Shown here piece after piece: positions 1 through 45,201 of a DNA stretch of 45,201 bases. The first letter of the stretch is position 1; each line of letters begins with the position of its first letter. Source of the stretch: Candidatus Woesearchaeota archaeon (GTDB taxonomy: Archaea; Nanobdellota; Nanobdellia; Woesearchaeales; GW2011-AR4). Both the position numbers and the translations under genes were made by a program. The notes beneath the pieces were generated by a model that worked only from the letters and a program-made list of their open reading frames with translations, had not been told where the DNA came from and did no database searches. The stretch is taken from contig JAGVXS010000058.1 of NCBI GenBank assembly GCA_018303685.1, forward strand, positions 1 to 45,201, read 5' to 3'.

Positions 1-384
1 CATCCAATCGTCGAGAAAATCCTGAAGGAAGGCATAGCTTCTGTAAACCTTTCCATGCTTGATGAAAGCGCAAGGAAGAAGATTCTGGGCGATGTTGCTG
101 AAAGGCTATACAAGCAGAGCAAGTTTATCGAGGCCATTGAAATGATGACAAAAGCCAATGACATGGAAAAGCTGGCAAAGCTCGGGGACCTGTTCATGTC
201 GGAGAACAAGGCGGAGTTTGCCGCTTTATGCTTTATACCGACAGGCGACAAGCAAAAGCTTAATGACGCAGCCGTAAAGTGCATACAGCTGAAAAACTAC
301 AGGCTGGCGGCAAAAGCCTATGAAGCTGCTGACAACAGGCAGATGGCTTCTTTCATAATGCAGAATTTTGCCGAGGGCAGATGA
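1..384 (+). CDS. C-terminal part of a TPR/helical-repeat-like protein (5' truncated by window edge)
   Basis: Frame is open from base 1 (HPIVEKILKEGIASVNLSMLDESARK...), helical repeat-like sequence; stop overlaps the next ATG. Confidence 0.6.
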   Translation, partial: HPIVEKILKEGIASVNLSMLDESARKKILGDVAERLYKQSKFIEAIEMMTKANDMEKLAKLGDLFMSENKAEFAALCFIPTGDKQKLNDAAVKCIQLKNYRLAAKAYEAADNRQMASFIMQNFAEGR

Positions 385-674
385 TTGTGCAAAAAAGGTG
401 GGGCTTAGGTACAATTTTTAGCCTGATAGTGGTGTATTTTATTTACCTTTACTCAAAGCAGCAAGGATGGAGTTTGCTGGCTTTTATATCAAAATGGTAC
501 CTGATTATTATAGGCGGCTTGATTGCATTGTCTTTGGGGATTATAATCTTGGTGATATTGTTCACGCTGTTCATATTTTTAATTTCAATGCTGAAGCTGC
601 ATTCGTTTAACAGAAAGGCTAAAAAACAGAAAGCCAGGGACTATGTTGATGTTGACTACAAAATAAAGGAATGA
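381..674 (+). CDS. small membrane protein, two predicted TM segments
   Basis: Overlaps upstream stop (ATGA); hydrophobic stretches LIVVYFIYLY and YLIIIGGLIALSLGIIILVILFTLFIFLI. Confidence 0.65.
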   Translation: MIVQKRWGLGTIFSLIVVYFIYLYSKQQGWSLLAFISKWYLIIIGGLIALSLGIIILVILFTLFIFLISMLKLHSFNRKAKKQKARDYVDVDYKIKE

Positions 675-675
675 G

Positions 676-1620
676 ATGATGGACAAAAAAATCCAGAATA
701 TAATGCTTGTTATACTGCTGGTCCTGATTCCGACCGGAAGCCTTCTTTTTTATTTCAACTACAGCATAAAAATAGCCAAGCAGGATTATGAGGCAAAAAT
801 CTCGGACTTAAGCAAAAAGACAGCTGAAAATCTGCAGGATTTGGGCGTGAGAATAGATGCTCTCGGCGCTAATTTGTCATCTCAAATCGGGTTTGTCGAC
901 GCAAGCCTTCGGAGTTTCAAAAAGCAGAACCAGCAGGAGATAAAAACATTGTCAGATCTCATTGACGAGATTGAGAGGCAAAGCGACATAAGGCTTAGCG
1001 AGCTGAAAAATGAGCTGAAAGACATCAGGATTAAAAGCGCGGATTTCTCGGCAATTGTTGACGATGTTTTGCAGTCGGTTGTAAGCGTTCAAACCAATGT
1101 AGGGCAGGGTTCCGGCGCGATAATTGACGCCAAAGGCTACATAGTCACAAATGTGCATGTCATAAGCGGCGCATCAACGATAAAAGCTTTGACTTATTCC
1201 GGCAAGACATATAATGCGAACACAATTGCCGGCTATGACCCGGATGCAGACATTGCCGTGCTGAAGATAGACGCAACCGGACTAAGCGCACTCGATTTCG
1301 GCGATTCTGGCGAAGTCAAAGTTGGAGAAAAGGTTATTGCAGCCGGAAATCCTGCGGGGCTGGCATTTACTGTCACTGAGGGCATAGTGAGCGCGTTCAG
1401 GCTGGGCTCAAATAACCTGAAGTATATCCAGACAGACGTACCAATAAACCCAGGCAATTCCGGCGGGCCGCTGATTAACACAAAAGGGGAAATTATCGGC
1501 ATAAACAACTTCAAGGTTGGCGGCGATTTTGAGGGCCTGGGATTTGCAATTTCCTCAAATGATGCAAGCAGGATTGCAAGCAAAATCATAAGTGACTATG
1601 AAGCGCAGCAGAATCAATAA
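676..1620 (+). CDS. HtrA/DegP-like trypsin-fold serine protease, membrane-anchored, no PDZ domain visible
   Basis: N-terminal TM and coiled coil; triad motifs TNVHV (His), DADIAVLKID (Asp), GNSGGPL (Ser). Confidence 0.9.
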   Translation: MMDKKIQNIMLVILLVLIPTGSLLFYFNYSIKIAKQDYEAKISDLSKKTAENLQDLGVRIDALGANLSSQIGFVDASLRSFKKQNQQEIKTLSDLIDEIERQSDIRLSELKNELKDIRIKSADFSAIVDDVLQSVVSVQTNVGQGSGAIIDAKGYIVTNVHVISGASTIKALTYSGKTYNANTIAGYDPDADIAVLKIDATGLSALDFGDSGEVKVGEKVIAAGNPAGLAFTVTEGIVSAFRLGSNNLKYIQTDVPINPGNSGGPLINTKGEIIGINNFKVGGDFEGLGFAISSNDASRIASKIISDYEAQQNQ

Positions 1621-1685
1621 AAATGTAAATTAAATTTTTACAAATCAATAGATTTAAATATCAATTATTCAAGTAAATCAGCAAG

Positions 1686-2129
1686 ATGGCAGGTAAAAAA
1701 GAGGTTATGGCAGATCAATCGCCGCAGTGGTTTTATTTTGCTTCTATTTTAGCCGCATTTTTGTTTACGATGTATATATCTGTTTATTCCACAATCCATT
1801 TCGAAAGCATAAGGTACATGAACATTGTTGTTGTTTTCCTGTTCATAACCCTTGTATCTTTTTTCATCATTTCGGGCGTTTATTTCAGAGTTGAGAAGAT
1901 GGGATATCACGCGCTTGCCCCTTTGGTATTCTTTGCAGGAATCGTGAGCCTTGTGGTTTACGCGTACAAGGCGGCAGACGCGTCCGATATTGTAAGGTAC
2001 TCCATAATTTACACCATATTTGTTATTGGCATCTCATTGTTTGTTTTGCTCCCGAAGAAAAAACTTGCGCTAAAAAAGCCCGCTAATAAAGAGCAAAAAA
2101 TCGTTCAAAAATCTAGATGGCAAGGCTAA
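1686..2129 (+). CDS. multi-pass membrane protein of unknown function
   Basis: Hydrophobic ORF of 147 aa, TATA-like tttaaata upstream. Confidence 0.6.
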   Translation: MAGKKEVMADQSPQWFYFASILAAFLFTMYISVYSTIHFESIRYMNIVVVFLFITLVSFFIISGVYFRVEKMGYHALAPLVFFAGIVSLVVYAYKAADASDIVRYSIIYTIFVIGISLFVLLPKKKLALKKPANKEQKIVQKSRWQG

Positions 2130-2290
2130 CAAAAAAGGCAGCTGCATACTTGGTTTTGGCAATAATAGGGCTTATATTTGCAGTATACTCAACCAAAGCC
2201 AGGAATTACATATTGCTTGTTGCTGCAATTTTGTTTGCGGCTGTAAGCGCAGACAACATATTTTGCAATTTAAAAAAAATAAGGCATTAA
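2117..2290 (+). CDS. small membrane protein (57 aa), MARLTKKAAAYLVLAIIGLIFAVYSTKARNYILLVAAILFAAVSADNIFCNLKKIRH
   Basis: ORF shorter than the track cutoff, overlaps upstream gene end, two hydrophobic segments. Confidence 0.5.
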   Translation: MARLTKKAAAYLVLAIIGLIFAVYSTKARNYILLVAAILFAAVSADNIFCNLKKIRH

Positions 2291-2298
2291 AAATCAAA

Positions 2299-2883
2299 AT
2301 GGAAGGGATACTTGAGGCGTTTGTAACCTTGTTTGTCATAATGGACCCTGTCGGGAACCTCCCAATATTCATAAGCCTGACAAAGGGAATGCCTATAAGT
2401 GAGGTAAGAAGGAACGTTGACAGGGCTGTTTTTGTTGCAGGCGTGCTGCTTTTTGTTTTCCTTTTTCTGGGGCTCAGGATATTTGACTTTTTCGGCATAG
2501 ATCTGAACAGCTTCGAGATTGCAGGCGGGATAATCCTGCTGATAATAGGCATTTTGTACGTTTTTGGCGCATCGCTCAATTTCGTGAAGCACCACGGCAG
2601 CGATTTAAGCGTTCCAATCGGGACGCCTTTGCTCACGGGCCCGGGCGTTATAATGACAACGCTGATTTTAGTCAAGGAAAAGGGGACTTTAGTCACTGTA
2701 ATTGCGGCATTTCTTACGCTGACTGCCACATGGGTTCTGCTGATGCACTCCTCAAGGCTTTACAAAATTCTTGGAGAGCACTGGACCAACATCGTATCAA
2801 GAGTCATGGGAATTCTCCTGGCAGCCATTGCAGTAAGGTTCATTGTAAAAGGCATTCTGAATATCGTCTCGCCAGTGGCTTAG
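2299..2883 (+). CDS. MarC family integral membrane protein
   Basis: MEGILEAFVTLFVIMDPVGNLPIFISLT... is the MarC family signature; likely start is the internal ATG at 2299. Confidence 0.85.
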   Translation: MEGILEAFVTLFVIMDPVGNLPIFISLTKGMPISEVRRNVDRAVFVAGVLLFVFLFLGLRIFDFFGIDLNSFEIAGGIILLIIGILYVFGASLNFVKHHGSDLSVPIGTPLLTGPGVIMTTLILVKEKGTLVTVIAAFLTLTATWVLLMHSSRLYKILGEHWTNIVSRVMGILLAAIAVRFIVKGILNIVSPVA

Positions 2884-2933
2884 GAATTGCAGCTGCGCAT
2901 TTCCACAGATATTATTGAAATTTTTTAGGGAAA

Positions 2934-2943
2934 ATTTATATAA
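2934..2943 (+). promoter_or_regulatory. TATA box of tRNA-Pro
   Basis: aatttatata about 25 nt upstream of the tRNA 5' end. Confidence 0.55.
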
Positions 2944-2965
2944 GCTGGGCTGGTTGTTGGGCTTC

Positions 2966-3059
2966 GGGGCTGTAGTGTAGCTTGGTATCATTGGCCCTTG
3001 GGGCAGCATATAATTGCTCCAAACTGGGTCCGACCGGGGTTCAAATCCTCGCAGCCCCA
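2966..3059 (+). tRNA. tRNA-Pro(GGG) with a 21-nt intron after position 37 (3004-3024)
   Basis: Acceptor GGGGCTG/CAGCCCC+A; T arm CGGGG-TTCAAAT-CCTCG; removing 3004-3024 gives anticodon stem GGCCC/GGGTC and loop TTGGGGT (anticodon GGG). Confidence 0.88.
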
Positions 3060-3145
3060 TTTGTATAATTATTAGGTAGAAGAATAAAAAGCAGAATAAT
3101 GTTACGTTTAATCGTTGTTATATTCAATTGTCGGCAGAAATATTA

Positions 3146-3586
3146 TTAGGGAATCGGCTCTGAATCTTTTGCTATGTGTTCAAGACGTGGCTTTGCCAAT
3201 GTTGTATAGTCACTCGTTTTTAAAGCCATCGAACGGTCCAAGCGAGCTGCATTGAAGTAGATTTCGTCATTTTTCAATAGTTCTGGGTCAACAATTAATT
3301 CCATCTCAGGATTAAAAGAGAATGGAAGAATAGTGCCGGCAACACTGCCTGCCAGTCTTTCTGCAATTTCTGGAGTAGCAAAAGATATGTATGTACCATG
3401 GAACAATTCCTTAATAGCGTTTAAATCTATTCTGGCATCGCCTGGTACAACGCCCAAAACGTATTTCGTTATTTTCTTTCCAATCTTCACCATGATAACA
3501 ATACACTTTGCCGCCTGTGAGACTTTGTTGCCACGCATAGGGCTGACAATTTCAGTCCGTCCTTCTGGTGGATGGTCAATCAACAT
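3146..3586 (-). CDS. YbaK/aminoacyl-tRNA synthetase-associated domain protein (candidate trans-editing deacylase)
   Basis: YVLGVVPGDARIDLNAIKEL...ISFATPEIAERLAGSVAGTILPFSF...LIVDPELL resembles the YbaK/ProX fold pattern. Confidence 0.75.
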   Translation of the reverse strand: MLIDHPPEGRTEIVSPMRGNKVSQAAKCIVIMVKIGKKITKYVLGVVPGDARIDLNAIKELFHGTYISFATPEIAERLAGSVAGTILPFSFNPEMELIVDPELLKNDEIYFNAARLDRSMALKTSDYTTLAKPRLEHIAKDSEPIP

Positions 3587-3666
3587 AGTTATAAGAAATT
3601 GGTGTTAATTTATAAATACTTTGTTCCCGAAAAAACTTTAAATGGAGCCAGATAAGTATAGCCATC

Positions 3667-4299
3667 ATGAACAAAAAAGCGCAGTTTTTTCCGTTGAAGG
3701 ACGAGAATCCCAGAAGCAGATTTCCTTTTGTAAATTTTATCTTTATTATAATTAATATTGTTGTATTTGTTTTTTCATTGGCTTCCTTTGAATACTTTAT
3801 TGAAACTTACGGATTTAAGCCTGCACAATTTACTTTTATTACTTTATTCACAAGCATGTTCCTGCACGGAGGCATTGCGCATATTTTCGGCAACATGTGG
3901 TTTTTGCACATATTCGGGGACAATGTCGAGGACAAGTTCGGGCATTTTAAGTATGTGATTTTCTACATTTTAAGCGGGATTGCAGCATCGCTGCTGCACC
4001 TGCTCTTGAATATAGGCTCAAATGTTCCGGCAGTCGGCGCCAGCGGGGCAATAAGCGGCGTTCTGGGGGCTTATGTAATAATGTTCCCTAATGTAAAAGT
4101 TCATGTAATCGGCAGGTTTTACCGTAGCATGGTGTCGGCAAAATTCATGCTTGGAGTCTGGTTTTTGTTCCAGCTGGTGAGCGGCACTTTCTCGCTGTTT
4201 GGGACGCAGAGCGGCATAGCATTCTTTGCCCATATAGGGGGATTTGTTTTTGGAGCTGCTTTTGTGTTTATATACAAGCTTGCATCAAAATCTTTATAA
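3667..4299 (+). CDS. rhomboid family intramembrane serine protease
   Basis: GASGAISGVLGAY (catalytic Ser) and AHIGGFVFG (catalytic His) in multi-pass protein. Confidence 0.92.
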   Translation: MNKKAQFFPLKDENPRSRFPFVNFIFIIINIVVFVFSLASFEYFIETYGFKPAQFTFITLFTSMFLHGGIAHIFGNMWFLHIFGDNVEDKFGHFKYVIFYILSGIAASLLHLLLNIGSNVPAVGASGAISGVLGAYVIMFPNVKVHVIGRFYRSMVSAKFMLGVWFLFQLVSGTFSLFGTQSGIAFFAHIGGFVFGAAFVFIYKLASKSL

Positions 4300-4324
4300 A
4301 TCAAATGAAAGCAATTTAACTGGA

Positions 4325-5776
4325 ATGGAAGAAAAACAGGAAGAGCTTGGCTTGACAGTCAAAAAGTCAGAAGACTTCAACGAGTGGTACAACCAGGTAG
4401 TCCTGAAAGCAGACATGATAGACTACAGCCTTGTTTCGGGCTGCATTGTATTCAAGCCTAATTCCTATGCAATATGGGAAAAAGTCCAGATGATTTTTAA
4501 TGACAAGATAAAAAGGTCCGGGCATAAAAACTGCTATTTCCCGATGTTCATACCTGAAAGCCTGCTGAAAAAGGAGGCGGAGCATGTTGAAGGATTCTCG
4601 CCTGAAGTGGCGTGGGTAACGAAAGCAGGCAACTCTGATCTGAATGAAAAGCTTGCAATACGCCCGACTTCTGAAACCATAATGTACGAAAGCTATGCAA
4701 AATGGATTCGCTCATGGAGAGACTTGCCTGTGCTGCTCAACCAGTGGAATTCTGTCGTAAGGTGGGAGTTCAAGCACGCAAAGCCGTTTTTAAGGACGAG
4801 GGAGTTTTTGTGGCAGGAGGGGCATACTGCGCACTCAACAAAAGAAGAGGCAGAAAAGGAGGTTATGCAGCAGCTGTTCGAGTACGCCGACCTGATTGAA
4901 AATTTCATGGCAATTCCTGTCATTGCCGGCAGGAAAACCGACAATGAAAAATTTGCCGGCGCCGAGTACACTACCGCAGTTGAAGCCTTGATGCCCGACG
5001 GCAAGGCGCTACAGATGGGCACTTCGCACATGCTTGGGCAGAATTTTGCAAAAGTATTCGGGATAAAATTCCTTGACAGGGACGAGAAGGAAAAGTTTGC
5101 ATGGCAGACTTCATGGGGCTTAAGCACAAGGACAATAGGCGCTGTTGTAATGGCGCATGGCGACGACAAAGGACTGGTTCTGCCGCCGAGAATTGCCCCA
5201 ACGCAGATTGTCATTGTTCCGATAGTGTTTAAAGACGCCAAGGACATTATCATCTCAAAAGCCAAGGAAATAGCCAAGAAGCTAAAGGCGAAAGGCTACA
5301 GCGTTGAGCTTGACGACAGGGACACTTACACTCCTGGGTGGAAATTCAACGAATGGGAGCTTAAAGGAGTTCCTTTAAGGATAGAGATAGGGCCAAAGGA
5401 TGTTGCAAGCGAACAACTGGTGCTGGTAAGAAGGGACAGCAATGAAAAAATAACAATAAAAATCAAAGATCTGGAAAAAAAGGCAGAACAGATTTTGGAT
5501 GACATACAAAACAGCCTGTTCAGCAAAGCAAAAGAATATTTAACAAAAAATACTGCCGAAGTGCACAATTTCAATGACTTTCTGGGCTCAATAAAAAACA
5601 GGAAGCTGGCCAAGGCTTTATTCTGCGGGCAGTCTGAATGCGAGACAGCAATAAAGGAAAAAGCCGAAGGGGCGACGTGCAGGGTAATCCCGTTCGAGCA
5701 GAAGCCTGCAAAGGGGCACTGCGTGCACTGCGGGAAAGAGGCAAAGTCCTGGGCTGTGTTTGGGAAGGGCTATTAA
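4325..5776 (+). CDS. proS: prolyl-tRNA synthetase, archaeal/eukaryal type
   Basis: RPTSETIMYESYAKWIRSWRDLP, FLWQEGHTAH, zinc-binding C-terminal region; start at internal ATG 4325. Confidence 0.95.
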   Translation: MEEKQEELGLTVKKSEDFNEWYNQVVLKADMIDYSLVSGCIVFKPNSYAIWEKVQMIFNDKIKRSGHKNCYFPMFIPESLLKKEAEHVEGFSPEVAWVTKAGNSDLNEKLAIRPTSETIMYESYAKWIRSWRDLPVLLNQWNSVVRWEFKHAKPFLRTREFLWQEGHTAHSTKEEAEKEVMQQLFEYADLIENFMAIPVIAGRKTDNEKFAGAEYTTAVEALMPDGKALQMGTSHMLGQNFAKVFGIKFLDRDEKEKFAWQTSWGLSTRTIGAVVMAHGDDKGLVLPPRIAPTQIVIVPIVFKDAKDIIISKAKEIAKKLKAKGYSVELDDRDTYTPGWKFNEWELKGVPLRIEIGPKDVASEQLVLVRRDSNEKITIKIKDLEKKAEQILDDIQNSLFSKAKEYLTKNTAEVHNFNDFLGSIKNRKLAKALFCGQSECETAIKEKAEGATCRVIPFEQKPAKGHCVHCGKEAKSWAVFGKGY

Positions 5777-5857
5777 AGCATCCCAAAAATATTATCAGAT
5801 AATTTTATAAGCAGTTTTGGTTTCTGCTGCCTAAAAGAGGTTGAAACTGAAAATCAG

Positions 5858-5877
5858 CCTCAAATACTTCTTTGAGG
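5858..5877. promoter_or_regulatory. hairpin CCTCAAA-TACTTC-TTTGAGG containing the putative ribosome-binding GAGG of the next gene
   Basis: Perfect 7-bp inverted repeat ending 9 nt before ATG 5887. Confidence 0.5.
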
Positions 5878-5886
5878 ATTGGAAAA

Positions 5887-6687
5887 ATGACGCAGTACTT
5901 GGACCAGCTTTATTTTGACAGGGAATCGAAGCAGATGCACTATGTTTTGGGCGCCGCGTACGGATGCGCATCTTACGACTCTTGGCTCGGGATTACATTC
6001 AGGTCCAATAAAAGAAACCTGGTTGAAATAATTAAAGATGAAATCAAGAGCAAGCATATAATTGAGGACAAAAGGCCAAAACACCACTCTTACTGGATTG
6101 AAACAGATAATGCCGACTACATGCGCTACAGGCTTCATGAGCGAGGAGTTGCAGAGGACAAGCATCAAAGAAAATTCCCGAAAAATATCAAAGAGGAATA
6201 TTTAAGCCACTTTGTCAGGGGATTTTTTGATGCAAAAGCCAATGTCAGCAGCAAAGGCGGAAGGACACATATCACCTTTAACTTTAACAACAGGTTCCTG
6301 CTTGGTTTGCACGGGATTCTGGTGAAATATGCAGGAGTCACGCGCAGTAAACCGACAGATGACTATCTAACTTATGGGCACTCGGACTCTTTAAAGATTC
6401 ATGACTTCATTTACAGCGACTGGAAGTACATCAGGAGAAATGGGTTGTACCTGCCGTCAAAAAAGAGGAAGTTCAATTTTGATTACGAGCCCAAAGAGTA
6501 CCCGTCTACAATAAGATATCACAAAAAAATTGAAAGAGCAAAAAAACTATTGCTGAAAGGGCTTCCGCATAAGGAAACTGCCGAGGCAGTCGGCTATTCC
6601 AACGTATTCTCATTCTACAGAGGTTTCAAGAATCTGACTGGAATGACAACGAGGGAATTTCAGGGTAAAAAGCGCGAAAATAAGTAA
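5887..6687 (+). CDS. LAGLIDADG-like domain protein with C-terminal AraC-type HTH
   Basis: YVLGAAYGCAS and FVRGFFDAKANV resemble the two LAGLIDADG helices; C-term RAKKLLLKGLPHKETAEAVGYSNVFSFYRGFKNLTGMTTREF matches the AraC HTH pattern. Start at 5887 preferred over TTG 5872. Confidence 0.7.
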   Translation: MTQYLDQLYFDRESKQMHYVLGAAYGCASYDSWLGITFRSNKRNLVEIIKDEIKSKHIIEDKRPKHHSYWIETDNADYMRYRLHERGVAEDKHQRKFPKNIKEEYLSHFVRGFFDAKANVSSKGGRTHITFNFNNRFLLGLHGILVKYAGVTRSKPTDDYLTYGHSDSLKIHDFIYSDWKYIRRNGLYLPSKKRKFNFDYEPKEYPSTIRYHKKIERAKKLLLKGLPHKETAEAVGYSNVFSFYRGFKNLTGMTTREFQGKKRENK

Positions 6688-6697
6688 CTGTATATGC

Positions 6698-7567
6698 CTA
6701 CATTAACCAGCTTGCAATCATCCCGCTCACATCAATCTTTGACATTTTGCTCGGTATTGTATTCGTGGAAACAACTTTTATTCCTGCTTTGTTCAATTTT
6801 TTCAATGCGTCATCAACAAAAATCCCATGAACGCAGATGCAATAAACCTTTTTTGCGCCCAATTTTTTTAGTATATTTGCTGTCTCCAAGATTGTGTGCC
6901 CGGTGCTTATTATGTCATCCACAATTACAGCATTTTTACCTTTTAAATCTATTTTTTTATTTAACTGGACTTTGACATGATAGGAAGAATACCTCTTTTT
7001 CTGGAGTATCCTTGACTCAACTCCGAGCATTTCCGCAACAGCCCTTGCCCATTTGTAGCTTTCCTCGTCAGGCCCTATAATGACGGGATTTTTAATATTT
7101 TTTTTGATATAATCTGCAATCAAAGGGTTTGCAGTCAGTTTTTTCGCCCTTATTTTGAAAATGTTTTCCAGTTTGTTCTTCCTGTGCAAATGAGGGTCCA
7201 TCACATAAACTGCATCAAAATATTTGTCAATCATCCCAGCCATTATTTTCTGGCTTACAGCCTCCCCGCTGTGAAATCTTTTGTCCTGCCTTAAATACGG
7301 GAAGTAAGGCGCCAGCAATACAATTTTTTTGGCGCCCAGCTCTCTTGCAGTCCGGGACGCGAAAACAGCCTCAACAATGCAGTCGCTTATATTTCCGTAA
7401 AAGGACTGGACTAAAACAACGGTTTTGTTTTTTACGCCGGCATCAAGCCTTATGTACAATTCGCCATCCGGGAATTTGCCGGTAATAAGATAGGAATGCT
7501 TTTGCTTTAGCTTTTTAGCTATCCTGTAACTAACGTGCTTTCCATGCGAACAGCCGACAATAATCAT
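6698..7567 (-). CDS. prs: ribose-phosphate pyrophosphokinase
   Basis: PRPP-binding motif AVIVDDIISTGHT; YFPYLRQDKRFHSGEAVS. Confidence 0.93.
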   Translation of the reverse strand: MIIVGCSHGKHVSYRIAKKLKQKHSYLITGKFPDGELYIRLDAGVKNKTVVLVQSFYGNISDCIVEAVFASRTARELGAKKIVLLAPYFPYLRQDKRFHSGEAVSQKIMAGMIDKYFDAVYVMDPHLHRKNKLENIFKIRAKKLTANPLIADYIKKNIKNPVIIGPDEESYKWARAVAEMLGVESRILQKKRYSSYHVKVQLNKKIDLKGKNAVIVDDIISTGHTILETANILKKLGAKKVYCICVHGIFVDDALKKLNKAGIKVVSTNTIPSKMSKIDVSGMIASWLM

Positions 7568-7578
7568 ATCGCCTCTTT

Positions 7579-8205
7579 TTAAAACTCGCTTATAAATTTT
7601 TTTAAATCGCCGTTTAAATCTACTGCAATTGCCAATGCGCCGTTTTCGGCGCTTCTTTTTTCGTGCGAGAATGATATAACAAGCACATCCCCGTTTTTCA
7701 AATCAAAATTTCTCTCCAGTTCTTTGTAGTCCTGCTCATATTCGTATTCGGGGGCGTAAAGCCTGCCTTCGAATTTTAATATGATTGCGCCGTCTGCCCC
7801 GTTCTTGACAGCAATGTCCCTGAGCCTGTACAGCTCCTCCAGATTAGGCGCATTTCTAATCATGACCCCGACTTTCTTGGAGTCGGGATATATCTTGTGC
7901 ATTGCTATGCTTTTTGGGGCGCTTATACAGCCATAAATGTGTTGCAACGCATCGGCGCCTTTCCTGCTGAGAAAATGCCCTTTTTTTGTCTGCTCAAGCA
8001 ATTTTTTGGACTTCAGGCTTTTAAGTATTGTCCTTACAGTGCCTTCGCCAAGCTCAAGTTCCCTTGCAAGCTCCTGCCTTCCTGTATTTTTGCTGAACTT
8101 CAGGAAGCACCTTAGAATGTCTATTTTTGTGAAGTTGGGAATGTTGCCTACCATAAAAAATTTGTTTTGAACAAGATTTATAAACTTTCTGTTAATATGC
8201 TGCAA
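7579..8205 (-). CDS. HTH transcriptional regulator with DUF4443-like domain
   Basis: N-terminal wHTH (RQELARELELGEGTVRTILKSLKSKKLLEQ) plus C-terminal domain; immediately upstream of prs on the same strand. Confidence 0.7.
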   Translation of the reverse strand: MQHINRKFINLVQNKFFMVGNIPNFTKIDILRCFLKFSKNTGRQELARELELGEGTVRTILKSLKSKKLLEQTKKGHFLSRKGADALQHIYGCISAPKSIAMHKIYPDSKKVGVMIRNAPNLEELYRLRDIAVKNGADGAIILKFEGRLYAPEYEYEQDYKELERNFDLKNGDVLVISFSHEKRSAENGALAIAVDLNGDLKKFISEF

Positions 8206-8210
8206 TTTTC

Positions 8211-8960
8211 ATGGAGACGGCAAATTTAATTTTACTGCTTATTGTCAGCCTTTTCTCTTCAGTAATAGGCTCTGTAATAGGGACAGCAATGCTTATTTTG
8301 CCGCCTGCAATGATATTTCTTGGCATTCCGGTGCATACAGCAATTGCAACCGCAAGATTCTCCATGCTTGGAATTGCAACAGGCAACCTGGCCAGATTTT
8401 CAATGAAGGAGAAAATAAAGCTCAGGTATGTGCTGCCTTTTGCATTGGCAGGCATAATAGGCTCGCTAATCAGCTCATTATTCCTGAAACACATCAATGA
8501 GGAGATATTAAAAAAGGCCATTGGAATCATTATGATATCAATTTCCCTCCTGGTATTTTTTGAGGACCGCATAAAGCCCAAGAAGGGCAAAACAAGGGCT
8601 ACTATGAATCACCATGCCATAAGCGCCATTGGAGGCTTTTTTGTGGGAGGCTATATCGGCATCATTGGCGGCGGAGGCGCAACAATCATAATATTCCTGC
8701 TTGTATTGATTTACGGGCTAAGCTTCCAGGACGCCCTTGCAAACCAGAAAGCTGTTACCCTGCCCATTTCAATAATCACAACCGTTGTTTTTGTGTACCA
8801 GGGGCTTATAGACTACGGGCTTGGAGTGCCTCTGCTTCTGGTCAATATCGCAGGCGGGTGGATTGGCGCGGAATTGATACTGAAGTTTAAGAATACATGG
8901 CTTAAAAGAATCCTCGTGCCTGTCATAATGCTCATGGCCCTGGGGCTTCTATTCAGTTAG
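8211..8960 (+). CDS. TauE/SafE family sulfite exporter-like permease
   Basis: Multi-pass protein with GGFFVGGYIGIIGGGGATIIIF and NQKAVTLPIS. Confidence 0.85.
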   Translation: METANLILLLIVSLFSSVIGSVIGTAMLILPPAMIFLGIPVHTAIATARFSMLGIATGNLARFSMKEKIKLRYVLPFALAGIIGSLISSLFLKHINEEILKKAIGIIMISISLLVFFEDRIKPKKGKTRATMNHHAISAIGGFFVGGYIGIIGGGGATIIIFLLVLIYGLSFQDALANQKAVTLPISIITTVVFVYQGLIDYGLGVPLLLVNIAGGWIGAELILKFKNTWLKRILVPVIMLMALGLLFS

Positions 8961-9019
8961 TGTTACCATTATGAAATAACGAAAAATTTAAATAGTGGTG
9001 GTTTTTAGCTGTATGTAAA

Positions 9020-10090
9020 ATGGTTAAAATAAGCAAGTCATTGCTGCTGAGCCTTGTAATATTCATATTTCTGATGAGCGCAGCCCATGCTGCAGGCTCA
9101 AAGCTTATATTCTCAGACGTTGACGTAAATGTCGGCGGCAAAACCTCAAAAAACCTCGATGATGGGGACACTATTGACGACGAGGCCGAGCCCGGCGATG
9201 CAGTCGAGTTCAGGGTGGAGGTAAAAAACAATTTTACCGACGCAGAAGATTTGGAAATTGAGGACATCACAGTCCAGGTTACTATTGAGGAGGTTGATGA
9301 TGGCGACGATTTGGATGAGGAATCCTCGGATTTTAATCTGAAAGCTGACAGGGATAAGAGAGTAACTTTAAAGTTTCAGCTTCCGATAGAGCTTGATGAG
9401 GACACCTTCAATGTCCTGATACATGCAGAAGGCGAGGATGAAAACGGCACAAACCACGAGGCGGATATGGACCTGGAGCTTGAAGTCAATAAGGAAAGCC
9501 ACCAGCTTATAATCACCAGAAGCACACTAAGCCCTGCAGAGGTTTCATGCAACAGGAGGAATGTGCAGGCTGACATGTCTGTCGTAAATATAGGAAATGA
9601 AGACGAGGAAGATGTCACAATACATGTGTTTAACAGCGATTTGGGCGTTGATTTGAAGGAAAATGTAGAGGAGATTACAGCCGAGCCTAACGAAGACGAG
9701 AGCAGGTTTTCAGGAACATACTCGTTCAGCGTTCCAAATGAAGCTGAGGCAGGCAGCTACCCAATAACCGTAAAGGCATTGTATGATGATGACAGGAAAA
9801 AGGCAGAGAAGGCGCTTACATTGACTGTTAACGACTGCGCAACTGCAAGGAAAGAAACAGCAGAGGAGGAAAAGACTTCCGAGGAAGGCGAGGAAGTTGA
9901 AGTTATATCACCAACAACCGGCAGGGCAACTGCTACTGTTGTTGATGAAGAAGCTCCTGAAGGCGCTGTTGTAACCCGGGAAAGCTTTTTGGGAAGCAAT
10001 GCTTTTGTCACTGGAATAATAATTGCAGAAGTAATTGCAGTAATTGTAGGGATAGTGCTTGTTGTTGCTTTGTTCAGGAGAAAAGGGTAA
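9020..10090 (+). CDS. secreted, very acidic surface protein with C-terminal TM anchor
   Basis: Signal peptide, Asp/Glu-rich beta-type region, C-terminal VTGIIIAEVIAVIVGIVLVVALFRRKG. Confidence 0.75.
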   Translation: MVKISKSLLLSLVIFIFLMSAAHAAGSKLIFSDVDVNVGGKTSKNLDDGDTIDDEAEPGDAVEFRVEVKNNFTDAEDLEIEDITVQVTIEEVDDGDDLDEESSDFNLKADRDKRVTLKFQLPIELDEDTFNVLIHAEGEDENGTNHEADMDLELEVNKESHQLIITRSTLSPAEVSCNRRNVQADMSVVNIGNEDEEDVTIHVFNSDLGVDLKENVEEITAEPNEDESRFSGTYSFSVPNEAEAGSYPITVKALYDDDRKKAEKALTLTVNDCATARKETAEEEKTSEEGEEVEVISPTTGRATATVVDEEAPEGAVVTRESFLGSNAFVTGIIIAEVIAVIVGIVLVVALFRRKG

Positions 10091-10130
10091 ATATTTTTGA
10101 TAAGTAATCTATTTTTACACTGGAGTAAAA

Positions 10131-10445
10131 ATGCTTCCAAGTTTATTTAGAGAAATACAAAGACCAGAAGGTATACAGCCATCATTTAGTTCTATTGGAG
10201 ACAAATTTATTATAGCTAGTGGAGGGGATTTAGAACTAAATGTAGAATTATTTGCCAGAGAAGGCAGAGTTGATGCAGTTGTCGTAAAAGGTGAACTTAA
10301 AGTAAAATTCGCTGGAAATAACAACCACGTTATAGTCTACAAAGCAGGAGCATGTCCTATTTTATTAAAAGGGGACATATTAGACCTAGGTAATTATGGA
10401 AGTTACGAGATTTCTGAAGTTTCTAGTCATGCCAAAAATCTATAA
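10131..10445 (+). CDS. hypothetical protein
   Basis: 104-aa ORF in a gap between genes, ATG start. Confidence 0.5.
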   Translation: MLPSLFREIQRPEGIQPSFSSIGDKFIIASGGDLELNVELFAREGRVDAVVVKGELKVKFAGNNNHVIVYKAGACPILLKGDILDLGNYGSYEISEVSSHAKNL

Positions 10446-10508
10446 CCCCTTTAAAGTAGTTACACAATAGAAAGCTTTATAAAGGACTAACCCATACTTC
10501 AGTGAAAG

Positions 10509-11279
10509 ATGCAGCAGGAAAAACAATTTTTGCAGGATTTGAAAAAATACTTCAGGCTGAACATATACGAAGTCAAGATATGGACTGCCCTGCTGAGCAG
10601 GGGCATAGCTTCTGCAGGCGAGCTTGCCGACATCTCGGGAGTACCCAGAAGCCGTTGTTACGATGTTCTTGAATCGCTTGAAAAGAAGGGATTTATCATA
10701 ATGAAGATAGGCAAGCCAATAAAGTACCTTGCAGTAAGCCCTGAAGTGATTCTTGACAGGGTGAAGAAAAACATAAAGGAAGAGGCTGACGAGCTCGTAA
10801 TGCAGTTTGAAAGCGTCAAGGAGACTGACGAGTTCAAGGAGCTGGAGCTTTTGCACAAGACAGGCGTGCAGCACGTTGACATTTCCAGCATCTCAAAATC
10901 TATCGTGGGAAGGACTGACATAAACAGGTTCATGAAAAACATGCTTTCCAAGGCAAAATCAAGCGTTGTTGTTGTCGCGGCAAGCGAGCACGTAGAGAGG
11001 ACAGCCAAGCTGCTGAAGGGATTTGCAGCGGGCTTCGCAAAGAAGGGAGTAAAGGTGAGGTTTTACTCGCCGTTCAACAAGGCTGCAATGAAGAAGCTGC
11101 AGAATGTCGAGCATGTTGAGTACAACGCCAGCACAAGCTTTGTAAACGTTGACGGGAAGGAAATGGCTTTCATGGTTTCAAATGCAAATGTTGCCCCTGA
11201 TTTTGAGGTTGCAATCTGGATAAGCAGCCCGTTCTTCGTGAATGCTGTCAATGTTCTTTTTGAAGAGAGTTTGAAATAA
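10509..11279 (+). CDS. TrmB family transcriptional regulator
   Basis: N-terminal wHTH YEVKIWTALLSRGIASAGELADISGVPRSRCYDVLESLEKKGFI typical of TrmB/sugar-specific regulators. Confidence 0.88.
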   Translation: MQQEKQFLQDLKKYFRLNIYEVKIWTALLSRGIASAGELADISGVPRSRCYDVLESLEKKGFIIMKIGKPIKYLAVSPEVILDRVKKNIKEEADELVMQFESVKETDEFKELELLHKTGVQHVDISSISKSIVGRTDINRFMKNMLSKAKSSVVVVAASEHVERTAKLLKGFAAGFAKKGVKVRFYSPFNKAAMKKLQNVEHVEYNASTSFVNVDGKEMAFMVSNANVAPDFEVAIWISSPFFVNAVNVLFEESLK

Positions 11280-11295
11280 TTCTTTGGAGGTTTAA

Positions 11296-11676
11296 ATGAA
11301 AGGTGTTCTTGTTGTTGATGAACACAAGGATGTACTGGGAGTATATGAAGGTATGTTCCAGAATTCCCCCTACAGGTTGTATTTAAGTGATAATCCCCGG
11401 AAGGCATTAAACATGCTGAAGGGAAAGGGTAGGAATTTAGTGGATTTGGTAATAACAGATATATATATGGATAAGATGAGTGGGGATGAATTGATAAGGA
11501 AAGCACGCCACATGAACGAAAAGGTCAAATTTGCGATACATCCCGGCGTTTCAGAAAAATATGCGGAACCATTGCTCAAGAAATTAAAGGAAGAAAAGAT
11601 TGAAGTAGGGTTTTTGTCCCCCTTTTTCCTGAGGGAAGACTTAATGGCGTTGGTCAAGTCATTGATTGGTAAATAA
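11296..11676 (+). CDS. stand-alone divergent response-regulator receiver domain
   Basis: VLVVDEHKDVLGVYEGMF and DLVITDIYMDKMSGDELI; conserved Thr/Ser and Lys positions not conserved. Confidence 0.75.
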   Translation: MKGVLVVDEHKDVLGVYEGMFQNSPYRLYLSDNPRKALNMLKGKGRNLVDLVITDIYMDKMSGDELIRKARHMNEKVKFAIHPGVSEKYAEPLLKKLKEEKIEVGFLSPFFLREDLMALVKSLIGK

Positions 11677-11754
11677 ACAATTCCATTACCACCGCAACAT
11701 TTAAATACTAATTCAATATCTTCAGCAGTATAAGAAATTCTTCGGGTTTTAGAA

Positions 11755-12393
11755 ATGGAAGATAAGGAACTGAAAACAGGCACGACAACTATAGGCATAG
11801 TGTGCAAAGACGGCATTGTGCTTGCTGCGGACAAAAGGGCTACATCAGGATATTTGATAACCTACAAGAAGTTTGACAAGATAATAACCATAACGGACAA
11901 TATAGCCGTTACAGTCGCGGGCACTGTGTCTGACGTGCAGCTATTGACAAAATACCTGAAGGCAGAGCTTAGGTTAAAAGACATAAGAACCGGGCGCGAA
12001 ACCACTGTGAAGGAAGCCGCAAGCCTGCTGGCAAACTTCGTCTATAACAATATAAGAAAGCTGAGCCTAATACCGGGAATAAGCCATTTTATCGTGGGCG
12101 GCAAAGACTCAAAGGGAGTGCACCTTTACGACTTGAGCCCTGACGGCTCAATAGTCGAGGTTGATGATTACATTTCTTCGGGATCAGGCTCTGTAATGGC
12201 ATTCGGAGTTTTGGAAACATTGTACAGGAAAGGGCTAAGCATTGATGAAGGCGTGAAGCTTGCTGCAAAAGGCGTAAACGCAGCCGTGCAGCGCGACATA
12301 GCATCCGGCAACGGCATTGACATAGTGACTATTACGAAAGACGGCATTAAAAAAGTGCTTTCAAAGGAGATAGAATACAGGATTGAAGCATAA
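11755..12393 (+). CDS. psmB: proteasome beta subunit
   Basis: Short propeptide then G|TTTIGIVCKDGIVLAADKRATSG. Confidence 0.96.
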   Translation: MEDKELKTGTTTIGIVCKDGIVLAADKRATSGYLITYKKFDKIITITDNIAVTVAGTVSDVQLLTKYLKAELRLKDIRTGRETTVKEAASLLANFVYNNIRKLSLIPGISHFIVGGKDSKGVHLYDLSPDGSIVEVDDYISSGSGSVMAFGVLETLYRKGLSIDEGVKLAAKGVNAAVQRDIASGNGIDIVTITKDGIKKVLSKEIEYRIEA

Positions 12394-12506
12394 ATTTTCT
12401 GCAAAACAAAAGCAAAATTGCCAGTTTTTACTTAAATTTTATTACCGTAGTTTTGAAAACAGCACTTAAAAAATAAATTAAATAAAAATTCAATAAAATT
12501 CTGAAA

Positions 12507-14399
12507 ATGGCAGACATCACAAAGGAGATCCTTAAGAACCTCCCTGAAAACAAAATAAGCGACATAAACTTTGAAGGGGCCAACATAGTGCTCTACACCA
12601 AAGACAAGGACTTCTTCCTGAACAACAACGGGATGATAAAGAGGATAGTTGATAACATAAAAAAAAGAGTTGAGCTAAGGCCTGACCCGGGCATTACAAT
12701 GGACATGGAAGAGGCTGAAAAGATAATACGCTCCCTGATTCCCGAAGAGGCGGGCATTGACCAGGTCATTTTTGACTCGCAAAGAAGCAGGGTTATTATT
12801 GAGGCTGACAAGCCTGGCTTGGCAATAGGCAAGCAGGGCTCTCTTTTGAGGGACATAAGGACACAGACATTGTGGGTGCCGTTGATAAGGAGAAAGCCGG
12901 CAATAAGGTCCAAGCTTATAGAGAACATAAGGGCTGTATTGTACCAGCACAGCGATTACAGGAGAAAATTCCTTGACAAAGTCGGGCACAGGATTTATGA
13001 CGGCTGGAGAAGGGAGAAGAAAAATGAGTGGATTAGGCTCACTTACCTTGGAAGCGGCAGGCAGGTCGGAAGAAGCTGCATATTTTTGCAGACTCCCGAG
13101 TCAAGAGTGCTGCTTGACTGCGGCATTAATGTCGCTTCTGACGAAAAGCCATACCCGTATCTGGATGCTCCTGAGTTCAACATTAACGACTTGGATGCCG
13201 TTATATTAAGCCATGCACACATAGACCATTGCGGATTCATACCCTATTTGTTCAAATACGGCTACAGGGGGCCTGTGTACTGCACAGAACCCACAAGGGA
13301 TGTTTCTGCGCTTCTTCTGCTGGATTACATAAAGATACAAAGGGCAGACGGGCAGGATCCTATTTTCACATCAGAGGAAATAAAGGAAATGGTGAAGCAC
13401 ACCATAACTCTGGAATATGATGAAGTCAGTGATGTAACACCTGATGTAAGAATAACCCTTTACAATGCAGGGCACATACTTGGAAGTGCAATGGTGCACA
13501 TGCACGTAGGCAACGGCCTGCACAACATACTTTATTCAGGCGACCAGAAATACGGCAGGACTTTGCTGCTTGAGCCTGCTGTCACAATGTTTCCAAGGCT
13601 TGAAACTTTGATGCTCGAGGCAACCTATGGGGGAAAGGAAAACATAATGCCGCACAGGCAGGAAACTGACGAGGAGTTAATGACGATAATAAAGGAAACT
13701 ATGGAGAGAGGCGGAAAGGTTTTGATTCCTACGCTTGGTGTTGGAAGAGCCCAGGAGGTAATGCTCGCAATCGAAGCAATGGTCAGGGAAGGCAGGATGG
13801 CTCCTGTGCCAGTGTATATTGACGGCATGGTTTGGGACGTGACAGCGATACATACAGCTTATCCGGAGTACCTGAACAACAATATACGCAAACTCATATT
13901 CCACAAGGATCAGAACCCGTTTTTGCACGAGATTTTCACAAGAGTCGGCTCGCAAAAGGAAAGGATGGATGTCATTGAGAATAAAGGGGCTTGCGTTGTC
14001 TTGGCAACTTCAGGAATGCTTACAGGCGGGCCTTCTGTCGAGTACTTGAAGCACCTTTGCGACAATCCAAAAAATTCCATGGGCTTTGTCAATTACCAGG
14101 GTGAAGGCTCAATGGGAAGAAGAATCCAGAAAGGCGAGAAAGAGTTTACATTTTCAGACGGAGGCAAGCAGGAGATGCTGCAGATCAAGATGCATGTCCA
14201 TACTGTTGAGGGATTTTCAGGGCATTCATCAAGAAATCAATTGATGAACTTTGTAGCAAAATGCGAGCCAAGGCCTAAGAAGGTCATTGTAAATCACGGA
14301 GAAAACTCAAGATGCCTGGATTTGGCAAGTTCTATTCATAAAGGATTCAGAATTGAGACGGTTGCACCGAGGAATTTGGAGACGGTGAGGGTGAAGTAA
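12507..14399 (+). CDS. beta-CASP ribonuclease aCPSF1 (KH domains, MBL, beta-CASP)
   Basis: HAHIDHCG, GVGRAQEVMLAIE, ATSGMLTGGPSVEYL, VEGFSGHSS; N-terminal KH-like region. Confidence 0.95.
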   Translation: MADITKEILKNLPENKISDINFEGANIVLYTKDKDFFLNNNGMIKRIVDNIKKRVELRPDPGITMDMEEAEKIIRSLIPEEAGIDQVIFDSQRSRVIIEADKPGLAIGKQGSLLRDIRTQTLWVPLIRRKPAIRSKLIENIRAVLYQHSDYRRKFLDKVGHRIYDGWRREKKNEWIRLTYLGSGRQVGRSCIFLQTPESRVLLDCGINVASDEKPYPYLDAPEFNINDLDAVILSHAHIDHCGFIPYLFKYGYRGPVYCTEPTRDVSALLLLDYIKIQRADGQDPIFTSEEIKEMVKHTITLEYDEVSDVTPDVRITLYNAGHILGSAMVHMHVGNGLHNILYSGDQKYGRTLLLEPAVTMFPRLETLMLEATYGGKENIMPHRQETDEELMTIIKETMERGGKVLIPTLGVGRAQEVMLAIEAMVREGRMAPVPVYIDGMVWDVTAIHTAYPEYLNNNIRKLIFHKDQNPFLHEIFTRVGSQKERMDVIENKGACVVLATSGMLTGGPSVEYLKHLCDNPKNSMGFVNYQGEGSMGRRIQKGEKEFTFSDGGKQEMLQIKMHVHTVEGFSGHSSRNQLMNFVAKCEPRPKKVIVNHGENSRCLDLASSIHKGFRIETVAPRNLETVRVK

Positions 14400-14434
14400 T
14401 AACCTTTAAATAACCCCCTAAATCTTTTTTTCTA

Positions 14435-15289
14435 ATGGACGAAGAAATCAAGCAAAACTACATCAAAGCCGGCAGAATATCAGCCGAAGTTCTGGAGTAT
14501 GGAAAGTCACTGATTAAGAAAGGCAATTCTTTGCTTGAAACAACAGAGTTAATAGAGAAGAAAATCCATGAATTGGGCGGAAAGCCTGCTTTTCCTGTCC
14601 AGATTTCATGCGATGAAATAGCTGCCCATTTCTGCGTTGAGGAAGACGACAAGACAATTTTTGATAGCCAAGTGGTGTGCCTTGACTTGGGGGTGCATGT
14701 TGACGGCGCGATTGGCGACAATGCTTACACTATTGACTTGTCCGGAAAATATGGCGATTTGGTGAAAGCTGCGCAAAAGGCATTGGAAGAGGCTTTGAAA
14801 ATTGTAAATGTCGGGACGGAATTAAGGGAGATTGGAAAAGTCATAAATGATGCAATCAGAAGCTACGGCTATAATCCTGTCAGAAATCTTTCTGGGCACG
14901 GCTTGGACTTGTACAACATTCATACAAAACCTACAGTGCCAAATATCGACGACGGCAATAAAACTACTTTGAAGAAAGGCATGGCTTTTGCAGTCGAGCC
15001 GTTTGCCACAATAGGCGCAGGGGTTGTTGCTGAAAAAGGATTGCCTGCTGTTTTCATGCTTGAGCATCCAAGAAATGTCAGAAGCCCGATAACAAGGGAT
15101 GTTCTTAAGGAAATAGTAAGCTATGAAGGCCTGCCTTTTGCAAAAAGATGGCTGACGAGAAAGTTCGGCGCAAAAGCAAACTTTGCATTGAGGGAATTAA
15201 CCCAGCTCGGCATGGGAATTGTAACCCAAGCAGAGCATTCTGTCTTGATTGATGATGAAGGGGAAGTTGTTGTGCTGACTGAGGTATAG
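14435..15289 (+). CDS. map: methionine aminopeptidase type II
   Basis: SGHGLDLYNIHTKPTVPN, AVEPFAT, AEHSVLI. Confidence 0.94.
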   Translation: MDEEIKQNYIKAGRISAEVLEYGKSLIKKGNSLLETTELIEKKIHELGGKPAFPVQISCDEIAAHFCVEEDDKTIFDSQVVCLDLGVHVDGAIGDNAYTIDLSGKYGDLVKAAQKALEEALKIVNVGTELREIGKVINDAIRSYGYNPVRNLSGHGLDLYNIHTKPTVPNIDDGNKTTLKKGMAFAVEPFATIGAGVVAEKGLPAVFMLEHPRNVRSPITRDVLKEIVSYEGLPFAKRWLTRKFGAKANFALRELTQLGMGIVTQAEHSVLIDDEGEVVVLTEV

Positions 15290-15323
15290 ATTTATAAGGC
15301 AATTTATGTTATTTTCTACTAAA

Positions 15324-15668
15324 ATGAGTTTAGAACTAAGAATACCAAATGTCGTATGGCCTGAACAAAGTGGAATATACAAGGTAGTGCAATTTATGAT
15401 AGAAGGGGTGCCTTATCTAGAATTCAATCGGAAAGATGAGATATACCATGGCCAAATCATTGATAGATTTGCTAAAAAGATGAGTATACAAATGATAGTT
15501 CGCAAAGTTAAAGACGAACCACTAAAATTTTTTAAAGATGGAGAAAAATATAAGATACAAGGCATGGGGTACTGTGATTTGAATTTGATGCAAAGAATAG
15601 CAGAATTTTATGGCTCAAGTCAGCATTATGATATTTCTATAGACCAGAGACATTTGGAAATTTATTAA
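15324..15668 (+). CDS. hypothetical protein, convergent with and overlapping the 3' end of hisS
   Basis: ORF; ATG at 15324 preferred (MSLELRIPNVVW). Confidence 0.45.
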   Translation: MSLELRIPNVVWPEQSGIYKVVQFMIEGVPYLEFNRKDEIYHGQIIDRFAKKMSIQMIVRKVKDEPLKFFKDGEKYKIQGMGYCDLNLMQRIAEFYGSSQHYDISIDQRHLEIY

Positions 15669-16904
15669 TAACATCCTCAATCTTCATCATCTCCTCTTTC
15701 CCGCTTTTCATATCTCTCAGCTTAACTTTATTCTCTTCCAATTCCTTTTTGCCGACAAAAACAACATACGGAGTTCCAAGCGAATTTGCATACTCAAGGT
15801 TTTTGCTTGGTCCCTTGTCGTTTAAGTCAATGTCTGCATTTATTCCCGCATCTCTCAACTGCTGTGCTATTTTCATGCTTTCGTTCAAGGTTTTAATCGG
15901 GATTATGTAAACTTTTGTGTTTGTCTTTTGCTTTGTTTCCTGCCTTTCAACAAGTGCGTCATAAATCCTGTCAACCCCGAAGCTTATGCCGACTGCTGGA
16001 ATGCTGCCTTTGCCGAGAAAAGAGCCAATCATATTGTCGTATCTGCCGCCTCCATTGAATTTTTTAAAACCGCTTCTATAACAGTTCCTGTATAATAAGC
16101 AAGCCCTCTTGCAAGTGAAACGTCAAAATCAGCTTGGCAATTCATATTTTTTAGATAAGAAATCATTTCCTCTATCTCCTTTAATCCCTCAGAATTCTTT
16201 AAAATTTTTTTTAATTGGATTATCTTTTCCCGGTTATCACCTTTGACATTTATAATGTCAATAATCTTGTTTATTTTTGACTCGTCAATTTTTTGCTGTT
16301 TTAACTCTTCCTTAACCACATTTACGCCGAATTTTTCAAGCTTGTCTATTGATAATATAACCGCTTCTTGTTTTTCCTTTTGCACTCCGCAATAGTCCAG
16401 AATATCATTTAGTAATCCCCTATTGCTGGCTTTCACAACAACTTCCAGGTTTAGTTTGGAAAATGCAGAGTAAACCAAACCCACAATTTCAGCGTCTGCT
16501 GCCATTGAATTTGAGCCGATAACATCAACATCGCACTGGGTAAACTGCCTGTACCTTGCAGAAGCGACTGGGCCGTCCCTGAAAACCTCTCCAACCTGGT
16601 ATCTCTTGAAAGGCATCTTTATAGTTGGGTTCATGCCAATGTACCTTGCCAAAGGAACGGTTAAATCATACCTCAACCCAAGCTCCCTTGCACCTTGGTC
16701 TTTCAGCTTGAAAGTTTCTTTCAGGATTTCAGCTCCGCCTGCATATTTTGAAGACAAAACATCAAACTTTTCAAGAATTGGCGTGTCCAAAGGCGCAAAC
16801 CCGTAAAGCTCGAAAACTTCCTTTAGAGTATTAACTACCTTGTCTCTTAGTATTTTCTCTTCGGGCGAAAAGTCCCGGGTTCCTTTTGGGAGTTGTAGTT
16901 CCAT
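15637..16904 (-). CDS. hisS: histidyl-tRNA synthetase split over two ORFs by a single-base frameshift near 16060-16065
   Basis: N-part ends LARGLAYYTGTVIEAVLK|NSMEAADTTI*; reading in the -1 frame gives EAVLKKFNGGGRYDNMIGSFLGKGSIPAVGISFGVDRIYD, the canonical HisRS motif 2/3 region. Confidence 0.9.
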
Positions 16905-16923
16905 AAAGAGATTTACTTTTAAT

Positions 16924-17532
16924 TTAGTTTAAAAACTTTGTTATAGAAATAAGCCTGCTTACTTTGTAATCCCCATTTATTTTATACCCAACCGTTATAC
17001 ACTCAGCCCTTTTCCCTGCAATCATGTCGTTTTTAGTGTCGCCAACCAGAATTGTGTTTTTCGGCCTGACTTTCAGCATTCTGCATGCCTTCAAAGCCAT
17101 GTCTGGAGCAGGCTTTCCTCTTTTGACATCGTCGACTGTCACTATAGCCTTGAAGTATTTTTTTAATTTATAATGCCTAAGTGTTGGCACTAATATCCTC
17201 TTTGGAGTATTTGTTATCAAAGCCATTTTAACGTTGTTATTCGAAAGCTTTTTAAGAACATTTACAGAGTTTGGAAACACCCTGACATATTTTCTATTTT
17301 TAGCGAAATATTTTATAGCAAGCTTGTTTGCCTCTTTTGTCGTAATTTTTATAAAAATTTTTATATTCTTTTCTATGGTATTTCCAAAAATTTTTGAAAA
17401 CCATTTTTTTGATACGGGCTTGACTCCAAAATGCTTTAATGTGTCATTGAATACATGAAACCATGCATTTTTAGAATCAACCAATACACCGTCCAAGTCG
17501 AAAAGAACGGCCTTAACCTTGTGCTTTAGCAT
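16924..17532 (-). CDS. HAD-superfamily phosphatase (phosphoglycolate phosphatase-like)
   Basis: FDLDGVLVDS, ALITNTPKR, GKPAPDMALKAC, ILVGDTKNDMIAG. Confidence 0.88.
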   Translation of the reverse strand: MLKHKVKAVLFDLDGVLVDSKNAWFHVFNDTLKHFGVKPVSKKWFSKIFGNTIEKNIKIFIKITTKEANKLAIKYFAKNRKYVRVFPNSVNVLKKLSNNNVKMALITNTPKRILVPTLRHYKLKKYFKAIVTVDDVKRGKPAPDMALKACRMLKVRPKNTILVGDTKNDMIAGKRAECITVGYKINGDYKVSRLISITKFLN

Positions 17533-17637
17533 GGTTGTGCAACCTCCACTTCTTTTGTCGGGGTGGGATAGTCGTGCTGTGAATCACCTGTGGGGAGGCG
17601 TAAGTTAAACGAAGTTTAACTGCCTCTTTTAGCACGA
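17533..17637. other. structured bud32-HAD intergenic element with nested inverted repeats
   Basis: TCGTGCT(17572)/AGCACGA(17631); GAGGC(17595)/GCCTC(17622); AGTTAAAC-GAA-GTTTAACT (17603-17621); GGTTG-TG-CAACC (17533-17544). Confidence 0.55.
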
Positions 17638-18227
17638 TATCTTCCCCTTTTTTCAACGACTTCCAATCGTTTTAAAATGTCTTTGCTTCTTTTTGCCTCT
17701 TTTCTGTAGGCGTCAAGAGCTGATTTAAAGCAAGCTTCCCATATCTTATAGTGCTTAGACTCAAGCCCCTCTTTCAATAGATGCAAGTCAACAGCCTTGT
17801 CTTCCGGCTTTTCGGAGAAAAATGATAAGCCGAAGTCTATGAAATAGATTTGTTTGTTTAATATCATGTTAGATGTAGTTAAATCTCCGTGTATAATTGA
17901 GTTGTTGTGCAGAATTGCAATTTTTTTTCCAATCTCGCTGCATAGTTTTTTGTAATCGGAATTTTCAAGAACTTCCTTTACCAGTTTTCCGCCAATATTT
18001 TCAATTATTAGATTTTCCCTTTCGTCATTTTTTAACAATTTTGGCGCAGGAAAATTTATAGCTTGAAGTTTTTGCAGTATCTTGGCTTCTCTTCTTGTCC
18101 TGAAGCCCCTTAGCTTTTCATCTATTTCTTTAATCCTATAGGATTTCGGAAAGCGGTTTTTGATTATTTTATTGCCTTCCAGAAATAATTTTGCTTCTGC
18201 TCCCTGAGCGATGAGTTTTTGTGGCAT
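17616..18227 (-). CDS. bud32: Bud32 kinase (KEOPS subunit), stand-alone
   Basis: IIHGDLTTSNMIL and IYFIDFGLSFFSEKPEDKAVDLHLLKEGLES typical of Bud32. Confidence 0.92.
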   Translation of the reverse strand: MPQKLIAQGAEAKLFLEGNKIIKNRFPKSYRIKEIDEKLRGFRTRREAKILQKLQAINFPAPKLLKNDERENLIIENIGGKLVKEVLENSDYKKLCSEIGKKIAILHNNSIIHGDLTTSNMILNKQIYFIDFGLSFFSEKPEDKAVDLHLLKEGLESKHYKIWEACFKSALDAYRKEAKRSKDILKRLEVVEKRGRYRAKRGS

Positions 18228-18268
18228 ACTTGGATAGAAAAAGAGGTTATTTAAAAAACTAATTGTTG

Positions 18269-18757
18269 CTATGGTTGTATAGCAATACCAAACTTTTCTG
18301 CTATATCTGGATTGCTTTTATAGTAGCTTGCCACTTCCCCAAGATTTGCCAATCCATGAGCACGTTGAGCTACTAAATGGGCGTCAGTTAGGCTTTCTTC
18401 AGTACCAGCTTCAATAAGCAGCCTCCAAGCTTTCTCATAAAATTGCTGTGCGCCATCACTCATGCACGGATATGAACCAATATTACCCAGCATTACGTAT
18501 GTCCTGCCAAAATCAATTCGTGCCTCAACAGGCTGGGTTTCAAGAAGTTTTCCAAAATGTGCATCAGCTTGTTGTGCAATCTCCCCCAATACAGCAGTGA
18601 TATGTTCATCATTAATACGTTCATCACTACCTCTCGTTTTATTTGAATTTCTTATTTTGTTTACAATCCCTCCATGTAAATCACTTAAAACTTTGTCCTC
18701 TAGAAAATTACGTAAACTTCTAAGAGTTTGCGGATGTTGTAGTTGAACTATATCCAT
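18269..18757 (-). CDS. hypothetical protein (helical)
   Basis: 162-aa ORF. Confidence 0.5.
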   Translation of the reverse strand: MDIVQLQHPQTLRSLRNFLEDKVLSDLHGGIVNKIRNSNKTRGSDERINDEHITAVLGEIAQQADAHFGKLLETQPVEARIDFGRTYVMLGNIGSYPCMSDGAQQFYEKAWRLLIEAGTEESLTDAHLVAQRAHGLANLGEVASYYKSNPDIAEKFGIAIQP

Positions 18758-18812
18758 AACCTATACAGAAAAATACGTACTTTAAAAAACTTTTGTCAAA
18801 ATAAAAATAAAA

Positions 18813-18923
18813 TAGCCCCGGGCAGATTCGAACTGCCGTCTCAGCCTTTCTATTGATTTGAATCAACCAGAGGGCCGAATCCTTGACCGCTAGATTCCGC
18901 GAGACAAATCTCCCTACGGGGCT
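18813..18923 (-). tRNA. tRNA-Gln(CUG) with two apparent introns (18895-18913 near position 10/11; 18848-18866 after position 37)
   Basis: AGCCCCG/CGGGGCT acceptor with A1-U72, T arm GGCAG-TTCGAAT-CTGCC; removing both 19-nt segments leaves a 73-nt cloverleaf with anticodon stem CGGCC/GGCTG and loop CTCTGGA. Confidence 0.82.
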
Positions 18924-18971
18924 GTCTAAACGGGGCTATAAACAAAAAGAATAATAGCTTGTTTTTATATC

Positions 18972-19613
18972 TTATTGCTTCTGCTCCAAAACTTCGGCTT
19001 TCGGCTCGTCTGCCTTCGGCTCTTCCTTCGGCTCTTCCTTCGGCTTTTCCCTTTGTTCAATGCCGGCATACCTTATCTCGCAAACTTTTAAGGGATATAT
19101 TTTATTGAAAGTTTCCCTCATCGCAGCCTGTACCTTATGCATTATCAGCTCGTTGATAAACTCGTCATATGTCATGTTTTTGACAGTTTTTGCGAGAAAA
19201 GCAACTATGTTGTGCCTAAGCTTTGCCGCTGTAGAGCCCTTTATGTCCGATTTCGTGACAACCAGGGGCTTAACCCTCAAAAACACGTTATCGCTGGTTT
19301 CGCAGGTGAACGACAAGTCAACTTTCTCGCTTGCCCTCCTGACAAACCTCTTGACAGAGGAAGGCGCTATCTCATAGCCTATGATCCTTGTCTTGCCCTT
19401 GTCGCCTTCAATCTCGGCAACCTTGAAGCGTATGCTCACGTTCTGCCTTTTCATGTCATTTGTAAGGTTCATGAGGCTGTGGCTCAACGTCTTGCCCAGC
19501 ATCTGCTGCGGCTCATAAACCAAAGTCTCGCCTATAACCGCATTGTCAAACTGCTTCGGGGCAGTGATGTTGTACCACTGCTTTTTCTTTAATTTTGCGA
19601 CTTGTTCAGCCAT
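18972..19613 (-). CDS. rps3ae: ribosomal protein S3Ae
   Basis: KKKQWYNITAPKQF...GRTL-like region and IRFKVAEIEGDKGKTRIIGYE; start at 19613. Confidence 0.9.
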   Translation of the reverse strand: MAEQVAKLKKKQWYNITAPKQFDNAVIGETLVYEPQQMLGKTLSHSLMNLTNDMKRQNVSIRFKVAEIEGDKGKTRIIGYEIAPSSVKRFVRRASEKVDLSFTCETSDNVFLRVKPLVVTKSDIKGSTAAKLRHNIVAFLAKTVKNMTYDEFINELIMHKVQAAMRETFNKIYPLKVCEIRYAGIEQREKPKEEPKEEPKADEPKAEVLEQKQ

Positions 19614-19640
19614 TTTAATGCCGATTTCAGGAAAATATGG

Positions 19641-19655
19641 CAATTTATAAAGGTT
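19641..19655 (-). promoter_or_regulatory. BRE/TATA of rps3ae (AAACCTTTATAAATT)
   Basis: Sits about 28-42 nt upstream of the S3Ae start; same motif found upstream of several genes. Confidence 0.65.
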
Positions 19656-19699
19656 TATGTTTTTGATTGGGAATTTTTGGAATACACAAGCTGTAAATA

Positions 19700-19785
19700 A
19701 AATCAAACAATCACGGGAGCGTCCTCTGGAAGTAAGCACGCTGGAGGAGACCCGCTTGCTATATTTCGCCGAAGCAAGATTAATG
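19700..19785. ncRNA. candidate structured RNA/leader, GC-rich intergenic patch
   Basis: Inverted repeats CGGG/CCCG, AGCGT/ACGCT, TCCTC/GAGGA (crossing) and CTTGCT/AGCAAG between two minus-strand genes. Confidence 0.35.
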
Positions 19786-19816
19786 TTTAAACCTCAAATC
19801 CAGAATATTATCCTTT

Positions 19817-19960
19817 CTAATCCAGAACCAAGCCGCATTTCTTGCAGTAGAATTCCTCATTTGCATACTCAATGTCCTTGCTGCCGCAGTCAGGGCACTG
19901 CCTAAGCAAGTCCTCTCTCTTGACAGTTTCCAGACTTCTGACATTCCCTGAATAAGCCAT
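19817..19960 (-). CDS. 47-aa TFIIB/TFB-type zinc ribbon protein
   Basis: MAYSGNVRSLETVKREDLLRQCPDCGSKDIEYANEEFYCKKCGLVLD; Cys pairs as in the TFB N-terminus; own BRE/TATA at 20001-20015. Confidence 0.75.
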   Translation of the reverse strand: MAYSGNVRSLETVKREDLLRQCPDCGSKDIEYANEEFYCKKCGLVLD

Positions 19961-20000
19961 TATTAACCCCCAAATTATATACTCGGGAACGAGATTATAC

Positions 20001-20015
20001 CATTTATAAAGGTTT
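20001..20015 (-). promoter_or_regulatory. BRE/TATA of Zn-ribbon gene (AAACCTTTATAAATG)
   Basis: Matches the promoter pattern at rps3ae and nadM. Confidence 0.6.
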
Positions 20016-20134
20016 CGTTTTGCAAAGCAAAACGGAACACCGAAAAACACAGTTTTTCGATTGTTTCGGAATTGAAAATTCCGAATACCCTGAAATCTGC
20101 GATTTCAATGGTTTCGGTTTTAAAAAACTAAGCC
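20011..20134. repeat. tandem hairpin array: four perfect hairpins plus one degenerate, about 49-bp composite period
   Basis: CGTTTTGC-AAA-GCAAAACG (20016-20034), CGAAAAAC-ACA-GTTTTTCG (20041-20059), TTCGGAATT-GAA-AATTCCGAA (20065-20085), TGAAATC-TGC-GATTTCA (20091-20107); GTTTCG recurs at 20012, 20063, 20111. Confidence 0.8.
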
Positions 20135-20150
20135 CAGAAATTTAATATGC

Positions 20151-22214
20151 TCAAACCACCACGCTCACACTTTCCTGCTTCTGCACCCTTATTACATTCT
20201 CAACAAAGCTTTCTATCTTGCTTTCATGGCTTACAATAATCACTTGCTTCATGTTCAATTGCTCTAAAACATCCCTTACCTTGTCAAGCTGCTCTGTGGA
20301 AAAGCCGTCAGTAGGCTCGTCAAGCATTATGATGTCCTTGGTTTTTATGCCGGCAACAATGTCGTTTATAACCTTGTTCAGCGCCAATCTGTATGACAAT
20401 GCAACAGAGGTTTTCTCGCCGCCGCTTAAATTCTCAATATAAGTCTCATAGCCGTCCTGCTCTATTACCGGAGTGAATTCCTCGTCAACCCTTACATTCA
20501 TTGCCTCGTCCTCAAGCAAAATGTCAAACCAGTTCCTGAACAGTTCGTTAAACTGGGAATGTATGTTAACCATCACATGCTTTTCCATAGTTGACATTAA
20601 ATTTACAAACAATTCATCAATCCATCTGCCCAATTGGGAGATATAGCTTAGTTTTTCCTTTGCCTTCTGCTTTTCATTTATCTCCTTTTCCAGATTCAAA
20701 ATCAGCCTTCCGGCTGACTCCTTTTCTGTCTCATACTTTCTCCTCTCAAGCTCCAGAAACCTCTCCTGAGGCAGCAATTCGTCAATTTCTTTTTTCACAG
20801 CCCTGTATTTTTCCTCTGCTTCAGCATATTTTTCTATTTTTGAGTGCAATTCCGATTTTTTTGAATTCAGCAGGCCTATTTCCCTTTTTATCACTTCCTT
20901 TAGCCTGTGCTTTTCACCCCTCAGGCCGATTTTCTCATTCAGGTTGTCAAATTTTATTTTCAAAACGCTGAAATGGCTCTGCTCCTTTATCAATGAATCG
21001 CGCTCTTTTTTCAGCTGAAGCCTTATTTTTTCGAGCTTTGACTCTTCCTCCCTGCAGCCTTGCACCTGCTGAACCAGCTCGCTGTATTTCGCGCTTTCCC
21101 TCAGATGAATGCCATGCTTGTGGCTTTCATCAACCTTCTGCTCGCACACCGGGCATATTTCCAGGGATTCCATCTTCCTTATAGTGTCATTGCAGTGCTC
21201 TATTTTCACCTCAAGCTCTTTTATCCTCTTTATCGCATTTTTGTAATTCTGCTCCGCCTCGCCTATTTCATTTTCTTTCTCATCGATTTTTTTTGTTGTC
21301 AGGCTTAAATCCTCCAGCCTTTTGCCTTCAACATCCTTTTTAAGCGCTTCAGTCTGGGACTCGAGCTTTTTTATCTCCTCGTTCAATCTGTTATTCTGCT
21401 CTATTCTGTGGCTGAGGTTTGCTTCCGCAATTCCAAGCTCTTTTCTGAGCAAATTCAGCTCGTTTATTTCCTTTTCAATCGCTTCAATGGAAATTTTTTT
21501 GCTGTTGATTATTCTTTTTATCTCGTCTATTTTGGGCGCTAAGCTGCTTAACAGATTGCCAATATCCAGAATCTCAATTTTTTTCGCCTCCAAATCCTTT
21601 TTCTTGTACTCTAAGTCCAGAATGTAGCCTTCAAGATGCTTTTTCTTCTCCTTCAATGAGGATGTTATGATTTTTGAATTATCCTTTGCCCTTTTGTACT
21701 TGTCTATGTTGAAAACCTTTCTCAAAGTTTCAAGCCTTGTATCCTTGTCGTCATAAAGTATTTTTTTCATCTCCTCCTGTGGAGTGTAAACAGTATAGCG
21801 GTAAATCAAGTCCTTGCCTTTTTTTACCAGGTCTTTCGGATAGCCGAGCAGTTCCAGGGCAATCGCCCTTAGTTCCTCTGCTGTGCCTTCTTTTTTTATT
21901 CCATTTGTTATTACATAGCCGGCTTCCTGCTTTATATCTTCATTGCTTCTTTTCAGGGCCCTTTTTATTATCACCTCCTTGTTGTCAATCTGCATTTTCA
22001 ATTCGACAGAGCCTTCCTTTTTGCCGTGCCTCAGCAAAGTGTAAGCAGGCAATTCGCCTTTCTTTGCGCCGAAAATAGCAAACTCTATTGCAAGCAGAAT
22101 TGTTGACTTTCCAGAGCCAATGTCGCCAGCCAGAAGAACAGAGCCTGAAGGAAAATTTATCTCTGCATTTTCATAGCTTCTTATATTGTGCAGCTTTATG
22201 GATTTGAGGAGCAT
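20151..22214 (-). CDS. Rad50-like SMC-family ATPase with zinc hook (CPVC)
   Basis: Walker A GDIGSGKST, CPVCEQK hook, signature NLSGGEKTSVALSYRLAL, Walker B DIIMLDEPTDGFS. Confidence 0.9.
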   Translation of the reverse strand: MLLKSIKLHNIRSYENAEINFPSGSVLLAGDIGSGKSTILLAIEFAIFGAKKGELPAYTLLRHGKKEGSVELKMQIDNKEVIIKRALKRSNEDIKQEAGYVITNGIKKEGTAEELRAIALELLGYPKDLVKKGKDLIYRYTVYTPQEEMKKILYDDKDTRLETLRKVFNIDKYKRAKDNSKIITSSLKEKKKHLEGYILDLEYKKKDLEAKKIEILDIGNLLSSLAPKIDEIKRIINSKKISIEAIEKEINELNLLRKELGIAEANLSHRIEQNNRLNEEIKKLESQTEALKKDVEGKRLEDLSLTTKKIDEKENEIGEAEQNYKNAIKRIKELEVKIEHCNDTIRKMESLEICPVCEQKVDESHKHGIHLRESAKYSELVQQVQGCREEESKLEKIRLQLKKERDSLIKEQSHFSVLKIKFDNLNEKIGLRGEKHRLKEVIKREIGLLNSKKSELHSKIEKYAEAEEKYRAVKKEIDELLPQERFLELERRKYETEKESAGRLILNLEKEINEKQKAKEKLSYISQLGRWIDELFVNLMSTMEKHVMVNIHSQFNELFRNWFDILLEDEAMNVRVDEEFTPVIEQDGYETYIENLSGGEKTSVALSYRLALNKVINDIVAGIKTKDIIMLDEPTDGFSTEQLDKVRDVLEQLNMKQVIIVSHESKIESFVENVIRVQKQESVSVVV

Positions 22215-22299
22215 AAGCCCGGTAATGATTAAAGTTATTTAAAAGTTGTTGTGAGAAATAAAAAAATTTGTCACAATATAGGCAGTAAAAATAGCTGTT

Positions 22300-23268
22300 T
22301 TATTTCAGCTTCTTCTTCAAATTCTCAATCACAGTTACAGGAGTCGGGTCAACCCTGTTGGCTAACGCCAAATAATAAGACGCAAAATCGCCATAGTAAA
22401 TGCCTGAAAAAATCCTTGAAAGCAAGCCCTCGCCTCTTGTAAAAACCTCTTCAACATCAACCCTGCTTGAGATGATTTCCTTTGTCACGTCCATTCTTTT
22501 TTTTACCCTATCATTGTCGTTTTTGTCCCTTATAAATATTGCAGCAAAGTCACTTTTGTTCATGCTCCGGTATCCAGCTATCTCATTGTGGTTCATCTCA
22601 GAAAATGAATGATGGAATGCTGCAGCCTTGCTATTCTCATTGAACTGGGTTTTCCACCTGTAAGCAACTGCATTAAGCATTTCAGAGGCATAAATTATCG
22701 GTGTTCTTAATCCGATTTTCTTTGCAATCCTTTCTCCAACTGCCCTGAATTCATCTGTTTTTGACAAAATATCGAGCATTTCCTCAATTTCTTTGCCTTT
22801 GACATCAACAATCCCAGAATTGGCCAAAACCCCCAAAACCGGAAAAAATGTATAGCCCAATGCCGCCCTTGGCTGCAAACCACTTGGAATCTTAATGGCT
22901 TTTTTTGCCATAACGCCAAGCTGCCCGCCTGATGTGACAGCAACAATCTTTGCCTTTTTTCTTTGCGCGTCTTCAAAAGCCGACGATGTCTCTTCTGTGT
23001 TGCCGGAATAGGAAACAGCAAAAACCAATGTGTTTTCATCAACAAAATTTGGAACTTTATAATCTCTGACGACAAAGACAGGCACTTTTGAATCGTGCAT
23101 GTAAATCTTCAGCAAATCCCCGCCGACAGCAGAGCCGCCCATGCCGCACACAACAATTTTGTCAACTTTGCCGGAAACTGTCATTCCCTTGGGCAGCTCT
23201 AGTGCTGTCCTGCACTGCAAAGGAAAATCCTCAATGACTTTCAGCATGTTTGAAGGGTCGGCTGGCAT
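22300..23268 (-). CDS. bifunctional phosphoglucose/phosphomannose isomerase
   Basis: VVCGMGGSAVGGDLLK, AVSYSGNTEET, TSGGQL typical of the PGI/PMI family. Confidence 0.92.
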   Translation of the reverse strand: MPADPSNMLKVIEDFPLQCRTALELPKGMTVSGKVDKIVVCGMGGSAVGGDLLKIYMHDSKVPVFVVRDYKVPNFVDENTLVFAVSYSGNTEETSSAFEDAQRKKAKIVAVTSGGQLGVMAKKAIKIPSGLQPRAALGYTFFPVLGVLANSGIVDVKGKEIEEMLDILSKTDEFRAVGERIAKKIGLRTPIIYASEMLNAVAYRWKTQFNENSKAAAFHHSFSEMNHNEIAGYRSMNKSDFAAIFIRDKNDNDRVKKRMDVTKEIISSRVDVEEVFTRGEGLLSRIFSGIYYGDFASYYLALANRVDPTPVTVIENLKKKLK

Positions 23269-23313
23269 TTTAAAGAGGAGTTTTTTAAGATATATAAAAT
23301 ATTTGGTATTTTG

Positions 23314-23691
23314 CTACGAATATTTTCCTATATGCACTCTGCTACCACGTTTAGCTTTCGAGTCTGCCATAACATACACCACCCCTGTATAAAACTCTAA
23401 TAGCCGGATATCCGGCATTAAAGAGGAGTCTGAAAGACCCTCTACTATTCCACGTTCTTTAAGTTTTTCTATGAGGCTTTGTTTGGATAAAATCGGCACT
23501 TTTAGGTATTTAATTTCTCCTTGCCTGTTTTTTGTATCCTCTTCTATCACCCTCGCCATCATTTCAATTTTTAAACATCTTTTATGAACGGCAGTTTTAC
23601 GTTCTTTATTTTGATCTGCAAGCCCATGATAATCTGATACCACCTGTCCAATTTTTGTATGGTGCTCTGCGTATGTCTTCATTTTGCCCAA
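23314..23691 (-). CDS. hypothetical protein
   Basis: 125-aa ORF. Confidence 0.45.
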   Translation of the reverse strand: MGKMKTYAEHHTKIGQVVSDYHGLADQNKERKTAVHKRCLKIEMMARVIEEDTKNRQGEIKYLKVPILSKQSLIEKLKERGIVEGLSDSSLMPDIRLLEFYTGVVYVMADSKAKRGSRVHIGKYS

Positions 23692-23720
23692 AGTATCTCA
23701 GCTTGTTTTTTAAACTTAAC

Positions 23721-23815
23721 TATAGAGAACTTTGAATAACCTCTATTTTGCTACTTTACTTTCACATATCGTGGAAGTCAGCGACGAAGTCACTATACAT
23801 TCAAAATTCTCTATA
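23721..23815 (-). repeat. long stem-loop with 17-bp imperfect inverted repeat
   Basis: TATAGAGAACTTTGAAT (23721-23737) versus ATTCAAAATTCTCTATA (23799-23815); single mismatch is a G-U pair on the minus-strand RNA. Confidence 0.65.
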
Positions 23816-23844
23816 CAAAACTTAAGAATAGGGTAATTCTAAGG

Positions 23845-25695
23845 CTATTTTATTGGCTTTTTGCTCAGCCTGAATGCAAGAAATCCTACAACCAAAATTG
23901 TTGCCATGATAATTCCCCATATGAGCCCTTTATTCTCTGTGAACCTGCTGTCTTTTTCATCGCAGGCATCGCCTTTGCCGTCTTTGTCTATGTCTGATTG
24001 CTTATACTCGTCGCCAATATAAACTTTTGGATTGGAATCGTACAGGCAGTTGTCCTCAAAATTCATGACGCCATCGTTATCGTAATCTTCACATAAATCC
24101 CCTATGCCGTTATTATTCTGGTCCTCTTGCTTCGGGTTGCTAACTTTTGGGCAGTTGTCCCTTGGGTTTATAATGCCATCTTTATCGGTATCGTCACAAA
24201 TGTCACCAATGCCATTATCATCACTATCAGTTTGCTCAGTATTTTTTATTTGAGGACAATTGTCGCAGGCATCTCCCAATCCATCGCTATCTGTATCTTT
24301 CTGCTCAGCATTCTGAATTTTAGGGCAATTATCTTTATAATTGGCAATGCCATCATTGTCATCGTCCTCACAAACATCGCCTATGCCATTGTTGTTTTTG
24401 TCAAACTGGTTTGGATTATAGCCAAGAAAGCAGTTGTCGCAGGCATCCCCAATCCTGTCATTGTCAGAATCCTTTTGGTCGGGATTGTTTGCATTGATGC
24501 AGTTGTCTTTTGCAAAGGAAACGCCGTCATTGTCCACATCCTCGCAAGCATCTCCAACGCCATTTCTGTCTTTATCGCTTTGGCCGGAATTAGCTGCAGT
24601 CACGCAATTATCAAGCGAGTTAATAACTCCGTCATTGTCGTTGTCGTCGCAGACATATCCTCTGCCATTTAAGTTGTCATCATACTGGTCTGGATTAAAG
24701 CTAGACGGGCAGTTGTCGCAGGAATTTCCTATGCCATCATTGTCGCTGTCTTGCTGGTTTGAATTAGCGGAGTTTGGGCAGTTGTCGCAGGCATCCCCAA
24801 TGCCGTCGCTGTCGCTGTCCCTCTGGTCAGCATTGCTTGTTGTCGGGCAATTGTCTGATAATGCCCCATCACCATCGCTATCGTAATTGTAATTTGTATT
24901 TTGCTGCTGCCCGCCCAACGCCAGGATAGGGGTTGTTTTTTTAGTGGATAACTGAGAAATATCGTAACTAGCAGCCTGCGCTAATTTGTTTCCATAATAA
25001 AGCCCGTATTCCTTTCCTGATTTTGCGGAAAATATGGCTTGAGCGGAGTATGCGCCGTAAATTTCAATTTCGTTTATCACCAAGCTTTGGGTGTGCCAGA
25101 AAGAAAACTTAAGGTACCTAAACTCAACAGGAGGGTAAGTTACGGTTCTTGTGTCGGATATGCCGTATTTTGCCTTGCTCTTGATTATCTTCCAATCTTG
25201 GTTGTCGTTGCTGCCCTCAATTTGCACATCTGTCCATGTGTAATCATTGTTCAAGCTCCATATTTTTGCTTTGTCTGTAAGCACAGAATACTTTAAATCA
25301 ACAATAAACCACGCATAATTTGGATCGGTTATTGAATCAATCTGGAAATAGGCATTGTCATTGCTGCTGTAGTCTCCGTCAATAAGGTTGCTGGCGCCAA
25401 AATTCACGCCTCTGAAATCTGCCCTTGCAGAGCTGGCAGCTGTTATGCTGCCTTTATGCTTTAAAGGGATTTCCTGCCCGTCTTCTGTTATTCTCAGGTC
25501 AGAGCCGTCTGGCTTCATATAACTAAGGACTTGAGAATCAAGCTTTACTATGGCAGGCTCGTTGATTGAAGCAGGGATATTTATTTTTTTATAGTATGGA
25601 TATTGATTGGTGTCTAATGCCAAAACCAGCAGAAAATTGGATATAAAAAATAATGCAACGAATGCCAATTTGAACAGGTTATTTTTATTTTTCAT
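23845..25695 (-). CDS. surface protein: signal peptide, DUF3999/discoidin-like N-terminus, thrombospondin type 3 repeats, C-terminal TM
   Basis: Many DxDxDGxxDxxDNCPxxxNxxQ repeats; TM near C-terminus GLIWGIIMATILVVGFLAF. Confidence 0.88.
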   Translation of the reverse strand: MKNKNNLFKLAFVALFFISNFLLVLALDTNQYPYYKKINIPASINEPAIVKLDSQVLSYMKPDGSDLRITEDGQEIPLKHKGSITAASSARADFRGVNFGASNLIDGDYSSNDNAYFQIDSITDPNYAWFIVDLKYSVLTDKAKIWSLNNDYTWTDVQIEGSNDNQDWKIIKSKAKYGISDTRTVTYPPVEFRYLKFSFWHTQSLVINEIEIYGAYSAQAIFSAKSGKEYGLYYGNKLAQAASYDISQLSTKKTTPILALGGQQQNTNYNYDSDGDGALSDNCPTTSNADQRDSDSDGIGDACDNCPNSANSNQQDSDNDGIGNSCDNCPSSFNPDQYDDNLNGRGYVCDDNDNDGVINSLDNCVTAANSGQSDKDRNGVGDACEDVDNDGVSFAKDNCINANNPDQKDSDNDRIGDACDNCFLGYNPNQFDKNNNGIGDVCEDDDNDGIANYKDNCPKIQNAEQKDTDSDGLGDACDNCPQIKNTEQTDSDDNGIGDICDDTDKDGIINPRDNCPKVSNPKQEDQNNNGIGDLCEDYDNDGVMNFEDNCLYDSNPKVYIGDEYKQSDIDKDGKGDACDEKDSRFTENKGLIWGIIMATILVVGFLAFRLSKKPIK

Positions 25696-27855
25696 GCTAT
25701 ATATTCCTTGTATTTATTGTAAAGGTAAGCTGCCAATAACGCAATAACTCCAAGCACAATAAAGGATATTATTCTGTATCCTGTTTCAAGGTTGCTTAAA
25801 TCATACAAGAATACCTTGGCTATTGAAAGCCCGAACAAAATCAAGCCCAATAGCCTGAAAAGCTTTATTTTCGCAGAGAATCCAAAAGCCAGGATTATAA
25901 TGGCCTGCAATATAAATGCAAGCGATGTCCAAAGCTTCTTTGCATTAAGCGCAAGGCTTGTATCCCAGATTTCGAGCCAGATTATAATGGTAGTCAGCAG
26001 CGTAGCTGCAATGGCATAGGCAGCATTAACATAAATAATATAGCTCTTGTATTTTTCGAATGAGTCCTTGTTTTTGTAGTACAAGTACGCAATGACATAA
26101 AATATAATGATTGCTGAAGCAAATGCAAACAATCTTGTGCTGTTTAGTATATTTGACAAGTCAATTGGGGCAAGTGCGTAGTAATCATAAAACAGCAGCC
26201 TGGCTAAAGTTATGATTCCAACAGCAGAGCTGGCTATTCTTATCACATTTTCCTTTAGCCTGAAACTCAAAAGCACCAATATTAGAGTCAATGCTGCCCA
26301 TGAAATAGTAACCCATTCCCTGTTGAATTGAAGCGGAACTGCAAGCGCCAAGTACCCAAAGCAAAGCACGAGGTATGTGTTAAAGTAATGGCTTATCTTC
26401 TTGTTGTAGGCCAAGTAGGCAAAAATCAGGTAAAACACCGCAAGGGACGCAGCCAGCAGCCCCCCTCCTTTTTGCTTGAAGTAAAACCCGGGCCACATGG
26501 CTAATCCGTAAAAAAAGAGCGAATTGAGCAATATGCCGATTACATTTTCAATCTTGTTTCTGTCCCTGTTAAACACAAAAATCAATATGTTGAAAAGCAG
26601 AAAATACAAGCAAGACAAGCGGGGTTATCACAAGCAGCACATTTCTGAAATCGATCATGAACAAGAACAGATAAGTTACGATGAACAGCACTGCAACAAT
26701 GTTCCTTGAGTTTACGAGTGAATCTACCTTTTCTTTTAGGCTTTCCCTTGTTGTTATCGCCATAATAGCAAACATCACAAAATATATAAGGAGGAATATA
26801 AGATGAAGCAGGCTTTCATTGCTTCCCGTGTAATAGTCAAGCCAGAATATGTGTGTCACGTACATCGCAACTATTCCGCCTGCCCCAAGCAGTTTCCAGC
26901 TCTTAAAATAAGTCAAAACAGTCAAGCCTGCAGTAAGCGCCATGGCGTAGATTAGGAAGAAAGTATTGACTGATGCTACTAGAAGCGGAACAATGTAGCC
27001 CAAAAAGAAAGCTTCGCCTGCAATGATGGTTGAATCATATCTTACAGAGAAGTATACTGCAGCCGCTATGATTATTGTAAGTGCTCCGATATCAACAGGC
27101 AAAGTTATTCCAGTTTCCTTTGAGTAAAACCTGTAAGCAGAAAACATTGCAAAATAGATTATTGCAAATCCTCCTCCAACAAGGGTTAAGCCATAATTTT
27201 GGTAGTCCTTCCTGTAAAATACTTCGCCCAGCACAATCAAGACTATTCCTGCAAGAACGCCCAATGCAACCTGCCCTGTAGGTCCAATCCATTTATTTCG
27301 GATTGCATAAATTACAAAAAAAGCCACTCCCAATACTATGGACACAATTCCAATTTTAGGCAACCATTTCTGTCCAATGCTCGACTCAATGTCCATTTTG
27401 GATTTGGTTACTCGCTTAGAAGGCTGCAGCTTTGCCTCTTTTTTTACAGTTTCCTTTTCAGGCATTAATATTGATTCCTCTCCTAAATCCACTTCTTTTT
27501 TTGATTTTGCAACTTTTCCAACAGCCTGCTTTGGATTTGTGAGTATAATAACAATGCCTGCAATTAAGATTGCTAACGGCAAAATCCCTCCAAAAATTGA
27601 AGGAAGTATGTACCTAAAAATTCCAAAACCAAACCACGGCAGAATATAAAGCATTATACCCAGCCATACCAACCCCCAGCCAAGCCTTCTTTTAGGCGGG
27701 CTTTGGTAGGCAATTTCAGTTGCTGTACCAGAAGGCGCTTTTTTTGACAGCGCTGTAACCTGCGACTCAAGCCTTTCTATCCTTGCTTCAAAATTACTCA
27801 GGGTTGCGCTTAACTTCTTATAGTAATCTTGCCAATCAGATTGTTTTGCAGGCAT
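25692..27855 (-). CDS. DUF2339-like multi-pass membrane protein, split by a one-base frameshift near 26601-26604
   Basis: ORF 26569-27855 ends LVLLVFSAFQHIDFCV*; dropping one T from the TTTT gives LVLLVFLLFNILIFVFNRDRNKIENVIG, joining ORF 25692-26618. Confidence 0.78.
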
Positions 27856-27939
27856 CAGTATCCTCTTTTTAGCTTAATTTCAGTTGAGTTATTTAAACTT
27901 TGCCAAAGCATAGGTTGCAGGATGCCAATCTTGCATTGC

Positions 27940-28908
27940 TTAGCCCTTTTCACCGCCAATGCAGGCTCCGTCTTGGCAACCGCTTGGGCAGTCATAGTAG
28001 ATATTTTGTACATTTCCTTGTCCGTCACAATACAATTCAACAAGTGTTTTAGTATTACCATCAAAGCAATAATCTGAGTTTTTTCCATTAAATCCAAGCG
28101 CTGTTCCTTTTACATAATAATTCTGCCCGCCGTCGCTGTCTGTGCATGCTGATTCTTGCACACAAGCTCCGTCTTTGCAGCCAGCTGGGCATTGCATCGA
28201 TACTGCCCACGTCAAATTGTTGCCGCAATAAAATTCATAAATACCACAATCCTTTTCACAATTAATATATTTGTTTTGATTGGATAAAATATCATCCTTA
28301 TTCCAAGTTGGGTCGTATTCCCAAGGATAGAATGTATATCCTGTTTCCTTCTTTAACTGCAAACAAAAGTCAGTGGCTTTTCTTATAGTTCCGGCATACA
28401 TGCTGCCTAATATACGCCCATCACCTTCAATAGTGCCTTTTACGTAATATTCATTACTTCCGCTGTCGGAATCTGTGCATTTAGTCACTTGATTAGGACT
28501 CAGGCACGCCCCACCACTACATCCATTAGAACAAAAATAAGCCTCTTGGCTTATGCCGCCTTCCTTATTGCAGTAGAATTCAGTCAAAGTGATTTTATCT
28601 GCGCAATAATCCTGCCGAGATTCATGAATGCTCTCTATTGTTGTAACACCACTTACATAATAATTCCTTCCATTGTCAAAATCAACGCATGCATCAATAG
28701 TGCTTTCTGTTTTGCCAGGAGGCTTTTGATTTTCTTGAGCGCTAACATCAGGATTTTGAATCTGCTGACTTTGGAGTTCGGCAGGCTTTTCAGCAAGAGC
28801 TGCTTGGTAGTCTTTGTTCAGAAACAAAACAAGAACAAATCCTGCAATTGCCACTGCAACCATAATGCCAATGACTAAGAGAATGCCTTTATTTTCTAGT
28901 TCATTCAT
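27940..28908 (-). CDS. membrane-anchored Cys-rich repeat surface protein (three CTDSDGGxNYYVKG...CPxGCxDGAC repeats)
   Basis: N-terminal TM GIMVAVAIAGFVLVLFL; repeats end NGCSGGACL, AGCKDGACV, SGCQDGACI. Confidence 0.8.
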   Translation of the reverse strand: MNELENKGILLVIGIMVAVAIAGFVLVLFLNKDYQAALAEKPAELQSQQIQNPDVSAQENQKPPGKTESTIDACVDFDNGRNYYVSGVTTIESIHESRQDYCADKITLTEFYCNKEGGISQEAYFCSNGCSGGACLSPNQVTKCTDSDSGSNEYYVKGTIEGDGRILGSMYAGTIRKATDFCLQLKKETGYTFYPWEYDPTWNKDDILSNQNKYINCEKDCGIYEFYCGNNLTWAVSMQCPAGCKDGACVQESACTDSDGGQNYYVKGTALGFNGKNSDYCFDGNTKTLVELYCDGQGNVQNIYYDCPSGCQDGACIGGEKG

Positions 28909-28964
28909 TATGCTTATATCTTTTTAGACTATAATATATAATGTTTTTGTTTCTAAATTTCCAA

Positions 28965-28977
28965 TACCTTTATAAAT
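28965..28977 (+). promoter_or_regulatory. BRE/TATA of rpl15e (taccttTATAAAT)
   Basis: Matches the recurring promoter pattern; leaves a leader of about 60 nt. Confidence 0.55.
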
Positions 28978-29060
28978 CGCATAAAATTCCAAATCCTTGT
29001 AAGAGATGTTGGTAGTTGCTTACCAGAATCTTACCTTGACAAATTGAATGGAAGCTTAAA

Positions 29061-29627
29061 ATGGGAATGTACCAATACATTAGGGAGGCTTGGAAAAAGC
29101 CTAAAGAGCTTGAATTCTGGCAGCAGCGCATTATAAAATGGAGACAGGAGCCTGCAACAATAAGGGTTGAAAAGCCTACAAGGATTGACAGGGCCCGTTC
29201 TCTTGGGTACAGGGCAAAGCAGGGATTTATCGTTGTAAGGCAAAGGGTAAACAGGGGCGGCAGGCAAAGGCCTCAGATAAGGCATCCTAGGCGTCCAAAG
29301 GCAATGTCAAGGAGAAAAGACTTGACGATGAACTACCAGCAGGTTGCTGAGCAGAGGGCTGCAAAGCATTACCAAAACTGCGAGGTTCTGAACAGCTATT
29401 ACGTTGGAGAAGACGGCTTGCATTACTGGTATGAGGTAATTCTTGTTGACGGGCACAACCCCTCGATAATGGCAGACGAGAGGATAAGCTGGATTATTGA
29501 CCACAAAGGCAGGGCTGAGAGAGGCCTGACAAGCGCAGGCAAAAGGGCAAGGGGGCTTTTAGGCAAAGGAAAAGGCTACGAGAAAGTGAGGCCAAGCTTA
29601 AGGGCGCATGACAGGCAGGGGAATTAA
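29061..29627 (+). CDS. rpl15e: ribosomal protein L15e
   Basis: MGMYQYIREAWKKP...RIDRARSLGYRAKQGFIVVRQRVNRGGRQRP. Confidence 0.96.
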   Translation: MGMYQYIREAWKKPKELEFWQQRIIKWRQEPATIRVEKPTRIDRARSLGYRAKQGFIVVRQRVNRGGRQRPQIRHPRRPKAMSRRKDLTMNYQQVAEQRAAKHYQNCEVLNSYYVGEDGLHYWYEVILVDGHNPSIMADERISWIIDHKGRAERGLTSAGKRARGLLGKGKGYEKVRPSLRAHDRQGN

Positions 29628-31240
29628 GAAGTTTTTGTAAGAGATTTTTCATGTTTAAGGAGGTGGTAACGGAACCCTTTTTCTATTACCTCCCTACTGG
29701 CTTTTATTACGTCGTGGTTAACGCCCTCATTTTCCCAGTAAGCAGTTCTGCCATTTGCCGTATATTTAAATTCTACTCGAACCCGTACTTTTGCTGCTGC
29801 ACCTAGATTTTCTTCATCATCTATTTTCTTACTCCGATAATCAGATAATTCAACATCTTTTATACTTTCATATTTTCCAGACAACAACTCCTGCATGGCA
29901 AGGTACGTAACATCAACAGGGCCACCTTTTACTTTTTTTGTAACATTAACTACACTACCATTTACACGCCCTTCTAAATCACAGGTACTGATGCCATCCT
30001 CATCTATAACTTTATGATGGTTTATACTGAATAAGCCCCTTGCACCACCCAAATGCTTTGCTACCAATAAATAATGTTCTGCCTCGAGTGCCCCTATTCG
30101 ATAACCCATGCTCTTCATCGCTTTGAATTTGTCTAACATTGCTTTAACTCTTGAGTCTGTCTTATCAACATTATAACCAAATTTTCCTGCCAAGTATGCC
30201 CAGTTTGCCGTACCAGCTTGGTCAGACATTACAACGGAACCTTCATTTCCAACTCTCCTTAAGTCGTAGAAATCATACGAAGCTCCTTTAAATACTCCAT
30301 CAACGTGAACTCCAGCTTTATGCCTGCCGGCATTTGTTCCCACAAAAGGATGATTTGGGTTTGGCCGCACTCCCGCAATTTCACATAAATCCCTGTAATA
30401 ATCTGTAAGGGCAGTGCGATGAGAATCTATATCTGTAGTTACTTTCATTCTATCTAAATTGCCTAAGATTTGAAATAGGTCGGCATTTCCTATTCTTTCA
30501 CCAAAACCTGCAAAAGTGCCTTGCACTTGAACAATAAAAGGACTGTATCTTGGTTCTTTTGCCAGCTCAACAAATTCTAAACTATTTGCAACTCCCAATC
30601 CGCCATCATTATGCGCATGTATTCCGAGTTTGGCATTCTTGCCATTTTTTATTAAATACTCTATAACACTTTTTGTGGCTTCCCTTATATCCCATTGAAA
30701 CGCCCCGCCGTTGGTGTCGCATAAAATAATTCTATCTGCGCCAGCTTCAATTGCGGTATCTATACACTGGAGTGCGTACTTGGCATTATCATTAAATCCG
30801 TCGAAAAAGTGCTCTGCATCATAAAAAACCTGTTCATGATGCCTCTTTAGGAACCGAATACTGTCAAAAATGGTTTCAAGATTTTTTTTTGGAGTTGCCC
30901 TAAGCTGCTTACTCACGTGCAAAAGCCAGGATTTGCCGAATATTGTCGCAATAGGCGCATTTGTTTTAACTATGGCCCTTAAGTTGTCATCTTCCTCTGG
31001 TTTTGAATTGATTTTTCCTGTAGAACCGAAAGCTGTAACTTTGGCATTTAATCCGGATTCTTTTACAAATTCATAAATTCTTCTGTCTGAATGATTAGAG
31101 TATGGCCACCCTAGCTCAATAAATGGGACACCAACTTGATCGTCCATTTTAGCTATTCTTAGTTTATCTGCTAGTGTCAAATCAAGATCTGGGTCCTGAC
31201 TTCCATCTCTTAATGTATCGTATATCTCTATTTTTACCAT
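29624..31240 (-). CDS. cimA: citramalate synthase / LeuA-family acyltransferase
   Basis: IYDTLRDGSQD, ELGWPYSN, GIHAHNDGGLGVANSLEFV, GTFAGFGERIGNADL; C-terminal regulatory-like domain. Start set at 31240 (MVKIEIYDT). Confidence 0.85.
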   Translation of the reverse strand: MVKIEIYDTLRDGSQDPDLDLTLADKLRIAKMDDQVGVPFIELGWPYSNHSDRRIYEFVKESGLNAKVTAFGSTGKINSKPEEDDNLRAIVKTNAPIATIFGKSWLLHVSKQLRATPKKNLETIFDSIRFLKRHHEQVFYDAEHFFDGFNDNAKYALQCIDTAIEAGADRIILCDTNGGAFQWDIREATKSVIEYLIKNGKNAKLGIHAHNDGGLGVANSLEFVELAKEPRYSPFIVQVQGTFAGFGERIGNADLFQILGNLDRMKVTTDIDSHRTALTDYYRDLCEIAGVRPNPNHPFVGTNAGRHKAGVHVDGVFKGASYDFYDLRRVGNEGSVVMSDQAGTANWAYLAGKFGYNVDKTDSRVKAMLDKFKAMKSMGYRIGALEAEHYLLVAKHLGGARGLFSINHHKVIDEDGISTCDLEGRVNGSVVNVTKKVKGGPVDVTYLAMQELLSGKYESIKDVELSDYRSKKIDDEENLGAAAKVRVRVEFKYTANGRTAYWENEGVNHDVIKASREVIEKGFRYHLLKHEKSLTKTS

Positions 31241-31268
31241 GACTTCCTCCAATGCAATTTTTATTTTA

Positions 31269-31317
31269 GAATATTCCAGAATCAAGCTCAAAATGCCCAG
31301 GCCCTTCCAGAATATTC
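31269..31317. promoter_or_regulatory. pair of GAATATTC palindromes upstream of the cimA start
   Basis: GAATATTC at 31269-31276 and 31310-31317 with shared CCAGAAT flanks. Confidence 0.45.
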
Positions 31318-31640
31318 GTTTTTGGGCCCTAAATAATAATTATAATGATAGCTATAATAGAAGCGATTACTATTTGCCTTATGCTTTGCGCTATCATAAA
31401 ACAAAGGTAAATATGTCTCTTTTTAAACATTTCGGTTTTTTGCTATATGGCAATCGCAAGCTGGTCTCCTCCATTACTTTTACATTAAGAGGACGCTCTC
31501 GTTATTTTATTTTTGAACATCGTTTTTGGTGCAATTATTTTATTGAATATTTCATTGTTTTTAGCGGTTTTAAAATTTTAAATTTATTCATAAAAATTTT
31601 TCCCGCAAAATTTATATACTTCCTACTTCATAGTAGTCTT

Positions 31641-31820
31641 ATGCTGGATTTGGAGTGCAGAAGCTGCGGGTATAAGTTTAGGAAGGACAAGGCACCAGCC
31701 AGATGCCCCTACTGCTCAGCAGAAGGAAAAGTCGGCTTGCTGAAAACAGCGCAGGATCTATTAGACGAGACTCTTGGCGAGGCTTCTGTGATGGACGGGG
31801 AAAGAAAAAGAAGAAATTAG
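31641..31820 (+). CDS. small zinc-ribbon protein (59 aa)
   Basis: MLDLECRSCGYKFRKDKAPARCPYCSAEGKVGLL; start at ATG 31641, not the longer track ORF; tttatata about 28 nt upstream. Confidence 0.8.
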   Translation: MLDLECRSCGYKFRKDKAPARCPYCSAEGKVGLLKTAQDLLDETLGEASVMDGERKRRN

Positions 31821-33313
31821 CTCTCGTTGCCCTTGTTTTCATCGTCTTCTTTTTTGCCTTTAATTAATCTCATTATGGGCTTTCTGCCATAGCGGAATAC
31901 CAGAACTGCCACTAGGATAACTAATATTATGGGTGCTATCAAAGGGTTTTTAGCAAGCACCCCGTCTGCTCCGGTTATGGCGCCGCTGATTAACGCAAAT
32001 CCAGAGGCAATTTTCCTGTATGCAGGCCTGTTGTCATGAATTGTGACATTGCCAGCCAAAATCTCCTCATTTTCCGGCAATAAGCTGCCAAGGCTTTCTT
32101 GTGCTGATTCTATTGCTCCCTGAAGCGTTTCATCTGCTTTTTCTTGGACTGGGCCCAGCCCCTCTTTTATTGGCAGTATAATATCATAAACTCCTAATGG
32201 AACTTCTTTTGACAAGTCAATGCTTAACAGCTTCCCGGGCTCCACCTTGATATTCTTTGTCAGCGGATATTTTTTCAGCTCGCTCTCGAGGATAAAAGTA
32301 AGCTCCTCCTCAAACGGGATGTTGCCGATGTTTTCTATGAGCACAGTCTCATTTTCATATTTTATTTTTACTTCCCTTATTGTCGTGACATTAATTGATG
32401 ACTGCTCAAGCAAATTTTTGTAAGTGCTTTCCAGATTATACAGGCCCGGCTCTGCGTACTGGCTGAACTCGTAGTCAATTTTTTCATTGCTCTGCACAGT
32501 TTTCTTGAATACATTGTTGCCATTTGGGGCTGTTAGCTCCAGGCCCAGAGACAGGTTTATCAGGTCGTCTGCCTGGTCGTATAAAGAAGCGGTTATATCA
32601 ATCCTTGAGCCCGGCAGCATGCTGTCCGAGCTTAATTCTGTCTTTATGTAGGTAGGGACCGCGGTTATGCCAATCAAAATCGAGGAGCTGCCTGAATTGC
32701 CCTTTGCATCAGAGGCGCTTATCCCTATTGTGTGCTCTCCTGACTTGATGTTTTTTGGCAGGTCTAAAGTAAAGTTGAATTTGCCCCCGACAGCGTCAAT
32801 TGGGTAAGAATTGCTGTCCAGGGCAATCTCGGCAGAGGCTTTCAGGACATTGTTGCCGAATGCCTCGTTTATGACTCCTGTAACTTTTATTATATCACCA
32901 GGAAGCGCTGTAATTTTTGTGTTGACTGGCAGCACATTTAATTGATTTGTAACAGAAAAGCCGTTTGAGTCCTTTTGCTCGATAATCAGGTCGTCATATG
33001 TCACTAAGTCGCCTGTGATTGAGCAGTTGCCGAGCATTTGGGGTCTCGCTACAGGAGGCAATTCCGGATTAACAGCCTGGCGAAAGTTTGCTTCCAGAAA
33101 TATTTGGGTTAAGTAATATTGAAATTTATAATTTCCACATGAAATTTCCAGTTTAAACAAACCATCAAAATCCTTGTCCTGCAGCACAGAAGCAGACGCC
33201 CTTATACTGTTCCCGAGATTGTAGATGTTTTGCTCTGTTGTTATTGTTATGTCTGCAAAAACTATCGGTATTGTTAGAATAAGCAAGAGAATAAGTAAAA
33301 TGCCTTTTTTCAT
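31817..33313 (-). CDS. secreted beta-domain surface protein with C-terminal TM
   Basis: Signal peptide, Ig/CARDB-like repeats, C-terminal PLIAPIILVILVAVLVFRYGRKP. Confidence 0.78.
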   Translation of the reverse strand: MKKGILLILLLILTIPIVFADITITTEQNIYNLGNSIRASASVLQDKDFDGLFKLEISCGNYKFQYYLTQIFLEANFRQAVNPELPPVARPQMLGNCSITGDLVTYDDLIIEQKDSNGFSVTNQLNVLPVNTKITALPGDIIKVTGVINEAFGNNVLKASAEIALDSNSYPIDAVGGKFNFTLDLPKNIKSGEHTIGISASDAKGNSGSSSILIGITAVPTYIKTELSSDSMLPGSRIDITASLYDQADDLINLSLGLELTAPNGNNVFKKTVQSNEKIDYEFSQYAEPGLYNLESTYKNLLEQSSINVTTIREVKIKYENETVLIENIGNIPFEEELTFILESELKKYPLTKNIKVEPGKLLSIDLSKEVPLGVYDIILPIKEGLGPVQEKADETLQGAIESAQESLGSLLPENEEILAGNVTIHDNRPAYRKIASGFALISGAITGADGVLAKNPLIAPIILVILVAVLVFRYGRKPIMRLIKGKKEDDENKGNES

Positions 33314-33378
33314 GGCTTTAAAACTCGGATAACTTGTTTATATAATTTACTATTTGGGAATGGGGAAAGGAAAATTAG

Positions 33379-33873
33379 CTATCTTTCAGATGAAGATACG
33401 TTTTGTTGGTATAGTTGATTGAAAAGATAAGTGTAAGTTGTTGGTGATATTTCAGCATGAGGTGCAAATACCATTTCTATTTTTTCTACTAATTTAAGGT
33501 GTTTAGCAACTGCATCTTCTATACTTCTGGTGTACTGGAGATTACCAATCCTTTCCAAATCAACTTCATCTAAGTTTCCTATAAATAGTTCTGGCTCATC
33601 TCCAAGAGGAGTCCTTACTACGCCAAGCACACCAAGTATGTATAATGAATGGGGTAAATAAAAAGTGGCAACTATAATCCTTTCAGTAGGTACTTCTACT
33701 ACATATAATTGACGTTGAGCATAGAATTCAATTACCCTTGAGTCAAGAAATTCGTTGGGTTGTCGTCTGGTATGGTAAGCGTCTATCGGATTTTTGAAAT
33801 GTATAGGCGTATGTATTATTCTTTCCGTAGCAGTTGGTGCAAGTGGATTTGACTCAAAGTGTACTTCTTCCAT
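33379..33873 (-). CDS. hypothetical protein
   Basis: 164-aa ORF. Confidence 0.5.
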   Translation of the reverse strand: MEEVHFESNPLAPTATERIIHTPIHFKNPIDAYHTRRQPNEFLDSRVIEFYAQRQLYVVEVPTERIIVATFYLPHSLYILGVLGVVRTPLGDEPELFIGNLDEVDLERIGNLQYTRSIEDAVAKHLKLVEKIEMVFAPHAEISPTTYTYLFNQLYQQNVSSSER

Positions 33874-33931
33874 TTTAATATAATAATCAAATACTCTTTA
33901 AAAACCTTTACAACCCCCACCTTTCATCAAC

Positions 33932-34324
33932 CTAATAGCTTAACACTTCCAGCCTCTTAATCCTGTCAAAATGCCTTGAATTTCTTGTTAAGATTTTGTT
34001 AATCCCGTTCGCAATGAATATTGCAGCTATCACGCAATCGAATTGTTCTATAGATTTGCCCTCCCTTTTCAGGCTCCAAAATATTTTTGAGGCTTCTTCG
34101 CATGCATCTTTAGTCAAGCCTAGGTTATAGGCGGTTTTAAATAATTCACCATAATAGCTGCCTTCTTCCTTATGCTTGGGATTCTTAGGGTCTAAGCCAA
34201 AAAACAACTCCAAATAGCTCATTATGGTCGCAGCCAATGGCTCTTTGTTATTTTCAAGAAATTGCTTTATTTTTTTATCTCCTCTGAATATGTCAATTAT
34301 CGCGCTTGTGTCCAATCCTATCAT
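33932..34324 (-). CDS. PIN-domain VapC-like toxin
   Basis: IGLDTSAIIDIFRG and FDCVIAAIFIANGINKILTRNSRHF. Confidence 0.9.
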   Translation of the reverse strand: MIGLDTSAIIDIFRGDKKIKQFLENNKEPLAATIMSYLELFFGLDPKNPKHKEEGSYYGELFKTAYNLGLTKDACEEASKIFWSLKREGKSIEQFDCVIAAIFIANGINKILTRNSRHFDRIKRLEVLSY

Positions 34325-34536
34325 CCTAATCTCTTATTAAAAGAATCCCTAAAATGCTGCATATTTTTCTCTTTTTCGCCCCAGTCAATACTCTTCAATA
34401 CGCCGAAAAATCTCATTATATCCTTATGCTCATTCTTAAAGCTTAGAATTACCTCTGAAAAACTCTTCTCTTTTGTCTTTAAATTTTTTAAGAATTCATA
34501 AGCTTCTTTTTTAATTGATATGTTTATGCTCGTCAT
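34321..34536 (-). CDS. VapB-like antitoxin
   Basis: MTSINISIKKEAYEFLKNLKTKEKSFSEVI; overlaps the VapC start by 4 nt. Confidence 0.85.
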   Translation of the reverse strand: MTSINISIKKEAYEFLKNLKTKEKSFSEVILSFKNEHKDIMRFFGVLKSIDWGEKEKNMQHFRDSFNKRLG

Positions 34537-34582
34537 ATGTACATATAATGAGTACTCATATAAAAATGTTTCTGTTTTTTAG

Positions 34583-34905
34583 CTAAAGCCCCAATCTCTC
34601 ATCAATCTCCTTTGCAACATCCTTCAGGTCATCGCATGCCCTTCTCAAGTCCTTTTCGAGCTCTTCTATGAGGTTTTTCAGGTTGTCAACTCTTCAAGCT
34701 TTGCAGCCAACTCGTCACTTGTCAAAGTGCTGCCTGCCTTGGCAGACTTTAAGAGTTCTATGAATACCCTAAACGTGCTCTTGTCCCTGTCCCTGAGATT
34801 AAACAAGCCAAGAGAAGAGCCAAACCACTGCAGTTCCTGGTTTATATTATGCTCGGCTGGCTTCCTTATGTTTACTATTGTTATTCTCTGTCTTATGTAT
34901 ACCAT
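34583..34905 (-). pseudogene. winged-HTH regulator remnant with internal deletion and frameshift
   Basis: N-part NQELQWFGSSLGLFNLRDRDKSTFRVFIELLKSAKAGSTLTSDELAAKLEE; a second frame continues VDNLKNLIEELEKDLRRACDDLKDVAKEIDERLGL*. The expected recognition helix and wing are absent between them. Confidence 0.6.
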
Positions 34906-34948
34906 GTACAGCCCAAAGGAGTGCTTATATTTAAACCTTTGCCGAAAA

Positions 34949-34997
34949 GTTTATATACTAGTTTATCTTACCAACCTTTCGTTGACTTTAAGTCAAC
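34949..34997 (+). promoter_or_regulatory. promoter region of hsp operon: TATA (tttatata) and palindrome GTTGACTT-T-AAGTCAAC (34981-34997)
   Basis: Perfect 8-bp arms around one base, about 23 nt downstream of TATA and upstream of the 35034 start. Confidence 0.7.
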
Positions 34998-35033
34998 CAA
35001 TATCCAAGCTTAGAGTTAATTAAACTTTGACAA

Positions 35034-35482
35034 ATGGATTACGAAAAAGGCATAAAAAACGCAAAAACCATTGCTGATATATTTGAAATAGTTAAAGAGA
35101 TGGTGAAAGGATACCTTGGGCAGGAGCAGGCAGGCTTGATGGTTGGAGTCTCGGATTTAGGCTCTTTCGCGCAGGGCTTTGTGGGGGCATTTTATTCCCT
35201 TGAAGCAAACACCATAATAATCAACAAAAAGCCCTTGGCAAGGATTTTGCAGACAATGTTCATTCAATCGGCTCTTTTGACGAGGCGCAGACAAGGCAGC
35301 TTGTTTACGAGATAAGCAGGCATCATTTTGGCGATAAGCATGTTGCAACAGAGCTGGCAACAAACATAGCAAAATTTATGCCGAATCTGGCGTATCCAAG
35401 CGCTGGCTTTGAGCCGCCTGCGGATGTTAATATAGAATTCGTCAAGGGAATTGACAGGAAGAATACAAATTACATAAACTAA
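35034..35482 (+). CDS. conserved-looking hypothetical protein, first gene of hsp operon, interrupted by a -1 frameshift at 35226-35230
   Basis: Adding one A to AAAAA joins ...EANTIIINKK to ALGKDFADNVHSIGSFDEAQTRQLVYEISRHHFGDKHVATELATNIAKFMPNL...KNTNYIN*, stopping 2 nt before grpE. Confidence 0.65.
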
Positions 35483-35484
35483 AG

Positions 35485-36099
35485 ATGGAAACAAAAAAAT
35501 TTGATGGTTTATTAAAAGAGGCGAAATCTGAATTAACGCAGGGTCTGATAAACAAATATCCACTATCGACAAAAAAAAGATTTGAGCATGAAGGGGACTA
35601 TATCAAACTTATTAAAGAAATTGTCCCTAAAATTTTTACAAAATTAGAAGAGGACTATGCAAAAGAATCGGAGTCAAAAACTAAGACAATAGACGAATTG
35701 ACTGACACATTAAAAAGGCTGCAGGCAGAGTTTGAGAATTACAAAAAAAGAGTTGACAGGGAAAAAACAGACTTTGTCAAGTTTGCTCATGCCAATATTG
35801 TTGCGCAGATGCTTCCTGTGCTTGACAGCTTTGAGATTGCATTAAAAAATATAAGAGACAAGGAAAAGTTTGTTGAGGGCATAAAGATTATTTTCGCGCA
35901 GTTTCACTCGATACTCGAAGCAGAGGGGTTGAAGCCAATCAAGACAGAATGGGAAAAATTCGACCCATACAAGCACGAAGTGCTTATGAAGGAAGAATCA
36001 GACAAGCCAGAAGGAACAATTTTGGAGGAGTTCCAGAAAGGATACATGCTGAATGGCAAGGTTTTGAGGTTCAGCAAAGTAAAGATTAGCGGGAAATAA
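35485..36099 (+). CDS. grpE: nucleotide exchange factor GrpE
   Basis: LQAEFENYKKRVDREK...VLDSFEIALKN...FDPYKHEVLM...GYMLNGKVLRFSKVKI. Confidence 0.92.
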   Translation: METKKFDGLLKEAKSELTQGLINKYPLSTKKRFEHEGDYIKLIKEIVPKIFTKLEEDYAKESESKTKTIDELTDTLKRLQAEFENYKKRVDREKTDFVKFAHANIVAQMLPVLDSFEIALKNIRDKEKFVEGIKIIFAQFHSILEAEGLKPIKTEWEKFDPYKHEVLMKEESDKPEGTILEEFQKGYMLNGKVLRFSKVKISGK

Positions 36100-36156
36100 A
36101 AATGCAATTTGACAAAAACACAATAAAAATAAACAAAATATTCGGAGGCAATCAAA

Positions 36157-38064
36157 ATGGCAAAGGAAAAAATCATAGGAATTGACTTGGGAACATCAAA
36201 TTCAGCTGCTGCTGCATTGATAGGCGGAAAGCCTACTATAATCCCAAGCGCAGAAGGAACAACCGCTTACGGAAAGGCGTTTCCGAGCGTTGTGGCATTT
36301 ACAAAAGACAGCCAAGTCCTGGTTGGGGAGCCGGCAAGAAGGCAGGCAGTGTCCAATCCTGAAAAGACAATAATGGCTGCGAAGAGAAAGATGGGCACTA
36401 ACCATAAGTACAATATCGACGGCAAAGAATACACCCCTCAGCAAATCTCAGCTTTCATTCTTCAAAAAATAAAGAAAGATGCAGAGGAATTTCTAGGGGA
36501 GAAAATAAACAAGGCTGTAATCACAGTCCCTGCCTACTTTGACGACAACCAAAGGCAGGCAACAAAAGATGCAGGCGAAATTGCAGGCCTGGAAGTTGTA
36601 AGGATTGTAAATGAGCCCACTGCCGCTTCAATGGCTTACGGAATTGACAAGCAGGACAAGGAGCTCAAGATTCTTGTGTTTGATTTGGGTGGCGGAACTC
36701 TTGATGTAACAATTATGGAATTTGGAGGCGGAGTTTTCCAAGTGCTGTCAACTTCCGGAGACACGCAGCTTGGCGGAACAGACATGGACCAGACTTTGAT
36801 TGAATATCTGGCTTCAGAGTTCAAGAAAGTTGAAGGAATTGACTTGACAAAAGACAAAACCGCAATGCAAAGGCTGAGAGAGTCTGCTGAAAAAGCCAAG
36901 ATTGAATTGTCAACAGTGTTTGAGACAGACATCAACCTGCCATTCATAACAGCAACAAACGAAGGACCTAAACACCTGCAGATGAAACTGACAAGGGCAA
37001 AGCTCGAGCAGTTGATTGATCCAATCATAAAAAGGTGCAGGCACCCAACTGAGCAGGCGATAAAGGATGCCAAATTATCTGTTAACCAAATTAACAAGAT
37101 TATCCTTGTAGGCGGGCCTACAAGAATGCCAATTGTAAGGCAATTTGTAGAAGATTCTGTTGGCAAGCAGGCTGAAAGGGGAGTTGATCCTATGGAATGT
37201 GTGGCAATGGGCGCTGCTGTTCAGGCTGGGGTGCTTGCAGGCGAAGTAAAGGACATTTTATTGCTTGATGTTACACCATTAAGCCTGGGCATTGAGACTT
37301 TAGGGGGAGTATTCACAAAGCTGATTGAAAGAAACACCACAATTCCGACAAAAAAGCAGCAGGTATTCAGCACAGCAGCCGACAACCAGACTGCTGTTAC
37401 AATAAGGGTTGGGCAGGGCGAGCGTCCAATGTTTGCAGACAACAAGCTGCTCGGGCAGTTTGATTTAATAGGAATACCGCCTGCGCCAAGGGGCATTCCG
37501 CAGATTGAAGTCGCGTTTGACATTGATGCAAACGGCATCCTTCATGTGAATGCTAAGGATTTGGGAACAGGAAAAGGGCAGAGCATAAGGATTACTGCAT
37601 CGCAAAAATTAAGCGATGATGAAATTGAAAGTATGAAAAAGCAGGCTGAAGAGTTTGCAGATGTTGACAGGAAGAAGAAGGAAGAGATTGAAACAATCAA
37701 CCAGGCCGATAATCTCGTCTACACGACTGAAAAATTATTCAAGGACCTGGAAGGCAAGGTGCCTGAAAAGGAAATTGGTGAAGTCAAAGGCAGGATTCTT
37801 GAACTGAAGGAATTGCTGAAGCCTGCAGAGAAAGACGTTGATGCAATCAAGAGAAAGCTGGATGAGGTAAATGAAATGGTGCAGAAAATGTCAACAGAAT
37901 TGTACCAGAAGGCAGGGCAGCAATACCAGCAGGAACATAAAGGGCATGGAGAAAAAGGTGGAGAAGAAGCAGAAAGTGAAGAAGAATCTCCAAAAAGAAA
38001 AGATGACAATGTTGTTGATGCTGACTACGAAGTGAAAGGTGAGGGGAAGAAAAAGAGGAAATAA
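36157..38064 (+). CDS. dnaK: molecular chaperone DnaK (Hsp70)
   Basis: [42 protein letters not shown]. Confidence 0.97.
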
Positions 38065-38079
38065 GATTTTATTTTTGAT

Positions 38080-38574
38080 ATGACAATCCCAACAAAAGAA
38101 GAATGCCTTAAGATACTGGAAAAGGAGAATGTGCCCTCTAACATAATCACCCACCTTAAAGCTGTCCACGATTTCTCTATGAAAGTTTGCGATGTTCTTG
38201 AAAAGCGCGGCATTAAAATAAACCGCAATTTAGCTGCCGCAGGCGCTTTATTGCATGACATCAGGAAAACAAGCCCGAATGACCACATTATTGAAGGGTA
38301 TGAACTAGTCAAGTCCCTTGGCTTTCCTGAAGTTGCAGAAGTAATCAAGAAGCACGGGCTCATGCACATCGATAAGGACGAGTTTGTGCCAAAAACATTG
38401 GAGGAAAAGATAATCTTTTATGCCGACAAGAGGGTGAAAGGGGACAAAGTTGTGGGTTTGAATGAAAGGTTTGAATACATAAAGCAAAGGTATGGCAGAG
38501 ACAATACCGAGAAAGAGCTTGAATTTACAAAAAAGATTGAAAAAGAGCTGCTGGGAGATGAAAGAGTTGGATAG
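38080..38574 (+). CDS. HD-domain phosphohydrolase-like protein
   Basis: HLKAVHDFSMKV ... AAGALLHDIRKT ... HGLMH; between dnaK and dnaJ. Confidence 0.85.
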   Translation: MTIPTKEECLKILEKENVPSNIITHLKAVHDFSMKVCDVLEKRGIKINRNLAAAGALLHDIRKTSPNDHIIEGYELVKSLGFPEVAEVIKKHGLMHIDKDEFVPKTLEEKIIFYADKRVKGDKVVGLNERFEYIKQRYGRDNTEKELEFTKKIEKELLGDERVG

Positions 38575-38630
38575 ATAAATTTTAATAATGACGATAAAGA
38601 TAATTTAATAATATACAAATTGGTGATATA

Positions 38631-39152
38631 TTGATTCACAAAAACACCCCTTTGAAAGAGGTTTTGGAATTAGCTGCGCCGTGCCAGTGCAGCGCATGCA
38701 ACCACGGCTGCAGGTTCGGCTCTGGCTCTTTGGCAGGAGATGATGCAAAGCACATTGCAAGATTTTTGGGCATCTCGGAGGAAGAGCTGAAAAAGGGCTT
38801 TTTGGAGGAATCTGAATTATTCAACAAAAAATTGCTGAAGCCGAAATTGATAAGGGAAGGCAGCAAGCCTTTTGGAAGGTGCGTTTTTTTTGATGATGAA
38901 AAGGGATGCACAATACATGAAGTCAAGCCGCTGGAATGCAAAACATCAATTCAGTGCAGGGATTATGGGGAGGACTTAAGCGTGTGGTTCATGGTTAAAC
39001 ACGCTGTCGATGCAAATGACGCAGAAAGCGTAAGGCAGTATGCGCAATACTTAAAAAGCGGAGGAAAAACCATTCCGGGCGCTGAACTGGAGAATTTGGT
39101 GCCTGACAAAGAAAGATTGAGGAAAATTTTGAGCTACGAGATTTTGAAATAA
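38631..39152 (+). CDS. YkgJ-like cysteine-cluster protein
   Basis: CQCSACNHGCRFGSG ... CVFFDDEKGCTIHEVKPLECKT; TTG start. Confidence 0.82.
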   Translation: MIHKNTPLKEVLELAAPCQCSACNHGCRFGSGSLAGDDAKHIARFLGISEEELKKGFLEESELFNKKLLKPKLIREGSKPFGRCVFFDDEKGCTIHEVKPLECKTSIQCRDYGEDLSVWFMVKHAVDANDAESVRQYAQYLKSGGKTIPGAELENLVPDKERLRKILSYEILK

Positions 39153-39153
39153 A

Positions 39154-40272
39154 ATGCCAAAAGAAAAAGACTATTACAAGATTTTAGGAGTAGGCAAAAA
39201 CGCCACAAAGGAGGAGATTAAGGCATCCTACAAGAAGCTTGCGAAGCAGTATCATCCTGACTTAAACAAGTCTCCTGATGCTGCTGAAAAATTCAAGGAA
39301 ATAAATGAAGCAGCGGCTGTGCTTGGCGATGATGCAAAAAGGGTTCAGTACAACCAATATGGCACGGCAGGGGGGCAGTTCCAGCAAGGCTTTTCGGGCT
39401 TTGATTTCTCGGACTTCATGTCGGACATTGGTGGATTTGGGATGGACTTCGACAGCATTTTTGAGAATTTCTTTGGCGGCAGCCGCTCCTCGGGCAGGAC
39501 AAGGAGAAGGCAGAGGGGCTCTGACTTGAGATATGATATGGAGATTGAATTGGAGGATGCTGCTTTTGGTGCGGCAAAAGCGATAAATGTGCCAAGGCTT
39601 GAGGAATGCGAAAAATGCAATGGCACAGGCGCGAAAAGCAAATCAGACATTGCAACTTGCGATGAATGCGGCGGGAGGGGAGTCTCAACAAGAACTCAAA
39701 GGACTCCTTTTGGGCTGTTTTCAACGACAACAACTTGCAGGAAATGCAGGGGGCAGGGCAGGTACATAAAAAATGAGTGCCCTGAATGCGATGGAAAAGG
39801 CGTTGTAAGGAAAACAAGAAAGATAGAAGTCAAGATACCAAAAGGCGCTGTTGACGGCACCAATTTAAGGATTCAGAATGAAGGAGAGGCAGGCGAGTAC
39901 GGAACTGACTCCGGGGATCTGTATATTGTGGTTCATGTCGGGCCCCACAAGGTTTTTGAAAGGCACGGCAGTGATTTGTATGTCAAGGTTCCTGTTTCAT
40001 TCACAACAGCAGCGCTTGGAGGCTTGATAGATGTTCCGACCCTGAAGGGAAAAGCAGAATTAAAGATTCCTGCAGGAACCCTCAGCAATACAATCTTCAG
40101 GATGAAAGGGCTTGGGATTCCTGACCTGCACAGCCATCATCATGGCGATGAAAACGTTGAAGTGATTATTTCTGTCCCTGAAAAGCTGACAAAAAAACAA
40201 AGGCAATTGCTTGAGGAGTTTGAGAAGGAAAGCAAAAAAGAGAAAGGGTTTCTGAAGGGAGTGTTTGGTTAG
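39154..40272 (+). CDS. dnaJ: molecular chaperone DnaJ
   Basis: KDYYKILGVGKNATKEEIKASYKKLAKQYHPDLN; zinc-finger CEKCNGTGAKS repeats. Confidence 0.97.
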   Translation: MPKEKDYYKILGVGKNATKEEIKASYKKLAKQYHPDLNKSPDAAEKFKEINEAAAVLGDDAKRVQYNQYGTAGGQFQQGFSGFDFSDFMSDIGGFGMDFDSIFENFFGGSRSSGRTRRRQRGSDLRYDMEIELEDAAFGAAKAINVPRLEECEKCNGTGAKSKSDIATCDECGGRGVSTRTQRTPFGLFSTTTTCRKCRGQGRYIKNECPECDGKGVVRKTRKIEVKIPKGAVDGTNLRIQNEGEAGEYGTDSGDLYIVVHVGPHKVFERHGSDLYVKVPVSFTTAALGGLIDVPTLKGKAELKIPAGTLSNTIFRMKGLGIPDLHSHHHGDENVEVIISVPEKLTKKQRQLLEEFEKESKKEKGFLKGVFG

Positions 40273-40769
40273 GATTTAGAAATATTCTTTATTCTTTCTA
40301 TGCCATCAATATTTTTAATATAATCCGCAATATCTTTTGGCACCAAACTCTGCCAGTTCTTGTTTTTAATCATTTTATCCCGTATAATGGTGCTGCTTAC
40401 CCCCCTGATTAGCCTTATTTTCTTGACTTTTGAATCATGCCTTTTGAAGCATCTCAAAGTCCATGGATTGCCTGAGTACACAAAATCATATTTCGGCAGG
40501 TTATTCTTGATGTAATCAACCCATTTTTTGTCATTGTACAAGTCTGGCACAGGATAAATTTTGTAATGCTTTATTTTGTGGTTTTTCAGGGTATTAACTA
40601 TCATTTGTCTCCTTTCTTTGTAAGAAAATGGGTTGTCCAGAGTACTCTTTTCCTGAGAGCTTCCGATTGCAATTAGGACTTCATCAACTTCCTTCAGGAC
40701 TTCCTTTATGTCAATCAGATGCGCATTATGGAAAGGCTGGAATCTGCCGATGAAAAGGACGCGGTGCAT
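40269..40769 (-). CDS. nicotinamide-nucleotide adenylyltransferase, archaeal NadM type
   Basis: MHRVLFIGRFQPFHNAHL, RGVSSTIIRDKM. Confidence 0.93.
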   Translation of the reverse strand: MHRVLFIGRFQPFHNAHLIDIKEVLKEVDEVLIAIGSSQEKSTLDNPFSYKERRQMIVNTLKNHKIKHYKIYPVPDLYNDKKWVDYIKNNLPKYDFVYSGNPWTLRCFKRHDSKVKKIRLIRGVSSTIIRDKMIKNKNWQSLVPKDIADYIKNIDGIERIKNISKS

Positions 40770-40816
40770 GGTAGAATAAAAATTTAATTTATTTATAAAG
40801 GTTTGGAGGACAAATT

Positions 40817-41989
40817 TTATTTGCCTATAGATTCAATTAAGCCTTTCATTGTTTTATGGTCTGTTGCGCAGCACCCGCCGTAAATTCTTAAATCAAATCT
40901 TTTAACCATATCATCAACTGCAGAAACATACAAGCCTAGTGGAATTGCCCTGTTTTCCGTCATCAAGCCATATTTCCTCGGGTTTCTTTCAGGAGACGCA
41001 TTAGGATGTATGCTTACTAATCTTTGGACATTTTCTGGTGAAAGAGAACTTAACGCTTCCAATGTAACTTCAACACTATTGCAATTTATCCCTAGACCTA
41101 ATGGCTTATACAGCTTTTCTTTTTCAATAGATTGGTAAAGCTCGTTTATGGCTTTGTTTAACTCTACTCCATTAAGGGTGGCATCTTCTTCTAGGCAAAA
41201 TGAAATAACATAATCTTTAGCAGGAATTATTGGTAAAAACGCTTTTTTCTTTGGGTTGTAGTTATGCGGCACGTCATCGAATCTGCGCCTGTTTCTGGAA
41301 ATATCTGATAAAATATCACCCAAATAAGCTATAGTTTCTATTCTGTGTAAATTCTCAGTATTGCCATTTGTGTCTATTTCCTCATGGGACTGTTTAAATG
41401 CCCTCGCCACCCCTTTAGCTGCTCTTAGCGAAGGCACAGTCTCGAATAATAAATAATCCACCATGCTGCCAAATCGAACAATTGCCAAGACTTGTGGGAG
41501 GTACAGCGCATCAACATCTCGCGGTGTTTTTTCCCCAGCATAACATTCAAATGGTGGCCCGATACTAATTGCAACTAAAGTAGTTTTATAGTCTCTTCCT
41601 GCTGATTTTATGGCGTCCAAACATATTTCTGTAGCGTCTTGGCACAATTGAAGTCCTCTTGTTGGAAGCGAAGAGTCAAATACTTTACTAGTAGACGCTG
41701 CGTATAAGAATTTATGACCCAACCTGAAGGAAGGGGTCATCATAATTAAAGGCTGTTCCGGAGGGGCGCTATTGGCATAGTCATTTGCAATGGAATGCAA
41801 ATAAACTTTGCCCTCGTCTGTCAGCAAAGCAGAGCCGTCTGGTCCAAGGAGCCTATTAAATGGAACATCAGCCAATTTTTGTTGATTTCTGCTTATATCT
41901 TCTGCAAGCCTCCTAGTAACTTCAGTGCCATAAGGCCCGCTCAACACTACCATTTGCCCAGATTTTAATAATTCTTCTAATCTTCCCAT
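40817..41989 (-). CDS. homocysteine S-methyltransferase family protein
   Basis: LSGPYGTEV, LGINCNSVE, YGGCCATDHKTM zinc-ligand pattern. Confidence 0.82.
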   Translation of the reverse strand: MGRLEELLKSGQMVVLSGPYGTEVTRRLAEDISRNQQKLADVPFNRLLGPDGSALLTDEGKVYLHSIANDYANSAPPEQPLIMMTPSFRLGHKFLYAASTSKVFDSSLPTRGLQLCQDATEICLDAIKSAGRDYKTTLVAISIGPPFECYAGEKTPRDVDALYLPQVLAIVRFGSMVDYLLFETVPSLRAAKGVARAFKQSHEEIDTNGNTENLHRIETIAYLGDILSDISRNRRRFDDVPHNYNPKKKAFLPIIPAKDYVISFCLEEDATLNGVELNKAINELYQSIEKEKLYKPLGLGINCNSVEVTLEALSSLSPENVQRLVSIHPNASPERNPRKYGLMTENRAIPLGLYVSAVDDMVKRFDLRIYGGCCATDHKTMKGLIESIGK

Positions 41990-42040
41990 CTAAACGCAAA
42001 TAAATTTCTAAACTATTTTATTTAAATACTCTCCTGAAAG

Positions 42041-42062
42041 AATTATTCTAATAAGAATAATT
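42041..42062. promoter_or_regulatory. palindromic operator candidate AATTATTCT-AATA-AGAATAATT
   Basis: Perfect 9-bp arms, directly upstream of TATA-like TATTTAAATA of the S-methyltransferase gene; second copy at 42645. Confidence 0.6.
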
Positions 42063-42092
42063 AATATAAAGAATTATTATGGTAGTTTTTAG

Positions 42093-42602
42093 TCAGTTAT
42101 AGCTGGTTAACGCATTTTGCCTTAATCTTTCTCGTTGTAAGGTATCATAAATATCTCTGTCCCCCTTTGTTAATAAATCTGGAAAACTGCGGCTATTCCC
42201 AATTTTGATCTCGCTTGCTATTATTACTGCCCTCTTTAAATCTTCGTATCTCCCCTTATCAGGATTCCCCCTTATTGTAAGCAGGTCTATATACTGCAGA
42301 ACATGATGCATTTTTTCACCTTTATGGTTAAATTTTCTAGTTCCATTATGATCACTTGTTAAATTTTTTTCAATATACATAAGTAATCGTTCTCTAAGTA
42401 ACCCATATTCATATTCAGAAGAAAGGGCATCCAAGGCATTCCAATCCTCAACATATACTTTGCCGATAGGGTTTTTTGCTATTTCTTCCAAAGAAACTCC
42501 CTGAATTAAAGACCCAAATATCAACCTTCTTAATTCTTGAAGTTTTTGTTCATTAAGAAAACTATAGGCAGTATAGTCTAGTCCATTTTTAGGTGCAGAC
42601 AT
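42093..42602 (-). CDS. hypothetical protein
   Basis: 169-aa ORF with own TATA and palindrome upstream. Confidence 0.55.
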   Translation of the reverse strand: MSAPKNGLDYTAYSFLNEQKLQELRRLIFGSLIQGVSLEEIAKNPIGKVYVEDWNALDALSSEYEYGLLRERLLMYIEKNLTSDHNGTRKFNHKGEKMHHVLQYIDLLTIRGNPDKGRYEDLKRAVIIASEIKIGNSRSFPDLLTKGDRDIYDTLQRERLRQNALTSYN

Positions 42603-42644
42603 TTTTCAAAAATCTCATATCTTTTATTTAAACCCTTCTGCCAA

Positions 42645-42666
42645 AATTATTCCAATAAGAATAATT
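42645..42666. promoter_or_regulatory. second copy of palindromic operator candidate AATTATTC-CAATAA-GAATAATT
   Basis: 8-bp arms; same placement relative to TATA as the 42041 copy. Confidence 0.6.
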
Positions 42667-42749
42667 AATATTTAAACTATTCGTTATATGCTCCAAATCA
42701 TTTGCAGGCTGGCAAATAAATTTTTAAATTGAGGCAGTATACTGAATTT

Positions 42750-43298
42750 ATGGCCCTTATACTTGCATATCAGGGGAACGGCACAGCTGTTGTAGCTACT
42801 GACTTGCAGAATGGGCGGGAAAGGCTTGCTAGAAGCGCAAATGGAGTCTATTATTTTGCCTTTCCTTCGGGAGTCCCGCCTTTAATGGAGCATTGTATTG
42901 GCGCTCTTACGCTGGATAGGCTTGTTAAACTCGGGTTTCCTTCTTTAAAACATATAACTGCTTTAAGGGATTACGCCGATTACAGCTGCATTATCCTAAA
43001 CCCAAAAACACCCCAGCTTTATTTCAGAAGCGGCAAAGGGTTAGATGTTGCAAAAGTAGACAAGGATACTGCGGTTTTGCTCTTTGACAAGAAAGTTGGG
43101 TCTATGACTAAAGAGCATTCTTTAGGTGGCAAGAATCCGGAAGACGTAGCGGACTTTTTTATAGATAAAATACAAGAATTCTCAGGCGCATTAGGTAACG
43201 CAGGAGGATATGATGCGCGCATATCCCAAGGAAGCAGAGTATTGCAATATGCAAACTCAAAACATCGTGTGCCTTCACTTTCATCACAACCTTTATAA
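42750..43298 (+). CDS. hypothetical protein
   Basis: ORF with ATG 42750 (MALILAYQGNGTAVVATDL); stop lies within the next gene's TATA box. Confidence 0.55.
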   Translation: MALILAYQGNGTAVVATDLQNGRERLARSANGVYYFAFPSGVPPLMEHCIGALTLDRLVKLGFPSLKHITALRDYADYSCIILNPKTPQLYFRSGKGLDVAKVDKDTAVLLFDKKVGSMTKEHSLGGKNPEDVADFFIDKIQEFSGALGNAGGYDARISQGSRVLQYANSKHRVPSLSSQPL

Positions 43299-43320
43299 AC
43301 AAAATAAATTTACTTTTCCT

Positions 43321-44058
43321 ATGGACGTTGCAATTCTTTTTTCAGGAGGAAAGGACAGCACTTTTGCACTGCAATATGCGAAGGAAAAAGGCTGGAACAT
43401 AAAGTATTTGATTTCTGTAAAGCCAACAAGAAAAGACTGCTTTTTGTTTCATTACGCAACAGTTGAGCAGACAAGAGGCATTGCAGAAATGCTAAATATC
43501 CCTCATTTCTACATTAAGTGCAGCGTTGCAAATCCAGTAAAGGAAGCCGACATTGTCAGGGAAGTAGTTGAAAGCAACCAGAAGAAAATGAGGGTTGATG
43601 CTGTTGTGCTTGGAGGCACTGGATTGCAGGAAACCCAGCTTAAAAGCATACAAAATGCTTTGCAGCCCTTGAACGTTGACGCATTTGCCAGTCACTCTGG
43701 AGAGGAGCATGACTTGGTGATGGAAGAAATGCTAAAGAAAGGGTACGAGATACTGGTAACCCAAATAGCATCTGACGGATTGAAAGACTGGCTTGGCAAG
43801 AAGATAACAAAGGAAAACTTTTCACAATTGAAAAAGGACTCTGTGAAATACGGCTTCCACATCGGGTTTGAAGGCGGCTATGCCGACACTCTTGTTCTTG
43901 ACTGCCCGTTATTCGCAAAGCGATTGGTTGTTGAAGACATGTCTGTTATTTTTGAGGACAATTACTGCGGGCATGTGGTAATCAACAAGTACAGGGTGGA
44001 AGAAAAGGCAAGAAAGGAACTGAAGCCGAGAAGACTGTTCACAAGCTTTCTGAGATAA
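43321..44058 (+). CDS. diphthine--ammonia ligase / Dph6-like PP-loop ATPase
   Basis: VAILFSGGKDSTFALQYA, VLGGTGLQETQ; start at 43321. Confidence 0.85.
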   Translation: MDVAILFSGGKDSTFALQYAKEKGWNIKYLISVKPTRKDCFLFHYATVEQTRGIAEMLNIPHFYIKCSVANPVKEADIVREVVESNQKKMRVDAVVLGGTGLQETQLKSIQNALQPLNVDAFASHSGEEHDLVMEEMLKKGYEILVTQIASDGLKDWLGKKITKENFSQLKKDSVKYGFHIGFEGGYADTLVLDCPLFAKRLVVEDMSVIFEDNYCGHVVINKYRVEEKARKELKPRRLFTSFLR

Positions 44059-44095
44059 AGTTATTTATTAGCTTAATGTGTGATTTGGTCGTATC

Positions 44096-44521
44096 TCACT
44101 GCAAATTCTTGCTCTTGAACAATTTTCCAAGAGAAAGCTTTCCTGCACCATTAGCCAAAACCACAACTAAAGCCGCCAAAATCAGCAAAAGAAACTCATA
44201 GCCATAAGCTTTAGGAGTTATGAAAAATCCCTGCTTTAAATGAACTTTAAAGAGCGCAACAAGCATTTCAAGTATCAAAAGCACAGAAACCCATCTTGTG
44301 AAAACTCCCAAAATCAAGGCTAAACCTCCGAAAAACTCAACAAAAGCAACGAGCACAGCTGCATAATTTGCCAATGGTATGCCTATAGCTGAAAAGAACT
44401 GGGCTGTTCCCGGCAAAGCGCCTTTCACAAAAAGCTTGACATAGCCGTGATACGCAAAAATAACCCCAAGAACGACTCTCAAAATTGTCAATGTCCACTG
44501 GTTAATGCTGTTTTTTGCCAT
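44096..44521 (-). CDS. DoxX family membrane protein
   Basis: ILRVVLGVIFAYHGYVKLF...FVEFFGGLALILGVFTRW. Confidence 0.85.
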   Translation of the reverse strand: MAKNSINQWTLTILRVVLGVIFAYHGYVKLFVKGALPGTAQFFSAIGIPLANYAAVLVAFVEFFGGLALILGVFTRWVSVLLILEMLVALFKVHLKQGFFITPKAYGYEFLLLILAALVVVLANGAGKLSLGKLFKSKNLQ

Positions 44522-44920
44522 TTAAATCAACGCAATTAAAATCATCAATGATGCTATCGATGAAACAATGCAGTACTCGCACCATTTCCTGAGCACAAAC
44601 GCCTGAACTGCAGTGAGATACGCTGAAAAAATCACAGAGCCGATGCTTGCACCCACTATAAAATAGTAAACAATATTGGCTTTAAAAATGTTTTGATTCA
44701 GCAAAATGAAGATTCCATAAAGGAATATAAATACATAGTAAGCCATCCCGGGAATCGTGTTTTCTATGCCGAATGTCTTGCCGTACCTGCTTTTGACAAC
44801 AGCATCGCAGTTTTCCCCTATCAGGCAGTGCATCGGCTTGCTATACCTCTTAGTGTAATAAATATAAAAAGAGACTGCAAAGCCTATAGCAGACAAAACC
44901 ATTAAATATAACGGGTTCAT
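44522..44920 (-). CDS. vitamin K epoxide reductase (VKOR) family protein
   Basis: CLIGENCDAVVKSRYGKTFGI...AYYVF...WCEYCIVSS. Confidence 0.87.
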   Translation of the reverse strand: MNPLYLMVLSAIGFAVSFYIYYTKRYSKPMHCLIGENCDAVVKSRYGKTFGIENTIPGMAYYVFIFLYGIFILLNQNIFKANIVYYFIVGASIGSVIFSAYLTAVQAFVLRKWCEYCIVSSIASLMILIALI

Positions 44921-45201
44921 TTTTTTAATTTAGAGCTTTTGTACACATGGGGCATGTAAGGGCTTATCCTTATCACATCAGCCTTAATCCCTCTTTTTTT
45001 TAATTCATCTTCCACTTCCTGCCTTTGTATTTTCTGGTCGTAGCCGAGGCAGATGGCATCAGGCTTTACCTTTTCTATAATATCAAAAATATTGTCTTTA
45101 TTGCCCAAAACAGCCTCATCAACAATTTCAAGCGTCCTTACTGCCTCAAGCCTTTCCCTTTCATTATGCGCTGGCTTCCTGCCCTTGAATTTTTCAGATG
45201 T
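44917..45201 (-). CDS. FAD synthase / cytidylyltransferase-like (RibL-like), partial at window edge
   Basis: Minus frame open from 45201: TSEKFKGRKPAHNERERLEAVRTLEIVDEAVLGNKDNIFDIIEKVKPDAICLGYDQK. Confidence 0.8.
   Translation of the reverse strand, partial: TSEKFKGRKPAHNERERLEAVRTLEIVDEAVLGNKDNIFDIIEKVKPDAICLGYDQKIQRQEVEDELKKRGIKADVIRISPYMPHVYKSSKLKK

Follow-up and report, generated by a model that had tools for sequence, protein, structure and literature searches.

A hairpin array at a zinc-ribbon gene promoter belongs to a dispersed family of non-coding elements in Woesearchaeales archaea

The array and the promoter that carries it

The window, meaning the whole stretch of DNA analysed here, is a complete contig of 45,201 bp from a genome assembly of 1.13 Mb. 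Two of its genes, both on the minus strand, flank the array: a gene for a 48-aa protein that holds a TFIIB-type zinc ribbon only (19817..19963; Pfam PF08271, E 5e-9), served by the array-bearing promoter, and a rad50-like ATPase gene (20151..22214; Pfam AAA_23, E 2e-15), whose 3' end points towards the array. The original prediction had put the array between the rad50-like stop and the zinc-ribbon promoter. The array does face the rad50-like 3' end, but it overlaps the promoter rather than lying beside it, as its first GGTTTCG stands directly against the putative TATA box of the zinc-ribbon gene, TTTATAAA (20003..20010, minus strand, for leftward transcription), at the position of a BRE. The position of this box is conserved in orthologues.

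Four perfect palindromes with arms of 7-9 bp and loops of 3 nt had been described from the letters, and we confirmed them at 20011-20117. Unit 1 opens with a motif that we call A, here GGTTTCG (20011..20017), which reads CGAAACC on the minus strand and occupies the BRE position. It is followed by the palindrome CGTTTTGC-AAA-GCAAAACG (hairpin 1, TTTTGC-AAA-GCAAAA, 20018..20032), by A', CGGAACACC, an imperfect inverse of A (20033..20041), and by hairpin 2, CGAAAAAC-ACA-GTTTTTCG (20041..20059). Unit 2 consists of its own A, TGTTTCGG (20062..20069), hairpin 1, TTCGGAATT-GAA-AATTCCGAA (20065..20085), A', CGAATACC (20082..20089), which has an extra T with respect to a perfect inverse of GGTTTCG, and hairpin 2, TGAAATC-TGC-GATTTCA (20091..20107). 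Read in order, the motifs that frame the hairpins are GGTTTCG, CGGAACACC, GTTTCGG, CGAATACC and GGTTTCGG. The last of these (20110..20117) had been read as opening a third, degenerate copy; it is instead the closing repeat of the array, A'', matches the empty site of relatives, TTTTTAAAGGTTTCGGTTTT, and is followed by GGTTTCGGTTTT, as in array-free relatives. The plus strand of the array folds at -40.2 kcal/mol (z = -5.3, with none of 200 dinucleotide shuffles as good) and the minus strand with z = -3.6. The strict pattern of unit 1 (GTTTCG...CGRAAYACC) has one occurrence in the 1.13-Mb assembly.

A stand-alone 48-aa TFIIB-type zinc ribbon without a cyclin-fold core (mini-TFB) is conserved beside rad50 in several species and genera, and in three genera or more the hairpin array is found at its promoter (the window, L046 and L116, the protein sequence being the basis for L116). 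Orthologous loci in other species of the genus retain the zinc-ribbon promoter, where most read TTTTTAAAG(G/C)TTTCGG and then have no array (L024-L028, L036, L037); next to the TATA box, most array-free orthologues have GGTTTCGG or GCTTTCGG. The window reads TATA-GGTTTCG, hairpins, GGTTTCGGTTTT at this promoter. In G017, the locus (L029) has one hairpin, identical, together with A', to the third of the window and set directly on the TATA box; G011 has the locus twice, the second time with one diverged unit, and in G029, a genome of a different genus, this gene carries two units whose stems are unrelated. The region between the zinc-ribbon and rad50 genes also holds, in L023-L026 and L029, a variable gene of about 600 bp that is absent from the window and apparently belongs to a fast-evolving family of secreted proteins. 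Elsewhere in the window, at 23845-25695 on the minus strand, inspection of the translation revealed an apparently secreted protein of 616 aa in which numerous Asp-rich repeats resemble thrombospondin type 3 and a membrane anchor lies at the C terminus.

A dispersed family with conserved shape and rigid spacing

The array is made of two units of a widespread, dispersed family. We built a covariance model from six seed units, with shortened stems or loops and with the TATA box deliberately left out. Unit 2, itself one of the seeds, matches the model at 20062-20116 with 70.8 bits. At E-values up to 1 there are 33 matches in the home genome, strong matches occur in many genomes of the home family, and among 127 genomes sampled across Woesearchaeales, 17 genomes of other families have matches at E up to 0.001, E-values being rough and the genomes mostly incomplete MAGs. 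Other copies in relatives and covariation, which the original prediction staked itself on, were both found. About 90 copies, a subset of all those found, were inspected.

In these copies the order is A, hairpin 1, A', hairpin 2, A'', the last repeating A. The A motif is GGTTTYG or a variant, and A' is CRAAYACC or CRAAGCC, an imperfect inverse of A, the imperfection being one added base (CGAATACC) or a G that faces T (CAAAGCC). Spacing is rigid: the edge of the TATA box lies 14 bp from the centre of the first hairpin in 56 copies, and the two hairpin centres are 26 bp apart in 39 copies and 24-28 bp apart in 81 of 86. Units are mostly 49-55 bp long, with a mode at 53 and a typical length of about 52-53 bp. 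Loops are mostly of 3 nt, with TTT and GAA the commonest.

The inner six pairs of each copy's own arms are complementary at 95.6% (hairpin 1) and 97.6% (hairpin 2), with respect to 53% and 64% when arms are swapped among copies. The claim that structure rather than sequence is conserved is thus supported by many more copies and by this swap of arms; stems vary from copy to copy, although the statement that they differ completely was slightly overstated, as 5' arms in the family are usually A-rich (GAAAAT-like) with complementary 3' arms. Since the covariance model itself scores pairing, independent evidence of palindromes comes from searches by frame. The frame-only pattern GTTTCG-N(6-36)-CGAATACC has 7 matches in 36 genomes of the home family, and the interior is a hairpin in all 7; its GGTTTCG version, run over 288 genomes of the order, has 7 matches outside the family, of which at most one holds a short hairpin. 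A longer pattern matched 15 archaeal records (Woesearchaeota, Nanoarchaeota and Archaeon GW2011_AR15) and 12 bacterial ones in a scan of 84,980 named genomes, with both hairpins present in 12 of the 15 archaeal matches and in 1 of the 12 bacterial matches (arms of at least 7 and at least 6 pairs, G-T allowed). Carriage by viruses was considered and set aside, as neither of two viral pattern matches is a hairpin.

Several copies depart from the common layout. In other families, identical units stand in tandem (L167/L270, L273, L274), while L109 and L113 (G031) are long mosaic arrays with several unit types, for example CCGAGTCAGTTGGTCTGTCGC stems beside standard units. L273 (G066:C12) is built of near-identical GGTCCGG units, and its last A' stands against a TATA box of the opposite direction (CGATACCTTTATAAA), suggesting that A' can also fill the BRE position. 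At L087 (G004) and L136 (G005) an element-like double hairpin covers the region where a histone-like gene starts (MGRKISTIPKASVARILIKAG...), where GATGG gives an apparent start codon and the placement differs from the usual one. Copies of lineage g8 mostly end in GCTGG and those of g1 are mixed, a distinction too weak to carry an argument.

The constant neighbour of the family is a TATA-like sequence, against which A stands in 64 of the 90 printed copies, the same juxtaposition as in the window. As the model contained no TATA box, this argues for placement at promoters. Start codons most often lie 30-35 bp from A, the distance that short-leader promoters would give. A itself may act as a BRE. 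The genes downstream, identified by inspection, are functionally mixed and share no common function: they include EF-1alpha, SMC, PdxS, CarA, PurL, PurA, proteasome beta, SecD/F, histone and ribosomal proteins, as well as small HTH, AbrB-like and zinc-ribbon regulators. On the far side, the neighbouring gene is co-directional in 32 of 50 cases and divergent in 18, and 14 more were unassigned.

These data bear on the roles listed in the original prediction, which included a terminator, a 3'-end stabiliser or a small RNA, formed by hairpins that follow the far-side gene. Such a reading could appeal to the window, where the hairpins come after the rad50-like stop, to a fold that is stable as RNA and to the majority of co-directional far-side genes. 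It is nonetheless weak and, in our judgement, very improbable, given that the constant partner is the TATA box, that the far-side genes are divergent in more than a third of cases and that 3-nt loops dominate. In the inner stems, G-T and A-C departures are few, and neither strand is consistently favoured (11 vs 4 for hairpin 1, 3 vs 5 for hairpin 2); the surplus of G-T sits in the outer portion of hairpin 1, on the side of the A:A' helix. A search of Rfam 15 with the array found no family near its gathering score (best 27.1 bits vs 70 required). The RNA roles are accordingly not supported, while the other proposed role, an element acting at the level of DNA as a cruciform or as single strands, survives. 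The lock to promoters, the rigid spacing, the stems that are free in sequence yet paired and the frequent differences in presence all point to a DNA-level element and argue against an ordinary terminator.

Filled and empty orthologous promoters

For five element-bearing promoters, we compared the upstream regions of the orthologues within the genus. At the PRC-barrel gene, a clear element is present in 1 of 16 genomes (G000), and G003, a close relative that is 90-97% identical over the compared pieces, has none. At the CBS gene, the element is present in 2 of about 14 genomes (G000 and G003) and missing from the other 12-13. At the gene of L119, 2-3 of 15 genomes carry it, G018 and G006 with different second stems and G015 in partial form. 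Clean alignment gaps of 51 bp separate G018 from G017 and G006 from G008, and AGTTTTCG (or AGTTTTCT) flanks the insert on both sides, making an apparent direct repeat of 8 bp (AGTTTTCG in G018/G017); in the pair G000/G003, the two flanks differ. Empty promoters carry a BRE-like motif, suggesting that A exists before the element arrives. The orthologous SMC promoters of L102, L130 and L144, from one genus and identified by inspection, all have an element, each with different stems.

A strong rival to gain and loss of a module is a structural promoter element kept by selection, in which promoter activity would be altered by structures immediately upstream of the BRE (hairpins, cruciforms or phased A-tracts), for example through supercoiling-sensitive extrusion, through curvature of the DNA or by offering a dimeric DNA-binding protein a platform. 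We regard this as a real possibility, if not a probable one. It would account for the fixed spacing, with 14 bp to the TATA box, 26 bp between centres (about 2.5 helical turns) and 52-53 bp per unit (about 5 turns), and for the A-rich 5' arms and T-rich 3' arms. Elements with different stems also recur at the same promoters across several species or genera (SMC at L102, L130 and L144; mini-TFB in the window, L046 and L116; and PdxS), which a selected element would also explain. Most orthologous promoters in the genus nevertheless do without the element, the target genes have no common function, and neither an operator nor a bend needs arms that are complementary base by base.

The elements might also be a by-product of mutation, with no function and no enzyme, if foldback synthesis and template switching made and maintained perfect palindromes and slippage between A repeats multiplied or deleted units. 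In its favour, A' and A'' frequently follow whichever variant of A is present locally (GTTTGCG/GTAAACC/GTTTGCG in L141, AGTTTTCG/CGAGAACT/AGTTTTCG in L119), tandem units are identical, and copies within a genome resemble each other no more than they resemble those of other genomes, with a mean identity of 69.3% vs 68.8% for the copies fetched. We consider this account improbable, because it leaves unexplained why all copies have two hairpins at fixed spacing within a family-wide frame and why the A:A' pairing is persistently imperfect at one place.

A candidate mobile module and its relation to known systems

The reading that we favour, with tentative confidence, is that the array represents two copies of a non-coding module of about 52 bp that is recognised by its shape and gained and lost at the boundary between BRE and TATA box. 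In such a scheme, recognition would rest on the folded shape, in which inverted and direct copies of the 7-8 bp A motif separate two short hairpins, and gain would be an enzyme-driven insertion, after which a new A lies beside the TATA box and A'' forms a direct repeat at the opposite end. Additional insertions, or duplication from one A repeat to another, could build tandem arrays, and units might also be precisely lost between the A repeats. In favour of this reading are the frame-only matches, hairpins in 7 of 7 cases as against at most one of 7 outside the family, the paired hairpins of the archaeal matches in the scan of named genomes, the constant TATA neighbour, the complementarity of own arms, the rigid geometry, the mostly empty orthologous promoters with their clean 51-bp gaps, the tandem arrays of identical units and the mixed downstream genes. 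The similar identities within and between genomes argue against a simple or recently active copy-paste repeat. Apparently identical copies in G168 proved to be the two contig ends of one tandem array and so provide no evidence of transposition.

Mobility is also disfavoured by our failure to find a mobilising enzyme among Y1 transposases and integron integrases. In these mostly incomplete MAGs, which limit such tests, Y1 counts and copy number are uncorrelated (rho 0.13, p 0.44), G000 has no Y1 gene, the motif is absent from 10 inspected Y1 loci, and no ends shared with the element were seen at inspected Y1 loci; we rejected a link to HUH/Y1 enzymes. No integrase above the TIGR02249 cut-off was found in 36 genomes.

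Our literature searches returned no description of these elements, although three known systems resemble them. PATE-type MITEs of IS200/IS605 likewise have two imperfect hairpins and no terminal inverted repeats; such MITEs make no target duplication and have their ends in common with a Y1 element, and our elements seem to differ from them, with an apparent 8-bp direct repeat in G018/G017 but differing flanks in G000/G003 and, as described above, neither a motif beside the inspected Y1 genes nor a correlation with Y1 counts. The core consensus of integron attC sites consists of the boxes GTTRRRY and RYYYAAC, whereas the core here is GGTTTYG, AGTTTTCG and variants, and there are no gene cassettes; with neither the core boxes nor an integrase in place, identity with attC was rejected. 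The two are alike in other ways: attC sites, including those of archaeal integrons, are folded sites conserved in shape and variable in sequence (PMC9668308), and our elements share with them diversity within a genome under a conserved shape, direct core repeats at unit borders and arrays beside a promoter. Palindromic repeats tagged with GTAG or CGTC, among them REP, REPIN and BIME, are short intergenic stem-loops with short loops and a conserved tag, which in REP/REPIN lies at the hairpin's foot (PMC3116915, PMC3733652), and REP-like repeats form dimers, clusters and sub-families with complementary stem changes (PMC3733652), all features that our elements recall. In contrast, the elements are archaeal, have the frame GGTTTYG/CRAAYACC in printed copies and no GTAG/CGTC tag, are locked to a TATA box, have no linked Y1 (RAYT) gene that we could find, and vary in their stems between almost all copies of one genome, without near-identical copies.

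In conclusion, the array belongs to an order-wide, previously unnamed family of non-coding elements in uncultured Woesearchaeales archaea, which brings together traits rarely combined: exact placement at the core promoter, conserved DNA shape with free stem sequence, and differences in presence between close species. It is a speculative and rather doubtful extension that an archaeal, shape-recognising recombination system inserts and removes gene-less two-hairpin cassettes at promoter BREs, repeatedly rebuilding the promoters of housekeeping genes. If the elements are mobile, they would reveal an insertion system that recognises structure and targets promoters; if they are selected, they would represent a shape-based promoter element in Archaea.
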